64,000 nucleotides of DNA from a candidate division KSB1 bacterium (GCA_034521575.1 JAXHMJ010000002.1:94706-158705); one strand, 5' to 3'. Counted from the stretch's first letter, positions 1-64,000 are shown. A program made the numbers and translations. The notes: a model not told the origin generated them from the sequence alone.

Positions 1-1
1 C

Positions 2-301
2 TCACCGGTTTCCCGTGTTGCCGATTTTGCAGTGCCATCCGGATTTCATTTGCAGCAGAATGTTCCCAATCCGTTTAATCCGGTTACAACCATTCGTTTC
101 TCGTTGCCCCGTCAGCAGTATGTAAAACTGCAAATTTTCAATATGCAGGGTCAAAACATAGCGACTCCGGTGGACGGCCTGTTCGTACCGGGGGCTCATG
201 CTGTTTTATTTGAGGGCAGAGACTTGACCAGCGGGGTATATCTGTACCGGCTGGATGCCGGGGAACACGTTCAATGCAAAAAAATGCTGTTGATCAAATA
301 A
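2..301 (+). CDS. C-terminus of a secreted protein with FlgD-Ig-like sorting tail (5' truncated by window edge)
   Basis: The frame is open from the first base, so the gene begins before the window; only about the last 99 residues are seen. They contain the NPFNPVTTIRF motif, a two-stranded pattern around LQIFNMQGQ, and the ending SGVYLYRLDAGEH...KKMLLIK. This is the pattern of the FlgD-Ig-like / Por-type C-terminal domain that ends surface or secreted proteins in Calditrichota, KSB1 and relatives. In related systems such tails act in export or anchoring; that role here is inferred from family knowledge. The function of the missing N-terminal part cannot be judged. A GTG at 32 is not a credible start because the domain begins upstream of it. 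Confidence 0.85.
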   Translation, partial: SPVSRVADFAVPSGFHLQQNVPNPFNPVTTIRFSLPRQQYVKLQIFNMQGQNIATPVDGLFVPGAHAVLFEGRDLTSGVYLYRLDAGEHVQCKKMLLIK

Positions 302-407
302 CCCGGATTATAGAATCTGTGTCTTTTATTACAAAAAAATGTTTGTTCTTTGATCCGGATTATAACAAATTACAGAATTTGAGATTAGACAATTCAGGAG
401 GAAGCAT

Positions 408-1136
408 ATGAACATTCTCGTCGCCAGCGCCACCGGCGCAACCGGGCGGTGGCTGGTCAAACAGCTGTTGGATCGCGGACATTGTGTGCGGGCAATCGTC
501 CGGTCTGCTGATAAATTGCCGGATGCGGTTCGCAATCACCCCCATATCACCCTTATTCATGCGCCGATCCTGGATCTGGATGATGATGAACTGATCCGGC
601 ATACGCAATCCTGTGATGCCGTGGTGTCCTGTCTGGGACATAACCTGAGTTTCAAAGGTATGTACGGCCGGCCGCGCCGACTTGTAGCCGATGCAGTACG
701 CCGGTTATGCGACGCGATCCGGGCCAATCATCCGCCAAAGCCGGTCAAATTTGTGCTCATGAACACCGCTGGATATAAAAATCCTGAGCTTGAAACGATT
801 CCTGTCGGGGAAACATGGGTTGTCGGATTGATTCGCCTGTTGCTGCCGCCGCATGGGGACAATGAAACCGCAGCGGATTATTTGCGTACAAAAGTGGGTC
901 AAGATGATGACAAGATCGAATGGGTGGTTGTTCGTCCGGACAGCCTGATCGATGAAAACACGGTATCAGAGTACAAGGTGTACGAATCGCCGATACGCAG
1001 CGCCATTTTTAATGCCGGCGCCACCAGCCGCATCAACGTGGGACATTTTATGGCTGATCTGATCACCCGTGACGAGCTCTGGTCACGCTGGCAGGGATGT
1101 ATGCCGGTCATCTATAATCAGGAATCCGGTGAATAA
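408..1136 (+). CDS. NAD(P)-binding atypical short-chain dehydrogenase / NmrA-like protein
   Basis: A 242-residue protein that opens with the Rossmann motif ASATGATGRWL (residues 6-16), the GxxGxxG type used by atypical SDR, NmrA-like and sugar-epimerase-like proteins to bind NAD(P). Next comes a basic stretch (RAIVRSADKL) where NADP 2'-phosphate contacts usually lie. A second-half motif VVVRPDSLID resembles the VRPxxL segment of NAD(P)H-binding SDRs. The start is well placed behind AGGAGG at about 395-400. No classical YxxxK catalytic pair is obvious, so the protein could be a regulator or an oxidoreductase with an unknown substrate. It stands alone, about 100 bases after the preceding gene. 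Cytoplasmic; no signal peptide. Confidence 0.75.
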   Translation: MNILVASATGATGRWLVKQLLDRGHCVRAIVRSADKLPDAVRNHPHITLIHAPILDLDDDELIRHTQSCDAVVSCLGHNLSFKGMYGRPRRLVADAVRRLCDAIRANHPPKPVKFVLMNTAGYKNPELETIPVGETWVVGLIRLLLPPHGDNETAADYLRTKVGQDDDKIEWVVVRPDSLIDENTVSEYKVYESPIRSAIFNAGATSRINVGHFMADLITRDELWSRWQGCMPVIYNQESGE

Positions 1137-1213
1137 AACGCACAGCATGGGGTCAATGCTGCTGCAGCGTTCACGATCTGCAGGGATTTGACGCTATTTT
1201 AATCACAGAAGAC

Positions 1214-1357
1214 ATGGGAAAGAGTATGATGATCGTCGGAGGCGGTATTGCCGGACTGTCAACCACCTGTTATGCCCGGGTCGGCGATCGCATGGGCGCG
1301 GCAAACCTGCTGCTGTTTGCAGAAAATTCGAATGTATTTGTCATTCGAAGCGGCTAA
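1214..1357 (+). pseudogene. N-terminal fragment of an FAD/NAD(P) oxidoreductase (phytoene-desaturase-like)
   Basis: A 47-codon open frame starts MGKSMMIVGGGIAGLSTTCY, the dinucleotide-binding GGGIAGLS motif at the extreme N-terminus of CrtI/phytoene-desaturase-like amine oxidases. Such enzymes are about 500 residues; here the similarity stops after about 22 residues and the frame ends at 1355-1357. I see no continuation in other frames over the next 280 bases. It is best read as the relic of a deleted gene. The residues after GCYAR do not look like the family and may come from a deletion junction. Confidence 0.5.
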
Positions 1358-1637
1358 ACAAACATTCACGTTTGCCGGGATTGATCTATTATCGAATAAT
1401 AAAATATTTTCTTGCAAAATTCGGTAAAAATGTTTAAATAAAAAAACCATTAAACGGCGGAGCACGAACGGGGTTGTTCTTTACGATGTGCATGATACGG
1501 ATCAGAGGCGGGGTATACCGGGAGTTCAGCAGGGGTCGTAGAGTGAACGAGTCAAAAACGTGTTTGTAACTGAATTTTGAATTCAGGATTAATTGTATTT
1601 CAGTCTCATCTGAATTTGAAACATAAAGAAAGCAAAA

Positions 1638-1880
1638 ATGCGCCGGGGATACCGAAAAATTCTCAGACATCAGTTTGCCAAACGCATGAAAGAAACGGCA
1701 CCTGATTTCAAACCCGCCCGGGTTGAATCCATTTATCTGTCACCCGGAGAACGCGCCTATTGCTGGACCGTGAATGAACAGGCCGATATTCCCATCTCAT
1801 CAGGTTCTGAACTGGCATTTGATTCTGAAAATAACCTGTGGATCGGGACGGGCAGCGGTGTTTATGTGATTTATCAATAA
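1638..1880 (+). pseudogene. C-terminal fragment of a beta-propeller (two-component-regulator-propeller type) protein
   Basis: An 80-residue open frame whose last 22 residues, around LAFDSENNLWIGTGSGVY, match the repeat of ligand-sensing propeller proteins (FDxxGNLWIGTxxGL). The first 60 residues show no recognisable domain and there is no convincing ribosome-binding site. A whole propeller protein has many such blades; a single last blade suggests the 3' end of a mostly deleted gene. Stretch 1358-1637 before it shows nothing else recognisable. A small real gene cannot be excluded. Confidence 0.4.
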
Positions 1881-1960
1881 AACCTTTATTTTCTGGCTTT
1901 CAATTGTTATATTTTTACGATGCTCTAAATAAAAAGCCCAACAACATTTAAAAAGGAATT

Positions 1961-2764
1961 ATGAAATTATCCGAAAACGATGCAAGGCTGTTTTTTCAGT
2001 TAATGCTGCCCCTGCAGTATTATATCAGTCAGACCCAGGATCTGATTGACGGAGTGGAAAGTTTTGACGATTTTCTGGATACCACTCAATTACAGAAAGT
2101 AGTTGTCCGGGACTGGCTGTTCGAACATATTGATATTATTGATGAGTTCGCAGCTGAAAATCCCTTCGGGTTTGGTGAAGAAGAGGTGTCAATTATCCGT
2201 TCATGGAAACAGTTTATATCCGGTGAATTTTTCGTCGAGCGGCTGCTTAAAAAGTATGCGGTGTTCATCAAGGATGAAAGGGTTTACGCTGTGCTGGCGC
2301 TCGGCGAGCCGTTTGAGACAATTCTTCAGGGCAAACCGCTGCCGGTTTATCTGCAAACGGTTCTACTGCCGTTTAAAGGTAGAATTGTTTATGATGGTGT
2401 TGTCAAACCCTATGGAATGTCATTCGGCGGACAGATTAAACAGGTGCTAAAAAAGACGTATATGCGGGAAAAGGAAAACGGGTTGATTATAACCGATCTG
2501 ATGGCGCCTCCGCCCGAGACTGCAAAACCGGATAAGCAAAAAGTCAGCAAAACGATGCATGCCATTCGTCATGATCTGAACGAAATCGAACAGGGTATCG
2601 AAACAACCGGAATGACCCCTCTGGAAGCCAAGCAGCTGATGGAGATGCTGCAGGCAACGGCTGAGTATGCCCGTCAAAGGGTTGTGGAACCGGACGATGA
2701 AGAAGAAATGTCAAAAAAACTGCGTAAAATGGTACATTCTGTCAAAGCGGTGTCTTTACCTTGA
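1961..2764 (+). CDS. Uncharacterised cytoplasmic protein, 267 aa
   Basis: I do not recognise a family. The start at 1961 is supported by AAAAGGA about 6 bases upstream. The protein is acidic, has no signal peptide or membrane segment, and falls into two parts: residues 1 to about 185 are predicted mixed alpha/beta with a hydrophobic core motif (VYAVLALGEPFETIL, LQTVLLPFKGRIVYDGVV), and residues about 195-267 are strongly helical and charged, suggesting a coiled coil. It stands alone, with a converging gene downstream. Codon use and composition are like the neighbours, so it is probably a genuine expressed gene. Confidence 0.75.
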   Translation: MKLSENDARLFFQLMLPLQYYISQTQDLIDGVESFDDFLDTTQLQKVVVRDWLFEHIDIIDEFAAENPFGFGEEEVSIIRSWKQFISGEFFVERLLKKYAVFIKDERVYAVLALGEPFETILQGKPLPVYLQTVLLPFKGRIVYDGVVKPYGMSFGGQIKQVLKKTYMREKENGLIITDLMAPPPETAKPDKQKVSKTMHAIRHDLNEIEQGIETTGMTPLEAKQLMEMLQATAEYARQRVVEPDDEEEMSKKLRKMVHSVKAVSLP

Positions 2765-2856
2765 ACAGCTTTTTTTTCCGAGTGTTACGGTTAAGCGAAA
2801 TACATGAATGCCGGACATACTGATAAACATATTATGCTGGTCCAATCTTTTTTGAA

Positions 2857-3828
2857 TCATCTAACCAGTAACACTTTTTGATATTTTGTAAACTTTCCAG
2901 CGCGCAGTAAAACAAAATAAACACCGCTTGATACTTTTATATCCCGGGCGTCTTTTCCGCTCCAGGTCAGCGTGTAACTGCCTGCCTGTTGCTGTTTGTC
3001 TTGCACCAGGGATTTCACGGTACGACCCATAATATCAAGGATTTTTAGATTGACTTGTTCCGATGAAGAAAGTTGATACTTGATACTGGTTACCGGATTG
3101 AACGGGTTCGGCCAGGCGGGTAATAGACCTGTGACTTTGGGGAGAATGTCCTGTGTCACTGTGACTTTGGTTGTTCCCAAAACCGTTTGTTCCCCTTTTG
3201 TATTGACATCTGAAAGACGATACGTATAGACATCTCCTGTGGATATATTGATATCCGTAAACGTGTAATTTGCATATGAGGAAGAATTGCCTTGTCCGAT
3301 CAGTTCGGGATGGGTTTTGTAGGATGCAATTGTCTGCCACTGCACTGTATCCCCTAATTTTTTTTCCAGGATATAGCCCAGATTGTCGATTTCACTTTCT
3401 GATGTCCATTTTAACTTTATTCCGTTTAATGTACATAACGCAGAAAACGCAGATAAATTAACGGGTAGTGAAATATCACCGCTGCCGGAGAAGGTGATAT
3501 CATTGGCATCAGCCACATCCCCTGCGGCATTTTCGATGCCGGTGTTGTTGAGGTGATCCCAATCCAGTCCGGAAGTCGCGCTGTTGTCAGTGATATCCAT
3601 CTCGACGGTATACATATGATACTTTGTTCCCTGGATAAACTGTGATTCACTGTTGAATTTTGCCACTTGCGATACATACACTTTTCCGGCTGTTATGCCG
3701 GTGGTTGAGGTGTAATGACTGCCGTCACATAGAGGATTGCTATAGGTGATTACCGGATCTGGATAATGCCGCATTGTTATAGTTGAAATAATAAGAAGCT
3801 TCCGCCAGGTAACTCTCGCCGCCGCCAT
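2857..3828 (-). CDS. 3' part of a frameshifted secreted protein with FlgD-Ig-like C-terminal domain
   Basis: This frame holds most of a secreted protein whose signal peptide and N-domain lie in another frame (3740-3997). The likely join is about 3751-3768, so the authentic part of this frame begins near DPVITYSNPLCDG, not at the upstream ATG. It carries a fibronectin-like segment (LSAFSALCTLNGIKLKWTSE) typical of KSB1/Bacteroidota secreted proteins, then the sorting tail with AWPNPFNPVTSIKYQL and the ending SGVYFVLLRAGKFTKYQKVL. Together the two frames make a protein of about 380 residues. It lies 25 bases downstream of the dockerin-tailed gene on the same strand, so the two are probably co-transcribed. 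A single-base error or a real mutation would both explain the split. Confidence 0.75.
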   Translation of the reverse strand: MAAARVTWRKLLIISTITMRHYPDPVITYSNPLCDGSHYTSTTGITAGKVYVSQVAKFNSESQFIQGTKYHMYTVEMDITDNSATSGLDWDHLNNTGIENAAGDVADANDITFSGSGDISLPVNLSAFSALCTLNGIKLKWTSESEIDNLGYILEKKLGDTVQWQTIASYKTHPELIGQGNSSSYANYTFTDINISTGDVYTYRLSDVNTKGEQTVLGTTKVTVTQDILPKVTGLLPAWPNPFNPVTSIKYQLSSSEQVNLKILDIMGRTVKSLVQDKQQQAGSYTLTWSGKDARDIKVSSGVYFVLLRAGKFTKYQKVLLVR

Positions 3829-3997
3829 CCTCTATCCAACCGGATAATGGCTTAAAGTGAATCTCCCATGAATATGTTCCGCTGTTGACCTGAGCGTTTT
3901 CTATATACACCTGTACGGTGATCTGTGAAAAAACAGTAGATGCCATAGTCAGCACAACTATCAATACAATCGAAAATCGTTTGAATGTTCTTTTCAT
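3740..3997 (-). CDS. 5' part of the same frameshifted secreted protein: signal peptide and possible cohesin-like N-domain
   Basis: Begins MKRTFKRFSIVLIVVLTM, a clear Sec signal peptide, with start at 3997 behind GAGGAG; the longer reading from 4015 is less likely. The mature N-terminus (ITVQVYIENAQVNSGTYSWE, then YLAEASYYFNYNNAALS) has the beta-strand pattern VxVxIENAxxxxGxYxWEIHF...FxFxYNxAAL seen in cohesin/CBM-like beta-sandwich domains of these phyla. It then runs out of frame about 3757-3768, and the next expected strand (DPVITYSN) appears in the frame of the 2857-3828 feature. The cohesin-like label rests on pattern only. Confidence 0.65.
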   Translation of the reverse strand: MKRTFKRFSIVLIVVLTMASTVFSQITVQVYIENAQVNSGTYSWEIHFKPLSGWIEDGGGESYLAEASYYFNYNNAALSRSGNHL

Positions 3998-4022
3998 AAT
4001 ATTCTCCTCGCCCACAGGTATT

Positions 4023-6056
4023 CTAGTTGACCGCAGTGGATTTGTTCAGGTTTTCCACGATCAATGCCTTGTCAGCTGTTGTAATCGTACCTGAAAAGTT
4101 GGTATCTGTTGTATGGTAACCTGATTTATTCAAATCATTCACAACAGGCGCCTTGTCTGCCGTAGTGATTGTGCCGGTATTATTGGTTTCACCGCCGTAC
4201 ATTCCATAAACACTGGTTTCAAGTACAGCAGCATCACCGCCATAATATTTATCAAAAGCCGAACTTTCATCCATTGTAAAATCATATAGTGTTGATAATC
4301 CGACACTCAGTGTATGTTTTTCATCACTCATGACTGTTAGATGATTGCGGTGTTTGATGACAAGATAATAGTTCCCCGGCGCTGCGGTCATTTCAATGGC
4401 GGTCGTCGTCCCGTCATCCCCAACCACAAGCCCGTCTTTGCGTAAAAATGCACTTTTTGATGCCACTGCTGCACCGTCCGTTGTAGAACGCAGTTCAACC
4501 AGCACCCAATCTACAATATCATCCGGAACTGAACTCACAGTGCGCTCATCCTCCTGATAAGGTGAGCGGATGGGGACAGATACGGATGTATTCATTTCCT
4601 CTGCTGTGCTATTGTAGGCGCCCTGCAGAAATATTTTAGTCTCAACCAGCAGGGGAGTAAAGGACCCGTATTCATAAGAGCCCATGTCCGGTTCATTTAC
4701 GTGCGAAAGCCCGCGTTGATCTGTCTGGTGTAATATTCCGTTTTCGGTGCCGCTGTCAATAGCCGGACTGGTTGCCAGCAGTGCCATGGTGCGGGTATTG
4801 CCGCCATTATCTGCAAGAATTGACAGCTGCGGATCTGTATTGTTAAGGTTACCCGAGTTTACAGTGTCCATGCTCGCATCCCGGCATAATGTGGCAAACC
4901 GGTCAAGGCTATGGCCTGCATTTGAGCCGGATGTGCCGTCCGCATAATTGTTGCTCGTTCCATTTGAAATGATACAGTTGGTGATCCACAAATGGGTCTG
5001 TGACGATTCCGAGGTGGTCTCTGCAAGGCGATAAAGACCGCTTCCCGAGCCGGAACTTCCGCATGTATTGTCCGCCAGTGTGACATTGATCAGTCTGGCG
5101 TTCAATAGAGTCGTCCTGGTTACAGAGCTGGCGTGCATATAAAAACCGCCGCCGTTACCAGACAGAGAGCCTGCGCTGTTATTTGCGACCGTGCAATTAA
5201 CCATTCCAAAATGAATATCTCCTGCCGGATCAATACCGCTGCTCACCGACTGTGGATCTGAGAGATATGTATAAATGCCACCGCCATTGCCGCTAACTGT
5301 GTTGCCTGATATTGTGGAATAACTGGTCTGCAGTATGGTCTCGGAATAGATGCCGCCTCCGTTCACTGCAATATTGTTTTTTAGAGTACAGCTTTCAATA
5401 TTCAATCTGCCGCTGTTGAGAATACCGCCGCCGTTATTCGATCCGGGATTACCGTTTTGAATCGTCAAAAATTGTAAAGTGACTACCGCGCCCGCGGCAA
5501 TTGTAAAACAGCGCCGGTCCGCAGACGCGGCGTCTGTGGCATGTGCCTGAACAATCGTTTCGGTTAACGGTTGTCCCTGCAGGGTCAGTGATTTGTTCAC
5601 CGTGATGCCGTCGATCGCAGACCCCTCGCCTGTGAAGGTTCCGTTGATATTAATGACATCACCGTTCCCGACTTTGGATCGGCTGATGGCATAGCTGATG
5701 CTTGCCCAGGGGAGCAGCGACGATCCGTCGTGTGCCGCGTCATCGGATCCCGTACTGGAATTGACAAAATATACTTTCGGGACGCGTTCGAATGCTCCGA
5801 TATCGTAACCCAGGGCCTGGGGACGGACGTATCCGCGCTGATCGGTGTTGGGGACACCCTTTTCAGTTCCGGAATCCACAGCCGGACTGTCTCCTGATAT
5901 GGCATGAGTTTGAGTATCACCGCCGTTATCTGCCAGTGGTCCAAGGACGATATTCTGTGTTGTTTTGATTGCCGGTTCCGGCTGCAGGCATACTGGCATC
6001 CCGGCAGATGCTGTAATTGCGGCTGAGGTTGTGCGTTCCGCTGCCGCTTTGCGCAT
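4023..6056 (-). CDS. 3' part of a large frameshifted secreted protein: polymorphic-outer-membrane-type repeats and dockerin-like tail
   Basis: This frame continues the protein begun at 8208; the join lies about 5941-5960, where GNQNNTE in one frame is followed by NIVLGPLADNGGDTQ in this one. It contains many GGGIYN/GNGGG-type beta-helix turns (pectin-lyase-like or POMP repeats), the 'choice-of-anchor' block ADNGGNTRTMALL...SPAIDSGTENG, and then two tandem copies of a 22-25 residue unit (GTITTADKAPVVNDLNKS and GTITTADKALIVENLNKS) at the extreme C-terminus. That unit resembles a dockerin type I repeat with some calcium ligands replaced by Asn or Thr. The full protein would be about 1,390 residues, exported, and probably cell-surface or cellulosome-like in attachment. 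Confidence 0.75.
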   Translation of the reverse strand: MRKAAAERTTSAAITASAGMPVCLQPEPAIKTTQNIVLGPLADNGGDTQTHAISGDSPAVDSGTEKGVPNTDQRGYVRPQALGYDIGAFERVPKVYFVNSSTGSDDAAHDGSSLLPWASISYAISRSKVGNGDVININGTFTGEGSAIDGITVNKSLTLQGQPLTETIVQAHATDAASADRRCFTIAAGAVVTLQFLTIQNGNPGSNNGGGILNSGRLNIESCTLKNNIAVNGGGIYSETILQTSYSTISGNTVSGNGGGIYTYLSDPQSVSSGIDPAGDIHFGMVNCTVANNSAGSLSGNGGGFYMHASSVTRTTLLNARLINVTLADNTCGSSGSGSGLYRLAETTSESSQTHLWITNCIISNGTSNNYADGTSGSNAGHSLDRFATLCRDASMDTVNSGNLNNTDPQLSILADNGGNTRTMALLATSPAIDSGTENGILHQTDQRGLSHVNEPDMGSYEYGSFTPLLVETKIFLQGAYNSTAEEMNTSVSVPIRSPYQEDERTVSSVPDDIVDWVLVELRSTTDGAAVASKSAFLRKDGLVVGDDGTTTAIEMTAAPGNYYLVIKHRNHLTVMSDEKHTLSVGLSTLYDFTMDESSAFDKYYGGDAAVLETSVYGMYGGETNNTGTITTADKAPVVNDLNKSGYHTTDTNFSGTITTADKALIVENLNKSTAVN

Positions 6057-8208
6057 AATTACCGCTGCTGCCGGTGTTATCCAGGATGGTGTTGGTATAA
6101 GCAGAACTCACAGTCGCCGATGCAGCCGTTGTTTCTTCATAGATACCGTTACCGCTGCCGCCACAGGTGTTGTTTGCGATTGTGGCATTTGTGATGGTCG
6201 CCGCAGCTGTATAGGCTCCTCCGGCGCTGATATGCAGGCCGCCGCCGTTACCTGATGTGGCGGTGTTGGCGGAAATCGTGCAGTTGGTTAAGGTCAGGTT
6301 GAGATTATCATCTGATGCGCTGTATACCAGAGCTCCGCCGTCGGATGCGGCTGTATTACCGGATATCGTGGATTTTTTTACCGTTATATCCTGAGCGGAA
6401 TAGATACCCCCGCCGCTGGCGCCCGAGGTGTTGTTTTTGACGGTGCTGTTGATGACCGACAATACTCCGCTGTTATAGATACCGCCGCCGTAATTAGATG
6501 CGCCGGTTGTGATATTGTCTGTGATAATACAGTTTTCAATGGTGAGTGATCCATTGTTGAGCACTGCCCCGCCGCCCGTGGTGCCGCCATTCCCGTAACG
6601 CAGGGTCATATCTCTCACAGTTACCGAGTTCCCGGCAGCAATGGTCAGGCAGCGCCGGTCGGAACTGGATGCACTCGATGAATGTCCCTGCATAACAGTC
6701 TGATCAGCAGCCTCGCCGCGAATCAAAAGATTTTTTGTAATCTCGACACCTTTGTGGTCTGTAGCTATGCCGTCGGCAGTCAGGGTGCCGCTTAGATTCA
6801 GGGTGTCGCCGTCGCTTGCACGAAATTCGGCATAACTGAGTGTGGCAAACGGCTCACTCGAGGAACCGTCGCGTGCACCATCATCCTCTCCTGCTGCGGG
6901 ATCAATATAAATATTGGAAGCCGTGGCATAAATGGTCACATCAAATTCGTCCGATGCCGTGAGACCGCCTCCGTCTTCCACAGTAACGGTAATAACTGCT
7001 TCACCGCTTTGATCGGCAGCCGGGGTGAGGGTAATGGATCTGTCTTCTCCGCTGCCGCCCAGGCTTATATTCGCATCCGGAATCAAGGTTTGGTTGTTTG
7101 AGGATGCAGTGACGATCAGTGAATAGGCATCCGTTTGTGTATCAAAGACACTGAAATCCAGCGGACCTATGTCTGAATTTTCCTGCCCTGTCTGATCCGG
7201 GATATCACTGATCTCGGGAGGAGAATTCAGGATAAAGTTTGTGTTGTGTACGGCGCTAAGGTCTGACGAAAAGTCCGTTGCACCGGCCTGGAGTGTATCA
7301 TTCGTCGGTATAAAACAAATCCCCGAGTGATAACCGCCATTGTGTTCACCGTACATTCTTAAGGAATCGATAAAATTGAAATTCACATCGTAGAAATCGG
7401 CTCTTAGATGATCCCAGCTGGAGATCACAACTGTATCCCCGATTACATCAATCCCGAGATTGTCATCTTTTTCAGAAAAGCCTAAATTCGAGTCCACCGA
7501 TAGCGTGTACCAGCTGTTCGGGGTCCACCATTCGCCGGTGCGGAACAGTACAATTTCATAAACACGCCAGTCATCATAGGCGGCGGTGACAAAGGCGTGA
7601 ATCGAGTCATCGTTGGCCGCAATCACGGCAATATCGATGATACTGTCAATTTCACTGTTGTCCCGCGAGTCATTGCTGCCCACTTCATCATCCATTTCCC
7701 AGGCATTGACAATGGTGCCGTCAGGTCTGATTTCGACAATATTGTCATCGGCATAGGATAAATCTCCATTATAATCCGGTAAGAGCAGATTACCGTTTGG
7801 CATAACATCGATGCCCGTGCGGTTGTCCAGCTGCCAGGGCCAACCCGGATTAATTTCCGAGAGGCAAAGGGTGTCGATAATCACGCATACCGTATCACCC
7901 ACATAATCCAGTGAAAAGATGGTCGGGGAGTGACTGCTCGATTGGGTCTCGTGTACAGTCCAGAAAAAATCCCGGGATTCTTCATATTCAATACCGATTG
8001 TTCTGAATTCGGGATTATAAAACCAGTATAGCTCATTGGTGCTGTCTTTATTTATCATGTGTGTGCTGAATGATTTTTTAAGAGCGGAGGGTGGATCGGA
8101 ACTTTTAGAAAAGATGTGGCTTTTATTCTCCTGACTGTTTGCTGTTGAAATCAATAAACAGCATTGAATAAAGCAGACGAAAATTAAAAATGTTGTTACT
8201 TTTTTCAT
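5926..8208 (-). CDS. 5' part of the same large secreted protein: signal peptide, arylsulfotransferase/propeller-like domain, cadherin-like and beta-helix repeats
   Basis: Starts MKKVTTFLIFVCFIQCCLL (Sec signal peptide) with GGGAG upstream of ATG 8208. Residues about 60-330 hold a propeller-like domain with HxGxxFIPTND and FDVMPNGNLLLPDYNGD segments, which resembles arylsulfotransferase-type domains; this identification is tentative. Residues about 340-430 (PPEISDIPDQTGQENSDIGP) form a cadherin/Big-like domain. From about 435 on come parallel beta-helix repeats rich in GGG(I/A)YN. The frame stops after RDASMPAAGTGNQNNTE, and the homologous later block in the downstream frame shows what is missing. 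It heads a minus-strand pair with the gene ending at 2857. Confidence 0.75.
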   Translation of the reverse strand: MKKVTTFLIFVCFIQCCLLISTANSQENKSHIFSKSSDPPSALKKSFSTHMINKDSTNELYWFYNPEFRTIGIEYEESRDFFWTVHETQSSSHSPTIFSLDYVGDTVCVIIDTLCLSEINPGWPWQLDNRTGIDVMPNGNLLLPDYNGDLSYADDNIVEIRPDGTIVNAWEMDDEVGSNDSRDNSEIDSIIDIAVIAANDDSIHAFVTAAYDDWRVYEIVLFRTGEWWTPNSWYTLSVDSNLGFSEKDDNLGIDVIGDTVVISSWDHLRADFYDVNFNFIDSLRMYGEHNGGYHSGICFIPTNDTLQAGATDFSSDLSAVHNTNFILNSPPEISDIPDQTGQENSDIGPLDFSVFDTQTDAYSLIVTASSNNQTLIPDANISLGGSGEDRSITLTPAADQSGEAVITVTVEDGGGLTASDEFDVTIYATASNIYIDPAAGEDDGARDGSSSEPFATLSYAEFRASDGDTLNLSGTLTADGIATDHKGVEITKNLLIRGEAADQTVMQGHSSSASSSDRRCLTIAAGNSVTVRDMTLRYGNGGTTGGGAVLNNGSLTIENCIITDNITTGASNYGGGIYNSGVLSVINSTVKNNTSGASGGGIYSAQDITVKKSTISGNTAASDGGALVYSASDDNLNLTLTNCTISANTATSGNGGGLHISAGGAYTAAATITNATIANNTCGGSGNGIYEETTAASATVSSAYTNTILDNTGSSGNYAQSGSGTHNLSRNYSICRDASMPAAGTGNQNNTEYRPWTTGR

Positions 8209-8431
8209 GATTCTGCTCCCGTAATCAAAGAACCGAATATTCTAATGTCTAGTTATTGATATCGTAAACTTGAATCCGCGCCTGTGTGACAGATTATCAA
8301 TCAAAGGTCCATATAAAGAGCATTTTGCAAAAAGGAAGGAGAATTTAAATGCAGATAATTGTCCTTGAAAGAATCTATGAAACAACAGAAATAAATGCAA
8401 TTACTTTTTTTAACTTTTGTTACTTGAACAC

Positions 8432-8463
8432 AAACCGTAAAAACCGTATATTCAGTACGGTTT
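8432..8463. promoter_or_regulatory. Candidate operator: AAACCGTA twice direct, once inverted
   Basis: AAACCGTA occurs at 8432-8439 and 8441-8448 and its reverse complement TACGGTTT at 8456-8463, leaving a 7-base loop between the last two. The site lies about 225-255 bases upstream of the minus-strand gene start at 8208 and a similar distance from the GH2 relic. Such symmetry fits a dimeric regulator site or a small hairpin. The rest of 8209-8689 contains no supportable gene; around 8600-8660 it is unusually GC-rich. Confidence 0.35.
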
Positions 8464-8689
8464 ATCCTCGATAACCGGCACAGGTGAAAACTGTTTACAG
8501 AATTGCGATTTAACGGTATTATTTCAAGGCATCTTTTTGCGATGATATCGACTTTATCCACGCGCAGGATAGATGGAGAATCCATCTCCTGAGGATATGA
8601 ACAACACTCGCAGGTATCGGGGCCGGGGAAGGCAGACCCCCCACGGTCACCGGCCGGGGGTAGCAAAACGCCCGGAAACGGATATCTCT

Positions 8690-9514
8690 ATGCACGAAAT
8701 TAACATTTTAAAAGGCTGGTTGCTCTTTTCGTCCCGTGAGCTTGAATCGGACAAAAAGAGAGTGTCGTTGCCCGGATTCGACGTTAAAGATGCATTGCCA
8801 ACAGACATCCCGTCCACCGTCATGGCGGCGCTGGTGAGAAACAAGGTCTACAGAAACGTGTATTTCAGTGATAATCTGGATCACATTTCAGTCGAACCCT
8901 TCAAGGTTTCCTGGTGGTACCGGAAAACGTTTTTTCTCGATGCCATAGATGATTCACACTATTATCGGTTAATTTTCGAGGGACTGAATGATAAAGCAAA
9001 TATATGGCTCAACGGCGTCTGTATCGCGGATTTCAACGAGGTGCAGGGTTGTTTCCGGATGTTTGAATTTGAGGTCACGGAACATCTGCAACAGGGCGAA
9101 AACGCGCTGGCGCTCGAGGTTTTTCCGCCTCAACCGGGTGATTTAAGCATCGGCTTTGTCGACTGGAATCCCTGGCCTCCGGATCAGAATATGGGCATCT
9201 GGCGGCCGGTCAAACTGCTGCAATCCGGCGCCGTGTCCCTGAAAAACGGGTTTGTCAAATCGGATCTGGATGTTGAAACCCTGGAAACGGCGGCTTTGAC
9301 CGTTTCGGCCGAGATCACCAATCATGCGCAAGAGCCCGTGTCCGGTCTGGCTGAAATCAAGATCGAAAACATTGTCTTGAATCAGGAATTTTCCCTGCAG
9401 CCGAACGAAACGCGGAAACTTTGTTTTCACCCATCCGACTATGCGGATTTGAATATCAATACCCCCGGATCTGGTGGCCGGTTCATCTGGGTGAACCCGA
9501 CCTTTACACCATGA
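8690..9514 (+). pseudogene. GH2 family glycosidase relic, N-terminal part (exo-beta-glucosaminidase/CsxA-like)
   Basis: The reading from MHEINILKGW (8690) gives the sugar-binding N-domain of GH2 enzymes of the CsxA type: the VPSTV-like motif IPSTVMAALVRNKVY, the SWWYRKTFFL strand, FEGLNDKANIWLNG, and the signature DWNPWPPDQNMGIWRPV. At about 9465-9475 the frame is lost: the expected TPRIWWPVHLGEPDLYTMNM continues in another frame to about 9565. An alternative start at 8573 adds 39 low-complexity residues that do not match the family. The whole catalytic barrel is missing (see the next feature), so this is not an active glycosidase. Confidence 0.85.
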
Positions 9515-9581
9515 ATATGCGGGTGATGCAGGCGGAACAACTCTCAGACCAGACATCGGTTCGTTCGCGTTTAAAGCGCAA

Positions 9582-10181
9582 ATGGCCAATTATGAAGCCA
9601 TGCGTGCCATGTTTGAGGCGTTTCATGTCAATCGATCCAATGCAACGGGAATTATCCAGTGGATGCTGAATTCAGCCATGCCCGGGATGCTCTGGCAGCT
9701 GTACGACTGGTATCTGATGCCCAACGGCGCTTTTTACGGGGCGAAAAACGGCTGTCGGCCCCTGAATTTGGTGTACCATTATAAAGATCACAGCATCTAT
9801 CTGATTAATGATTATTTACAGGCCGTTGAGGACCTGTCGGCCGAAATCCGCATGCTCGCGATGGACGGCAGGGAACTGTTTGCCAAAACCATAGAAATCC
9901 GTATCGGAGCAAATCAGTCATACAGACTGTATTCGCTTCCGGTGGTGCAATGCTGTGAGAATATTTATTTTCTGGATTTGCGACTGAAAACGCCTGCAGA
10001 CAAAACGCCCCTGATCAATTTTTACTGGCTGTCGACAAAACAGGATGTGCTCGATTATGAATCCGGCGAGTGGTTTCTGACCGCCCATTCGTCATTTGCT
10101 GATTTTACTGCGATCAACCGGATGGAAAAAGCTGACATTGTAACAAAGCATACATTCATTGAACAGGATGAAAAAGGATAG
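9582..10181 (+). pseudogene. GH2 family glycosidase relic, C-terminal part
   Basis: The frame (the family match begins about 9573) contains QMANYEAMRAMFEAF, then MLNSAMPGMLWQLYDWYLMPNG and FYGAKNGCRPLNLVYHYKDH. These are the end of the (beta/alpha)8 barrel and the start of the C-terminal Ig-like domains of CsxA-type GH2 enzymes. The upstream GH2 segment ends at SDQTSVR about 9562, so roughly the first 250-300 residues of the barrel, including the acid/base and nucleophile glutamates, are absent from the DNA. The deletion junction lies about 9560-9575. The following GNAT gene begins 8 bases after this frame ends. Confidence 0.85.
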
Positions 10182-10188
10182 ATCAATC

Positions 10189-10950
10189 ATGAAAACCAGA
10201 ATCGTCAACGTCACCGCTGAAAATCTGGCCGAGTATCCGCAGGTGATCTGTTTTATCAATCCCAAGCACGAGTTTTACCACAAAAAGATCGAATGGCTGG
10301 ACCAACAGTTTAAAAACGGTTTGCGCATCAAATTGCTGTTCATCGAGGAGGAAAAGAAACCGGTCGGATTTATCGAATACGTCCCCGGCGAATATTGCTG
10401 GCGCTCGGTTCAGGCAAACGGCTATATGTTCATCCATTGTCTGTGGACCAACGGCAAAAAGTATCAGCATCAGGGTCTGGGCGCTGAACTGATCGCCGAA
10501 GTGGAGCGGGATGCCAAAGATATGCACGGTGTTGCTGTATTAACCAGTGACAAAGCCTTTATGGCCAACCGGGAGATATTTGTCAAGCGCGGTTATGAAC
10601 TGCTTGAAGAATCCGGAAAGGAACAGCTGCTGGTCAAGACATTCGACAAGGGACCGCTGCCGCACATCAACGACTGGGAGTCGGTGTTGAACTCTTATCA
10701 GGGATTGAATATCATTTATTCGAAACAATGTCCCTGGGTTGCGCGGTTTATGGAAGAAGTCAAGCCGGTTCTGGCCAATGAACATCTGGAGCCCCATATT
10801 ATTGAAATCAAAACAGCAAAGCAAGCCCAAAAAGCGCCTTCGCTGTATGCGACATTCAATCTTGTCTATAACGGCAAATTACTGGCGGATCGTTATATTT
10901 CGGTAACGCGGTTCAAGAATATTTTAAAAAAAGAAATAAAAGCGAGCTAA
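10189..10950 (+). CDS. GNAT family N-acetyltransferase with C-terminal YoaP-like domain
   Basis: A 253-residue cytoplasmic protein. Residues 1 to about 150 form a GNAT fold, with the acetyl-CoA motif A read as QHQGLGAELIAEVERDA and the later FVKRGYELLEE strand. Residues about 165-250 (GPLPHINDWESVLNSY, then IYSKQCPWVARFM) match the C-terminal domain of YoaP-type acetyltransferases, which has a thioredoxin-like look with a single Cys. The start at 10189 is preferred over an in-frame ATG at 10159, which lies inside the GH2 relic. It may have been the second gene of the GH2 operon. The acceptor substrate is unknown. Confidence 0.85.
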   Translation: MKTRIVNVTAENLAEYPQVICFINPKHEFYHKKIEWLDQQFKNGLRIKLLFIEEEKKPVGFIEYVPGEYCWRSVQANGYMFIHCLWTNGKKYQHQGLGAELIAEVERDAKDMHGVAVLTSDKAFMANREIFVKRGYELLEESGKEQLLVKTFDKGPLPHINDWESVLNSYQGLNIIYSKQCPWVARFMEEVKPVLANEHLEPHIIEIKTAKQAQKAPSLYATFNLVYNGKLLADRYISVTRFKNILKKEIKAS

Positions 10951-10951
10951 C

Positions 10952-10988
10952 CGCCCGTTGGTGTTCAGGTCTTGCCGGACGGCTTTTT
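10952..10988 (+). terminator. Weak Rho-independent terminator after the GNAT gene
   Basis: CCGCCCG and CGGACGG can pair with one mismatch across an 18-base loop and are followed directly by seven T residues. The position just after the stop codon at 10950 fits termination. The stem is short and imperfect. Confidence 0.4.
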
Positions 10989-11024
10989 TTGCATCATGTA
11001 AATACGGCTTTGCAAAGAACAAAG

Positions 11025-11046
11025 AGTACGTACTGCAGTACGTACT
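11025..11046. promoter_or_regulatory. Perfect 22-bp palindrome centred on CTGCAG
   Basis: AGTACGTACT, GC, AGTACGTACT: each 10-base arm is itself the alternating sequence AGTACGTACT, and the whole is a perfect inverted repeat without spacer. It lies in a 466-base gene-poor stretch between the GNAT gene and the exported endonuclease-fold gene. It could be an operator for a dimeric repressor or an extruding cruciform; there is no T tract to make it a terminator. Confidence 0.5.
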
Positions 11047-11125
11047 GTTGGAGTGTATATAAATAATAAAAAATCAAAAAATTATGACACTCTTTTACAT
11101 ATTATTATCAGCAACCACAAAGACC

Positions 11126-11351
11126 ATGTCGGTCAATTATAATTTATCCGAAATGCGGATTTGAAAATTACAATAATGCAGGCCAGTGTGTAAATTGTTG
11201 CAAGTTTCAATTCGGACATGCGTACAATGATCTGACATATATGACATTTATCCCGACGCGTACCCGCTCAAAAGCCGCGAGGCTTTGGTTTGTTTTTATT
11301 GTCCTCCTCATATTCATTCTGGTGGTTCTGGTACGGATTAAATCTGCCTGA
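11126..11351 (+). pseudogene. Degenerate small zinc-ribbon membrane protein
   Basis: From 11145 a frame reads YPKCGFENYNNAGQCVNCC, then a basic TRTRSKAARL and one hydrophobic helix (WFVFIVLLIFILVVLVRI) before the stop at 11349-11351. This is the layout of small membrane proteins with an N-terminal zinc ribbon (MIxCPKCGFEN...GQCxxCG). The first cysteine of the ribbon is tyrosine, and no start codon lies in frame: the nearest ATG (11126) is one base out of phase. A frameshift plus a Cys-to-Tyr change would explain it. The frame is only 68 codons, so chance similarity is possible, but the CxxC, spacing and helix agree. Confidence 0.45.
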
Positions 11352-11416
11352 TTTGCAATCAGATGGGTCGAATGATGAGGAGTCCATCGATTTCCATTAT
11401 TTAAAAGGAGTTGAAA

Positions 11417-12289
11417 TTGAAATTACATATTTTTCTATTCATGATTTGTTTGGGATTGGTTGCTATGACCTTTGCGAGTGAAAAGGATATAGCTATAACA
11501 AGGGCCATGACTTTTAACGTCCGGCTGAATGTGGCATCCGACGGTATCAATGCCTGGCCGAACCGAAAGGATCTGGTGGCGGGGATGATCCGCTTTCATC
11601 GTGCTGATATCGTCGGCACCCAGGAAGCGCTGATCGGACAGGTGCATGATTTGGCAGATCGTTTGCCGGACTATGCCTGGTTTGGAGTGGGCCGCGATGA
11701 CGGCGATAAAGCAGGCGAGTTTTGCGCGGTATTTTACCGGAAAGAACGCTTCGAACTGCTCGATCACTCGACCTTCTGGTTGTCCGAGCATCCGGACACA
11801 CCGGGCAAAGGCTGGGATTCCGATTACAATCGCATCGTGACCTGGGGACAATTCAGAGATAAACAGTCCGGGCAAGTATTTTTCTTTTTCAATACCCATT
11901 TTGATCATATTGCGGAAACGGCGCGCCGGGAAAGCGCCACATTGCTGCTGCGGAAAATCAAAATCCTGAGCCATGATTTACCCGTGATCGTGGCGGGTGA
12001 TTTCAATGCCGATCCGGATTCCAAACCCTATGAAATCCTGACCGGCAATCCGGCTCAAATGTCGGGGCAAAAATTAAGCGATACCAAGGCGCTGGCGGTT
12101 TATCCACATCACGGCCCGACCCGCACATTTACCGCATTCCGGTTTTCAGCGTTACAAGAAACAGCCCCGCCCATCGATCATATCTTCATCACCGGCGGTA
12201 CGGTTATCAATCACGGGACGCTTTCGGATACCTTTAACGGTCGTTTGCCCTCCGACCACATGCCGGTGCTGGCGGAGATTGTGTTTTAA
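11417..12289 (+). CDS. Exported endonuclease/exonuclease/phosphatase-fold protein
   Basis: A signal peptide (KLHIFLFMICLGLVAMTF) is followed by an EEP-superfamily domain. The expected motifs are in order: MTFNVR, GTQEA (metal-binding Glu), NTHFDH, AGDFNADPDS, IDHIF and SDHMPV (catalytic Asp-His). The best start is TTG 11417, 6 bases after AAAAGGAG; the TTG at 11411 touches the Shine-Dalgarno sequence. EEP enzymes hydrolyse phosphodiesters or phosphomonoesters; exported members near sugar genes are often annotated only as EEP family. Substrate unknown. It lies upstream of the symporter but is separated by 400 bases, so it is probably a single-gene unit. Confidence 0.9.
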   Translation: MKLHIFLFMICLGLVAMTFASEKDIAITRAMTFNVRLNVASDGINAWPNRKDLVAGMIRFHRADIVGTQEALIGQVHDLADRLPDYAWFGVGRDDGDKAGEFCAVFYRKERFELLDHSTFWLSEHPDTPGKGWDSDYNRIVTWGQFRDKQSGQVFFFFNTHFDHIAETARRESATLLLRKIKILSHDLPVIVAGDFNADPDSKPYEILTGNPAQMSGQKLSDTKALAVYPHHGPTRTFTAFRFSALQETAPPIDHIFITGGTVINHGTLSDTFNGRLPSDHMPVLAEIVF

Positions 12290-12687
12290 AGCATCGTCTC
12301 ATCGTATCGTTGCCGACTGTGCGACGAGGGGGGCGGCACAATAAAACAAAAGACATTCAATTTTTTACCTGTGATGCTATTCTTTGTTAATCATTAAATG
12401 CTTTGTTCGTCTTGTTCGTTGCTGATTTTCTTTGAACAGCGAACACGACAAACGGCGCGAACTGCAACGGCGAATCCGGTAAAAGATATTGAAATCATAT
12501 CAAAATACCGAATGATTGCTATTTCATGATTATTGGATCCTGCACGCCAGCATCGTGGATGCTGAACTCGAAAAATTATTTGAATATTGTCCCATATTTT
12601 TATTATATTGATATTGTCTTTTTTGTGTCAAGAAAACAGAACGTTTCGCATCCTGTTCAGACGATAGCATAAACCGAGGGATATGAT
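12290..12687. other. Intergenic stretch, no gene seen
   Basis: About 400 bases without a supportable frame. Around 12400-12460 an imperfect inverted repeat (TTCGTCTTGTTCGTTGCTG against CAGCGAACACGACAAAC) could form a long, mismatched hairpin. The stretch presumably holds the promoter of the symporter gene at 12688, but no promoter is convincing by eye. Confidence 0.5.
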
Positions 12688-14007
12688 ATGAAACAGCTGA
12701 ATTTACGACGCATTGCCGGATTGTTAGCCGTTATGTTTTTGCTCATCGCCTTGCTGCTGTGGGCTTTTACGGATATACCTCTTGCCCCCCCTTTTGTTGT
12801 CGGTTTTTTCGTCTGTCTTGCCTTGTATTTCCATCAGCATCATTTTTTGAAAAAATTCGCATTCACCGCCTGGGTGTTTGTGTTCGTGTCCGCGTCGTTG
12901 CTGTATCCGGCGGCGTTCGGCTCCTGGTTCGGATTTGATCTCGGCATTCTCATTGTACCGCTCATCCAGATCATTATGTTCGGTATGGGCACAACATTAA
13001 GCGTCAAAGATTTTACCCGGGTGTTCACCATGCCATGGCCCATACTGCTGGGTATTGTGCTGCAGTTTTCCATCATGCCTCTGGCCGGCCTCAGCATTGC
13101 GACCCTGTTCGGTTTTGAACCCGAGGTCGCGGCCGGCGTGATCCTCATCGGCTCCTGTCCCGGTGGTGTGGCGTCCAATTTAATGACTTTTCTCGCCGGC
13201 GGCAATGTAGCATTGTCCGTCACCATGACCTCTTGTTCCACGCTCCTGTCCCCGGTGGCCACGCCGTTTCTCATGGAAACCCTGGCAGGACGCCTGGTGC
13301 CCATCGATTTTGTCGCCATGATGCTTTCGATTTTAAACATGATCATTGTACCCATATTGGCCGGACTCTTTGCTAATCAAATCCTGTATGGTAAAAGCGC
13401 GCTTGTCAAACGCGGGAAATGGCTGCTGCTGATCGGGATTATCGGCCTGGCAGTCGCTTTGGTCAGTATTTTAATTCGCGCTGAATTCTGGGGCGCATTG
13501 GCTGCACTGCGTAACGGCTCGATTATCGGATTTGCATTGATTGGTGTGGTGGCGCTGGCAAAATATGTGATCAATGCGCTGTTCAACGGACCGGAAAACT
13601 GGATGGACAAAGTGCTGCCTGTTGTTTCCATGGCCGGTATCTGTTTTATTATCGGCATTATTACCGCCCGGTCCAGTGAAAAACTGCTGTCCGTGGGACT
13701 GGCGCTGATTGCCGCGGCGATTCTGCACAATTTTATCGGTTATATTCTGGGGTACTGGCTGGCGCGAGCTGCTCGACTGGATGAAAGTTCGTGTCGTACC
13801 GTAGCCTTTGAAGTGGGCATGCAGAACGGCGGCATGGCGTCCGGTCTGGCCATGACGGTGCTCAAGAGCGCCAATGCCGCCCTGGCCCCGGCCATATTCG
13901 GTCCCTGGATGAATATTTCAGGATCCATGTTGTCCACCTGGTGGCACCGCAAACCGGCCAAACCTCAAGAGTCTGAACAGGATAAAACGATCAAGACTGA
14001 ATCCTGA
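12688..14007 (+). CDS. Bile acid:sodium symporter (SBF/BASS) family transporter
   Basis: A 439-residue integral inner-membrane protein. The N-terminal two hydrophobic segments are followed by the SBF core: IQIIMFGMGTTLSVKDF, the conserved GVILIGSCPGGVASNLM (the discontinuous-helix sodium/substrate motif), and in the second half FEVGMQNGGMASGLA, the matching crossover motif. Family members co-transport organic anions such as bile acids, pantothenate or keto acids with sodium. Position just before a secreted enolase-superfamily enzyme and an RraA-like enzyme suggests uptake of a sugar-acid product; this is context inference. Start supported by GAGGG upstream of ATG 12688. Confidence 0.92.
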   Translation: MKQLNLRRIAGLLAVMFLLIALLLWAFTDIPLAPPFVVGFFVCLALYFHQHHFLKKFAFTAWVFVFVSASLLYPAAFGSWFGFDLGILIVPLIQIIMFGMGTTLSVKDFTRVFTMPWPILLGIVLQFSIMPLAGLSIATLFGFEPEVAAGVILIGSCPGGVASNLMTFLAGGNVALSVTMTSCSTLLSPVATPFLMETLAGRLVPIDFVAMMLSILNMIIVPILAGLFANQILYGKSALVKRGKWLLLIGIIGLAVALVSILIRAEFWGALAALRNGSIIGFALIGVVALAKYVINALFNGPENWMDKVLPVVSMAGICFIIGIITARSSEKLLSVGLALIAAAILHNFIGYILGYWLARAARLDESSCRTVAFEVGMQNGGMASGLAMTVLKSANAALAPAIFGPWMNISGSMLSTWWHRKPAKPQESEQDKTIKTES

Positions 14008-14067
14008 ATATGTTCTGATGGGTTGATATAAAAAAAGTATATGTTCATAGTCCGAAAGGAGAGAACC

Positions 14068-15444
14068 ATGATCAATCGTCGAAATATGCTGAAACGGCTC
14101 GGTATAGGCGCAGCTGCAACGGCGGCAGCCGGAAGATTCGTGACCGATGCGGATGCACAGGAAGTCAAGGCCCGGGTCAACACAAATTCGCAGCCCTCTG
14201 ATCTTAAAATCACCGACTTGCGCATCGTGCGTATGGGACCGGGATGGCGGCGCTATGTGGTGCGTCTGGATACCAATCAGGGGATAAGCGGATACGGTGA
14301 AGTGCGCGACGGCTCCAGTCCGACCTACGCTTTGATGCTCAAAAGCCGGATTTTGGGTGAGAATCCCTGTAACGTTGACAAAATATTCAGAAAACTGAAA
14401 CAATTCGGGCATCACGCCAGACAGGCCGGGGGAGTCGTATCCATTGAAATGGCCTGCTGGGACCTGGCCGGGAAAGCCTGGAATGTGCCCTGCTGGCAGA
14501 TGCTCGGGGGACAATTCCGCGACAAGATCAGGGTGTATACCGATACGCCCACCCTAAATGATCCTGTGAAAATGGGTAAGAAACTCAAAGAACGCATGGA
14601 TATCGGCTATACGTTTTTAAAAATGGATGTGGGTATCCGGCTGCTGCGTGATATCCCGGGAACCATCACGGCGCCGAAAGGCATGACCAAGACTTTTCAG
14701 GTCAAGCACCCGTTCACCGGTATCCGCATCACGGACAAGGGGCTATCCATTTTAAAGGACTATTGCGCGGCGGTGCGCGATATTGTCGGCTGGGAAATCC
14801 CCATTGCAACCGATCATTATGGTCATTTTCCGGTTGAAGACTGTATTAAAATAGCACAGGCGCTGGATGAGTTTAATCTGGCCTGGTATGAGGATATGGT
14901 ACCCTGGGAATACACGGATCAGTATGTGATGCTGCGCAATTCCTGCGACACGCCCATCCTGACCGGTGAGGATGTTTATCTCAAAGACGGCTTTATGGAT
15001 TTGTTTGAGAAAAAAGCCATTGCCATCTGTCATCCGGATCTGGCTTCGTCCGGCGGTCTGCTGGAAACCAAAAAGATCGGTGATTTGGCTATGGAGCATG
15101 GCATTGCCATGGCCTTGCATATGGCCGGAAGTCCGGTCACAATGTATTCATCTGTGCACTGTGCGGCGGCTACGGAGAACTTTTTGGTGATGGAACATCA
15201 TAACGTGGATGACGACTGGTACGACGATCTTGTGACCGGCGTGCCCAAACCGCTGGTTCAGGACGGCTATGTGCCTGTTCCGAATGGTCCCGGCCTGGGT
15301 ATTGAACTCAACGAAAAAGCCATCAAAAAGCATTTAAAAGGTGACGATCAGTATTTTGCACCCACACCGGAATGGGATGACGAGGAATCCTGGGACCGGC
15401 TGTGGAGCCGTCTGCAGAGAATGCGCAGACGTAATCTGACATAA
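14068..15444 (+). CDS. Tat-exported mandelate racemase/muconate-lactonizing-type enolase superfamily enzyme (sugar-acid dehydratase-like)
   Basis: 458 residues. The N-terminus INRRNMLKRLGIGAAATAAA has a twin-arginine leader. The catalytic barrel shows Lys185 in LKMD, metal ligands Asp249 (IATDH), Glu275 (WYEDM) and Glu301 (TGED), and His351 in ALHMAGSP. The set matches acid-sugar dehydratases of the MR/MLE group, which abstract the proton alpha to a carboxylate. Start at 14068 behind AAGGAG; an upstream ATG (14041) would bury the Tat motif. The next gene follows 37 bases later and is also exported, so the two probably act in the periplasm on the same sugar acid. Substrate not determinable from sequence alone. 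Confidence 0.9.
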   Translation: MINRRNMLKRLGIGAAATAAAGRFVTDADAQEVKARVNTNSQPSDLKITDLRIVRMGPGWRRYVVRLDTNQGISGYGEVRDGSSPTYALMLKSRILGENPCNVDKIFRKLKQFGHHARQAGGVVSIEMACWDLAGKAWNVPCWQMLGGQFRDKIRVYTDTPTLNDPVKMGKKLKERMDIGYTFLKMDVGIRLLRDIPGTITAPKGMTKTFQVKHPFTGIRITDKGLSILKDYCAAVRDIVGWEIPIATDHYGHFPVEDCIKIAQALDEFNLAWYEDMVPWEYTDQYVMLRNSCDTPILTGEDVYLKDGFMDLFEKKAIAICHPDLASSGGLLETKKIGDLAMEHGIAMALHMAGSPVTMYSSVHCAAATENFLVMEHHNVDDDWYDDLVTGVPKPLVQDGYVPVPNGPGLGIELNEKAIKKHLKGDDQYFAPTPEWDDEESWDRLWSRLQRMRRRNLT

Positions 15445-15481
15445 ATTCGTGCAAATCATTAATCGAAACGGAGAGGTTGGT

Positions 15482-16411
15482 ATGTTATTGAAACGATTGA
15501 TATTTATTTTGATGGCAGGTTTATTTATTGTACAGTCACTTTACGCCCAGGTCGGCGTGTTTTCAAAAGAGGATATTATCAAATATACCCCCCAATGGGA
15601 GGGGGAACGTTTTCCGGACGGACGTCCCAGGGTGGCAGATGAGCTTCTGGAGCGCTTAAAGAGCGTATCCATTGAGGAAGCCTGGGCTGTGTGTCGGCGA
15701 CACGGATTTCACAATCAGTTTGAAGGCGACTGGGTGATCACCGAAAACGAGCCGGTATTGACCGGACGTGCGGTTACGGCCTGTTTTCATCCAAAGCGTC
15801 CGGATGTGGATGCGGTTATTGATGAACAGGGCGAAAAAGACGGTCGTATCGGCGCACAGAATTCCTGGATCATCGATACGCTGGCGGACGGCGACGTTAT
15901 TGTGGTGGATTTGATGGGCAAGGTGGTTGACGGCACCTATCTGGGTGATAATCTGGCCAATTCGATCTGGGTGAAAACCGGCGGTACCGGTGTGGTGATT
16001 GACGGCGGCGCCCGCGATATCGAAGGCGTGAAGAAAATTAAAGATTTTCCCATTTTCAACCGCGGCTGGCACCCGTCTTATCTTGATGGCGCTATGCTTA
16101 TGGGGATCAATTCACCCATCCGAATCGGACATGCCTCGGTGATGCCGGGTGACGCGGTTCTGGGAAAAGAAGAAGGTGTGATTTTCATACCGGCGCATCT
16201 GGTTGAGGAGACTGTACAAACTTCGGAAATTATCCGGCTGCGGGATGAATTCGGACATCAGATGCTGCGTCAGGGAGAATACACGCCGGGACAGATTGAC
16301 AGCAAATGGACGGAAGAGATAGAAGAGCATTTCCGCCGCTGGCTGCAGGAACGTGATGAAGAACTGACTGAATATCAGCGGGAAAAACTGCTCAAAGGCC
16401 GGACGTGGTAA
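15482..16411 (+). CDS. Exported RraA/HMG-aldolase family protein
   Basis: 309 residues with a Sec signal peptide (LLKRLIFILMAGLFIVQSLYA). The core carries DVIVVDLMGKVVDGTYLGDN, then GVVIDGGARDIEGVKKI, the G-x-R-D motif of RraA-like and 4-hydroxy-4-methyl-2-oxoglutarate/oxaloacetate aldolases that binds the divalent metal and the keto acid. A C-terminal helical extension (SKWTEEIEEHFRRWLQERDEE) is longer than in RraA itself. True RraA is cytoplasmic; secretion points to a catabolic aldolase/decarboxylase acting on the product of the preceding dehydratase. Start at 15482 behind GGAGAGG. Confidence 0.85.
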   Translation: MLLKRLIFILMAGLFIVQSLYAQVGVFSKEDIIKYTPQWEGERFPDGRPRVADELLERLKSVSIEEAWAVCRRHGFHNQFEGDWVITENEPVLTGRAVTACFHPKRPDVDAVIDEQGEKDGRIGAQNSWIIDTLADGDVIVVDLMGKVVDGTYLGDNLANSIWVKTGGTGVVIDGGARDIEGVKKIKDFPIFNRGWHPSYLDGAMLMGINSPIRIGHASVMPGDAVLGKEEGVIFIPAHLVEETVQTSEIIRLRDEFGHQMLRQGEYTPGQIDSKWTEEIEEHFRRWLQERDEELTEYQREKLLKGRTW

Positions 16412-16506
16412 GTTTGTTTTGCAATGAAATATCCGCACCAGCGTTGCTGCAAGATCAGCATGATCTGGAAACAGAGGGGGTAGCGGAAGACAGCCTGGCT
16501 GTAGCG

Positions 16507-16527
16507 AGGGGGATGCTTCCCCCTTTT
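16507..16527 (+). terminator. Rho-independent terminator after the enolase/RraA pair
   Basis: A 7-bp stem AGGGGGA / TCCCCCT with loop TGCT is followed by further T residues. It lies about 95 bases after the RraA-like stop codon and closes the exported-enzyme operon. Confidence 0.6.
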
Positions 16528-16673
16528 GAAAAAATGATTTCTTGATGACATGAACCTAATCAAATAGGCTCCCATACGGTTGGAAAAAAGCATACCCTGT
16601 TTTTTTAATTGGTTTCATTGATCTTTTTTTATTTTAGCATGTAAAATAAAGCTCTTATGAAAGGGAAACCGTT

Positions 16674-16997
16674 ATAAAGTATGCACTCGTGCTGTTTTTT
16701 GTTTTCGTCTTTTTATCCCTCATCGCGTCGGCACCGGCAAAGGATACAAATCCGCCTGCCGCGCGCGTTGAAAATGTGGTGGACGAATATTACGGTGTCA
16801 AGGTGAACGATCCGCGCGTGGAACCCTGGAATTCTGCAAAAATGACAGCGCGTCTGCAGGCGGCCAGCGGCAGTGACAATCCGATTTTGTTCCGGGTCGA
16901 TTACAGTTCAGGTCACGGCATCGGCTCTACCCGGCAGCAGTACCTGGAAGAACTGGCGGACGAATGGGCGTTTCTGTTGTGGCAGTTTGGTGAATAA
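16674..16997 (+). pseudogene. Prolyl oligopeptidase (S9A) relic with internal deletion
   Basis: The frame joins an N-terminal piece of a prolyl oligopeptidase (signal peptide, then PPAARVENVVDEYYGVKVNDP) directly to the last about 75 residues of the same family (NDPRVEPWNSAKMTARLQ, SSGHGIGSTRQQYLEELADE). The catalytic His lies in the GHG motif; the propeller, the active-site Ser and the Asp are gone, roughly 550-600 residues. The usual start codon position is ATA (16674) instead of ATG: reading ATA AAG TAT GCA CTC GTG CTG gives a perfect signal peptide, so the start seems mutated too. The internal GTG at 16689 cuts the leader short. Confidence 0.85.
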
Positions 16998-17185
16998 GAG
17001 CTGACGCCGGCTGAATTTTTCACATTGGCATGTCACGAAAAGTAGAGTAGAATCATTTGATCACAAGATGTTTGCCGGAGAAGCAGACATCTTGTGATTT
17101 CAGGGTGTTTCGGAAACTCCTTTTGGATAGCATCCTATTCACGGTTTGATTAAAACGGGTTCAATTTTAGCGCTTTGCGGATTCT

Positions 17186-17759
17186 ATGGATTTTATAACC
17201 ATTGCAGAAAATTTTGGATTCGGCGGATTTGTCGGCTGGGCTGTTGTGGAACGGGGTTTTTCTCTTTTTTATCAACAACAGGATTCGGAAAAAAGCTGGT
17301 AAAGGGCTCTTTTTGGCTGATCAGCATCATTTGGTATGGAACAATGCTTTTTTCATTTCTGGACGTATGGTGTTTAAAATAGACTTTTTCATAAAACCTT
17401 TGTTTCACTGCGAATGATTGGAATGCTTTTTATTGTAACCGGAATTGCGGTTCGGGTGCTGGCCCGTACTGCTTTCAGGAGTACAGTGTGCACGTGGAAA
17501 CATCGGATACCCATGAACTGGTAACCCGGGGTATTTACAAAACTGTGCGTCATCCCGCCTATCTGGGATTGTCCTGTTTGTTCATCGGTATACCACTGAG
17601 CTGGGAAGCTGGGGCGGAATTGCCTGAGCCGTTTTGGCGGCTATTCCATCCGTTGTTTATCGAATTCGAATCGAAGAACAGGCTTTGATCGAATGGTTTG
17701 GGAATAACTATATCGAATATAAAAGACGTACAGAAAAAATGATACCATTTTTGTGGTAG
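17186..17759 (+). pseudogene. Isoprenylcysteine carboxyl methyltransferase (ICMT) family relic with several frameshifts
   Basis: Pieces of one ICMT-like membrane methyltransferase appear in order but in different frames: KGSFWLISIIWYGTMLFSFL (about 17300-17360), IGMLFIVTGIAVRVLA (about 17415-17465), VHVETSDTHELVTRGIYKTV followed by RHPAYLG (17488-17570), and finally YRIRIEEQALIEWFGNNY, then YKRRTEKMIPFLW, ending at TAG 17757-17759. At least three frame changes separate them, so the gene is dead. Intact homologues are about 190-220 residues with several membrane helices and the conserved RHPxYLG and EE..L...FG...Y..Y motifs. Confidence 0.75.
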
Positions 17760-18123
17760 TGGCATCACCAAACCCGTTTCCAAAGCTTATTTTCTACGGC
17801 AGGTTCCAGGGAATATAAATTAACACATCTTTTGCTCTTTGCAATGATGCTGCTGAAAGCGGTCTTTTGCAGAGGTGATTATTTCCCGTCAGATTATATA
17901 TTGTTTTTGTTTTTTCTGTATTTTATATTTTGTTATAAATTTTTAGTTTTCCGGGGGAAACAGCCATGTACGAAACCAACAGAACGAGCTGATCCTGTTA
18001 AATTGCGCCCTTTTATTATAAATATTCATAAATTCTATGAATGCTTTGCAAAAATCGCTTTAATTCTGTATGTTAGCTGAAAAAACGACCCCATTATACT
18101 TGACAAATCTTGGAGATAAGAGT
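17760..18123. other. Intergenic stretch, no gene seen
   Basis: About 360 AT-rich bases after the ICMT relic. Short frames here have no family signal. It should contain the promoter of the lipoprotein gene that starts at 18124. Confidence 0.5.
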
Positions 18124-19176
18124 TTGAAAAGACTAGTATTCTGTCTCTTTATTTTATTTCTGACTCAATGCACGGTTGAACGGCTGGCTTGCAATTGTCC
18201 GCGCGTGTTTGTGTTTACCGATATCAATATTGATGCCGGCGATCCGGATGACCGGCAGTCGCTGGTGCATCTGCTCTGGTATGCGGATGAACTGCGCATC
18301 GAAGGTATTGTCCCGGACCGCTGGGAAGCGCAGGGTTATAAGGCATGTGAATTGGCATTAAAATCCTATTATAAAGATTACCAATCCTTTCAACTCGCTG
18401 AAAAGGGATATCCGTTACCGGATTCACTCAAAAACAGAGTGGCTATTGATTTTGATCATGCCATGCAGCTGTTTGTAAAAGCCGCTTCGGTGCAGACAAA
18501 TCCGCTTTATGTGTTGATCTGGGGCAATATGGTGAATTTTGGTAAAGCGTTGCGGCAAAATCCCGATTTATCGGACAATATCCGTGTCATCACCATCGGC
18601 ACACATCTGATGATGGAAGAATACCGCGTTCACATACCGGAAAGCTGGGAAAAAACTGAAAAACCCTGTGAGCAGTACAACTGGAATGGATTCGGCAGGA
18701 ATGAAATCTTTGATGATCCGCGCTTTACAGATATGTGGTGGCTTGAGATCAACTGGACTTATGAGGGGATGTTCAGCGGTAAAGAACCGAAAGAGATGTT
18801 TGGAAAACTGTCTAAATACGGGGCACTGGCTCAGCACATCAAGGAGGTTGTTAAGAATCAAGACTGGGCGCAGTATTTTCGCGTTGGCGATACGCCGACT
18901 GTGCTTTATGTGATCGATCCTGGTCATGATTTGTCGAATCCCGCACAGGCCAGCTGGGCGGGACGGTTTGTGCAGCCGTTTCCGCAGGAACGGCCGAATT
19001 ATTACACCGATGACAGCGGTCCGGTTGAATGGAATTATGCGCATCCATGCAGCACCTGGGGGAACCATGTGGATATGAACCGCTATGCCAAAAGCACGCT
19101 GGAGGCTCAGCGGCCCGAGATGTACCGTGCATTGCTGGAAAAGCTGGAGAAAATTTACCGTGAGAAACGGAAATGA
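18124..19176 (+). CDS. Lipoprotein with DUF1593-type nucleoside-hydrolase-like domain
   Basis: A 350-residue protein beginning at TTG 18124 (8 bases after GGAG); the upstream ATG 18070 lacks a ribosome-binding site and would displace the leader. KRLVFCLFILFLTQC is a lipoprotein signal with lipobox LTQC. The domain opens with RVFVFTDINIDAGDPDDRQS, the Asp-rich calcium-binding signature of the nucleoside-hydrolase fold, and continues with LLWYADELRIEGIV. This matches the DUF1593 ('cellulose-binding Sde182, nucleoside hydrolase-like') family of secreted proteins found with polysaccharide degradation. Likely outer-membrane or periplasmic, hydrolysing a glycosidic bond; substrate unknown. The 200 bases after it hold no gene. 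Confidence 0.85.
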   Translation: MKRLVFCLFILFLTQCTVERLACNCPRVFVFTDINIDAGDPDDRQSLVHLLWYADELRIEGIVPDRWEAQGYKACELALKSYYKDYQSFQLAEKGYPLPDSLKNRVAIDFDHAMQLFVKAASVQTNPLYVLIWGNMVNFGKALRQNPDLSDNIRVITIGTHLMMEEYRVHIPESWEKTEKPCEQYNWNGFGRNEIFDDPRFTDMWWLEINWTYEGMFSGKEPKEMFGKLSKYGALAQHIKEVVKNQDWAQYFRVGDTPTVLYVIDPGHDLSNPAQASWAGRFVQPFPQERPNYYTDDSGPVEWNYAHPCSTWGNHVDMNRYAKSTLEAQRPEMYRALLEKLEKIYREKRK

Positions 19177-19374
19177 AAGAATTATGCAAACTGCAATTTC
19201 CGTTGTACTGTTTGAGCTGATACGTCCGTCCGGATATACTGTTAATGTCCATAAGCGGTTCGAGTTCATTATAACCGTTGTCTTTAAGAAGAAATGTATG
19301 ACCGAGAACAGAATAGCGGTCTTGACTGGGTCGATCATACTTTAAATTTTAACTGAAACACAAGAGGGTGTTAT

Positions 19375-19917
19375 TTGAAACAAAAATGGGAAAACTCCAG
19401 TGATGAGCAGCTTGCTGCTGCATTGGTTGATTCAAACGAGACGGCGTTCAAAACCGTATTCCGGCGTTACTATAAACCTCTGTATGCGTTCGTATACACC
19501 CGGATACGCTCATCTGAGCAGGCGCGCGATTTTGTTCAGGATGCTTTTGCCAAGTTATGGATGCACCGGCATACCCTGAAACCGGAGATGGGATGCAAAG
19601 CCTACTTGTTCCGGATCGCGGATCGGCAGTTGATTGATTTTTACCGCAGGCAATCCTCCCGACAGGAATATCAACAGGAGGCTCGTCGGAAATCGGAAGC
19701 GTATCAAGATCATTCTGATTTGCAGTTAGCTCTGCAAAACGCCATTACTGATCTGCCGGAACCGGTGCGCGAAGTGTTTGTTCTTGGCCGCTACGAAGGT
19801 TATACTTATGCAGAGATTGCAGTACAACTCGAGGTTTCGGTCAAAACCGTGGAGAGCCGCATGTCTAACGCGTTAAAGCAGTTACGAAAAAAGCTTCAGG
19901 AATTTCAAAAAAAATGA
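19375..19917 (+). CDS. ECF RNA polymerase sigma factor (FecI-like group)
   Basis: A 180-residue sigma-70 family protein with region 2 (FRRYYKPLYAFVYTRIRSS, then FVQDAFAKLWMHR) and region 4 (LPEPVREVFVLGRYEGYTYA and the helix-turn-helix VSVKTVESRMSNALKQLRK). The start is TTG behind GAGGGTG. It directs polymerase to promoters controlled by the downstream FecR-like anti-sigma factor. It heads a four-gene operon: sigma, FecR, STN-TonB protein, TonB-like lipoprotein. Unlike classical Fec systems, no outer-membrane receptor is adjacent. Confidence 0.92.
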   Translation: MKQKWENSSDEQLAAALVDSNETAFKTVFRRYYKPLYAFVYTRIRSSEQARDFVQDAFAKLWMHRHTLKPEMGCKAYLFRIADRQLIDFYRRQSSRQEYQQEARRKSEAYQDHSDLQLALQNAITDLPEPVREVFVLGRYEGYTYAEIAVQLEVSVKTVESRMSNALKQLRKKLQEFQKK

Positions 19918-19974
19918 TGTTAATGATAGGGTATTTATAGACTCGTCCGTATAGACCTATGAAAGGAAAGAATA

Positions 19975-21018
19975 ATGGCAATGGATAACAGCACACATAC
20001 AGACGATTATTATTTTCAGCTTTGCAGCAAATCACTAACTGATTCAATCAGCCGTGACGAGCGGGCCGAGCTTGACGTCTGGCTGAAACAGTCCGTTGAG
20101 CATCAACGATGTTTTGACGAACTTGAAAAAGTCTGGGGCGAGACGGATAGCACAATGCCGCCCGACCTTCCGGACCTGGATCATGAATGGCGAACATTGT
20201 CCCGCTCACTGGGAATCGGTCGGGAAAAAGAACTGCATTCCGGTTCTGTATCATCATTCATACAGCGTTTATTCAATCCGGTTCCGATGCGGGCCCGGTG
20301 GGTGATTTCTGCTGCAGTGCTGGTGCTGGCTGTGTCTGCAGTATTGTATTTCAAGAGTCCGGCTCCCAGGATTCTCACTGTGACCACCCGGAGCGTAGAA
20401 AAAGAATACGTTCTTTTACCGGATCAATCCAAAGTCTGGCTGAACAGCAACAGTGAGTTGAGCTATCCTGAACGTTTTGTATCAACTCGTGAAATTCAAT
20501 TGACCGGTGAAGCCTTTTTTGTCGTCGTACCGGATGCAAAGCCGTTCCTCGTTCATACAGCGAATGCACAGGCGCGGGTGTTGGGAACCGCCTTTAATGT
20601 CTGGTCGCGCGATCGGGAAACCAGGGTCATTGTCAAACGCGGCAAAGTCGAGTTGACCCGTTCGAATCAGGATACGGCCAAAGTTCAACTGGTCCGCAAT
20701 GAGACCAGTCGCATTGAGAAAGAAAAGGCGGCCAGACCGCCACAGTTTGTCGATGCAGATTATGCAATCGGCTGGATGGAGGGCCGTCTGGTGTTTATCA
20801 AAACGCCGGTTGCAGAAATCCTCAATGAACTGGAGCGATTTTACGGTGTGGAAATTCAGCTGCTGGACAGCGATTTGGCTCACAAAACAGTTACAGCGAC
20901 GTTTGAGAATAAAACCCTGGAAACCGTATTGACCTCTTTGAGTTTGAGTGTGGATTGTGAGTTTCATGAATATGACACTCATATTAAATTCGGCAGTATG
21001 GAAAAGAGGCCGTCATGA
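19975..21018 (+). CDS. FecR family anti-sigma/sigma regulator
   Basis: 347 residues. Residues 1 to about 85 are the cytoplasmic sigma-binding FecR N-domain (SISRDERAELDVWLKQS, WGETDS). One membrane helix follows at about 104-122 (WVISAAVLVLAVSAVLYF), then the periplasmic FecR domain (LPDQSKVWLNSNSELSYPERF, LTGEAFFVVV, ARVLGTAFNVWS, VIVKRGKVEL) and a C-terminal STN-like segment (ILNELERFYGVEIQLLD). Such proteins hold their ECF sigma until signalled from the envelope. The stop overlaps the start of the next gene, so translation is coupled. Confidence 0.93.
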   Translation: MAMDNSTHTDDYYFQLCSKSLTDSISRDERAELDVWLKQSVEHQRCFDELEKVWGETDSTMPPDLPDLDHEWRTLSRSLGIGREKELHSGSVSSFIQRLFNPVPMRARWVISAAVLVLAVSAVLYFKSPAPRILTVTTRSVEKEYVLLPDQSKVWLNSNSELSYPERFVSTREIQLTGEAFFVVVPDAKPFLVHTANAQARVLGTAFNVWSRDRETRVIVKRGKVELTRSNQDTAKVQLVRNETSRIEKEKAARPPQFVDADYAIGWMEGRLVFIKTPVAEILNELERFYGVEIQLLDSDLAHKTVTATFENKTLETVLTSLSLSVDCEFHEYDTHIKFGSMEKRPS

Positions 21019-21506
21019 AACACATGATTTTCTCATTCTTTTTGATCCTGACTGTTACCGGCCAAGCTATACCGCAGACGAATTCGGTCGATGCGCACCT
21101 TAACAAGCGTGTGAATCTGCGTTTTCAATCCGCTCCGCTGAGAGAGATTCTGGCTGAAATATCAGACCAAACCAATGTTTCCTTTGTTTTTAGCGACTCG
21201 CTTATCGACTCAGTGACGTTGTCCTGTGATGTGGAAGATGAACCACTGGGCAAAGTTTTCTCCTTTTTACTGGATGACCACATTACATACAAGGTGATCG
21301 ATGATGATCTGGTGGTTTTGCAATATCAGCAGACCCGAGCCCCCCGAACTCTGCGCCATCGTACCCCAAAAGTGGGGGACAGCGCGTCCGGACTGGATGA
21401 CATCACAGCACCGGAACTTACAAGCCTGGATAAACCCGATTATCCCCAGGAGGCGATACGAGAAACACCACCGGGCATGTCAATCTTTTTATCCGGGTCA
21501 ATGTAA
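21015..21506 (+). CDS. Exported STN-domain protein, 5' part (frameshifted; continues as TonB C-terminal domain)
   Basis: A signal peptide (KHMIFSFFLILTVTGQAIP) is followed by a secretin/TonB short N-terminal (STN) domain, residues about 33-100 (FQSAPLREILAEISDQTNVS ... LLDDHITYKVIDDDLVVLQ). A linker leads to PELTSLDKPDYPQEAIRE, the start of a TonB C-terminal domain, whose remainder is in another frame from about 21473. The ATG overlaps the FecR stop (GTCATGA), so it belongs to the sigma operon. STN normally sits on the N-terminus of TonB receptors, where it signals to FecR; here it is free of a receptor barrel. Confidence 0.8.
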   Translation: MKHMIFSFFLILTVTGQAIPQTNSVDAHLNKRVNLRFQSAPLREILAEISDQTNVSFVFSDSLIDSVTLSCDVEDEPLGKVFSFLLDDHITYKVIDDDLVVLQYQQTRAPRTLRHRTPKVGDSASGLDDITAPELTSLDKPDYPQEAIRETPPGMSIFLSGSM

Positions 21507-21712
21507 ACGGTCGAGTCGAGTCTGTCATTGTCAAGGAATCCAGCGGTTCGGTTATTCTGGATTCTACTGCAGTGGAACATGCAAAGATGGCGATATTTAC
21601 TCCTGCCATTTCGAATAAAAAGCCGGTACCGGTCTGGATCGAATGGGATTATCATTTTAGATTATGGTATCAAGATCAGGATCCGGTGCCTCGATCAATT
21701 GTTCGACCTTGA
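21473..21712 (+). CDS. 3' part of the frameshifted STN protein: TonB C-terminal-like domain
   Basis: In this frame GHVNLFIRVNVNGRVESVIV, then KESSGSVILDSTAVEHAKMA and IFTPAISNKKPVPVWIEWDY complete the TonB_C fold begun upstream (PDYPQEAIRE). The frame has no start of its own and ends at TGA 21710-21712. The join is about 21465-21478 around ACCACCGGGC. The combined product would be about 230 residues: signal peptide, STN, TonB_C. Absence of a TonB membrane anchor makes it a periplasmic adaptor rather than an energiser (inference). Confidence 0.7.
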   Translation, partial: GHVNLFIRVNVNGRVESVIVKESSGSVILDSTAVEHAKMAIFTPAISNKKPVPVWIEWDYHFRLWYQDQDPVPRSIVRP

Positions 21713-21745
21713 ATATTCATTTAATCAATAGAAAGAGAGGTTATC

Positions 21746-22555
21746 ATGAAAAACCAAACAATATTCCGGTATTCGTTTCTGATCACGTTGGTGACGGTTG
21801 GTGTATTGCTTTTTCAATGTGCGGCTCAATATCAAAAGGCAACGGTTCGTTCTACTCCGCCTCTTGACTATCCGTTAGAGGCACAAATGGAGCAGCGCGA
21901 AGGTGTTGTGGGGCTGGCTGTTTATGTAAGCGGTGACAGCATGGTCAAGACCGTCGAATTGGACGAGTCTTCCGGCTTTGCCGATCTGGACAGCGTGGCG
22001 GTGCAATTTGCAAAAGAAGTGCAGTTTAATCCTGCCCGTAAAGGCCGTGAAACCGTTCCATCCTGGACGCGCTTGAATGTGAACTTTCGTCTGGATAAAA
22101 CGTCAACACCAAAAGAAGAACGCCTGAAAAAGTTTAAAGCCTATCACAAACAGATTGCATCATTTAAAGATGAGGAGAAACGCAATACCGCGCTGGAAGC
22201 TCTGTATAAACTGTCCACGAATTTGATGGGTTCGGTCTCTCTCAACGCAGGCCCTAAAATCAATGAACCGTTGAAAAAAGTGGTGTCTGAACAGATTTAT
22301 CAGTACTGGCAGCCTCTGGATGAAGCCATTCCACTAACTTTTGTGGTGCTGGATGATTATTTGTACCGCTATCCGAAGAGTCCGCGCTATGATGATGCCA
22401 AATCGCGTTTGATTGAATATCTGGGGATGCTGAAAGATGAAATGCAAAAAGTCCAGGTCGATCAGGAATTGGAAGCCAACAAGGCAAAAGTGATTGGTCT
22501 TATTGAGCAGCGTGTCAATCAGCTCAAAGACGAGCCTGTTTCATCTGTTCTTTAA
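21746..22555 (+). CDS. Lipoprotein with TonB C-terminal-like domain and helical tail
   Basis: 269 residues, start behind AGAGAGG. The leader ends in the lipobox LLFQC. Residues about 40-122 (PLDYPLEAQMEQREGVVGLA, then VYVSGDSMVKTVELDESSG, AVQFAKEVQFNPA) form a TonB_C domain as in the preceding gene. The remaining 140 residues are helical (KFKAYHKQIASFKDEEKRN ... LEANKAKVIGLIEQRVNQL) and unassigned. Two consecutive TonB_C proteins behind an ECF sigma/FecR pair suggest an envelope relay that senses or transmits receptor state; the details are inference. Confidence 0.82.
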   Translation: MKNQTIFRYSFLITLVTVGVLLFQCAAQYQKATVRSTPPLDYPLEAQMEQREGVVGLAVYVSGDSMVKTVELDESSGFADLDSVAVQFAKEVQFNPARKGRETVPSWTRLNVNFRLDKTSTPKEERLKKFKAYHKQIASFKDEEKRNTALEALYKLSTNLMGSVSLNAGPKINEPLKKVVSEQIYQYWQPLDEAIPLTFVVLDDYLYRYPKSPRYDDAKSRLIEYLGMLKDEMQKVQVDQELEANKAKVIGLIEQRVNQLKDEPVSSVL

Positions 22556-22563
22556 TAGCAATG

Positions 22564-22607
22564 ACAGCCTTCCTCAACGGGACCATCTGCTCCTAAAGGA
22601 AGGCTGT
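22564..22607 (+). terminator. Hairpin terminator of the sigma/FecR operon
   Basis: Perfect 11-bp inverted repeat ACAGCCTTCCT / AGGAAGGCTGT separated by 22 bases, 8 bases after the stop codon at 22555. The T tract after it is short (TTTA), so termination may be partly dependent on other factors. Confidence 0.6.
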
Positions 22608-22857
22608 TTACACAGGGGATGTAATATATGTATTTAGAAATACAAAGATTATCTTGCAAATTCAAAAATAATTGTTTATTTATGGTATATTATTTTATTA
22701 ATGTTGCAGCAAAAGCATGAATTTTATTGCATGTTCCATCTATTGTACTAAAAAGCAAGTAAACCTGGACCGATTTTTTATCAGAAAATTTAATATTGTT
22801 TCACAACCTGTCCAGGATATAGCCAAGAACCTTGATTTAAAAATTGAGGACAATGCG

Positions 22858-23181
22858 ATGAAAATTTATCGGTTTCTGACTATTTTTATGTTATGCTCAG
22901 TGTCAATTATTGCAGGACAGGGCGGATACACGTTCCGTACCGTAGAACTACCGGGAACAACCATACAGTCTGATGTGATCGGTCTGAACTATCCTGTTAC
23001 TGTGGAGGGTGTGCAGTCGCTTGGCATGGGAGGTGCGCAGGTTGCCGCGGCGGTAAGCAGTTCGGGTATGCTGGTCAATCCCGCTTTCTTGTCCGATCCC
23101 GTGAACCGGTTTGTATACAGCACCGTTCGGCACGCGAATCGGATTGTCGGTTCAGAATCTCATTCCCGTGCAGACGCTTGA
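22858..23181 (+). pseudogene. Truncated PorV/UPF0164-like outer-membrane protein
   Basis: From ATG 22858 the frame gives a signal peptide (KIYRFLTIFMLCSVSIIAG) and then VQSLGMGGAQVAAAVSSSGM, LVNPAFLSDPVNRF, the N-terminal motif of PorV-type barrels (LGMGGA...AxxxNPA). An intact protein is 300 residues or more; here it breaks off after about 85 and the frame ends at 23181. The frame upstream of 22858 (from 22717) adds residues that do not match. The following DNA to 23600 holds unrelated fragments. Confidence 0.6.
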
Positions 23182-23295
23182 TGATCTGTTCAACCACAAC
23201 CAGACGCGATTCCCGGATTTTTCTGAGGCGCTCGACAAATCTTTTGCGCGTCCCCAGGAGTTCTCTGACCATAAATTGTGCCAGATCTGGGATTC

Positions 23296-23481
23296 TCATC
23301 GTGCTAATTCAGTGGTGATTCCGGCCATAACGATTGCCGGGCCGACATATTTTGTACTCTGTGTGACCGCCTCTGATTTGCTGTGACCGTTGAACTGTAT
23401 TACATAATAACGCACCAGAAAATGAATGGCATAGGCGCTGCTGACACTCACCAGTAAAACAGGAAAGAATGGGCATTTCAT
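23296..23481 (-). pseudogene. Internal fragment of an RND/MMPL-type exporter
   Basis: On the minus strand a 61-residue frame reads VSVSSAYAIHFLVRYYVIQF, then GHSKSEAVTQSTKYVGPAI and VMAGITT. This is the membrane block of MMPL-type RND exporters (xSYSIHxxxRYxE...KxEAVxxTxxxVGPAIxxxxxTT). The protein should be 700 residues or more; only this segment remains, bounded by unrelated sequence. The rest of 23182-23619 shows no certain gene. Confidence 0.45.
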
Positions 23482-23619
23482 CCCGGGGATAAAAAAAGAT
23501 AAACTTTTTTGTGGTTTATGGTGGGTGTTTGTATATTGAACAGCTGTTTTCAGGATTTACAAAACTTTTTACCGGATATTGCGTTAACTATATAAATTGT
23601 ATTTATTTGGAGATACTCT

Positions 23620-26466
23620 ATGAGATTACTCGTTTTTATGCTTTTGGGACTGTTGCTGTCAAGCCGCTCTGTATTTCCTCAGTCACCGGATCATGTGCAG
23701 CCGGCGAATCTGGATATGCAGGACCCTCTGCCTGTCAATCCGGATGTAACTCTGGGTGAATTTGAGAACGGCCTGAAATATTATGTACAGGTTAACCGTA
23801 AACCCGAGAATCGGGCCACCCTGTGGCTGGCGGTGAATGCCGGATCGGTGCTGGAAGATGAAAATCAGCGCGGTTTGGCGCATTTTGTTGAGCATATGGC
23901 GTTTAACGGTACAAAACATTTTGAAAAACAGGCTCTGATTGATTACCTGGAAAGCATCGGAATGCAGTTCGGACCCGAGATCAATGCTTTTACCAGTTTT
24001 GACGAGACTGTTTATTTTCTCAATGTGCCGACGGACAGTTCAAGTTACATGGAAACCGGATTTCAGATCCTGGAGGACTGGGCGCACGCCTTGAGTCTGG
24101 AGCCGCAGGAAATTGACAGAGAGCGCGGTGTGGTCATCGAGGAATGGCGGCTGGGACGCGGCGCTCAGGAGCGTATGCTGGACGAACAGCTGCCGGTTCT
24201 GTTCAGGGATTCGCGGTACGCGGAACGGCTGCCGATCGGCAAGAAAAATATTATTGAATCTGCAGATTACGGGACTATACGGAAATTTTATCGCGACTGG
24301 TACCGTCCCGGGCTGATTGGGGTCGTTGCTGTGGGTGATTTCGACAGGGATTATATCATGGAATTGCTGAACCGGCATTTTGCATCCCTGCCCGCACGTA
24401 AAACCCCGCGCGAACGGACGTTGTATCCGGTCCCGGATCATGAAGAAGCGTTGTTTGCGATTGCAACCGACAAGGAGGCGAGCCGTACTCGGGTCAGTAT
24501 TTATTTTAAAAGCGAACCGAAGCCGGTTGAAACCGTATCGGATTACCGGGTGCTGCTTGTGGAAAACCTCTACAATCATATGCTGAACAAACGCCTAAAA
24601 GAACTGACCAAACAAACGGATCCCCCGTTTTTGTATGCATATTCCGGTAAAGGGCAGTTTGTCCGCACCAAAGAGGTTTACCTTTTAGGCAGTGTGGTCA
24701 AAGAAAACAGTGTGGAACGCGGACTGGAGGCATTATTAACCGAGGCGCTGCGTGTAAAGCGACACGGATTTACGGCGTCTGAACTTGAACGCGCCAAGCG
24801 GGAAATTCTGCGCAGTGAAGAACAGGCGTATAAAGAACGTGACAAAACGCAATCCAGACGCCTGGCGCGACATTATGTGTCGCACTTTCTGTCCAATGAT
24901 CCTATTCCGGGGCCGGGACAGTCGCTGGCGCTTGCCCGGCAGCTGTTACCGGATATTCAATTGCAGCATGTGAATGCACTGGCCGGACAGTGGATAACAG
25001 AGGATAACCGTGTCGTGATGGTCAATGCTCCGGAAAAACAGGATGTAGCCGTACCGGATGAATCCCGGCTGTCTGCTGTTTTTAAAAAAGCAACTGAAAA
25101 AGCAATTGGTCCCTGGCAGGACAATGTGCGCCTTGAGCCTCTAATTGCAGATGTCCCGCCAAAGACTGATATTATGGATAAGAGTTCGAATGCGGAACTG
25201 GGCGTGACCGAACTGGAGCTTGCAAACGGCGTAAAGGTCGTGCTGAAACCCACGGATTTTAAAAACGATCAGGTTTTGTTCGACGGATACAGTTTTGGCG
25301 GACATTCTCTGACTGACAGTCAGGAGTATGTGTCAGCGCTCGCCGCGGCGAGCATTATCCAGGAGAGCGGAGTCGGCAAATTTTCAAGCATTGAGCTGGA
25401 AAAGAAACTGTCAGATAAAGTTGTGAGCGTCTCCCCTTATATCAATACGACGTTGGAGGGTATTCGGGGAAGCGCCTCTCCCCAGGATATGAAAACATTG
25501 TTCCAGTTGATATATCTGTATATGACGGCGCCGAGAAAAGATGCGGAAGCGTTCGAGTCGTTTATGAGCCGCATGAAGGGATATATTGAGAACCGCAGCG
25601 CCCGGCCGGAAACGGCGTTCATGGATACGCTTCAGGTGACTCTGGGTCAGCATCACCCACGCTCCAGACCCTGGACACTGGAGCGCCTAAAAGAGATTGA
25701 CTATACAACCGCGTTTGATTTTTATCAGCAACGGTATGCGGATGCGGGTGATTTTACATTCTTTTTTGTCGGGAATTTTGATCCGGACAGTCTTGATCCT
25801 TTGATTCAAACTTATCTGGGCGCATTGCCGTCAACCGACCGCAGTGAATCCTGGCAGGATCCGGGAATCAGGCCGCCGGACGGTATCGTTGAAAAATCGG
25901 TGTATAAAGGTGTGGAGCCCAAAAGCCTGGTTCGGGTGGTATTTACCGGAGCGTTTGAGGATTCACGGCAAAATCGTTATGCATTGAATTCTCTGGCATC
26001 GGTGATGCGTATTAAACTGCGTGAGGTGATGCGTGAGGATATGGGAGGGACCTATGGTGTGCAGGTGCGCTCCGGCGCGGAAAGATATCCGAATCCTGAA
26101 TATTCATTGCATATCATGTTCGGGTGTGCGCCGCAACGAGTAGAGGAACTTGTCCGGACGTTATTTGCCCAGATTGATAGTTTGCAAGCTCAAGGCCCGG
26201 CTGTAGAAACCGTTTCCAAAGTACGAAAAAGTCAGCAACGCGAATACGAAGTTAATCTGAAAGAAAATCGATTCTGGCTGAGTCAATTAAAATCCCGGCA
26301 GATGTATAATCAGAAATTTAAACAGATTACAAGCTATCCGGATCTGTATGACAAATTGTCTGTCGAAATGATTCAGGACGCGGCGCAATGTTATATAAAA
26401 CAGGATCAGTATGTAAAGGTTGTACTTTATCCTGAAAAAACCGCCGCTCGTACGTCAGGTCAATAA
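23620..26466 (+). CDS. M16 family zinc metallopeptidase (pitrilysin/insulinase type), exported
   Basis: 948 residues with a signal peptide (RLLVFMLLGLLLSSRSVF) and four M16 repeats. The inverted zinc motif HFVEH lies at residues 88-92 and the distal glutamate in VVIEEWRLGRG (about 174). The second half (about 530-940) contains the inactive-partner domains, including ELELANGVKVVLKPTDF and the RxxxxY-type segment GGTYGVQVRSGAERYP that closes on substrate. It probably degrades peptides in the periplasm or outer membrane. Start behind GGAG at 23620. Single gene; closed by a strong terminator. Confidence 0.95.
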   Translation: MRLLVFMLLGLLLSSRSVFPQSPDHVQPANLDMQDPLPVNPDVTLGEFENGLKYYVQVNRKPENRATLWLAVNAGSVLEDENQRGLAHFVEHMAFNGTKHFEKQALIDYLESIGMQFGPEINAFTSFDETVYFLNVPTDSSSYMETGFQILEDWAHALSLEPQEIDRERGVVIEEWRLGRGAQERMLDEQLPVLFRDSRYAERLPIGKKNIIESADYGTIRKFYRDWYRPGLIGVVAVGDFDRDYIMELLNRHFASLPARKTPRERTLYPVPDHEEALFAIATDKEASRTRVSIYFKSEPKPVETVSDYRVLLVENLYNHMLNKRLKELTKQTDPPFLYAYSGKGQFVRTKEVYLLGSVVKENSVERGLEALLTEALRVKRHGFTASELERAKREILRSEEQAYKERDKTQSRRLARHYVSHFLSNDPIPGPGQSLALARQLLPDIQLQHVNALAGQWITEDNRVVMVNAPEKQDVAVPDESRLSAVFKKATEKAIGPWQDNVRLEPLIADVPPKTDIMDKSSNAELGVTELELANGVKVVLKPTDFKNDQVLFDGYSFGGHSLTDSQEYVSALAAASIIQESGVGKFSSIELEKKLSDKVVSVSPYINTTLEGIRGSASPQDMKTLFQLIYLYMTAPRKDAEAFESFMSRMKGYIENRSARPETAFMDTLQVTLGQHHPRSRPWTLERLKEIDYTTAFDFYQQRYADAGDFTFFFVGNFDPDSLDPLIQTYLGALPSTDRSESWQDPGIRPPDGIVEKSVYKGVEPKSLVRVVFTGAFEDSRQNRYALNSLASVMRIKLREVMREDMGGTYGVQVRSGAERYPNPEYSLHIMFGCAPQRVEELVRTLFAQIDSLQAQGPAVETVSKVRKSQQREYEVNLKENRFWLSQLKSRQMYNQKFKQITSYPDLYDKLSVEMIQDAAQCYIKQDQYVKVVLYPEKTAARTSGQ

Positions 26467-26490
26467 AAATGTTCTGAACAGGTCATTCAA

Positions 26491-26520
26491 AAAAGGGCTG
26501 TTTAAACAGCCCTTTTTTTT
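26491..26520. terminator. Strong bidirectional terminator
   Basis: A perfect 18-bp palindrome GGGCTGTTTAAACAGCCC (26495-26512) is flanked by an A run on the left and eight T on the right. It sits between the convergent M16 peptidase and the flavoprotein relic and can stop transcription from both sides. Confidence 0.9.
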
Positions 26521-27467
26521 ATTTTCGCATATCCCTGGCACACATTTCCGCCGCTTTGATCAGCGGATAGGCGGCCGGTGAAGCCGTCAGCATGGGCTGA
26601 GTCCCGATTTGTGCCACGAGAAAATCATATATAGTCATATGATTCTGGATAGCAAATCCAATGACATTGATCAGCTCGCCGCCGCTTTTGCCGGCACACA
26701 CTTCGCCGCCCAGAACAACACCGTTTTCTCGCAACACGATCAACTTTACGGTCTGGGGGGAAGAATCGTCCAGACAACCGGGATGCCAGTCAATGCCGCT
26801 AAAGGTGCCTGTGACAATGTCAAAATTTTCATTTCTTGCCATGGTCTCGGTCAATCCGGCCACGGCATAAGACGTCTGGTTAATACAGGTAGAATAGATA
26901 CCAATGGTTCCCCGGAATGTTTTTATGGTCGATAATTTAAACAAATTCATTGCCGCAACCCGCGCCTCTGCACAGGCTGTGGAAGCGAGCATCACTTTGC
27001 TGAGTTTGCCTGTTGAAAAATCATGCTTTTCGGCGCAATCGCCGACTGCGAAAATATCCGGAACGTTGGTGCGCATATATTGATCGACTTTGATAAATCC
27101 AAATTCATTAATCTGCAGTCCGATTTTTTCCGCCAGTTCTGCGTTGGGTTTATACCCGCATGATAATACAACTGCATCTGCGTCCAGTTCTTCGCCGTTG
27201 TCCAACAGCACACCTGTCACCTGACCGTCGCCTTTGACCGCCGTTCCGGTCATGACGTTGACACCGCGCGATTTGAGGTTCTCCTCGGCCTTGTCGGCAA
27301 ATTCCTTGTCAAATGCCGTCCCCATAATGTGCGGCAGGACTTTGATCAGAGTAACATCTTTGGATTTTTTATTAAATTCGTCTGACATCTCCACGCCGAT
27401 GAATCCGGCGCCGATGACTAATTTTTTGCAACTCTTTGACGCTGTTATGAAGATTGTATTGAATCAT
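26519..27467 (-). pseudogene. Pyridine nucleotide-disulfide oxidoreductase (CoA-disulfide-reductase/NADH-oxidase type), N-terminal FAD domain lost
   Basis: The main frame (26519-27394) holds the NAD-binding and C-terminal domains: LKSRGVNVMTGTAVKGD, ADAVVLSCGYKPNAELAE, the FAD motif TNVPDIFAVGDCAEKHD, and the dimerisation domain with IGTQPMLTASPAAYPL. Upstream, VIGAGFIGVEMSDEF (the NAD-binding GxGxxG) continues from another frame that begins MIQYNLHNSVKELQK at 27467, so there is a frameshift about 27400-27430. The first about 150 residues, including the FAD-binding Rossmann motif and the redox cysteine, are missing. It is therefore inactive as encoded, although the C-terminal portion is well conserved and may have decayed recently. 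Confidence 0.8.
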
Positions 27468-27527
27468 GGTTTACAGTCAGTCGTCAGCGACGGCCGGCAT
27501 GAGGCCCCCTGTTAAAAAAATGTAAAA

Positions 27528-27546
27528 GATAATGAAAATCATTATC
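27528..27546. promoter_or_regulatory. Fur box
   Basis: GATAATGAAAATCATTATC matches the classical 19-bp Fur consensus (GATAATGATAATCATTATC) at 18 of 19 positions. It lies about 60 bases upstream of the truncated minus-strand flavoprotein and about 290 bases upstream of the plus-strand CysRS-like gene. Iron-dependent repression by Fur is the family-based prediction. The intended target gene may have been deleted together with the flavoprotein's N-terminus. Confidence 0.8.
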
Positions 27547-27833
27547 AATATCAAGCTTTAGGTTTGAAAAATGAGTAAATACTCAAAAAATGTATATCTC
27601 AACGTTTTGGGATTCATATGCCTTCGGCCTTGCGGTTAGCTGAAGCATTTCAGCATAATACTCTGTGCCGCATTGAATCGGATATAAATGTCTGAAAAAA
27701 AGTAGGATGTTGATATTAAATAAAAATATTTTACATAAAAATCGGATCAAGTTAACCCGAAATCACGTTTAATATTATCAGATTATCATGTTTTGAATAC
27801 ACTGCATGGAAAAAGATACCACCGGAGATCCCA

Positions 27834-29108
27834 ATGAATGAATTGCGATTATACAATACAGCGACGGATGAGAAGCAAAAATTTCAACCCAGACAACCCG
27901 GACACGTTAAATTGTTCACCTGCGGACCCAGTGTGTACCGTTTTCCGCATCTCGGGAATTACCGCACCTATCTCTATGAGGATGTTTTGCAAAAGTATCT
28001 GGAATATAAAGATTACACCGTGCAGCGTGTCATCAATTACACAGATGTTGAAGATAAATCCATAGAACTTGCTCTGAGCCAGGGCGTTACGGTGCGTCAG
28101 CTTTGCCAGCCGGTTGAAGAACGCTTTGTACGCGAATGCGGACTGCTCAATATTGATTTGCCTGACGAGATACCGCGTGCCAGTACCAGTGTGGAGGCTG
28201 CTGTAGATTTGATTGAGAGCCTGTTGGAGAGCGGGCACGCCTATTGGCATGAGGGGGAAGTGTTTTTTGATCCGTTGACCTATAAAGGATTTGGACGCCT
28301 GTATGGACTGGATATGAGCAACTGGCCGGATAAAAAGATCCGGTTCCGTCAGGATACCTATCCCGGTACGCGCTGGAATCGCGGTGATTTTATCTTGTGG
28401 CATAAACCGAAAAAGAAAGAAGGAAATGTATGGTGGGAAACGCGTATCGGCAAGGGGCGGCCGGCCTGGAATATTCAGGACGCGGCCATGATCAAAAAGA
28501 CGCTCGGTTTTGAAATTGATATCCATACAGGCGGATTTGATAATCTGTACCGGCATCATGATTATACGCTGGCCATTATGGAGTCGGCTTCGGGCAAGGC
28601 GTTTTGTCCCTGGTGGCTGCATGGCGGCGAGCTTTTGGTGGATGGTGAAAAAATGTCAAAATCAAAAGGTAATGTCGCGTATCTGGACGATATGGTGGAG
28701 AAAGGATTTGATTACCGGCACATCCGCTTTTTCCTGCTGTATGCTCCGTATCGGGAAAAACTGGACATGTGTATGCCCTGTGTAGAAGAGCGCGCCGGGC
28801 ATCTGGACCGGGTTCGTCGACTGGTCTGTTCGCTTTTTGAAAAGGAAACATCGGGCGCGGATGAAATTGATTTTGATCCGGCTCGGGAAATTCGTGATGC
28901 ATTTGAGGAAAAAATGGATGACAATTTAAATGTTGCCGCTGCGTTTGATGCGGTGGCTGATATTCTGATGCGTGCCGAGCATGTGGATCATGAAAATGGA
29001 CTCCCCGCCCCAACGCGCCGGGAATTGCATAGTGTGCTGAATGATATTGACCGGGTGTTTGCTGTTTTGGGATGTGATGCTGATTCAGAGAAAGGTCAAC
29101 AGATATGA
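27834..29108 (+). CDS. Cysteinyl-tRNA synthetase paralogue lacking zinc ligands
   Basis: A 424-residue class I synthetase-like protein closest to CysRS: FTCGPSVYRFPHLGNYRTY (HLGN at 39-42 as the HIGH motif), INYTDVEDKSI, and VDGEKMSKSKGN (KMSKS at 273-277). In canonical CysRS zinc is held by four residues: the first Cys (here Cys30), Cys in WHIEC, and His and Glu in HHENE. Here WHIEC is WNIQD (Asp216) and HHENE is HHDYT (His241, Thr245), so two ligands are gone. That zinc binds the substrate cysteine thiol, so the substrate may not be cysteine. The C-terminal anticodon region is short. Its last codon overlaps the ABC-transporter gene (ATGA). It could still be a divergent functional CysRS. Confidence 0.85.
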   Translation: MNELRLYNTATDEKQKFQPRQPGHVKLFTCGPSVYRFPHLGNYRTYLYEDVLQKYLEYKDYTVQRVINYTDVEDKSIELALSQGVTVRQLCQPVEERFVRECGLLNIDLPDEIPRASTSVEAAVDLIESLLESGHAYWHEGEVFFDPLTYKGFGRLYGLDMSNWPDKKIRFRQDTYPGTRWNRGDFILWHKPKKKEGNVWWETRIGKGRPAWNIQDAAMIKKTLGFEIDIHTGGFDNLYRHHDYTLAIMESASGKAFCPWWLHGGELLVDGEKMSKSKGNVAYLDDMVEKGFDYRHIRFFLLYAPYREKLDMCMPCVEERAGHLDRVRRLVCSLFEKETSGADEIDFDPAREIRDAFEEKMDDNLNVAAAFDAVADILMRAEHVDHENGLPAPTRRELHSVLNDIDRVFAVLGCDADSEKGQQI

Positions 29109-30013
29109 GTGTGATCAAAGCTGATAATCTGGTCAAACAATTCGGCGGTTTGACCGCAGTCAATTCGATTTCATTTCAAGTCAAATCCGGTGAGTTTTTC
29201 GGTCTGCTCGGTCCCAACGGCGCCGGCAAAACCTCGGCGATTCGAATGATATACGGCTTTTCACCGATATCCAATGGAGAAATGCGCGTGTTCGGTCAGG
29301 ATATTCGTACGGACTGGCGTGATATACGATCGCGCATGGGAATCTGTCAGCAGAACAACACGCTGGATCCGGATCTGACGGTGGAACAGAATCTCTGGCT
29401 GTATGCGCGTTATTTTGAGATGGATCAAGCGCATGCCAAGCAGCGTTCCGAGGAGCTGCTCGAGTTTTTTGCGCTCACTCATAAACGCAAAGCCCGGGTG
29501 ATGGAACTGTCCGGCGGATTAGCGCGCCGGCTTCAGCTGGCGCGTACATTGGTGCCGGAACCGGAACTTTTGATTCTCGATGAACCGACCACCGGCCTGG
29601 ATCCGCAGTCCCGGCATCAGTTGTGGAACCGGCTGCTTGAATTGAAAAAACGCGGTCTCACTTTGTTTTTGACCACGCATTATATGGATGAAGCCGAGTC
29701 GCTCTGTGAGAGAATCCTGATTATGGATCATGGCACTATTATCGCAGAGGGGGCGCCAAAGCAATTAATCTCTGAACATGTGGCCGAGAGTGTGATCGAA
29801 ATCCAGACTCCGGGTGAGGAGCTTTTGGCCTATATTCACAAGCACGATATTCGTTATGACGATCTGGGCCAGCGGATTATTGTCTATACCCAACCGCAGA
29901 GCGAACTGGAAAAGGAAATCCGAAATATCTATTGTATGGAAGCTTGTCTGTTTCGGGCCGGAAATCTGGAAGATGTATTTCTGCGTCTGACCGGACGGGA
30001 GTTACGCGAATGA
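29105..30013 (+). CDS. ABC transporter ATP-binding protein (NodI/DrrA-like)
   Basis: 302 residues. Walker A GPNGAGKTS, Q-loop ICQQNNTLDP, signature LSGGLARRLQLARTL, Walker B LLILDEPTTGLDP and the H-loop TTHYMDE are all intact. The LSGG(x)RRL signature and the GLDPQxRxxLW motif are those of NodI/DrrA-type exporters. Its ATG overlaps the CysRS-like stop by ATGA and its own stop overlaps the permease start by ATGA, so three proteins are made in coupled fashion. It energises the permease encoded next. Confidence 0.95.
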   Translation: MSVIKADNLVKQFGGLTAVNSISFQVKSGEFFGLLGPNGAGKTSAIRMIYGFSPISNGEMRVFGQDIRTDWRDIRSRMGICQQNNTLDPDLTVEQNLWLYARYFEMDQAHAKQRSEELLEFFALTHKRKARVMELSGGLARRLQLARTLVPEPELLILDEPTTGLDPQSRHQLWNRLLELKKRGLTLFLTTHYMDEAESLCERILIMDHGTIIAEGAPKQLISEHVAESVIEIQTPGEELLAYIHKHDIRYDDLGQRIIVYTQPQSELEKEIRNIYCMEACLFRAGNLEDVFLRLTGRELRE

Positions 30014-30801
30014 ATCGACCTGCTCTTTCTGATATTACCCTTCGGTTCCGGCACGTCTGGTACCGGAATTTAATAACCTACAAGCGTATCTGGAAAGTTA
30101 ACTTTCTTGTCCCTCTGCTCGAGCCTGCTTTTTATATTTTGGCATTTGGACTTGGGTTCTCCGGCCTTATCGGCGGGGTCGAGTATGCAGGCCTGCAGCT
30201 GGAGTATACCCGGTTCATGGCGCCGGCACTGGTGGCGACTGCCTGTATGTGGAATTCTTTTTTCGAAACCACCTATACCTCTTTTGTGCGGATGTACTAT
30301 CAAAAGACATTTGACGGACTTTTGGCAACACCGTTAAGTCTTGAGGAAATTATCATTGCGGAAATTGTCTGGGCGGCATCCAAAGCTGCGGGCGCGGTCA
30401 CGATTATGCTTGTCGTGCTGATTCCCATCGGCTTTGCCAACTTTCCCGGAGCTCTGATGTGCATCCCGCTGGCCTTTCTGGGCGGACTCGCCTTTGCTTC
30501 CATCGGAATGTTTTTTACCGGTATCATTCCGACAATCGACATGTTTAATCTGCCGGTGTTTTTGTTTATCACCCCCATGTTTCTATTCTCGGGTACGTTT
30601 TTCCCCATTTCAGGAATCCCGGAATGGGCCGGACTGTTTTCTCTGTTGTTTCCGTTGTATCATCTGGTTGAATTGACCCGCTTTTTCTGTATAGGCGCCA
30701 TGGAATCGCATATGCTTTTTAATATCCTGTATCTCATTCTGTTCGCTGTGCTGTTCGGATATCTGGCGCTCCGCAATATGAAGCGGCGCATTATTCAATA
30801 G
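30010..30801 (+). CDS. ABC-2 type permease (NodJ-like)
   Basis: A 263-residue inner-membrane protein with about six hydrophobic helices. Typical segments are LEPAFYILAFGLGFSGLIG, FMAPALVATACMWNSFFETT, YQKTFDGLLATPLSLEEII (the coupling-helix region of NodJ-type permeases) and TPMFLFSGTFFPISGIPEW. Start at 30010 in the ATGA overlap with the ATPase gene, not at 29932. NodJ relatives export modified oligosaccharides, antibiotics or lipids. Coupling to a synthetase paralogue suggests export of an aminoacylated or peptide-like product (inference). Confidence 0.93.
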   Translation: MNRPALSDITLRFRHVWYRNLITYKRIWKVNFLVPLLEPAFYILAFGLGFSGLIGGVEYAGLQLEYTRFMAPALVATACMWNSFFETTYTSFVRMYYQKTFDGLLATPLSLEEIIIAEIVWAASKAAGAVTIMLVVLIPIGFANFPGALMCIPLAFLGGLAFASIGMFFTGIIPTIDMFNLPVFLFITPMFLFSGTFFPISGIPEWAGLFSLLFPLYHLVELTRFFCIGAMESHMLFNILYLILFAVLFGYLALRNMKRRIIQ

Positions 30802-30820
30802 AAGTTATGTCGAGTGGCAG

Positions 30821-32083
30821 TCAGGGTTGTTTGGAAGATACTTGATGCTGATCATTTTGCAGATCGATTTCAAAATCAGAGTGCAGAAAATTGATGTGTT
30901 TGACATCTACTTTAAAGGCGGTGCGGATGATACCGGTCACCTCGAACAAAGCCTCAAAATAATGATCTCCGGTTATGTCTTGTAACGATTCTGCTGTTTC
31001 CGGATCTGTAAAATATTTCATAGTACCGATATTGCCAAAATCATGCTCTGATATAAAGAATACAAATGTATTGTCATTGTAACCGGATACTTTGATGACC
31101 ATGACATAATCATTTCGCGCATTGGTTTCCGGGTTTGTGACCCAATTGTAAGAATATTCCTTTGTAGAATCCACATCATAAAACAAAAGCTGACTGGATC
31201 CCTGTCTCAACTGATAATTAAATCTTAATTTACGAGTGACGGTATCCAGGATATTCAGACATTTGTAGGGGCCGATGTAAACAATATTGTAATTTTGCAG
31301 GTCTTCTATCTGCAGTTCTGAGGAAAGCTTGATTTCAAAATTGTTGCCATGCACGACGAGTGAAGGAACAAGATAGGACACACACTGGGGCAAATGTTCA
31401 TCCAGATAACTGTGATACGTATGGTCTATCCGGTTTTTATACTCCGGGTGCGTTTGGATAAAAGCAGCCAGTTCACTGTCCGAATTGATTTCCACATCGC
31501 GAATGTAACTTTGCCGTCCTTTTTCATAGGCAAGAGAAAAGAAATAATAATCGCCCAGCACGATCAATGTCTTTTTGGGGCTTTGGAAAATGGTTTGCCA
31601 TACCGGATGAGTCCGGGGTATAATTTTGGATGTGTTTTTTGTTTCTGGGTGGTTTATGATGATCAGATAGGGGACAGCAACCAAAAGGAAAATACCCAAA
31701 ATGATATAAGGTATATAATACTTTATATTGAACCGGGGAGGTGTACGCGTTTTAGAAACAAATTCTATATGATAATGTCCTTTAGGGAGGGTAATATGAA
31801 CAGGATCATCTGCTCCTTGTGTCAGGTAATAATGTTCCAGTTTTTTACGCAAGTTGCTGATATAGGCGCGCACACTCGAATCAATAGCCGGATCAAATGA
31901 AGTGTCTTTGCCGAAAAATTCAATGGCTATCGTGCATTCCTTGACCAAATCCGTTTGATCAGAAATCGAAACGAGATATTTGAGCAGCTCCTGATACTTG
32001 GCGGCATTGATAAACTCTTCGCTGTTGAGCACCCGGTTCAGTGCTTGCTGTTTGTTTTCTTTTGTCAGTGAATCCTGGATCAT
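30821..32083 (-). CDS. Membrane-anchored winged-helix transcriptional regulator (CadC/ToxR-like layout)
   Basis: About 420 residues. The N-domain (about 15-110: FINAAKYQELLKYLVSISDQ, IAIEFFGKDTSFDPAIDSS, VRAYISNLRKKLEHYY, VHITLPKGHYHIEF) is the OmpR-type winged helix found in many 'FDPxxDxxVRxxxxxLRxKL' regulators. One membrane helix follows (about 125-147, YIPYIILGIFLLVAVPYLII), then about 270 extracytoplasmic residues of unknown fold. It is transcribed away from the TonB receptor at 32474, so it likely controls that receptor and the genes beyond in response to an envelope signal. Start ATG 32083 is chosen; TTG 32092 is equally open. Confidence 0.82.
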   Translation of the reverse strand: MIQDSLTKENKQQALNRVLNSEEFINAAKYQELLKYLVSISDQTDLVKECTIAIEFFGKDTSFDPAIDSSVRAYISNLRKKLEHYYLTQGADDPVHITLPKGHYHIEFVSKTRTPPRFNIKYYIPYIILGIFLLVAVPYLIIINHPETKNTSKIIPRTHPVWQTIFQSPKKTLIVLGDYYFFSLAYEKGRQSYIRDVEINSDSELAAFIQTHPEYKNRIDHTYHSYLDEHLPQCVSYLVPSLVVHGNNFEIKLSSELQIEDLQNYNIVYIGPYKCLNILDTVTRKLRFNYQLRQGSSQLLFYDVDSTKEYSYNWVTNPETNARNDYVMVIKVSGYNDNTFVFFISEHDFGNIGTMKYFTDPETAESLQDITGDHYFEALFEVTGIIRTAFKVDVKHINFLHSDFEIDLQNDQHQVSSKQP

Positions 32084-32292
32084 AGTTTTCAATCAGGTTA
32101 AAGAATAAAATTAATATCTAAAAAAAAACAATCAAGATCAAGTCTTTTTCTGATTCACAAAAATAACAGGGCAAATAGTTGTCCCCCTTTTTAAACCTGT
32201 TGGGTACATTCGATTCAGGCAAAAGTCGCGTTTGGTTTTCTTTTTCAGGTTTTATCCGCACCCGCCTCTGCGACTGCTGATTATATACAGAT

Positions 32293-32340
32293 TTATCAGA
32301 TGGTTTAAATACAAAAAATACAATTGTATAACTCTGATAA
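32293..32340. promoter_or_regulatory. Candidate operator region between divergent genes
   Basis: An 8-bp inverted repeat TTATCAGA (32293-32300) / TCTGATAA (32333-32340) encloses a 12-bp palindrome ATACAATTGTAT (32318-32329). It lies in the 390-base gap between the membrane-bound regulator and the TonB receptor and is the best candidate for a shared control site. The rest of that gap holds no gene. Confidence 0.4.
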
Positions 32341-32473
32341 TAACATGCAAATTGCGGTTAACTACATGTATTTGCTTCTTTAATAAACTTTAAATTATAC
32401 ATTGTAGCATGAGAATAACGTACCGCATCCGTGAAAACAATCAGCTTTTCATTTTATAAACGAGGAGATCATT

Positions 32474-35365
32474 ATGAAGATGCGAGGTCTTTTGATTATC
32501 AGTCTAACCGTCCTTTTGAGTTTTTTGATGGTCGGTTCTGTCTCAGCCGGACAGATTCGCGGGACTGTCGTTGATGCGAGTACGGGAGTCAAGCTCCCGG
32601 GCGCTAATGTGTTTTTACGAGGGACATCGATTGGTGCTGCGACTGATTTGAGTGGGGAGTATGTGATCCTCAATGTACCGGGAGGGGAATATACTCTGCA
32701 AGTTGCCTATATGGGATATAAAAATTTTACCGAAGAGATTGAACTTGCCCGGGAACAGGTGCTGGAGAAAGATGTCTTGCTAAACTATGATGTCGTTCAA
32801 ATGGATGGATTTGTTACCATCACAGCTCAGCGTCAGGGGCAGGTCGAGGCGATCAATCAGCAGTTGACTGCAAATACGATCATGAACGTGGTTTCTTCGG
32901 ACCGCATCAAGGAATTGCCGGATGCCAACGCAGCGGAATCGGTTGGGCGTATTTCGGGTGTATCTATTCGCCGCAACGCCGGTGAAGGTCAACAGGTCAT
33001 CATTCGCGGGCTGGAGCCCAAGTTGAACAGCATCACCGTAAACGGTGTACGAATTCCCTCTTCAGATTCGCAGAACAGATCTGTTGATCTTTCAATGATT
33101 TCGTCCGATGTTTTGTCTTCGATTGAAGTTTTCAAGGCACCGACGCCTGATATGGATGCGGAAGCATTCGGTGGCACAGTGAATCTGGTGTTGAAAAAAG
33201 CACCTGAGGAGTTTCAGGGGTATGTCAAAGTATTGGGCGGTTACAATGATTTAAACAATGATTGGGGGAATTTCAAGGCAAACGGCCAGTTAAGCAATCG
33301 TTTCCTTGACAGTAAACTGGGTGTGATTGCTTCTGCATATTACGAAACCTATAATCGGGGGTCAGATGTCTTTAATGCCACTTATGATACAGAAGGTATT
33401 CGTGATGAAGAGGGGAACATTGATGTGATTGCCAATACCATGTCATTGACAGACAGGGTGGAAACCCGTATGCGCTGGGGCGGCAGCCTGAATCTTGATT
33501 ATACAGTTAATGAAAAACACTCTATTTCGTTGACCAATTTTTTCAGTCAGAAATCCCGGGATATCTATGAACGCCTGAGAGCCTATAACGTCGGCACAGC
33601 CAATGCCAACACGGTGGAAACCGCCGGCATATCAACAGAACGAACAACCAGCTTGTTATCGAACGGGATTAGCGGGGATCATATGATTTCGGGTTTGAAT
33701 CTGGATTGGGGATATTCGCGGTTTTTGACAAATAATTATTTGCCTTACGATTTCGAATTACGGTTCCGTGAATTGTCTGCATTTGACCAGAGCAAACTGA
33801 ATCCCCGCGGCCATCCGTCCGAGTTCCCGGATGCGGCCTATAATAAATATGACAAAAGTCTGCTGCAGCGTGCGCGTATGACGCAGGATACAGTTAATAA
33901 TATTAATCAAACCGCACAGATCAATATTGAAATACCGGTCAATTTTACAACCAAACTTACAAGTTCGATAAAATTTGGAGGGAAATACACGTTTATCGAT
34001 AAAGAACGTGTGCGCAGTCGCCGTGGAGAGTATTTCTATTATCTGGGCAGTACGTTTGTTCAAAAGGCCCTGGACAGCAATCCCTATTCGCTCGAGTTGA
34101 CGGATAATGGATTTATTGCCATGAGTAACTTTGTGAGTGACTACGACGGGATCGGTGATTTTTTACAGGGTGATTATGAACTGGCTCCGTTGTTAAGTGA
34201 ATCCCGTGTGCGCCAATGGTACTCGGATCACAATCATTATTTCACCAATGATCGTGATATGCTGGGTGATCTGTATGATGTTCAGGAAAGTGTGACCGCC
34301 GGATATTTTATGGCACGTTTGAATTACGGTCAATCCCTGATGATTCTGCCGGGTGTACGATATGAGCGTTCGGATAACGAGTATCAGGGTGTTTATGCAA
34401 CCACCGCAGAATTGTACGGCAGAACCGGTATACAGCGGGATACCACAACAAATCAACAATATGAAGAATGGATGCCGCATCTACATTTAAAAATCAAACC
34501 ATGGGATACATTTGATGTGCGGTTGTCTGCCACCAAAACGCTGGCACGACCGGATTTTTCCTACATTGCTCCGCGGACGCGCATTGATAAAGAAGAATTG
34601 GTCATCCGTGCCGGCAATCCTGGTTTAAAACACGCGAAATCATGGAATTATGATGCAATTTTGTCATATTATAGCAATCAGATTGGACTCGTCACGCTCG
34701 GCGGATTTTATAAGAACATTGATGATATTTTCTATCGTAAGAATGAAATTATAACGACAAATGAACGCTCTGCTGAATTGGGTTATGTTGACCCGGTGTA
34801 TCGAACAGGATATGCTTTGAGATGGTATACGAATTCCAGGCAGGCCAAGGTGTGGGGAATTGAATTTGATCTGCAGACGCAGCTGCGTTTCCTGCCGGAG
34901 CCATTGAGCGGACTGGTGCTGAATGCCAATTATTCCAGATTCTATTCCGAGACATTTTTCCCGGAATACAATTACATCTTTCAGTACAATCCCGAAACCT
35001 ATTCGTACGAAACCATATATGAAGAGTATTACCGCAAAAGCGAAATGCCCGGCCAGGCGGATCAAATCGCCAATATCGCTCTTGGCTACGATATCGGCGG
35101 ATTCTCGGCGCGGATTTCAATCTTTTACCAGGGAAGCAGCTTATATTCGGTCGGCGCCATTGCTGAACAGGATCAGTATACCGATGATTACTGGCGCTGG
35201 GATGCTTCGTTTAAACAAAAACTGGGCAAGCATACCAGCCTGTTCCTCAATCTGGTTAATTTCACCAGCCGCGGAGAAAAGTCATTCTATGGTGCAAATG
35301 ATTATCCGACAACGATCGAATATTTCGGCATGACCGGTGATTTCGGGATTCAATATACATTTTAA
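32474..35365 (+). CDS. TonB-dependent receptor with carboxypeptidase-regulatory-like N-domain
   Basis: 963 residues: a signal peptide (to about 27), a CarboxypepD-reg-like domain (GQIRGTVVDASTGVKLPGAN ... ATDLSGEYVILNVPGGEYTL), a plug (VVSSDRIKELPDANAAESVG, VIIRGLEPKLNSITVNG, IEVFKAPTPDMDAEAFGGTV) and a 22-strand-type barrel that ends in YFGMTGDFGIQYTF. The plug motif DANAAESVGRxxGVxIxR resembles the SusC-distinct 'TonB receptor, N-acetylglucosamine/sugar' subgroup. It imports a bulky ligand, here probably an oligosaccharide given the downstream glycosidases. Start behind CGAGGAG. Intact, unlike the receptor at 58931. Confidence 0.95.
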   Translation: MKMRGLLIISLTVLLSFLMVGSVSAGQIRGTVVDASTGVKLPGANVFLRGTSIGAATDLSGEYVILNVPGGEYTLQVAYMGYKNFTEEIELAREQVLEKDVLLNYDVVQMDGFVTITAQRQGQVEAINQQLTANTIMNVVSSDRIKELPDANAAESVGRISGVSIRRNAGEGQQVIIRGLEPKLNSITVNGVRIPSSDSQNRSVDLSMISSDVLSSIEVFKAPTPDMDAEAFGGTVNLVLKKAPEEFQGYVKVLGGYNDLNNDWGNFKANGQLSNRFLDSKLGVIASAYYETYNRGSDVFNATYDTEGIRDEEGNIDVIANTMSLTDRVETRMRWGGSLNLDYTVNEKHSISLTNFFSQKSRDIYERLRAYNVGTANANTVETAGISTERTTSLLSNGISGDHMISGLNLDWGYSRFLTNNYLPYDFELRFRELSAFDQSKLNPRGHPSEFPDAAYNKYDKSLLQRARMTQDTVNNINQTAQINIEIPVNFTTKLTSSIKFGGKYTFIDKERVRSRRGEYFYYLGSTFVQKALDSNPYSLELTDNGFIAMSNFVSDYDGIGDFLQGDYELAPLLSESRVRQWYSDHNHYFTNDRDMLGDLYDVQESVTAGYFMARLNYGQSLMILPGVRYERSDNEYQGVYATTAELYGRTGIQRDTTTNQQYEEWMPHLHLKIKPWDTFDVRLSATKTLARPDFSYIAPRTRIDKEELVIRAGNPGLKHAKSWNYDAILSYYSNQIGLVTLGGFYKNIDDIFYRKNEIITTNERSAELGYVDPVYRTGYALRWYTNSRQAKVWGIEFDLQTQLRFLPEPLSGLVLNANYSRFYSETFFPEYNYIFQYNPETYSYETIYEEYYRKSEMPGQADQIANIALGYDIGGFSARISIFYQGSSLYSVGAIAEQDQYTDDYWRWDASFKQKLGKHTSLFLNLVNFTSRGEKSFYGANDYPTTIEYFGMTGDFGIQYTF

Positions 35366-35495
35366 AATAAACAACTAATTATAAAGTGGAGCAAAAAGAG
35401 TTTGACCATTATTTAGCGGAGAGGAGGTGTAACAAAAACGATTTGCCCGTGGTTCAGTAATTCTGTAGCCAATAACAAACCAAGGAGTATGAAAC

Positions 35496-35975
35496 ATGAG
35501 AAAGTTACAAGTTTTGTTCGTTTGCGCGTTGATGCTGTTTGCATCCAGCTTGTTTGCACGAGAAGTTGTTGTAGAACCCGGAAATCCCGGTATTCTCAAT
35601 GAAACGATCCATGGCGATACCACGGACACCGGTGAGCGCGTGGATGCCGCTACTGTATATGTACTCAAACGTGATGCTGCCTATTTGATCACCGAACCGA
35701 TTGTCAATCGAGATTATCATCTGCATATCAAGGCTGAAGATGGCGCGGGTGATCTGCCGCGTATCAGTCCGGCGGTTGAAGCGGACGGCAGCTTTACCCA
35801 GGTGTTCAACACACGCGGTGACGCCACATTAGAAAATCTCTATATCGAGACCATCAGTCCTCTCGGCGGTTCCCGCTGGGGCGGCATCCGTTTTTACGGT
35901 GAGGGCAACAAAATTCTTGTTGACGGCTGTCATGTGACAAAGGAACGGGGTGGCTCTTTCCAGCCTGTGGTCTGA
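35496..35975 (+). CDS. 5' part of tandem-duplicated beta-helix surface protein (frameshifted by one extra C)
   Basis: Signal peptide RKLQVLFVCALMLFASSLFA, then the first half of copy 1 of a right-handed beta-helix domain (VVVEPGNPGILNETIHGDT, VFNTRGDATLENLYIETISP). The frame is broken at 35964-35965, where this copy reads TTTCCAGCCTGTGG while copy 2 (37135-37147) reads TTTCCAGCTGTGG; the extra C shifts the frame to a stop at 35975. The continuation is the next feature. With the C removed, the gene encodes about 907 residues. The start is supported by AAGGAG upstream. Confidence 0.85.
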   Translation: MRKLQVLFVCALMLFASSLFAREVVVEPGNPGILNETIHGDTTDTGERVDAATVYVLKRDAAYLITEPIVNRDYHLHIKAEDGAGDLPRISPAVEADGSFTQVFNTRGDATLENLYIETISPLGGSRWGGIRFYGEGNKILVDGCHVTKERGGSFQPVV

Positions 35976-37914
35976 TGATATGGAATTAACCATTCAGAAC
36001 AGCCGTATCGGCAATATTGGTGATCATTTTGCGCACGGCGGCAATGGCCGCTTGGTTGATACCCGCGGCAATAATGTTGAAAGTGTCGTGATTCAAAGTT
36101 GTACTATCTACAATATGCATGATCGTCTTTTGCGAACCGGTGGCGGCGCTGTAAACAATTTTGTGTTTGATCACAATACAGTCCTGCATGTGTTCGGACG
36201 TCACGGTTCGTTTGATCTCTCCAATTCTGTGAACGTTACGATTACCAATAACATTATTATGAATCCGCTGTATCAGGGTAATTGCGAATTCTGGGCCGAT
36301 GAACAGGCACATACCGATGCTCCCGACTTTTTTGTGGTGACGGTTGCTGCTGATTCTGCCGGAGATTTGGCCCTTGAATCGTTTACCATGTTCAACAACA
36401 ATATCTGGACGGACCAACAAATTCTGAATTACTATGCCACCAATGATTCTGTAGACGCGCCTGAGGTGTTGTCACCCACACTAAAGGCTTTTATGGGTGC
36501 TGACGCAGCCAACGCATACTTTTCCGAACCTCTAATTTTTGCCAATGTACCGCCCACCCCTTATGATTATCTGGTTCAGGTTTATGAGGATGTGAATGTT
36601 GAACCGCTGCCGGAAAACTGGAGCACCATCGAACCTGCTGATATTGATGCCGGATACAGCTCCACTTCGAAATCTGCATCAGCAGCAGAGGATGGCGGTC
36701 CGCTGGGTGATTTGAACAACACACTGATGGCCGGAAGAGAAATTGTCATAGAGCCCGGAAATCCCGGTATTCTCAATGAAATGATCCATAGTGATACCAC
36801 GGACACCGGTGAGCGTGTGGATCCCGCTACCGTGTATGTGCTCAAACGCGGTGCAGCCTATTTGGTCACCGAACCGATCGTAAATCGCAATTATCATCTG
36901 CACATCAAGGCGGAAGATGGCGCGGGTGACCTGCCGCGTATCAGTCCGGCGGTTGAAGCGGACGGCAGCTTTACCCAGGTGTTCAACACACGCGGTGACG
37001 CCACATTAGAAAATCTCTATATCGAGACCATCAGTCCTCTCGGCGGTTCCCGCTGGGGCGGCATCCGTTTTTACGGTGAGGGCAACGAAATTCTTGTTGA
37101 CGGCTGTCATGTGACAAAGGAACGGGGTGGCTCTTTCCAGCTGTGGTCTGATGATATGGAATTAACCATTCAGAACAGCCGTATCGGCAATATTGGTGAT
37201 CATTTTGCGCATGGCGGCAATGGTCGTTTGGTCGATACGCGCGGTAATAATGTTGAAAGTGTTGTGATTCAAAATTGTACCATTTACAACATGCACGATC
37301 GCCTGTTGCGGACCGGCGGCGGCGGGGTCAACAGTTTTATCTTTGATCACAACACTGTCCTGCATGTGTTCGGACGCCATGGTTCGTTTGATCTGTCCAA
37401 TTCCGTGCATGTAAAGATCACCAACAACATTATCAAGAATCCGCTGTACCAGGGAAATTGTGAGTTCTGGGCCGATGAACAGGCACATACCGATGCTCCG
37501 GACTTTTATGTGGTGACGGTTGCTGCCGATTCTGCCGGAGATCTGGCGCTCGAATCATTTACTATGTCCAACAACAACATATGGACGGACCAGCAGGTAC
37601 TGGATTATTATGCCACAAATGACACAGTCGATGCTGCCGAGGTTTTGTCTCCGACTTTGGCTGCTTTTATGGGCGACGCGGCAGATGATGCCTATTTCTC
37701 GGAAGTGTTGACATTTGAGAATGTTTCACCGACTCCGTATGATTATCTGGTTCAGGTTTATGAGGATGTCAATGTTGAACCGCTGCCTGAAAACTGGAGC
37801 ACGATTGAGCCTGCAGATTATAATGCCAGCTATGATGCCGGCACACAATCCGCAACTGCTGCAGATGACGGCGGTCCGCTCGGTGATTTGAATAATTCTC
37901 TGACCGGCGGCAGT
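35562..37914 (+). repeat. Tandem duplication of a 1,176-bp coding unit with a homogenised core
   Basis: Unit 1 begins at 35562 and unit 2 at 36739 (offset 1,177, one base being the extra C). Within the units, 35754-36035 and 36931-37211 differ by one substitution (35910) and that one-base insertion over about 280 bases. Flanking parts differ at many third codon positions. Such an island of near identity points to recent gene conversion or unequal exchange. Confidence 0.9.
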
Positions 37915-38220
37915 TCCGTTGATTCGAAACAGACCCTTCCGACGGAATTTGATCTGTCTCAGAATTATCCGAACCCGTTTAATCCTTCTACACAGATCGA
38001 ATTTGCTGTCAGCAAAACATCTGATGTTCAACTCATTGTTTTTAACATGCTGGGACAGCAGGTCCGGACTCTTGTTAACGAGTCTCGTAAAGCGGGTCAT
38101 TACAAACTCCTGTGGAACGGCCGTGACGACCTGGGACGTCTGGTTCCCAGCGGTGTCTATTTCTACAAGTTAAAAGCCGGTGATCTCACAGCTGTCCGAA
38201 AAATGATCATGATGAAGTAA
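35950..38220 (+). CDS. Main part of tandem-duplicated beta-helix surface protein with FlgD-Ig-like tail
   Basis: After the frameshift the frame continues copy 1 (LWSDDMELTIQNSRIGNIGD, FDHNTVLHVFGRHGSFDLSN), then a complete copy 2 from about 36739 with the same order of segments, and a sorting tail (FDLSQNYPNPFNPSTQIEF ... SGVYFYKLKAGDLTAVRKM). Each copy is 392 codons and ends in a linker AADDGGPLGDLNNSL. The beta-helix turns (NSVxVKITNNIIKNPLY) resemble polysaccharide lyase or carbohydrate-binding beta-helices, but I see no certain catalytic set. It follows the TonB receptor and probably binds or processes the same glycan at the surface. Confidence 0.85.
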   Translation: MALSSLWSDDMELTIQNSRIGNIGDHFAHGGNGRLVDTRGNNVESVVIQSCTIYNMHDRLLRTGGGAVNNFVFDHNTVLHVFGRHGSFDLSNSVNVTITNNIIMNPLYQGNCEFWADEQAHTDAPDFFVVTVAADSAGDLALESFTMFNNNIWTDQQILNYYATNDSVDAPEVLSPTLKAFMGADAANAYFSEPLIFANVPPTPYDYLVQVYEDVNVEPLPENWSTIEPADIDAGYSSTSKSASAAEDGGPLGDLNNTLMAGREIVIEPGNPGILNEMIHSDTTDTGERVDPATVYVLKRGAAYLVTEPIVNRNYHLHIKAEDGAGDLPRISPAVEADGSFTQVFNTRGDATLENLYIETISPLGGSRWGGIRFYGEGNEILVDGCHVTKERGGSFQLWSDDMELTIQNSRIGNIGDHFAHGGNGRLVDTRGNNVESVVIQNCTIYNMHDRLLRTGGGGVNSFIFDHNTVLHVFGRHGSFDLSNSVHVKITNNIIKNPLYQGNCEFWADEQAHTDAPDFYVVTVAADSAGDLALESFTMSNNNIWTDQQVLDYYATNDTVDAAEVLSPTLAAFMGDAADDAYFSEVLTFENVSPTPYDYLVQVYEDVNVEPLPENWSTIEPADYNASYDAGTQSATAADDGGPLGDLNNSLTGGSSVDSKQTLPTEFDLSQNYPNPFNPSTQIEFAVSKTSDVQLIVFNMLGQQVRTLVNESRKAGHYKLLWNGRDDLGRLVPSGVYFYKLKAGDLTAVRKMIMMK

Positions 38221-38294
38221 ATAGCAGGTTTTTAATTTAAAGGTGGAGATATGCATTTATCTCCACCTTTTCTTAAAGAAAGAAACAGAATAAA

Positions 38295-38540
38295 ATGAAA
38301 CGAATTGCATTAATCAGTCTCGGAATCTGGGTGTTCATTTCTTTTTGTGACAGAGTGGAGCAACAGACCATTTTTACTTTTGCCATTCAGAACCAATCGT
38401 TTCATCTCGTGTATAACATGAGTGAAAACGACCCCAATTGTATTCAATTGAATAAAATAGTAAAGAGTGAACCGGTTGTCCTGGCAAAGGATACAAATGC
38501 GGACGGGACTCTGGATTGGTTCCCCAAAAACATATTTTAA
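38295..38540 (+). CDS. 5' part of a small lipoprotein with EF-hand-like loops (frameshifted)
   Basis: The N-terminus (KRIALISLGIWVFISFC) fits a lipoprotein leader with a weak lipobox ISFC. The mature part ends in the calcium-loop-like DTNADGTLD before the frame runs into a stop at 38540. The frame of the next feature continues from the run CCCCAAAAA at 38521-38529. No family recognised. Confidence 0.6.
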   Translation: MKRIALISLGIWVFISFCDRVEQQTIFTFAIQNQSFHLVYNMSENDPNCIQLNKIVKSEPVVLAKDTNADGTLDWFPKNIF

Positions 38541-38899
38541 CTGATTCCTTGAATCGACTCTACCAAACAGGTGTGTTATTGAATGATACATACCGGATTT
38601 CAAAGGACTATGTATATTCAAAATATTTTTTTACACAGGATTCTCAATATAATTTTTCACTGCAGACTATTATTCCTGTAAACGGAAGTATTTCAAATCG
38701 ATTAATCATAAAGTCCCGCAAAGAAAACAAAAAAACCATAGCACTCGACATGAATGCTGACGGAATCATTGAAAATATGTCAAATACCGATTTTATCGGC
38801 AATGATATACAATATTTTTACAAAAAGATTCTGAACAAAGGCCTGGAAAAAGATGCAGTCACCCGGAATTATGATATGCTTTTTATTAAATGTGATTGA
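38516..38899 (+). CDS. 3' part of the same small lipoprotein
   Basis: Continues from about 38521 as PQKHILTDSLNRLYQTG and includes a second loop DMNADGIIE that mirrors DTNADGTLD in the 5' part. These DxNxDGxxE loops are like EF-hand or dockerin calcium-binding loops. The joined protein is about 200 residues and exported; the function is unknown. It precedes GH3 by 11 bases and belongs to that transcription unit. Confidence 0.6.
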   Translation: MVPQKHILTDSLNRLYQTGVLLNDTYRISKDYVYSKYFFTQDSQYNFSLQTIIPVNGSISNRLIIKSRKENKKTIALDMNADGIIENMSNTDFIGNDIQYFYKKILNKGLEKDAVTRNYDMLFIKCD

Positions 38900-38910
38900 G
38901 AGGATGATTC

Positions 38911-40107
38911 ATGAAAAAAGAACCATGGATTGAAACTATTCTGCAAAAGATGACACTGGAACAAAAGATCGGGCAGTGTGTAGTGGTGGGAATGTCCGGG
39001 ACCGTCATTACCAATGATCTCAAGGAAGCGATCCTTCGATACGAATGCAGCGGCATCCGTCATTCGGGATTTGGCCGTATGTTTCGTTATTTTAGTGATG
39101 ATAAAGCAAAGCAGCAGGAACTTGGAAAAGATTTTGTCCCGTCTATGCAGAAAATAGCGCTGGACGGTTTGCCTCCTTATTGTGATACCCGCGGTTACGC
39201 TCAGGTGATGAATGAGCTGCGTGATTTGGCCGCTCAGCGGCACCTCAAGATACCTTTACATATGATCATTGACCAGGAGGGCGATACCAGCAAAGATTAC
39301 GCACGCGGCGGCGTGGTGCAGTTTCCGTCAAATATGGGATTGGCTGCATCCCGCAGCCCGGAACTGATATATGATGTGGCCGTCAGCCTGGCCAAACAGA
39401 TAAAAGCCGCCGGGCTGGATATGATCCATTCACCGGTAGTAGATGTGAATATTAATCCGCTGAATCCGGAGATCGGTCGCCGTGCATTCGGCGATGATCC
39501 AAAGCTGGTGGCGGAATATGCCGTCGCCATGTTCAAAGGATTCAGAGATGAAGATGTTATCGCTGCAGCAAAACATTTTCCGGGCCGCGGTGATTCCGCC
39601 ACTGATGCGCATTTCGCATGTCCGGTCCTGGATGTATCCAAATCTCGGCTCGATGAAATTGAATTGTATCCATACCGGGAATTGATCAAAGCGGGAATGG
39701 ACGCGATTATGATCGCACATTGTATTTACCCGCAGATTCACCCGGAACACATATCTACGGTATCAAGACCCATTGTTCACGGCATACTGCGCGAAGAACT
39801 GGGATTTGAAGGTGTGATCACCACGGACAGTATCACGATGGGCGCCTTGATTGATCGTTATGGGATCGGAGAAGCCTGTTCACGCGCGCTTGCAGCCGGA
39901 GCCGACACTATATTGATGAAAGCTGAAAATCAATGGCGCGGTGAAATGTTTTATACGATTAAAAAGTGGGTAACAGATGGTAAAATAGACGCGGATGAAC
40001 TGGATGACAAGGTTCGGCGTGTTTTGAAACTCAAGAAAAAATACGGCCTGTTCGAGGATATGGGAAGGGTCGATGCCGGCAAAGCAGACGAAACCCACAC
40101 GGGATAA
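38911..40107 (+). CDS. Glycoside hydrolase family 3, catalytic domain (frameshifted before its C-domain)
   Basis: 398 residues of a GH3 (beta/alpha)8 domain of the NagZ-like type: IIDQEGDTSKDYARGG, FPSNMGLAASRS, SPVVDVNINPLNPEIGRRAF, AAKHFPGRGDSATDAH (the KHFPGxGxxxxDxH motif holding the acid/base His-Asp dyad) and the nucleophile region VITTDSITMGAL. It has no signal peptide, so it acts in the cytoplasm on imported oligosaccharides. The frame ends after KADETHTG; the C-terminal domain follows in another frame from about 40092. Start behind GAGAGGATG. Confidence 0.9.
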   Translation: MKKEPWIETILQKMTLEQKIGQCVVVGMSGTVITNDLKEAILRYECSGIRHSGFGRMFRYFSDDKAKQQELGKDFVPSMQKIALDGLPPYCDTRGYAQVMNELRDLAAQRHLKIPLHMIIDQEGDTSKDYARGGVVQFPSNMGLAASRSPELIYDVAVSLAKQIKAAGLDMIHSPVVDVNINPLNPEIGRRAFGDDPKLVAEYAVAMFKGFRDEDVIAAAKHFPGRGDSATDAHFACPVLDVSKSRLDEIELYPYRELIKAGMDAIMIAHCIYPQIHPEHISTVSRPIVHGILREELGFEGVITTDSITMGALIDRYGIGEACSRALAAGADTILMKAENQWRGEMFYTIKKWVTDGKIDADELDDKVRRVLKLKKKYGLFEDMGRVDAGKADETHTG

Positions 40108-40663
40108 AATGGTGATTGAAACCAGTAAAAAGGCCGCTCAGAACGCCATTTTGGTGGTAAAAGATGAACTGAATGCCCTGCCGCTTGACAAAAATAAAAA
40201 GGTACTGCTCATCAATCAGCAAAACTCGATCAAATGTCCTAATGATCTGTTTGATCATCCTGCACTCTTTGCTCAGTTGATGGAAGAAGACTGGCCGACA
40301 CTGCAAACCTATGAAACTCATTTTGGCTATGACAAGCATAAAGAAGAAAAAGTCGTGCAGTTTGTCAAGGATCACGATTATGCCCTGATTATATGTACCA
40401 ATTTTTACGATCGTGCCGCCAGGCCGCACGAGTATGTGAAAACCCTGATTGATGCCGGCTATCCGGTGCTTTTAATCACCAATACGCCTTATTGTATCGA
40501 GGAAACAGGCGGGTTGATCCCTGCTGCTCAGTCAGCTGTTTTGAACATGAACCTGACCCCCGAAGGGCTTTGCACAACAAAGGCCGTGCTGCATGGACAA
40601 CTGCAGCCTTTGGGTAAATGGCCTCTGACCTTGTTCGATCCCTTTGGATTGGGGAGGTCCTGA
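40073..40663 (+). CDS. C-terminal domain of the frameshifted GH3 enzyme
   Basis: This frame matches the second, (alpha/beta)6-sandwich-like domain of longer GH3 N-acetylhexosaminidases: DKMVIETSKKAAQNAILVV, LDKNKKVLLINQQNS, DYALIICTNFYDRAARPHEY, ALPVLLITNTPY-like and a terminal GKWPLTLFDPFGLG. The natural join is HTDKMVIETSKK about 40092-40103, within ACACGGG. The joined protein is about 583 residues. Its stop TGA overlaps the ATG of the next gene (TGATG), indicating translational coupling. Confidence 0.82.
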   Translation: MPAKQTKPTRDKMVIETSKKAAQNAILVVKDELNALPLDKNKKVLLINQQNSIKCPNDLFDHPALFAQLMEEDWPTLQTYETHFGYDKHKEEKVVQFVKDHDYALIICTNFYDRAARPHEYVKTLIDAGYPVLLITNTPYCIEETGGLIPAAQSAVLNMNLTPEGLCTTKAVLHGQLQPLGKWPLTLFDPFGLGRS

Positions 40664-42705
40664 TGCACGCTATAGAATTCAAGACGCCGCTGGATTATCA
40701 GACGTCGCACATTACAGGCTGGACGCGCGACCACTGGGAAGAAGTGTTTTTCACGCTCATGAAAGGGATTCTGGACAGTGCATCGCGTTACAAAGCGCGT
40801 CAGCGCATTCCGGGCCCCCGTAGTCATCATGGTTTACTTGCCGATGAACTGGAAGGCTTTACACGCTCATTGTTCATGTCAGGACCCTGGTTGAGTTCTT
40901 CAAAGGATGGAATACTGAATTTTGGTAAAGAGTCCATAGATGTGCTTGATTTCTATCGGCAGGGAATTCTGGCGGGCACGGATCCGAAACATCCTGAATA
41001 TTGGGGAGAGATTGTCGATTATGCCCAGCATCTGGTGGAAATGGCAGCGCTCTGCTGGGGACTATATGTGAGCCGGGAAAAGATCTGGGATAAATTTTCC
41101 AAGGCCGAAAAAAAACAGGTCGCCGATTATTTGATTCAGTGCACACAGGTCAAATATCACCAGAATAACTGGCTGCTGTTCAATGTCATCACCAATGCGG
41201 TATTGAAACAGTTTGGAATGCCCTACTCTCAGGAACAGATTGACGAAAACCTCGGGTTTTGCGACAGCATGTACGTGGGCAACGGCTGGTACTGCGATGG
41301 ACATGCTGTGAACCGGTTCGATTATTACAATGCCTGGGGTTTTCATTTTTATTATTTATTGTGGGCGATTATCGACGGTGAATCCAAACCTGATATTGCA
41401 GAGATGCATAAAGAACGTGTTCGGCAGTTTGCGCAAAATTTCAGGTATTTTTTTGCCGGAGACGGGTCTACACCCTGCTGGGGACGCTCAATGATCTACC
41501 GGTTCGGGTATGTGTCGCCGATTGCACTGGGACAATATCTGGACTGTCTTGATATTTCTTCCGGACAGGTGAGAACCATGTGCAATTCCACGATGAAATT
41601 TTATTTCAGCAATCCAATTCTCACCGACCGCAATCATCTGAGCATGGGGTGGCTGAGACCGAATGAATTTGTGCTGGAGCATTACAATTGCGGCGGTTCA
41701 CCCCTTTGGGCGACCAAAAGCATGGCGCTATTGTTCATACCTCAAGATGACCCGTTCTGGACGCAGCCGGAGGAAGAATTGCCCATTCATCAAAAAGATT
41801 TTTCCTTTCCGATCAAAGAACCGGGACTTGTCATGATTGGACGCAAGGACAGCGGTCATGTTCAGATTATCAACCAAAAACCCTATCATGATAAAAGCGA
41901 GTATAATGCACGCTATACCAATTTTGCCTATTCTTCCATTTTCAGTTATGAGGCAAGGCCTATTTACAAATCCTGGAACTGTGATAACAGTCTGACTTTT
42001 TCAACTGACGGAATTAATTTCAAACAGAGATGGAAAACGGAAAATTTGTATTGTGAAACAGATTTTGCCGCTGCCCGCTATCCCATGCATGAGGTTGATG
42101 ATAACGGTATTATAACCACTTTTATATTGGTAAAAGATGATGTGATGATCAATATTCATCGGATCGAACCCAGTCTTTCAAATCTTGTTTTTCGGGAAGG
42201 CGGATATTCCCTCGGATTTGATGAGGGTGAAACGCAGGTGTTCAGTAAGCCCGGAATTGAATACGCAATAAAAGATGATAAAATTACATTTATTCGAAAT
42301 CTCTATGGCTATACTCGCTCATTCAAAGCTCGAGGTTTTCATGAAGATGTGTGCGGGGCAAACAGCCGTTATCATAAAAGTGTTGTCCCGGCCTTTGGCA
42401 CTGAAAGGCAAACCGATGAGCCGTTTTATCTGGCCAGTATGGTTTGCGGAAGAATGGGCAATGTCGAGACGGATGAGCTGGAAGAATTTGTCAAATCATT
42501 CCGCATTGTTGATAACCGGGCTGAACTTGTTTTTTATGATGATGAACATGTGATGATGCAGATGGGGCCTGTCCAGTCCCTGTCCATAAATATCAATGCT
42601 TTACCTGTCACCGGTAAGGTCGTACTTGCGCGTATATCCAGTGATGCAAAGCTGAATGATCTGCTTTATGAAGATGGCAGCCTGTCTGATGAGCTCACTG
42701 CATAG
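40663..42705 (+). CDS. DUF2264 domain protein (putative GH154-type enzyme)
   Basis: A 680-residue protein, start ATG 40663 sharing one base with the GH3 stop; the 40618 start lies inside GH3. The first 400 residues are an (alpha/alpha)6-toroid-like DUF2264 domain (TRDHWEEVFFTLMKGILDSA, WLLFNVITNAVLKQFG, GNGWYCDGHAVNRFDYYNAW, AGDGSTPCWGRSMIYRFGY). The rest is a beta-sandwich. From memory, some DUF2264 proteins are CAZy GH154 beta-glucuronidases; I hold this with moderate confidence. No leader, so cytoplasmic. It fits a uronate-containing oligosaccharide pathway together with GH3 and the alginate lyase relic. Confidence 0.85.
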   Translation: MHAIEFKTPLDYQTSHITGWTRDHWEEVFFTLMKGILDSASRYKARQRIPGPRSHHGLLADELEGFTRSLFMSGPWLSSSKDGILNFGKESIDVLDFYRQGILAGTDPKHPEYWGEIVDYAQHLVEMAALCWGLYVSREKIWDKFSKAEKKQVADYLIQCTQVKYHQNNWLLFNVITNAVLKQFGMPYSQEQIDENLGFCDSMYVGNGWYCDGHAVNRFDYYNAWGFHFYYLLWAIIDGESKPDIAEMHKERVRQFAQNFRYFFAGDGSTPCWGRSMIYRFGYVSPIALGQYLDCLDISSGQVRTMCNSTMKFYFSNPILTDRNHLSMGWLRPNEFVLEHYNCGGSPLWATKSMALLFIPQDDPFWTQPEEELPIHQKDFSFPIKEPGLVMIGRKDSGHVQIINQKPYHDKSEYNARYTNFAYSSIFSYEARPIYKSWNCDNSLTFSTDGINFKQRWKTENLYCETDFAAARYPMHEVDDNGIITTFILVKDDVMINIHRIEPSLSNLVFREGGYSLGFDEGETQVFSKPGIEYAIKDDKITFIRNLYGYTRSFKARGFHEDVCGANSRYHKSVVPAFGTERQTDEPFYLASMVCGRMGNVETDELEEFVKSFRIVDNRAELVFYDDEHVMMQMGPVQSLSININALPVTGKVVLARISSDAKLNDLLYEDGSLSDELTA

Positions 42706-42807
42706 GTTTGACACATGATTTAGTTTCTGATAGCCGGCGGCAGCGGCTCAAACGAATAGTATGAACCAGAAATTAGGCGGGATACGCATCCCGATAAGGA
42801 GCCATAT

Positions 42808-44325
42808 ATGTCTATTTTTGATTACGGCGTCATTGTCTGTTATCTTTTGTTCATAACGTCTCTGGGATTTATTTTTAGGAAATTCAGCAGTGATTCCAGC
42901 GATTTTTTTCGGGGTGGCGGTAATATGCTGTGGTGGCTGGTTGGAGCGACAGCATTTATGACCCAGTTTAGCGCCTGGACGTTTACCGGCGCTGCCGGAT
43001 ATGCCTACAGCAACGGAACGATGATCATGGTCATATTTATCGGCAATGCATTCGGCTATTTTTGCACCTTTTTGTTTTCCGCGGCCAGATTCAGACAGAT
43101 GCGGGTCGTGACGCCCATGGAAGCCATCCGTGACCGCTACGGGAAGGTCAATGAACAGTTTTTCACGTGGGTCTGGCTGCCGATTGGAATATTCTATGCC
43201 GGTATCTGGCTGACGGGCATCAGCAGTTTTGTTTCTGTGGTTTTTGGTATGGATTTAAAACTGACAATTCTGGCGGTTGGTCTGGTGGTTTTGTTTATGG
43301 CGTCTCTGGGCGGATCCTGGGCGGTTGTGGCTTCGGATTTTATGCAGGTGATGATTCTGATACCCATTTCCATGGTTGCGGCGTTTCTGGCTATCCAGGC
43401 GGTAGGCGACGGATCATTTGCATCAGGAGCCGCCACGTTTACCTCAAAACTACCGGAGCATCATTTTGACTGGACCATCCTTCTGAGGCCGCAGATCATT
43501 ATTTTCTGGGTTGTTGCGATGATTATCAAACAGTTTAGCACGATTAACAATCTCAATGATTCCTATCGGTTCTTGTTTGCCAAGGATACACGCAACGCCA
43601 GAAAAGCAGGCCTTTTGGCCTCTTTGCTTTTTCTGTTTGGTCCCATTATCTGGTTTATTCCGCCGATGGCGGCTGCGATCCTCTACCCGGATCTCTCTGC
43701 GATTCCCGAACTGAGTACGCTGAATAATATGGCGGATGGAGCTTATGTGGCCATTGGATTGCGGACCATGCCGATGGGAATGATCGGTTTGATGGTGAGC
43801 GCTATCTTTGCGGCAACCATCTCTTCCATGGACAGCGGTTTGAACAAGAGCGCCGGTATTTTTATCCGCAATTTCTACAAACCTGTCCTGCGTAAAGATG
43901 CCACGGAAACTGAGTATCTGGTGGCCGCAAAAATAGTCACCGCTGTTTTTGGACTTTTAGTCATCAGCGCATCGCTTCTGATAAGCACGTCAGACCTCGG
44001 TCTGTTTGATGTGATGCAGTTATTCAGTGCCAATGTGGCCATTCCGTTTGTCATTCCGCTAATTTGGGGATTTATTATTAAAAAGTCGCCTGCATGGTCG
44101 GCATGGAGTACTGTGATCTTTGGTTTTGTAATCTCTTTATTTACAACCCGTATTATGAATCCGGAAATTATCAGAGGTGTTCTGGGACTGGATAGCGCCT
44201 TTACGGATGTGGAATATACACATTATCTTCAGTTTATTGGTCTCTTGTTTAATGTGATTCTAAGCTCGTTGTGGTTTTTGGGCACAGTCGTTTTTTCGAG
44301 ATACAACAGCAGAGATTCTGAATGA
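42808..44325 (+). CDS. Sodium:solute symporter (SSS family), main part
   Basis: 505 residues with about 13 hydrophobic helices: LWWLVGATAFMTQFSAWTFT (the SSS motif near the sodium site), the GxxxxAxxAAxxSSMDSGLN-type segment ATISSMDSGLNKSAGIFIR, and the LFSANVAIPFVIPLIWG stretch. Family members bring in sugars, sugar acids or sialic acid with sodium. Expression with GH3 and DUF2264 suggests a sugar-acid substrate. The natural C-terminus lies in another frame just downstream (see next feature). Start behind AAGGAG. Confidence 0.93.
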   Translation: MSIFDYGVIVCYLLFITSLGFIFRKFSSDSSDFFRGGGNMLWWLVGATAFMTQFSAWTFTGAAGYAYSNGTMIMVIFIGNAFGYFCTFLFSAARFRQMRVVTPMEAIRDRYGKVNEQFFTWVWLPIGIFYAGIWLTGISSFVSVVFGMDLKLTILAVGLVVLFMASLGGSWAVVASDFMQVMILIPISMVAAFLAIQAVGDGSFASGAATFTSKLPEHHFDWTILLRPQIIIFWVVAMIIKQFSTINNLNDSYRFLFAKDTRNARKAGLLASLLFLFGPIIWFIPPMAAAILYPDLSAIPELSTLNNMADGAYVAIGLRTMPMGMIGLMVSAIFAATISSMDSGLNKSAGIFIRNFYKPVLRKDATETEYLVAAKIVTAVFGLLVISASLLISTSDLGLFDVMQLFSANVAIPFVIPLIWGFIIKKSPAWSAWSTVIFGFVISLFTTRIMNPEIIRGVLGLDSAFTDVEYTHYLQFIGLLFNVILSSLWFLGTVVFSRYNSRDSE

Positions 44326-44614
44326 ACGTGAGAAGGACTTTTTTGAACGTATGCATCGCCCTGTTTATTCCATAGCGGAAAAAACAAAAGAAAAGGATTA
44401 CGCACAGCTAAAAACACTGTCAAATATGTGCATACCCTATGGGGGGTTCATTATGCTGCTGTCCTTGATTCCAAATGGATTTCAGGGGCGTGTGTGTTTT
44501 CTCTTTGCCGGCGGAATTATTGCAGCAATCGGCTTTATACTGCGCTGGAATGCTGCCAAAGTGATACGCAAATCCGTTCCAATCGCACAGGAAATCAAAG
44601 AGCCGGTTCAATGA
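44321..44614 (+). CDS. C-terminal part of the SSS symporter in a shifted frame
   Basis: In this frame NEREKDFFERMHRPVYSI follows directly on the transporter's SRYNSRDS, and IPYGGFIMLLSLIPNG and FLFAGGIIAAIGFIL give two more helices. The 'FFxRMxxPV' motif followed by two membrane helices is the usual end of this SSS subgroup. The one-base shift is about 44315-44323, within ATTCTGAATGAAC. The joined transporter is about 600 residues. Confidence 0.75.
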   Translation, partial: NEREKDFFERMHRPVYSIAEKTKEKDYAQLKTLSNMCIPYGGFIMLLSLIPNGFQGRVCFLFAGGIIAAIGFILRWNAAKVIRKSVPIAQEIKEPVQ

Positions 44615-44772
44615 GTGAATACGAGTACAGAGTCGTTGTTTTTTATTGTTTGGAAAACACAATTCACAAAAGTCAAAAAGCAGCAGGACGATTTTTTCCA
44701 GCGTATGAATACACCGGTTGTTATTTCTCCCGGAGAAACGATTCGCTTGCTCGGCGTGTATGTGAGCGCAGC
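44615..44772 (+). pseudogene. Second SSS-symporter C-terminal fragment
   Basis: The frame from ATG 44615 reads VWKTQFTKVKKQQDDFFQRM followed by NTPVVI. QDDFFQRMNTPV repeats the end motif of the transporter (KDFFERMHRPV). It has no membrane domains before it and is fused to unrelated codons after about 44735. It looks like the scar of a deleted second transporter gene. Confidence 0.45.
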
Positions 44773-45171
44773 AAGACACGCCGTATTGAAGCTCATATTA
44801 AACCGGACGGCAGCCAGCCATTTGAACTGGAGCGAACCCGTTCCATGCATTACAGTTTGTTCAATCTGGTCGCTTATTTTGAACTCGCTCAGCTTGCCGA
44901 ACATGTTAATATTGATCTCTGGCGCTATCGAACAAAAGAGGGCGCGGGGATTAAAACGGCATTCGATTTTCTGCTGCCTTATTTCCAGGATCAACCCTGG
45001 CCGTACCCGCAGATCACTCCCATGCACCATGAATATGATATATTGGAAAAACTATTGAGAATTGCATCTATTAAATATCAGGATGGGCAATATGTTGATT
45101 TGCTGCATGATATGTCGTTATTACACTCTGCTGACAGGCTGGCTTTGCTTTATCCTGTATGTGACAAATAG
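44773..45171 (+). pseudogene. Alginate lyase family relic, C-terminal third
   Basis: The frame holds RRIEAHIKPDGSQPFELERT, RSMHYSLFNLVAYFELAQL, NIDLWRYRTKEGAGI and KTAFDFLLPYF, the closing segment of the alginate-lyase (alpha/alpha)-barrel family (IxPDGxQPxELxRTRSxHYSxFNL). The conserved Arg-His-Tyr cluster is present, but the N-terminal two thirds, about 240 residues, are missing. It suggests that an intact lyase once followed a transporter here and that the polymer was uronate-rich. Confidence 0.75.
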
Positions 45172-45210
45172 TCAGAGCGCGGCACTAAATTTAAATAAAA
45201 GGAACCCCGG

Positions 45211-46092
45211 ATGAATTATACACAACTACTGGAAAATTTTAAACCGAAATACGAGTTTTATATCGGTATAGATTCGGACGGATGTGTGTTTGATTCCATG
45301 GAGATCAAACATAAAGAATGTTTTATACCCAATATTATCAAACACTGGAATTTACAGGCCATTTCCAGGCCAGCCAGACAGGCGGCGGAATTTGTTAATT
45401 TATACTCGCAATGGCGCGGCACCAACCGGTTCCCGGCTTTAATCAAGGTGCTCGAGCTGCTCCAGGAACATCCTGATGTGAAAAAAAGGGGTCTGCCGCT
45501 CCCTGATGTGACGGCTCTGCAAACATTCATCGAATCCGGCGCGCCACTGGGCGTACCCGCTCTTGAAGCGCAGTACAAACAAACACAGGATCCGGTATTA
45601 AAACAGGCTGTTGAATGGAGTCGCGCTGTGGACGCCTCGATTGAGGATATGGTAAGAGGGGTTACCTGTTTCGAACGCGTCCCGCATGTATTGAAACGTT
45701 TGCAGAATCAGGCTGATATTGTTGTGGTTTCCAGCACACCTCATGAGGCGATTGTCAGAGAGTGGAACGAGCACCGTATAGATGTTTATACTTCCATCAT
45801 AGCCGGGCAGGAAATGGGGAATAAAAAGACGCAGCTGCAAGCAACAACGCAAAATCGCTATCCCAAAGCGCAGGTGCTCATGATAGGCGACGCGCCCGGA
45901 GATATGAAATCAGCGTATGCTGTGGGAGCCCGGTTTTATCCGATTGTTTCGGGGAAAGAAACAGAGTCCTGGGAATACTTTGAAAAGGAGATTGTTGATT
46001 TGTTTCTAAACCGCAAATATACCGCTGAAATCGAAAACAAACGTGTTCAGGAATTTAACGACAGTTTACCCGATATACCGCCCTGGGTGTAG
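45211..46092 (+). CDS. HAD family hydrolase (phosphatase)
   Basis: 293 residues. Motif I IGIDSDGCVFDS (Asp21 nucleophile, Asp23), motif II VVVSSTP, motif III around MGNKKTQL and motif IV VLMIGDAPGDMKSA are all present, as in sugar-phosphate phosphatases of the HAD superfamily. The cap is large (residues about 40-150) and helical. Cytoplasmic. It lies 39 bases after the lyase relic and probably closes the sugar-utilisation operon. Start behind AAAAGGA. The substrate is not predictable. Confidence 0.88.
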   Translation: MNYTQLLENFKPKYEFYIGIDSDGCVFDSMEIKHKECFIPNIIKHWNLQAISRPARQAAEFVNLYSQWRGTNRFPALIKVLELLQEHPDVKKRGLPLPDVTALQTFIESGAPLGVPALEAQYKQTQDPVLKQAVEWSRAVDASIEDMVRGVTCFERVPHVLKRLQNQADIVVVSSTPHEAIVREWNEHRIDVYTSIIAGQEMGNKKTQLQATTQNRYPKAQVLMIGDAPGDMKSAYAVGARFYPIVSGKETESWEYFEKEIVDLFLNRKYTAEIENKRVQEFNDSLPDIPPWV

Positions 46093-46225
46093 AATAACAG
46101 TCATGATGATGGCGTTGTGATGCTCGGCATGGGGGCGCAGTACAGATTTTGAATAGCGCGTCCATGTTTTTCTTTATCTTTTCCGCTGATTTTCGTATCT
46201 TTCCTACTTATTATCTGGGAATTAT

Positions 46226-48757
46226 ATGGATATCACAACCTATATTGCGGAATCGGCACGCGAACAACTGGCCCGCGACATTAAAGCCGCGGATGGAAAT
46301 GAAGTCTTTTTTGTCGGTTATACAGATGACAATCTTGTCGTTCAGGATGTACAGACCGTAGCAAGGGGGCATGATACGGCGGTTCCGGTGGTCACCAAAG
46401 CCGCCCGGGAGGCGGATGTGGTCATCCATAACCATCCTTCAGGGGCTCTTAAACCCTCGAATGCAGATTTGAGCATCGCCACTCAGCTCGATGATTTCAG
46501 CACTGCATTTTATATTGTTGATAATTTAGTAGAGCATGTTTATGTCGTTATTGAACCGTTTGCAAAAACGGATATCACGCCTCTGGATATTGATGCCATT
46601 CAGGCGCTCCTCGGACCGGACAGTCAAATAGCTGCAACCCTTCCCGGTTTTGAACAGCGTGAACAGCAAATGAGCATGATTTTACAGGTGGTTCAGGCAT
46701 TTAACAATCGAAAAGTGGCGTCGATCGAGGCGGGAACCGGAACCGGTAAAACTCTGGCTTATTTGCTCCCGGCCGTGCAATGGTCTTTGCAGAATCGCGA
46801 GCGGGTGGTTATTTCCACCAATACGATTAATCTCCAGGAACAGTTGATCAGTAAGGATATCCCGTTTTTACAAAATGTCCTGGATGTTAAATTTAAAGCC
46901 GCACTTGTAAAAGGACGGTCCAACTATGTCTGTTTGCGCAAATTGAATGAAGTTGAATCCGAGTTAAAACTACAGGGTGATGAAGAAGATCAGGACGAGC
47001 TCAGCGCATTGATCGAGTGGGCACGCAACAGCAAAGACGGCAGCAAAGCTGATCTGTCATTCATACCCAAATACAGAGTGTGGGAGCGGATTGCATCGGA
47101 AAGTGATACCTGTACCCGGCAGCGCTGCGCGCATTTCCGCACGTGTTTTGTGAACAAAGCCAGGCGGGAGGCCGCACAAGCGCAGATTTTGGTGGTTAAT
47201 CATCATCTTTTGTTTGCTGATCTTGCTGTTCGACAGGAAACCGGCAGTATGACCAGCGCCGCGGTACTGCCGCCGTATCAAAAAATTATTTTTGATGAAG
47301 CGCATCATATCGAAAATGTTGCAACCAGCTATTTCGGCAGCCAGATCACCCGGGCCGGACTGATCCGGATGTTGCACCGGCTGTTTCGGCAAAAAAAACA
47401 GCGAGAGTATGGATACCTGAATACCCTTCGCATAAAGTTGCTGAAAAATACCGGACAACTGGATCAGCATAAATCGGAAAAAATTGAAAATCTGCTGCAG
47501 AATGATATTCTGCCCGCTGTACGCGAGCTGCTGGAGCATACGAATACCGTGATGGATCTTTTTTATGAGGCGGTGGAGCGCTATCAGGGCAAATCTGTTG
47601 ATCAGGAAATCAAATTGCGACTGCTGCCGGACGTCACATCGCGTTTGATCGATGATGTGGGGCTGCGTCAACCTCTGGAAATTTATCTGGATAATCTGAA
47701 ATCATTTACAGATGACCTGGGTCTTTTGGTGAAAACCGCTCAGCAGGCCGGGGCGATGCTGCAGGATCCAACCTGGGATTCGGTCTGTATTGATATCGCG
47801 GCCCAGGCCGAACGTTTGATTCTGGCCGGCCAGGTGATCCGGAATGTGTTGTTCAAACACGACGAAGACCATATCCGCTGGATCGAGGCCAAGGGCGGCG
47901 CACGCCATTTCAATATATTGCGCTTTAAAATATCGCCCCTCGAGATCAAGGAACGTATGCTCAATGCGGTTTATGAAAATTTTGAAACCGTAATTATGAC
48001 CTCTGCAACATTGACCGTGGACCGCAAATTTGATTTCCTGGCCAGCCGTATTGGTCTGGATCTGTTGTCGCCGGCCCGCCGCATAGAATTGCTTTTGGAC
48101 GCCCCCTTTGATTATCAGAAACAGGTTGTGGTGGCCATCCCCAAAGATATGCCGGATCCGCGCCATTCATCCTTTGCCGGTGAACTCAATAAAGCGGTTT
48201 TCAAGGCGCTGAATATATCTAACGGCCGAGCCTTTGTGCTGTTTACGTCGTACGGACTTTTAAATATGCTCTACCGGCAGATGTACGAATCCCTGAAACA
48301 GATTCGTATCCGTTTGCTGAAACAGGGGGATGAAAACAGGCATCATCTGATTAATAAATTTAAAAAAGATACACATTCGGTTTTGTTTGCCACGGACAGT
48401 TTCTGGGAAGGCGTAGATGTTGAAGGTGAATCTCTGATGTCGGTGATCATTACCAAACTGCCGTTTCGGGTGCCCAGTGAACCTGTGATTGAGGCTCGAT
48501 ACGAAGCCATTGAAAAGCGTGGCGGCAACGCATTTATCGAATATGCGGTGCCGCTTGCGGTGCTTAAATTTAAGCAGGGATTCGGACGCCTGATCCGTCG
48601 AAAAAGCGACCGCGGCGCTGTAATTATTTTTGATCATCGTGTTATTTCAAAATCCTATGGAAAACGTTTTCTACATTCCTTGCCATCCTGCCGTGTCCTC
48701 ACCGGAACCCGCGAAACAGTTTTTTCGGAACTGAAATTGTTTTTTGATCAGGATTGA
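46226..48757 (+). CDS. DinG-like DNA helicase with N-terminal JAMM (RadC-like) domain
   Basis: 843 residues. Residues about 1-115 are a JAB/MPN domain: Glu26 in NEVFFVG, His68-x-His70 and Ser/Asp81 in VIHNHPSGALKPSNADLSIA, the same HNHPSG..PSxxD motif as RadC. From about 145 on it is an XPD/DinG superfamily-2 helicase: Walker A GTGTGKT (170-176), the iron-sulfur cysteines (NYVC and CTRQRCAHFRTC), FDEAHHIENVA (DEAH), VDVEGESL and FGRLIRRKSDRGAVIIFDHR. It likely unwinds DNA or R-loops during repair. The JAMM domain could be a metal-dependent peptidase or a protein-binding relic. Confidence 0.92.
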   Translation: MDITTYIAESAREQLARDIKAADGNEVFFVGYTDDNLVVQDVQTVARGHDTAVPVVTKAAREADVVIHNHPSGALKPSNADLSIATQLDDFSTAFYIVDNLVEHVYVVIEPFAKTDITPLDIDAIQALLGPDSQIAATLPGFEQREQQMSMILQVVQAFNNRKVASIEAGTGTGKTLAYLLPAVQWSLQNRERVVISTNTINLQEQLISKDIPFLQNVLDVKFKAALVKGRSNYVCLRKLNEVESELKLQGDEEDQDELSALIEWARNSKDGSKADLSFIPKYRVWERIASESDTCTRQRCAHFRTCFVNKARREAAQAQILVVNHHLLFADLAVRQETGSMTSAAVLPPYQKIIFDEAHHIENVATSYFGSQITRAGLIRMLHRLFRQKKQREYGYLNTLRIKLLKNTGQLDQHKSEKIENLLQNDILPAVRELLEHTNTVMDLFYEAVERYQGKSVDQEIKLRLLPDVTSRLIDDVGLRQPLEIYLDNLKSFTDDLGLLVKTAQQAGAMLQDPTWDSVCIDIAAQAERLILAGQVIRNVLFKHDEDHIRWIEAKGGARHFNILRFKISPLEIKERMLNAVYENFETVIMTSATLTVDRKFDFLASRIGLDLLSPARRIELLLDAPFDYQKQVVVAIPKDMPDPRHSSFAGELNKAVFKALNISNGRAFVLFTSYGLLNMLYRQMYESLKQIRIRLLKQGDENRHHLINKFKKDTHSVLFATDSFWEGVDVEGESLMSVIITKLPFRVPSEPVIEARYEAIEKRGGNAFIEYAVPLAVLKFKQGFGRLIRRKSDRGAVIIFDHRVISKSYGKRFLHSLPSCRVLTGTRETVFSELKLFFDQD

Positions 48758-48849
48758 CCGGTGGCTGCAAAGCAAAACTGTTCCGCATATCGGTTTTTTT
48801 ACCCCCCATTACCCCTGAGCAGTAGAAACAACCCGGAATTTCGATTTTT

Positions 48850-48877
48850 TATTTTATTTGTTTAAACAAATAAAATA
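48850..48877. promoter_or_regulatory. Perfect 28-bp AT-rich palindrome upstream of the ECF sigma operon
   Basis: Each 14-base arm reads TATTTTATTTGTTT and its complement, centred on GTTTAAAC, with no spacer or mismatch. It sits 56 bases before the sigma-factor start at 48933 and about 90 bases after the helicase stop. There is no downstream T tract, so an operator or cruciform is more likely than a terminator. Confidence 0.6.
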
Positions 48878-48932
48878 TACAATAAATTCTCAGGTTTACC
48901 GTTTACCGTTACGAATACAAGGAACAGAGGCT

Positions 48933-49532
48933 ATGAATTCAAATCAGATTGTATCAGACGCAGAGCTGATCCGGAGATACAAAGGTGGCGATGCGCGGGC
49001 ATTTGAACGGCTGGTTCAGCGATACAACAGGCCGTTAACCGGTTATCTGCGCCGGATGATTACAGACAGAATCGCTGCTGACGACCTGTTTCAGGAGACC
49101 TTTTTAAAGGTTGTCAAAGCGCTGCCGCGATACCGGGAGGACGGCAAGTTTTCCAGCTGGTTGTTCGGGATTGCCAATCACGTTGCAATTGACTATCTGC
49201 GCAAACAAAAAAGGATCAAATCGCATATGAAAACAGATACGATTGAAAAGAACGATGAAGAACCGGTGGAATACGAGGATGTAAATTCTCCATTACCGGA
49301 TCAGGAATTTGATCGTTCTGAATTAAAAACGCTATTAAAACAGGCGGTGGGAAAATTGCCCGTGGAACAAAAACAGGTGCTTTTGCTTCGGCAGTACAGC
49401 GGCATGTCGTTCAAAGAAATCGCTGAAAAAGTAAATTGCCCTTTAAATACCGTTCTGGGACGAATGCGTTATGCGCTGATCAATCTGAAAAAAATCATGC
49501 AATCAGAGTTTGGAGACTATCATGTTATGTGA
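48933..49532 (+). CDS. ECF RNA polymerase sigma factor
   Basis: 199 residues from ATG 48933 (AGAGG just upstream); the ORF is open to 48858 but those residues do not match. Region 2 is AFERLVQRYNRPLTGYLRRM, then DLFQETFLKVVKALPRYRED, GKFSSWLFGIANHVAIDYL; region 4 is LPVEQKQVLLLRQYSGMSFK, EIAEKVNCPLNTVLGRMRYA. This is the RpoE-like type controlled by a zinc anti-sigma factor. The anti-sigma gene overlaps its 3' end by 11 bases. Confidence 0.93.
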   Translation: MNSNQIVSDAELIRRYKGGDARAFERLVQRYNRPLTGYLRRMITDRIAADDLFQETFLKVVKALPRYREDGKFSSWLFGIANHVAIDYLRKQKRIKSHMKTDTIEKNDEEPVEYEDVNSPLPDQEFDRSELKTLLKQAVGKLPVEQKQVLLLRQYSGMSFKEIAEKVNCPLNTVLGRMRYALINLKKIMQSEFGDYHVM

Positions 49533-50076
49533 AAAATATAAAGATACAGCTGTCCTTTATCTCTATAATGAGCTGGACACAGAGACGAATCGGGATTTTA
49601 AAACACATCTGAAACGTTGTGCGCAATGCCGTAAAGCTGTAAAGGAACTGCAGAGCGCTGCACAGCTTGTTGATCAATTGCCGGAAGAATCGGTTGATGC
49701 TGACGTTATTCAGAACATATTGCAGCATAACGTTCGCATCTCCTGGACCCGGAATGTGATCAATAAGCTGAAACAATGGTGGACTGCAGCCACGGACTTG
49801 CGGCTGCCATGGGCTGTGGCTGTGGCTGCCGCCACTGCCTTTCTCATTATCAGTCTCTGGACGATGACCTCGACAAAGCCGGAATTATCTCGGGAACTTT
49901 TGGCCTGGGATGCCGGAATTGAGGACAATCTGGATCATATTGAACTGAAAATTTCAGAGCTATATTCGGATCAGGACTATGCTATCTATTCTGATCAAAG
50001 TATTGAATCGAAAATTGATCTGATTGAAAGTAATATGCGATCCTTGACCCAAGACCTGGAAACAATGACATTTTAA
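49522..50076 (+). CDS. Anti-sigma factor with zf-HC2 domain and one membrane helix
   Basis: 184 residues, start ATG 49522 with GGAG 7-10 bases before it inside the sigma gene. Residues 1-50 carry the anti-sigma zinc finger H-x3-C-x2-C (THLKRCAQC). One membrane helix (WAVAVAAATAFLIISLWTM, about 96-114) separates the sigma-binding domain from a short acidic periplasmic part with repeated ELYSDQDY/IYSDQSIE. It should sequester the sigma factor at the inner membrane. Confidence 0.88.
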   Translation: MLCEKYKDTAVLYLYNELDTETNRDFKTHLKRCAQCRKAVKELQSAAQLVDQLPEESVDADVIQNILQHNVRISWTRNVINKLKQWWTAATDLRLPWAVAVAAATAFLIISLWTMTSTKPELSRELLAWDAGIEDNLDHIELKISELYSDQDYAIYSDQSIESKIDLIESNMRSLTQDLETMTF

Positions 50077-50093
50077 TACCCGGAGGTAGAATC

Positions 50094-50678
50094 ATGCGAA
50101 TGAATCGAATAATCGGTATATTGGTGTTGCTCACGCTTGCAGGAACCGTGTTTGCCCAACCGGTCAACCGGCTGCAACGACCTGAACGCAAAGTAAATCC
50201 GAATGAGCGATGGGATGATAACAAAGAACAGGAAATTATTGATTTACTGACAGAGAAAAACATCATTGATGCTGCATTTTTAAATGATCTTGAGGATAAT
50301 CCGCAACAATACAAACGCTTTCTGGTTAAAAACTGGATAGAAATGCAAAAACTGCAGCGGCTCAAAGAAATTGCCCCGGAGCATTATGATCGCGGATTGG
50401 AAAAATTAAAGCTAAATGCAGAGTGCTGGCAGCTTGCCTGGAACTATCGCAACAGCTCTGATGATGCTGAAAAGCAGCAGATCCAATCAGAGCTTGAGCA
50501 AAAACTGAGTGAGCTTTTTGATCTGCGTGAACAAGACAAACGGGAACGCATCAAGAAACTGGAAGAAGAACTTGAAAAACTGAAAGAAATGGTTCAGGAA
50601 CGCCGGCAAAATCGGGAGAAGATCATTGAACATCGTCTCAATGAAATGCTGGGGCAAACTGACACCCTGGGCTGGTAA
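50094..50678 (+). CDS. Exported coiled-coil protein, third gene of the sigma operon
   Basis: 194 residues; signal peptide RMNRIIGILVLLTLAGTVFA, mature protein almost entirely charged helix (KLSELFDLREQDKRERIKKL, EEELEKLKEMVQERRQNREK). Length and layout recall periplasmic Spy/CpxP-like or zinc-resistance-associated stress proteins that pair with ECF systems, but the LTxxQ motif of that family is not clear, so I do not assign it. Start behind CGGAGG. It is probably the periplasmic sensor or a stress effector of this operon. Confidence 0.8.
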   Translation: MRMNRIIGILVLLTLAGTVFAQPVNRLQRPERKVNPNERWDDNKEQEIIDLLTEKNIIDAAFLNDLEDNPQQYKRFLVKNWIEMQKLQRLKEIAPEHYDRGLEKLKLNAECWQLAWNYRNSSDDAEKQQIQSELEQKLSELFDLREQDKRERIKKLEEELEKLKEMVQERRQNREKIIEHRLNEMLGQTDTLGW

Positions 50679-50686
50679 GCAGCTTG

Positions 50687-50712
50687 CACAGGAATGCGGG
50701 GGCATTCCTGTG
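50687..50712. terminator. Hairpin between convergent genes
   Basis: Perfect 11-bp stem CACAGGAATGC / GCATTCCTGTG with a GGGG loop, 9 bases after the coiled-coil gene and 5 bases beyond the stop of the minus-strand receptor-like gene. It lacks a T run but is well placed to terminate both. Confidence 0.65.
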
Positions 50713-50716
50713 ATTA

Positions 50717-52519
50717 TCAATCATCAAAAGTCCATACGATACCGTATCGGATCAATGCCCGGGGCGTATCAAATCCATACACCTGCTGAAAATTCCAGCC
50801 TGCCGGATTTTCGATGACGGCAAACAGATCAACACGGCCAATGGTCGCACTGATATGTGCATACGGGATGATACGGGGAGATAACGTGACAGTGATATCA
50901 GAATATTCTGAATAAACGGGTACCGGCCCTTTGCGATAGCCGATGTACTCTCCGCCCAGACGAAGCATGAGGTTTAAATCACGCTGAAAAAAGATATTTT
51001 GATATGAAATATAAAAACGACTGTACAAATCAGGACGATTGGCCGCAATAAATGAATCAGACACGTCCTGATAAAATAGCAAGCGTGCGTGTGCGCCCCA
51101 GTGAACAGTCGGCTGATAATTGAGGGCAATGGTCATTGAACCGCACGTGTGTGCGTCAAAATTATTGTATTGAATCTTGTCATGATCGAATACGGCGACC
51201 GGAAGATGCTTTCTGTGTTGTACTGCCATGCCGGCAAGAATTTGAAAGCGGGAACGGTTGATTTGCCAATTCAGGCCGGTATGGGTTAATGTGGCTGCCT
51301 TGAGTGAATCATTACCGGTGGCGAATGGCCCCCTGCCATGGCGTTCCTCAATAGACGGGCGCAGGATGTTTTGACCGGCATAAACCGACAGGGCGGATTT
51401 CTCGCCGGTTTTGAGCCTGATCCGCAACTGAGGCAGTAGAAATGAATGTTGGCTCTGTGTTTTGACATTAAATCCAGCTTCTCCGGTCAGGTTTTTTAAC
51501 CGTGCCGATACATGCAGCCATCCTCCGTATTGACTGTCCTTTATATCTTTCCATGTATCGCTTTGGAAACGATCAAATCGACCGAATAGCCCCATCCCGT
51601 ATCCCAGGCGGGAGATGCTGTCCTGATAGGCGGTCTTGACGTAAAGACGGCGAACAGTATGGGATTGGTCAAGTTGAGAACGGTCACTGCCGAAATCATT
51701 TCGATCATAGAGTGTTAACTGGGCTGAAGCTCGAAAATTTCCGCTGCGCAGGAAAAGAGCGTGATCATTTCGGAAACGTTTTCGATGAGGCTCTTCAAGC
51801 GATTGCCAGCCGGGTAACGGTGACTTTAATGGAAATCGTTGATGGTCGCTGTATTGATACCAGAGATAGCTGAGCGACGCATGTTTATAGTGTTTGTCCA
51901 GTTTTGCGTTCCAGATCGTTGATCTGTAAGCCGAGTGAGGCATCACTCCGCCGAATGCCCGGGTAAGAGCACCTGCATTAAAGTCTGTTGTCGGATTGAT
52001 TTGCACACCGAGTCTCACATCAAACTGATTGCGCTGATAGGTTCCCGGACGGTAGGCGATCTTTGAATGCAGCGGAATATAGGACCGGTCCTGACTGGTT
52101 ATTCGCACCGTTTGTCCGGTTGAAAAATGCTGATAAAGACCCTGCTCAAGCCCCGCAGTTCCCATGCTCTCGGTCGGAATCAGGTAAACATCTGCTTTGC
52201 CATTGACCGGATCATTCAATATCAGTCCGTCATATTCCAGGGTGAATTCTCCGGGCGGTGAACAGGCCGGCGAAACCGGTGCGGGCACTCCCATACTGTG
52301 AGAATCGTAATGATAGACACCGGCAAGTGAATTGACAATATCAGCAAAGGATGAATAATCAGAGCCCTGCAGAGAATTTGAATCGGCGTAAAGCAGGGAA
52401 AATGCCGTGTCCGGTCGTACCGGCAGGACGGCGGATATTTCCTGCGTGGTTTCCGCCTGTATGGCGCGGGCTGCGCTGTAAAATTGAATGAGACTTAAAA
52501 TACAAATCAGTTTTTTCAC
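50717..52519 (-). CDS. TonB-dependent-receptor-like outer-membrane protein (short form)
   Basis: 600 residues, start GTG 52519 overlapping the stop of the upstream S-component gene (GTGA). After the signal peptide (KKLICILSLIQFYSAARA) comes a plug-like domain (YSSFADIVNSLAGVYHYDS, PGEFTLEYDGLILNDPVNGK, DVYLIPTESMGTAGLEQG), then a barrel of alternating strands up to the terminal ALIRYGIVWTF. There is no obvious TonB box or carboxypeptidase-like N-domain and the length is below the usual 650-1000. It may be a substrate-specific porin working with the ECF-transporter component encoded upstream. Confidence 0.82.
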   Translation of the reverse strand: MKKLICILSLIQFYSAARAIQAETTQEISAVLPVRPDTAFSLLYADSNSLQGSDYSSFADIVNSLAGVYHYDSHSMGVPAPVSPACSPPGEFTLEYDGLILNDPVNGKADVYLIPTESMGTAGLEQGLYQHFSTGQTVRITSQDRSYIPLHSKIAYRPGTYQRNQFDVRLGVQINPTTDFNAGALTRAFGGVMPHSAYRSTIWNAKLDKHYKHASLSYLWYQYSDHQRFPLKSPLPGWQSLEEPHRKRFRNDHALFLRSGNFRASAQLTLYDRNDFGSDRSQLDQSHTVRRLYVKTAYQDSISRLGYGMGLFGRFDRFQSDTWKDIKDSQYGGWLHVSARLKNLTGEAGFNVKTQSQHSFLLPQLRIRLKTGEKSALSVYAGQNILRPSIEERHGRGPFATGNDSLKAATLTHTGLNWQINRSRFQILAGMAVQHRKHLPVAVFDHDKIQYNNFDAHTCGSMTIALNYQPTVHWGAHARLLFYQDVSDSFIAANRPDLYSRFYISYQNIFFQRDLNLMLRLGGEYIGYRKGPVPVYSEYSDITVTLSPRIIPYAHISATIGRVDLFAVIENPAGWNFQQVYGFDTPRALIRYGIVWTFDD

Positions 52520-53058
52520 TGGATCCCTTTGTGTTGGTAACGGTGTAATCGATTTAGCAGAACGGGGACAAGAGTTGTAAATATCAGCGTATTGATCAAT
52601 ATATGAAACAGATAAAATACAATACCACTGGTGAAAATGGACGCGAGTTTTTGCGTGTCTCCACCCGCCACAAAAACCGCAAAACTCAGGGTCGTTAATC
52701 CGTCAAACACACAGGTGAGCAGCAGTCCGCAAAGTCCTGTTATAACATGTCTGCGGATTCTCGGACATTCGAACCAATATCGCGTTCTGATGATTCCGCC
52801 GGTAAATCCCACCAGGCTCATGGAAATAACCTGGGCCAGAAGCAGAGGAGGGGCTGAGGCGCCGTAGGGGTTGAACAGGGAAAAAATAAATTCAGCCAGA
52901 GCTCCGATCGCTGCTCCGTATGCCGGACCCATCAAAAAGCCGGATATGAAAATAGCAGCTGTGATCAATTCAATATTGGGAATGTAAATAAACGCAAATC
53001 CCACAGCGGCGCACAATGCCGTCAGCATGGCGGCATTTATAACTCTTTTATAACGCAC
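52516..53058 (-). CDS. ECF transporter S component (vitamin-uptake type)
   Basis: 180 residues with five to six hydrophobic helices; start GTG 53058 behind AAAGG. LITAAIFISGFLMGPAYGAA, IGALAEFIFSLFNPYG and the following ASAPPLLLAQVISMSLVGF fit S components of energy-coupling factor transporters (the FxxGxxxGpxxGaxiGaxxxxxx pattern). S components bind the vitamin or metal ligand; EcfA/EcfT are not in this window. Coupled expression with a TonB-like outer-membrane protein suggests one uptake pathway, possibly for a corrinoid or another large vitamin. I found no riboswitch in the leader. Confidence 0.82.
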   Translation of the reverse strand: MRYKRVINAAMLTALCAAVGFAFIYIPNIELITAAIFISGFLMGPAYGAAIGALAEFIFSLFNPYGASAPPLLLAQVISMSLVGFTGGIIRTRYWFECPRIRRHVITGLCGLLLTCVFDGLTTLSFAVFVAGGDTQKLASIFTSGIVFYLFHILINTLIFTTLVPVLLNRLHRYQHKGIQ

Positions 53059-53262
53059 ATTAAACCTTTCGGGTCATACCAGTACAATGTCGAAACGCGG
53101 TCGGGTTGTCGGCAATTTTGTCAATCAGTTCTGTTCATTCTTATAATATACAAAATGCGAACGAGATTCGAAACACTCTTGCCGGTTCAAAAAGCTGAAA
53201 TAAGTGTTGTGATAAAGTACACCATTTATTATATTTTTGCATTGATTATTGAGGAATCGATT

Positions 53263-53517
53263 GTGACATTTGAATCTATAAATGAAACCATTGAGGTCAT
53301 TTCGTACTTTTCTACTGAACGTATGAGACCCATTCGGTTCCGGTGGCGGGATCGGGCATACCATATTTGTCGCATTCAGGCTGTCTGGAATCATCCGGCA
53401 GGAGCCAACTGTTATGTGCATTATCACGTGACAACCAGAGAATCCGGCACCTTTGAGCTGATTTATGATTCGGGTAAAATGCAATGGACGCTTGGACGGG
53501 TCTGTCTGGATGAATAG
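53263..53517 (+). CDS. Small conserved-type protein, 84 aa, DUF6504-like
   Basis: From GTG 53263 (7 bases after GAGGA) the protein reads TFESINETIEVISYFSTERM, RPIRFRWRDRAYHICRIQAV, followed by CYVHYHVTTRESGTFELIYD and WTLGRVCLDE. The all-beta pattern with P(I/L)RFRWRxRxYxI...Y...T..G.xFELxYD...W.L is that of small uncharacterised actinobacterial/firmicute-like proteins near helicase or polymerase genes; the DUF6504 label is from memory. The longer reading from 53155 has unrelated residues. Confidence 0.6.
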   Translation: MTFESINETIEVISYFSTERMRPIRFRWRDRAYHICRIQAVWNHPAGANCYVHYHVTTRESGTFELIYDSGKMQWTLGRVCLDE

Positions 53518-53519
53518 GC

Positions 53520-54542
53520 TCAGGCAAACACGCCATCTATTTCAGCGCCGCATTCAGAGCATTTCCCGTTGCGAACATTGTTTTCAATGATGCGAAAGCC
53601 GTATCGTTTCAGCAGCATGGCGCCGCATGAGTAGCAGTGCGTGTGTTCACCATCATCGCCGGGGATGTTTCCCGAATAGACGTATCTCAACCCTTCTCTG
53701 GAACCCATTTCCACCGCTTTTTTAATCACAGATGTTGGCGTGGCATCTCTATCGGTCATTTTGTATTGGGGATGAAAACGGCTGATATGCCAGGGTGTTT
53801 CAGGGCCCAGCTCTGTTTTAATAAATTGTGCAATACTCTGCAATGTTTGTTCGGAATCGGCATAACCTGGTACAATTAGAGTTGTGACCTCCAGCCATAC
53901 GCCGAGCTGCTTCAAAAGCTTGAGGGTATTCAATACGGGTTCAAGCCGGCCCCCGATAATTTTTCGATAAAATGATTCATCCCATCCTTTGAGATCAATG
54001 TTGGCGCCTGCCAGAAAAGGGGCCAGTTGTTTCATAGGCTCGGGATTGATAAAACCGTTGGAAATGAAAACGCATTTGATTTGTTTTTCGGCCGCTTCTT
54101 TTGCAATGTCAAGGGCATACTCGAAGAAAATCGTGGGTTCTGTGTACGTAAATGCGATGGTTCGGCATTGGTTGTCATGTGCGGCGCGAACGATATCTTT
54201 TGCCTGAATGCGCTCTCCTGTGATAGTGTCACTGTATTTAACCTGACTGATATCACAATTTTGACAAAACATGCAGCGGAAATTACACCCTGCCGTGGCA
54301 ATCGAAAGAGAATGGGAAGCGGGGTAGACGTGAAACAAAGGTTTTTTTTCAATGGGATCAATGTGAGTGGCAATCGCACGTTCGTAAACCAGAGAATATA
54401 GAACGCCCTCTTTATTTTGTCTGACATTGCAAATCCCTGTCTTTTGATCAGCGATCCGGCATTCATGCGGACACAGATGACATTGGACCTGCTGATTCTC
54501 GAGTTTTGAATAATACAACGCTTCTTTCATAAGGCAATCCAT
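53520..54542 (-). CDS. amrS: AmmeMemoRadiSam system radical SAM enzyme (AmrS-like)
   Basis: 340 residues. CxxxCxxC at Cys86, Cys90, Cys93 (AGCNFRCMFCQNCD) binds the 4Fe-4S/SAM cluster. The N-terminal CHLCPHECRIADQKTGICNV and the C-terminal HCYSCGAMLLKRYG ... CSECGAEIDG are cysteine motifs typical of the family. Internal motifs FTYTEPTIFFEYALD and GANIDLKGWDESFYRK match AmrS. The usual partners AmrA and AmrB (Memo-like) are not in the window. The reaction of the system is not established. Start at 54542 (ATG) or 54530 (ATG); neither has a clear Shine-Dalgarno sequence. Confidence 0.9.
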   Translation of the reverse strand: MDCLMKEALYYSKLENQQVQCHLCPHECRIADQKTGICNVRQNKEGVLYSLVYERAIATHIDPIEKKPLFHVYPASHSLSIATAGCNFRCMFCQNCDISQVKYSDTITGERIQAKDIVRAAHDNQCRTIAFTYTEPTIFFEYALDIAKEAAEKQIKCVFISNGFINPEPMKQLAPFLAGANIDLKGWDESFYRKIIGGRLEPVLNTLKLLKQLGVWLEVTTLIVPGYADSEQTLQSIAQFIKTELGPETPWHISRFHPQYKMTDRDATPTSVIKKAVEMGSREGLRYVYSGNIPGDDGEHTHCYSCGAMLLKRYGFRIIENNVRNGKCSECGAEIDGVFA

Positions 54543-54650
54543 AGGTTTATTCTCTTAAAATAAAAAAAATCAGATAAAATGCAAAGATAAACCTGTTCTG
54601 TAAGCGATAAAAAAAAAAGGTCTCCAGGACTGGTTTCGTAAAAAAAGTTC

Positions 54651-54679
54651 TTGACTTTAGATGTTTTGTATATTATCTT
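54651..54679 (+). promoter_or_regulatory. Putative promoter of the LacI-like gene
   Basis: TTGACT (54651-54656) and TATCTT (54674-54679) are 17 bases apart. The -10 region also fits the TAnnTTTG-like element of Bacteroidota. The operator at 54686 follows within 10 bases, where a repressor would block initiation. Confidence 0.5.
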
Positions 54680-54685
54680 GCTTAA

Positions 54686-54703
54686 GTCGAAAACGATTTC
54701 GAC
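54686..54703. promoter_or_regulatory. LacI-family-type operator
   Basis: GTCGAAAACGATTTCGAC: seven-base arms GTCGAAA/TTTCGAC around a central ACGA. The CGAAAACGNTTTCG core is the classic LacI-family site. It lies just downstream of the putative promoter and 98 bases before ATG 54801. Confidence 0.7.
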
Positions 54704-54800
54704 AATATGTCGGATTAGCCGCTTGTGATAGCGAAAAACAAGGTTGCGAGATTCGGAGTGCAGATATTTTCAATGTACCTTTTCCAAAAATGAGTCCGGT

Positions 54801-55763
54801 ATGAACAATTTTTTGCAGGAAAACTCTCAAAATACAGAGTCCAGTATATCTAAAAATCCTAGGCGTTCTGTGTTAAAAGATGCCGGACCGGTGCTTGTAG
54901 ATGGAACCCGGAAATCTCGAAAAAGCAGTGAAAATATCGGTGTTATTTTCTGTCACAAAGATTTACCCCTTTCAAATAATCCGTTTTATTCAAGAGTACT
55001 CGAAGGCATAGAAGCTGCTCTGGTGATGAATAATTATAACCTCGTTCTTCACTTGCTCCCTCAGAATGAAAATATTACCCTGCCCAAGATGATTCGCGAT
55101 GAATTGGTGGATGGCCTTATGCTGGTCGGCGTGGTCAGCGAATCTTTTGTGGAGCGTATTTCCAAGCTGAATCTGCCTGCGGTATTGGTAGATCCCCGAT
55201 ACAGGCAGTCCTTTTTCCCCCAAATTCTTATCGATAATGAACGCGGTGCCTTTTTAGCAAGCACTCATTTGATCCGGAAAGGGCATAGACGAATCGGGTT
55301 TATCAGCGCCGACCTGGATCGTTTGAGTTTTCAAACGCGATTTAAAGGGTATCGAAAAGCTCTGGAATATCGCGAAATCGAGTTTGATAAAGCCCTGGTT
55401 GTCAATGGGGGATTGGAGGAAGGGTATGAACATGTCACGCGGCTTTTATCGCTTTCGAATCCTCCCACTGCCATTTTTTCCGCCAATGACATCAATGCAA
55501 TTTACGGTTATAAAGCCGTTTTGGATAAAGGACTCAAAATTCCGGACGATATCAGTTTTATAGGCTTTGATGATATCGGTCTGGCTAAAATATCGTCTCC
55601 TCCGCTTACCACAATTCGGGTGTACAAAGAAGAGATGGGTTCGATCGCGGTCAGGCGTCTTCTTTCTGTCCTGCAACAGACAGAATCAGAGCCGAGTACC
55701 TCACTTGTTCCTGTGCGTCTTGTGGAGAGAGATTCCGTTATGGACATTAGCAAAAGGAGGTGA
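54801..55763 (+). CDS. LacI/GalR-type ligand-binding protein without the DNA-binding domain
   Basis: 320 residues from ATG 54801 (a TTG at 54744 would add 19). After a polar N-terminus of about 45 residues it is a standard periplasmic-binding-fold sensor of the LacI family: NIGVIFCHKDLPLSNNPFYS, VLEGIEAALVMNNYNLVL, RKGHRRIGFISADLDRLSFQ, TAIFSANDINAIYGYKAVLD, ISFIGFDDIGLAKISSPPLT. The canonical N-terminal helix-turn-helix (DVAxxAGVSxxTVSRVLN) is absent, and I do not find it upstream in any frame. No signal peptide. It is followed by AAAGGAGGTGA at 55752-55763. Possibly a cytoplasmic sugar sensor acting on another regulator. Confidence 0.85.
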   Translation: MNNFLQENSQNTESSISKNPRRSVLKDAGPVLVDGTRKSRKSSENIGVIFCHKDLPLSNNPFYSRVLEGIEAALVMNNYNLVLHLLPQNENITLPKMIRDELVDGLMLVGVVSESFVERISKLNLPAVLVDPRYRQSFFPQILIDNERGAFLASTHLIRKGHRRIGFISADLDRLSFQTRFKGYRKALEYREIEFDKALVVNGGLEEGYEHVTRLLSLSNPPTAIFSANDINAIYGYKAVLDKGLKIPDDISFIGFDDIGLAKISSPPLTTIRVYKEEMGSIAVRRLLSVLQQTESEPSTSLVPVRLVERDSVMDISKRR

Positions 55764-55827
55764 AACTCACAATTTATCGTTTTCATTAATGGTTGTATTA
55801 TCAATTTTATCAAAAGGAGGTTTGGAA

Positions 55828-58794
55828 ATGAGACATGTTTTATGGTTTGCCTTGATGATCTGTGTGGGATTGTTTTCAACAGCTCAGGCACAGGTGATTG
55901 CTGATTTTGAGGCGGGTACAGACGGTGGGTTTTCCATCGGCTGGGGCGAAGCCTTGACCAGCATCGGCTATGCAGATGATCCGTCTGGAGAGTCTGTGGG
56001 TGTTCTGGAGCTCAATTTTGACGGCGCCGCTGGTGACAAAGGAGCCTTTGCGAAAGCCGATATAGAGTCGAATGGCGCCTATAGTTTGATGATGTGGCTC
56101 TGGCTGCCTTCGGACGCACCGGATTCTCTGCTTTTCAAAGCATGGGCGCAGGATCAAAACAGCTGGGGATGGAATGAACAGGTGTATTATGCCGGTGATA
56201 TTGCCAAAGAAACCTGGTATCCCATAACCTTTGATCTTGAAGCCAAATATGTAGCTGACCCGGCTAATCTCAATCATCATGACTACAAGATAAAAGCCGG
56301 TATAGAGGTCGCAGGTTATTCATTGAGCGGTGCGGAAGCCGATTGGGCGGGCACTCTGTATATGGACAATGTTTCCTTAATAGGTGTCGAACCGGATTTT
56401 TACGCTCAATTCGATGATGGTACAACAAGTGGTTTCGCTGACAATGGCTGGGGAACCGGATTCACCGATGTATCGAATCAGGCTGATCCCAGTGGCGAGT
56501 CAGACGGTGTGCTTGCATTGACCTTTGACGGCTCTGCCGGGCAAAAAGGCGATGTAGAAGGAAGCGGCCTGCCGGATCCGGCGTCCTATGATATGATGGT
56601 TTATCATATTTGGCTGCCGGAGGGTACTCCTGATGAACTGGGAATTAAAACCTGGGCACAGGATAACAACACCTGGACCTGGAAAGAAAAGCTTTACAGA
56701 GCTAATGCTATTCCCAAGCAAGTCTGGTATCCGATCTTTTTCAATCTGGAAGCGGCACGCGCTATGAATCCGGCGGAATTTGATCACTATCAGTATACCT
56801 TTGGAAGAGCCGGGCTGGAAGTGCATACCTTTGATGTAACCGGTGCGGACACCGCCTGGACCGGCACGATTTATATCGATAATGCTGGAATGCTCGGAAT
56901 GGACATTGGTTCCAAATGGGTACTGGCTGATTTTGAGAGTCCTGCTGCGGAATTGCAGGGATTCAAAGCCATGAACTGGGGGAATGCCCTCACGGATTTG
57001 TCGCGCATGGATGATCCGACCGGCGAGAGTGACGGTGTGATGAAAGCCGACTGGGATTTCAGTCTGGGACAAAAAGAAGCCATCGGCATGAGTAACGTCA
57101 GTTTTGGTTGGACCGAGACGGATACCGGCGCCACCGCAATGACGCTGGATGTTTATATCCCCGAAAGTATGCCGCTCGGCGCTCAGGTCTCGATATTTGG
57201 GACAAATGTCGACTGGAGTGAAGCCAAATATATGGTCAGTGATTCGACTTTGACGCCTGGCGGCTGGTATACGATGACGTATGATATCGTTGATTTCGAA
57301 GAACAGGGGAAGATTGACCCTAAAGCCGCGATTACTATCGGTACCCAGGTTTATTATGCAGATGCCAGTCATGAATGGACCGGTTCTGTTTATTTTGATA
57401 ACCTGACTCTTTTAGGTATTGAAAAACCCGAAGGTGAGGTTGCATCGCCGACTGTTACAGCCTCGGTTGATACGTCAAATGAATCCATGCCGCCCTACCA
57501 GACCGTTGAGATCAATTGGGTAGATAACGATCTCGGCACAGAAAGCTATAATGTTTACATGAGTCAATCTCCTGTCAACAGTCTGGACGCGGAAGGTGTG
57601 ATTCAACTGACCAATGACATTCCGCATGGAGAAGAATACTGGCAGCATCGACCCTTTACCTCGGACGGCGGCGAAGCCACATACTATTATGCTGTAACAG
57701 CCAATGATCCCGAAGGCGGTGAAACCGAACTGACGGAATCATGCAAGGTTGGTCCGGTGACGGTAACCCATACCAGCGCTACAGCCAAAGCCAGGTATGT
57801 TGCTGATTTTGCTTCTTCTTTTTCGCTTGATGGTTTGGCAACAGAGTTTGAGCCTTACAACGAATATCAACTTGTTCCTGAGAACGCCGGTGGCGATTCA
57901 TCTCAAGTCGCGGGATGGGACCACGAGTCCACTGATCTGATGTGGCACACCACCTTTGTGGTGGATGACGACTATCTCTACATTTCCGCGAATGTCACAG
58001 ATGATGATCTGAACGCGGAAGGCAACGAGCCGTTGTACGAAGGAACTCAACCCTGGATGGGCGATGCGCTTGAATTCTATATCGGTTACTATGACGTGAC
58101 CACACTTGATGATTATCACGGGTACAATACGGTTGATGCGGAAGGAACCGGCGACTGGCGCATTGCTTTCACCGCATGGGGCACCTCCGGTACGGCTACG
58201 TCTATTGACCAGTCCTTCCCCGGTGTGGAAACCACGGTATTTCAAAAGTTCACGGGTGACGGCTATATCATTGAAACCCGCATTTTTCTCGATTCTCTGG
58301 CTCTGAATCATGAGCTGATTATCAAAGACGGTACAAAAATGCCCATGCAGATCAATTGTAACGATCTGGATCCGGCTGAAGGTGATGAAGGTCGTACGCT
58401 GCAGGCAAACTGGGGCGGCAGCAGCGGCCATGAGGGCTGGAAGCGTCCCGGCGCCTGGGGATTTCTTGAGGTGATCGGAGGCCCGGCTGCCGTGAATGAT
58501 GCCAATTCGGCTCCAAATGAATTTTCTCTACATCAGAACTACCCGAATCCGTTCAACCCGGTAACCACACTCACTTATGATGTGGCAAAAGCCACAGATG
58601 TTACGATTGTGGTGTATGATGTGCTGGGCAAAAAAGTGAAAACCCTGGTGCAGGCCAAACAGGCTGCCGGAACCCATAGCGTCAATTGGGACGGAACCAA
58701 TGACGCCGGTCTCCGGGTATCCAGCGGTGTTTATTTCTATCAGATGAAAACAACGGATTATACAAAAACTCAAAAAATGATGCTGCTTAAATAA
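55828..58794 (+). CDS. Large secreted carbohydrate-binding protein: three CBM-like repeats, Fn3, CBM9-like domain, FlgD-Ig-like tail
   Basis: 988 residues, start ATG 55828 behind AAAGGAGG. Signal peptide RHVLWFALMICVGLFSTAQA. Three related repeats of about 160 residues follow, each with (A/Q)DFE.GT..GF...WG.(A/G)LT(D/S).....DPSGES.GVL.L.FDG..G.K. Next come an Fn3-like domain (AYNVYMSQSP-like, VEINWVDNDLGTESYNVYM), and a CBM9/DOMON-like domain (DLMWHTTFVVDDDYLYISAN, WMGDALEFYIGYYD). It ends NYPNPFNPVTTLTYDV ... SSGVYFYQMKTTDYTKTQKM. It binds glycans at the cell surface, probably delivering them to the TonB receptor encoded next; the LacI-like gene is just upstream. Confidence 0.88.
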   Translation: MRHVLWFALMICVGLFSTAQAQVIADFEAGTDGGFSIGWGEALTSIGYADDPSGESVGVLELNFDGAAGDKGAFAKADIESNGAYSLMMWLWLPSDAPDSLLFKAWAQDQNSWGWNEQVYYAGDIAKETWYPITFDLEAKYVADPANLNHHDYKIKAGIEVAGYSLSGAEADWAGTLYMDNVSLIGVEPDFYAQFDDGTTSGFADNGWGTGFTDVSNQADPSGESDGVLALTFDGSAGQKGDVEGSGLPDPASYDMMVYHIWLPEGTPDELGIKTWAQDNNTWTWKEKLYRANAIPKQVWYPIFFNLEAARAMNPAEFDHYQYTFGRAGLEVHTFDVTGADTAWTGTIYIDNAGMLGMDIGSKWVLADFESPAAELQGFKAMNWGNALTDLSRMDDPTGESDGVMKADWDFSLGQKEAIGMSNVSFGWTETDTGATAMTLDVYIPESMPLGAQVSIFGTNVDWSEAKYMVSDSTLTPGGWYTMTYDIVDFEEQGKIDPKAAITIGTQVYYADASHEWTGSVYFDNLTLLGIEKPEGEVASPTVTASVDTSNESMPPYQTVEINWVDNDLGTESYNVYMSQSPVNSLDAEGVIQLTNDIPHGEEYWQHRPFTSDGGEATYYYAVTANDPEGGETELTESCKVGPVTVTHTSATAKARYVADFASSFSLDGLATEFEPYNEYQLVPENAGGDSSQVAGWDHESTDLMWHTTFVVDDDYLYISANVTDDDLNAEGNEPLYEGTQPWMGDALEFYIGYYDVTTLDDYHGYNTVDAEGTGDWRIAFTAWGTSGTATSIDQSFPGVETTVFQKFTGDGYIIETRIFLDSLALNHELIIKDGTKMPMQINCNDLDPAEGDEGRTLQANWGGSSGHEGWKRPGAWGFLEVIGGPAAVNDANSAPNEFSLHQNYPNPFNPVTTLTYDVAKATDVTIVVYDVLGKKVKTLVQAKQAAGTHSVNWDGTNDAGLRVSSGVYFYQMKTTDYTKTQKMMLLK

Positions 58795-58804
58795 GCTGAT
58801 CACA

Positions 58805-58840
58805 GTGGTAAGGGCATACAATGCCCTTGCCACTTTTTTT
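58805..58840 (+). terminator. Rho-independent terminator of the CBM gene
   Basis: Stem GTGGTAAGGGCAT / ATGCCCTTGCCAC (one T-G wobble) with a short loop and seven T residues, 10 bases after the stop codon. Confidence 0.88.
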
Positions 58841-58852
58841 CTCCTGAACCTG

Positions 58853-58902
58853 ATTATGGATTTTATTTAACCGTTGATGGACTGTTAAATAAAATCCATA
58901 AT
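58853..58902. promoter_or_regulatory. Long inverted repeat (19-bp perfect arms) before the TonB receptor gene
   Basis: ATTATGGATTTTATTTAAC (58853-58871) and its exact reverse complement (58884-58902) are separated by a 12-base loop. The repeat ends 28 bases before the receptor start at 58931, so it covers the likely promoter or leader. It could be an operator for a large dimeric regulator or a leader hairpin limiting expression. Confidence 0.65.
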
Positions 58903-58930
58903 ATTAAACGTTTTGTCAGAGGTACAATAT

Positions 58931-60148
58931 ATGGTTGAAAAAAGATGTAAACCAATGATCAGGTGGATTTTTCTGATTCTCCTGTTTTCCGTATCTGCGG
59001 CTTTTGCCGCGACCACCGGGAAAATTGCAGGACGAGTGCTAGACGCTGAAACCGGCGAGCCGCTCGTTGGTGCGAATATTGTAATTCAGAATACAAATAG
59101 GGGGGCGGCAGCGGATGCAGAGGGTGAATTCTATATCATTAATGTTCCACCCGGAAGTTACTCAGTTGTTGCCCGGATGATCGGCTATACACCGCAGCGT
59201 GTTGAAGAGGTCCGGGTCAGTGTTGACCTGACATCCAAAGTCAATTTTGAATTGCGCGAAACGGTACTGGAAGCCGGTGAGGAAGTGGTTGTGACGGCTC
59301 ATCGGGAAATTCAGAAAGATCTAACTTCATCCGAAGTTTCCATCAGTTCTGAAACCATCGAAGATTTACCGGTTCGCAGTGTTTCCGAGATGCTGTCCCT
59401 GCAGGCCGGTATTACCCGGGATGCGTCCGGGAGCCTGCATATTCGCGGCGGCCGAACGAACGAAATTACCTATATGGTGGACGGGGTCCAGGTTTTGAAT
59501 CCGTTGAACCGCAGTTCCGGTATCAGTATCGATGATCAGGCTATTGAAGAGTTAAAAGCGATTACCGGAACTTTTAATGCGGAATACGGTCAAGCCTTGT
59601 CCGGGGTGGTCAATATCGTGACCAAAAAAGCCACCGACAAATTTACATTCAATCTGACTGGATATCTTGGTGATTATTTCAGTTTTGATAATGATGTATA
59701 TCACGTGAATAAAAATGAAGACTGGGTGCATGCAGCAGCCCGCGCTTTAAACCGGCGTAATGACAGACTGGATTATGACCTGTTTCAGTATTTTGATGAA
59801 CAAGAAGGCTTTGATTCAGAAATTTTCCAGGAAAAACCCTGGCTGCAGAAAGAAGGGTATCTGGACACTTTTAATCCATTAAAATCTCAGGATCTGCAGG
59901 TTAATATGTCCGGTCCGGTGCCGTTTACGAATAAACGATTGTCATTTTTCGTGTCCGGGCGGTACAATTATTCTCCGGGTTATCAGCATGGTATGCAGTA
60001 TTTTATGCCTGGGGATTTCAAAGTCCGGTTTCCGATACAACCCACGAGTTTGCATCTCCGGATAACGAACTCAAGGTGCTCGACTGGTATCGCGGGATTT
60101 CCACACAATCCAAACTCTATATCGATCTTACAGAAGATCTGGATTTAA
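58931..60148 (+). CDS. TonB-dependent receptor, first part (frameshifted)
   Basis: Starts at ATG 58931 behind AGAGG. Signal peptide, then a carboxypeptidase-regulatory-like domain (GKIAGRVLDAETGEPLVGAN, AADAEGEFYIINVPPGSYSV), then a plug (VRSVSEMLSLQAGITRDASG, LHIRGGRTNEITYMVDG, TFNAEYGQALSGVVNIVTKK). The barrel begins but the frame is lost about 60008-60016 in CCTGGGGAT: the expected GFQSPVSDTTHEFASPDNEL continues in the frame of the next feature. The three parts together give one receptor of about 985 residues. Confidence 0.88.
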   Translation: MVEKRCKPMIRWIFLILLFSVSAAFAATTGKIAGRVLDAETGEPLVGANIVIQNTNRGAAADAEGEFYIINVPPGSYSVVARMIGYTPQRVEEVRVSVDLTSKVNFELRETVLEAGEEVVVTAHREIQKDLTSSEVSISSETIEDLPVRSVSEMLSLQAGITRDASGSLHIRGGRTNEITYMVDGVQVLNPLNRSSGISIDDQAIEELKAITGTFNAEYGQALSGVVNIVTKKATDKFTFNLTGYLGDYFSFDNDVYHVNKNEDWVHAAARALNRRNDRLDYDLFQYFDEQEGFDSEIFQEKPWLQKEGYLDTFNPLKSQDLQVNMSGPVPFTNKRLSFFVSGRYNYSPGYQHGMQYFMPGDFKVRFPIQPTSLHLRITNSRCSTGIAGFPHNPNSISILQKIWI

Positions 60149-60534
60149 GTTACGGCTTTTATTTCAATAATGATCACAGCTATGGTGTCAGCGGAGCGAC
60201 GACTTTTAAATATGTCCCGGATGCCGGACGTCATTATTACACCAATCGATATACTCATATCTTGTCCGCCACCTATGTGTTCAGCAGGAGCACGTTTCTC
60301 GATCTGAAAGGCAGTTACTATAAAAACGATCACGAAAACTATGCCTATCAAAATCCGTATGACTATCGCTATATGCCGACTCAGCCCGGCGATTTTGAGC
60401 AGTACGTATTTGCTCCGGGCCCGGATGATAATATCTCAATCTCCTCCAAGCCGAAAATGACTTTGCCTATTGGGGCAACGATGCCAACCGCACTCATACG
60501 AATACGAGCTATTACTCGGTTAATCTGGACTTGA
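60076..60534 (+). CDS. TonB-dependent receptor, middle part (frameshifted)
   Basis: Barrel strands VLDWYRGISTQSKLYIDLTE, DLDLSYGFYFNNDHSYGVSG and RSTFLDLKGSYYKNDHENYA belong to the receptor begun at 58931; the true join is about 60010, upstream of the ATG at 60076. The frame is lost again about 60440-60458, and ENDFAYWGNDANRTHTNTSY follows in the third frame. Confidence 0.82.
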   Translation: MLDWYRGISTQSKLYIDLTEDLDLSYGFYFNNDHSYGVSGATTFKYVPDAGRHYYTNRYTHILSATYVFSRSTFLDLKGSYYKNDHENYAYQNPYDYRYMPTQPGDFEQYVFAPGPDDNISISSKPKMTLPIGATMPTALIRIRAITRLIWT

Positions 60535-61895
60535 CCAGTCAGGTTACCAAACGTCACCTGGTCAAGATGGGTGTGTCCGGCCGAATGCACGAGATCGAAA
60601 ACGATTATTACGAACTGCAGTTTTCGCAGGCGGATTATCGTCCGATCGTGCCCCCGTCAAGTTCACCGTTTCATACCTATTATTCGGCAAAACCGCAGGA
60701 ATTCGCTGCTTTTATTCAGGACAAGATTGAATTCCAGGAGCTGGTCATTAACCTGGGGCTGAGGTATGATTATTTTTACTCTGATGGTCGGCTGCTGAGC
60801 GACCCCATCGATCCCCAGGTGTATTCTCCGTTTAAATACGATCATATTTACAAGAATTACACCGCAGCCACTCCGGATAGCGAGTTGGTCAGATACTCGG
60901 CTAAAGAGCGCAAGGAGTTCTGGTATAACGAGCCGGAACCCAAGTCTCAACTCAGTCCGCGGTTCGGCCTTTCCTTTCCCATTTCTGATCAGGGGGTCAT
61001 CCACTTTTCCTACGGTCATTTTTTCCAGAATCCGGAGTTTCAATATCTGTATGCCAATCCGAATTTCTGGATTACCGGTGCCGGAGCGGAAAATCTGGTG
61101 GGCAATTCTGATTTAAAGGCCGAACGCACGGTCATGTATGAGATTGGACTGCAACAGCAGCTTTCCAACGCCTGGTACCTTCACATCACAGGGTTTTACC
61201 GGGATATCCGTGATTGGATTGGTACGGGCTTTCCCCAGGATACCTATCGGGGTTTGACCTATTTCAGCTATGTGAACAAAGACCATGCGCGCGCCAAGGG
61301 GGTGACGGTTTCATCGCAAATGGATTTTTCACCATTGCGTGTAAATTTCGATTATACGTATATGATGGCACGCGGCACATCGTCGAATCCGCGCGATGCG
61401 TACAATGATCTGCAGAACGACAGAGCCCCGCGCGTCCAGCTGATCAATCTGAACTGGGACCAGCGCCACTCTCTCGGTGTGGTTACCAATTATGCGCAGA
61501 ATGGGTGGTCGGCTACGTTGACCAGTTCAATGAACTCCGGGTTGCCCTATACGCCTTCTTTTATTCGCGGTGAAGCGACGGGCTCCAGCGCTTATATCGG
61601 TTTACGTGAAAACAGTGAACGCAAGCCCTTTACATATAATTTTGATCTGCGGGTTTCAAAGATGTTAAATATCGGAGCCTATGCTATGCAGTTCTACCTG
61701 GATGTGACCAATCTGCTGGATACCCGTAACGTTCTCTATGTGTATTCTGATACAGGGCAGGCGGATTACACGCTGGAGAGCTATCAGCAGGAAGGCAGAT
61801 ACATTGAAATCTCTGACATTAAAGAGTATTATACACGTCCGGGGATGTATTCGTCACCTCGGTATATCAGTTTGGGTTTGCGGTTAAGCTATTAA
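60531..61895 (+). CDS. TonB-dependent receptor, C-terminal part
   Basis: The last about 480 residues of the receptor barrel (real join about 60450): QVTKRHLVKMGVSGRMHEIE, FAAFIQDKIEFQELVINLGL, LGLRYDYFYSDGRLL, LSPRFGLSFPISDQGVIHFS, IGLQQQLSNAWYLHITGFYR, and a terminal RYISLGLRLSY with aromatic end residue as in outer-membrane barrels. With two frameshifts, the receptor would need repair of both to function. The PorV-type gene starts 18 bases later. Confidence 0.85.
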   Translation: MTSQVTKRHLVKMGVSGRMHEIENDYYELQFSQADYRPIVPPSSSPFHTYYSAKPQEFAAFIQDKIEFQELVINLGLRYDYFYSDGRLLSDPIDPQVYSPFKYDHIYKNYTAATPDSELVRYSAKERKEFWYNEPEPKSQLSPRFGLSFPISDQGVIHFSYGHFFQNPEFQYLYANPNFWITGAGAENLVGNSDLKAERTVMYEIGLQQQLSNAWYLHITGFYRDIRDWIGTGFPQDTYRGLTYFSYVNKDHARAKGVTVSSQMDFSPLRVNFDYTYMMARGTSSNPRDAYNDLQNDRAPRVQLINLNWDQRHSLGVVTNYAQNGWSATLTSSMNSGLPYTPSFIRGEATGSSAYIGLRENSERKPFTYNFDLRVSKMLNIGAYAMQFYLDVTNLLDTRNVLYVYSDTGQADYTLESYQQEGRYIEISDIKEYYTRPGMYSSPRYISLGLRLSY

Positions 61896-61913
61896 GAAAA
61901 ATGAGGTTTGATT

Positions 61914-62984
61914 ATGAATTTAACAGCGATCAGAAATAAGCTAAAAACAGCAGGCCGATGTGGACTGTTGACAGGATTATTATTCCTTTTGGCCGCTGTC
62001 CCTCAATCGCTGCAGGCCCAGACAGTCAGCGGTGTGGGAACAACGGCCGCCAGTTTTCTCAAAATCGGCGTGGGAGCTCGCGCTCTGGGAATGGGAGAGG
62101 CGTATACCACGCAGGCCACGGATGTGACAGCCCTGTACTGGAATCCGGGCGCCCTGGACCGTATCGACAATATCCAGATGGTGTTCAACCATTTTGATTA
62201 TCTGGCAGATATCTATTTTGAATATTTTGGCGCTGCGGTGCCGATTCAAAATCTGGGAACGTTCGGCATATCTTTTTCATATTTGGGAATGCCGGATATG
62301 GAGCGAACAACGGTCATGTCACCGGACGGGAATGGTGAAATGGTCTCTGCACATTCCTACGCCGTAAATGTTGGATTTGCCCGCGCTCTCACAGACCGAT
62401 TTGCAATCGGTGGAAATGTAAAATATGTGGGCGAGAGCATCTGGCATGCTCAGGCTACCGGATTTGCGTTCGATGTCGGGCTGCTGTATCGTGCGCTTTT
62501 TAGAAACGTAAAGATCGGTATGTCGATTACCAATTTCGGTACGGATATGAGCATGCAGGGACGCGATATGCTGATTCAGCATGATATCTCTGAACAATAT
62601 GCAGGAAACAATGAAAATATTAACGCCTATCTGGACACTGACGGGTTTCCGATGCCGGTTCTGTTCCGGGTCGGTTTATCCGCAAATATCGGACGTGATT
62701 TTTTCAATCTTGAGAAATACGACTGGATCGTTGCCGTGGATGCGGTTCATCCCAATGACAATCGGGAGTATCTGAATGTCGGTACCGAAATCGATGTGTG
62801 GAATGCTTTGGCTCTGCGCACCGGATATCGGCAACTTTTCCTTAAAGACCGGGAGGGCGGCTTTACATTCGGATTTGGGGTCCGGTTTAATATTCTAAAT
62901 ACGGTTCTGAATCTCGATTATGCAAATGTGGATTACGGTCGTTTGGATCATCACAATAAATTTTCATTGTTATTTTCATTTTAA
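61914..62984 (+). CDS. PorV/PorQ-type outer-membrane barrel protein
   Basis: 356 residues, start ATG 61914 behind GAGG. Signal peptide, then VGTTAASFLKIGVGARALGM, GEAYTTQATDVTALYWNPGA, the PorV/UPF0164 signature (GARALGMGxA...D..A..WNPA). The barrel follows, ending FSLLFSF. Proteins of this type are outer-membrane partners of Por-type secretion and of sorting-tail proteins. Its position between a TonB receptor and a secreted protein suggests it helps export or anchor the latter. Confidence 0.92.
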   Translation: MNLTAIRNKLKTAGRCGLLTGLLFLLAAVPQSLQAQTVSGVGTTAASFLKIGVGARALGMGEAYTTQATDVTALYWNPGALDRIDNIQMVFNHFDYLADIYFEYFGAAVPIQNLGTFGISFSYLGMPDMERTTVMSPDGNGEMVSAHSYAVNVGFARALTDRFAIGGNVKYVGESIWHAQATGFAFDVGLLYRALFRNVKIGMSITNFGTDMSMQGRDMLIQHDISEQYAGNNENINAYLDTDGFPMPVLFRVGLSANIGRDFFNLEKYDWIVAVDAVHPNDNREYLNVGTEIDVWNALALRTGYRQLFLKDREGGFTFGFGVRFNILNTVLNLDYANVDYGRLDHHNKFSLLFSF

Positions 62985-63004
62985 TGTTGAACAGAGGATT
63001 GGTT

Positions 63005-64000
63005 ATGAATTATAAATTATTGACAGTGTTGATTCTACTTGCCGGTTTTAGTGCGGCCTCTGCCGAAGAAATCGGGCACGGAGACGCAATCAACCGCGCC
63101 GAAAATGTGCACGCCGGCAATCTGGTGCGTGTCACATTTTACAATCACGGTATGATGGGGGGGATCAAAGGTGACCAGAGCACAGTGTACGGCGGTGAAT
63201 GGCCCATCGGTACCGGTATGGTACAAATGGGTAATACATCGTTCTATGTGATGAGTAATGTGCGGGTGTTCGCCGGCCTGGATTCTGCCACCGGTGATTC
63301 AACTTTTGAATATGTAACACCGGTGATTTTTTGTCAGGGTTGGGATCCCAATATGTTTTCTCATGATTCATTGGGCACATTTTTGGGGTTTGAACCTTTG
63401 CCCGGTTACCTGAATATTACACAGAAAGAAAAAGATCCGTCGCATGCGGTTGCCATGAGTCACATGCCGTTTACCTGGCCGCCGTTCTGGCCGGACAAGC
63501 AGGAAGACTCGAACGATCCGGGATGGAGTGGCAGCTGGAATGGATATTTCGGCAAAGATCAGCTGAATGCCGATGAAGAAAGCTATTTTATCCTGGATGA
63601 CTACCAGTACAAAAAACTGGTGCGCGGCTACCAACTTCCCGAACCGGTTCCTTCGGAACCGGACCGCGGCGGTCTGGGACTGCGTCTGGCTGCGCGCGGA
63701 CTGCAGTGGTCGAATCCGGATGCTGAGGATTGTATATTCTGGCTGTATGAAATCCGTAATTTTGGTGAACTGAGTCTGGATCAAACCGTATTCGGGGCCA
63801 ATGTCGGCGCTTCCAGCGGCGGATTAATCGGTGAGAATTCTGATTACGATGATGACGCGGCAAAGTATTACCGTGAAAGAGCGTTGGCCGTGAATTACGA
63901 TTCCGATAATACCGGAACCCGTGGATACACGCCCGTACCCTGGGTGGGATTCGCATTTCTGGAGAGTCCCGGCAATGCGTTTGACGGCATCGATAATGAC
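63005..64000 (+). CDS. Secreted protein of unknown function, N-terminal part (truncated by window end)
   Basis: From ATG 63005 (GAGG upstream) the frame stays open to the last base, giving 332 residues so far. Signal peptide NYKLLTVLILLAGFSAASAE. Repeating hydrophobic/aromatic strands (VRVTFYNHGMMGGIKGDQST, VFAGLDSATGDSTFEYVTPV, FWPDKQEDSNDPGWSGSWNG, LAARGLQWSNPDAEDCIFWL) recall the large hypothetical secreted proteins found downstream of PorV genes in KSB1-like genomes, which usually end in a FlgD-Ig-like tail. The tail would lie beyond the window. No enzymatic motif recognised. Confidence 0.85.
   Translation, partial: MNYKLLTVLILLAGFSAASAEEIGHGDAINRAENVHAGNLVRVTFYNHGMMGGIKGDQSTVYGGEWPIGTGMVQMGNTSFYVMSNVRVFAGLDSATGDSTFEYVTPVIFCQGWDPNMFSHDSLGTFLGFEPLPGYLNITQKEKDPSHAVAMSHMPFTWPPFWPDKQEDSNDPGWSGSWNGYFGKDQLNADEESYFILDDYQYKKLVRGYQLPEPVPSEPDRGGLGLRLAARGLQWSNPDAEDCIFWLYEIRNFGELSLDQTVFGANVGASSGGLIGENSDYDDDAAKYYRERALAVNYDSDNTGTRGYTPVPWVGFAFLESPGNAFDGIDND

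Follow-up and report, generated by a model that had tools for sequence, protein, structure and literature searches.

A CysRS-derived protein family of bacteria and archaea with a conserved Cys/Asp/His triad, and its apparent operon with an ABC-2 exporter

Organization of the locus

The window analyzed here is a 64,000-nucleotide stretch of DNA from a candidate division KSB1 bacterium, and positions are counted from its first nucleotide. A sequence-only reading had singled out a segment in which a paralogue of cysteinyl-tRNA synthetase (CysRS) is translationally coupled to a NodI/NodJ-like exporter. The three genes of this segment and the motifs of the CysRS-like protein are as follows:

27834..29108, + strand: 424-aa ligase-like protein derived from CysRS; it has a catalytic domain and a helical bundle but no anticodon-binding domain
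27921..27923, + strand: codon for Cys30, the retained equivalent of E. coli zinc ligand C28, invariant in 74/74 family members
27948..27959, + strand: HIGH motif, HLGN, residues 39-42
28323..28391, + strand: insert specific to the family, WP..K.RF..DTY.G..WN.GDF (residues 164-186), resembling neither canonical CysRS nor MshC
28467..28490, + strand: WNIQDAAM, residues 212-219, where canonical CysRS has WHIEC; Asp216 replaces zinc ligand C209
28551..28568, + strand: RHHDYT, residues 240-245, where canonical CysRS has PHHENE; His241 is kept and Thr245 replaces Glu238
28650..28664, + strand: KMSKS motif, residues 273-277
29105..30013, + strand: NodI/DrrA-like ABC ATPase, 302 aa; ATGA overlap between its start and the stop of the synthetase gene
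30010..30801, + strand: NodJ-like ABC-2 permease, 263 aa; its start overlaps the ATPase stop by ATGA

Both ATGA overlaps that had been proposed are present, at 29105-29108 and 30010-30013, and HLGN and KMSKS are retained in the protein as first described (residues 39-42 and 273-277). The product of the open reading frame at 27834-29108 matches the Pfam domain tRNA-synt_1e (PF01406; E=1.4e-72), and the Pfam search found neither DALR_2 nor CysS_C in its 424 residues, as compared with 478 for the canonical CysRS of the same genome. An AlphaFold model of the protein (pLDDT 84.9) has as its best PDB match the CysRS structure 8qhp (TM 0.85), with MshC 8hfn at TM 0.79; the family-specific insert is the least certain part of the model (pLDDT 45-58). 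The two downstream genes have the architecture of an exporter composed of an ABC ATPase (PF00005) and an ABC-2 membrane protein (PF01061). They belong to the same subfamily as NodI/NodJ and DrrA/DrrB but fall far below the NCBIfam cut-offs, reaching 292 of 521 bits for NodI and 133.6 of 206.65 for NodJ. In searches of a defence library, the synthetase and permease had no match and the ATPase had only generic ATPase matches.

On the minus strand, a pyridine nucleotide-disulphide oxidoreductase gene (26519-27394) adjoins the cassette. It is N-terminally truncated, with a Pfam match that begins at position 155/291 and stop codons upstream, and may mark a rearrangement or insertion boundary.

Spread and relationships of the family

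The window genome encodes a canonical CysRS elsewhere (G000:C3:96410-97627, after ispD/ispF), which retains the four zinc ligands and has a DALR domain at its C-terminus. This second gene, the absence of an anticodon-binding domain from the window protein and its placement in a separate clade, described below, bear out the proposal that it is a CysRS paralogue. A scan of 84,980 species genomes with this single protein identified 11 orthologues, with approximately 45-66% identity, in Desulfobacterota, Nitrospirota, Zixibacteria, Spirochaetes, Bathyarchaeota and Methanoperedens. In a profile built from them, orthologues scored approximately 520-720 bits and other CysRS at most 400 bits; a second CysRS with a score in the latter range was also present in 10 of the 11 genomes. 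Within the same family as the window genome, another genome contains a divergent second CysRS-like match (G002:C59:32-946, 29% identity) in a 410-aa frame at a contig end.

In total, 74 family members were found, distributed among Desulfobacterota, Nitrospirota, Zixibacteria, Spirochaetes, Bathyarchaeia and Methanosarcinia. Profile-positive genomes in five groups numbered 16/291, 28/251, 14/238, 17/246 and 3/247, and the family is therefore widespread but patchy. Within its own phylum the window genome is the sole carrier among 82 genomes, the others having only canonical CysRS, which suggests that the gene was acquired horizontally; base composition (49% G+C for the cassette vs. 47% for the window) is not diagnostic of such transfer. 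No relative was found in viral contigs with the window protein as query, and plasmid and phage collections yielded no orthologue, the CysRS- and MshC-type matches listed being below approximately 34% identity. Among the plasmid records, 503 from Klebsiella have a CysRS match, some annotated as cysS, and an extra plasmid-borne copy is common there.

A tree was constructed from 34 sampled family members, 24 canonical CysRS and one MshC. The family members formed one clade apart from canonical CysRS (SH-aLRT 100) on a stem of 1.07 changes per site, so that the window protein lies outside normal CysRS; it grouped with the proteins of loci L035, L036 and L039 with support of 100. Most members are about 400-434 aa long and lack the anticodon-binding domain. 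Against the NCBIfam cysS equivalog (TIGR00435, cut-off 340) the window protein scored 303 bits and three relatives 296-316. The family shares with canonical CysRS its fold, catalytic motifs and the residues Trp205, Thr68, Cys28 and His234 (E. coli numbering), and differs in the missing domain, in the substitutions C209D, H206N, E208Q and P233R, in a variable position 238, and in the presence of a second CysRS for housekeeping. An ordinary CysRS is ruled out by sequence.

MshC, the cysteine:GlcN-Ins ligase of mycothiol synthesis (TIGR03447; PDB 3c8z, 8hfm), is likewise derived from CysRS, is approximately 410 aa long and keeps HIGH and KMSKS. Like the family, it has lost the anticodon-binding domain and the fourth ligand, Glu238, and retains one Cys ligand, the His ligand and an HH[ED]Y motif. 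The family differs in having Asp for the second Cys ligand (74/74), Asn and Gln for His206 and Glu208, and a distinct insert, and it occurs in different lineages. Members tested scored 168-179 bits against the MshC model (cut-off 485.1; MshC control 717), and membership in MshC is excluded by this score and by the second ligand.

A literature search found no paper on such a CysRS-derived family. We conclude that these proteins constitute a coherent, previously unnamed CysRS-derived family in bacteria and archaea. Its activity has probably never been sought, as its members fall just below the cysteine--tRNA ligase cut-off and have no model of their own in the libraries searched. Six relatives had been reported with in-frame stops; the extracted proteins contained no internal stop, which speaks against recoding, and the reported stops are most likely natural ones read through by the search.

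Other unusual CysRS genes were encountered. In a Desulfobacteraceae genome (G083), L065:1351-3627 (-) encodes a fusion of a cysteine synthase (PALP) domain with a CysRS-like one; the latter retains the four zinc ligands and the anticodon-binding domain and has lost HIGH (MNLSE) and KMSKS. In a Nitrospiraceae genome (G084), an apparent serine acetyltransferase and a canonical CysRS occupy one continuous 710-residue frame (L066).

Linkage to exporter genes

Neighborhoods of the family gene were examined at 72 loci including the window, of which 71 were parsed. The same-strand order synthetase-ATPase-permease was conserved in four, namely the window, L035, L137 and L036, with L035 and L137 belonging to the same genome. 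Junctions in these loci are 4-base overlaps or a 3-base gap, and identity to the window is 64-66% for the synthetase, 72-74% for the ATPase and 80-85% for the permease. The three-gene arrangement is thus kept in relatives. Two further arrangements place an exporter beside the family gene: six archaeal loci carry a homologous ABC pair, approximately 41-50% identical, that is convergent with the synthetase (one with the permease only, as parsed), and in eight Nitrospirota loci a MATE efflux gene lies directly upstream on the same strand. Most of the 71 neighborhoods have no exporter adjoining the family gene.

The exporter genes were also followed independently of the synthetase. Permease homologues (54-83% identity) were present in 28/291 genomes of one Desulfobacterota class, and those inspected were mostly part of an ATPase-permease pair with no fixed neighbor. 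Pairs with a permease 63-83% identical to that of the window occur without an adjacent synthetase, many in genomes that lack it altogether; an exclusive pairing with the synthetase was accordingly rejected. Because it is often found away from the synthetase, beside neighbors that vary, the ABC pair may have a role of its own. The two nevertheless occur together more often than expected in that class, with 8 of the 16 synthetase-positive genomes carrying the ABC subfamily vs. 1.5 expected (hypergeometric 2e-5, kinship ignored). These eight genomes represent about four separate lineages. Since most of the gene linkage amounts to a few inherited arrangements, the independent linkage events perhaps number about five.

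These data bear on the possibility that the synthetase and the exporter are functionally unrelated, having been brought together by chance in an operon that horizontal transfer then spread. Such an origin would be compatible with the free-standing pairs in many Desulfobacterota genomes, with the restriction of the operon to one clade, and with L039, another member of that clade, whose 10-kb contig carries no ABC pair. We nevertheless regard it as rather unlikely, given that order and tight junctions have been kept while the synthetases diverged to 64-66% identity, that a homologous pair lies beside the archaeal gene in another arrangement and a MATE gene beside the Nitrospirota gene, and that the synthetase and ABC subfamily are enriched for co-occurrence. 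The earlier suggestion of a product made and exported together is therefore upheld in part: the operon and the MATE linkage speak for it, and the many members without an adjacent exporter and the ABC pairs that stand alone speak against it as a general rule. Linkage to an exporter looks real in the window lineage and inessential to the family.

Active-site residues and a possible function

In alignments with E. coli CysRS, residues C30, D216, H241 and T245 of the window protein correspond to zinc ligands C28, C209, H234 and E238. Two of the four canonical ligands are thus replaced, as had been noted from the sequence, and alignment with many relatives did not restore them; Asn213 for His206 and Gln215 for Glu208 are further changes near the site. 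Comparison of the 74 members with 41 canonical CysRS showed that S33, N213, Q215, D216 and R240 are invariant in the family where canonical CysRS has T, H, E, C and P, respectively. This uniformity at D216, N213, Q215 and S33 indicates that the substitutions are not noise. D243 and Y244 are likewise invariant across the family, and both groups share invariant C30, H241, W212, T70 and the two lysines of KMSKS. By comparison, position 245 (canonical Glu238) varies among T, N, S and other residues, and the His at window residue 231, invariant in canonical CysRS, drifts.

The sequence-only reading had concluded that zinc is probably no longer bound. In all 74 members, however, a new acidic residue is locked together with two of the old ligands while freed positions drift, a pattern that makes a metal site rebuilt from Cys30, Asp216 and His241 more probable than the loss of the site. 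Zinc sites of the Cys/Asp/His type are known, for instance the DCH site of metallo-beta-lactamases. In addition, MshC, which has Ser at the Glu238 position in our alignment, holds zinc by Cys/Cys/His plus the substrate thiol (PMC9736012). On these grounds zinc loss is not supported, though it is not disproved.

We favor, at close to an even chance, an MshC-like, tRNA-independent ligase that activates cysteine or an analogue and hands the aminoacyl group on to a small acceptor, the product being exported in this lineage. The CysRS-type pocket would adenylate a small alpha-amino acid, with cysteine or a close analogue the most likely candidate, and the acceptor would be an amine or hydroxyl of a small molecule rather than tRNA. 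The triad would bind a divalent metal, zinc or another, whose shell the side chain of the substrate would complete. In the window lineage, the product, or something later derived from it, would leave the cell through the NodIJ-like ABC-2 exporter of the same apparent operon, and in some Nitrospirota a MATE pump would take the job of the ABC exporter. This proposal draws support from CysRS homology, the predicted fold, intact HIGH and KMSKS motifs, the amino-group contacts (Thr70, and Ser33 for Thr) and Trp212; from the missing anticodon-binding domain, the invariant triad, the monophyly of the family and the canonical CysRS in the same genomes; and from exporter linkage in three arrangements and the lack of a linked selC*-type tRNA. 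The favored product class is that of low-molecular-weight thiols and their conjugates, on the grounds that the family gene is flanked by peroxiredoxin genes in two archaeal lineages: a Bcp-type gene lies just upstream in 14 Bathyarchaeia loci, and a different type lies just downstream, followed by a lipoyl-synthase-like gene, in two Methanoperedens loci.

Against this interpretation, cysteine may have ceased to be the substrate when Cys was replaced by Asp. In a related alternative, close to the earlier proposal, the enzyme would also be a tRNA-independent ligase, with its metal site lost or repurposed and with Asp216 contacting a different amino acid, such as serine or 2,3-diaminopropionate, or some other small polar one. 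A hydroxyl or an amine could be bound by Asp, and two canonical ligands and their neighbors H206 and E208 are changed in every member. We consider this unlikely, as C30 and H241 have stayed invariant together with Asp216 while other freed positions drifted, Cys/Asp/His triads are known to bind zinc, and MshC shows that three protein ligands suffice.

A different role would be the charging of a special tRNA. CysRS* of Desulfobacterales, encoded in selC*/selB*/cysS* systems of anaerobes, is a CysRS paralogue without an anticodon-binding domain and with an altered connective-peptide region that charges selC* tRNA(Cys) with cysteine (PMC7609411). The family resembles it in the same domain loss, an altered insert region and its presence in Desulfobacterota. 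cysS* is, however, described as lying downstream of selB*, and the family extends to archaea. ARAGORN found no selC*-type tRNA near the family genes examined, Rfam gave no match in the window region or ten neighborhoods, and the SelB/EF-Tu-type GTPase motif G.[VIT]DHGK[TS] was not found in the 71 neighborhoods. Together these results make tRNA charging quite improbable. More improbable by far is a dead or backup CysRS copy, whether a decaying paralogue or a zinc-free isoform comparable to the low-zinc forms of other synthetases such as ThrRS T2 (PMC9437257): the zinc-ligand changes would fit, but catalytic motifs and new residues are strictly conserved over bacteria and archaea, and normal tRNA(Cys) charging is unlikely for a protein without an anticodon-binding domain.

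If the MshC-like ligase reading holds, the family could be the third derived from CysRS, after MshC and, by description, CysRS*; present in bacterial and archaeal groups that are mostly anaerobic, it would use a Cys/Asp/His metal site to activate cysteine or an analogue and form a small conjugate, plausibly a low-molecular-weight thiol for which each lineage has its own ABC or MATE pump. We advance this full assignment tentatively, and would sooner expect some part of it to fail than all of it to stand. Beyond ordinary translation, enzymes derived from CysRS are known from a single pathway, that of mycothiol, and a single special tRNA system, and low-molecular-weight thiol chemistry is poorly known in many anaerobic archaea and sulfate reducers. 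A strictly conserved family with an apparently redesigned metal site in Methanoperedens, Bathyarchaeia, Nitrospirota and Desulfobacterota offers a genetic way into the question of what such organisms produce and release.

In the neighborhoods examined, no gene pointing to a substrate, an acceptor or a biosynthetic partner is conserved family-wide, and contexts vary by lineage, which counts against the favored function. In one genome, both copies of the family gene have a DinB_2 superfamily gene upstream; the wider superfamily takes in bacillithiol transferases (PMC5815605). Immediately upstream of the family gene at L145 and L148 are a pair of radical SAM genes, of which one has a SPASM domain, and a small cupin-like gene; the arrangement looks like a modification operon. 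A small cupin also accompanies the MetRS-paralogue peptide ligases, predicted class I synthetase paralogues for which an amide-linked metabolite has been proposed (PMC2922099), although the present family is of the CysRS lineage and lacks pathway genes common to all its members. At L149, L150 and L151, a DUF4213/DUF364 protein, putatively involved in heavy-metal chelation, is encoded just upstream on the same strand.
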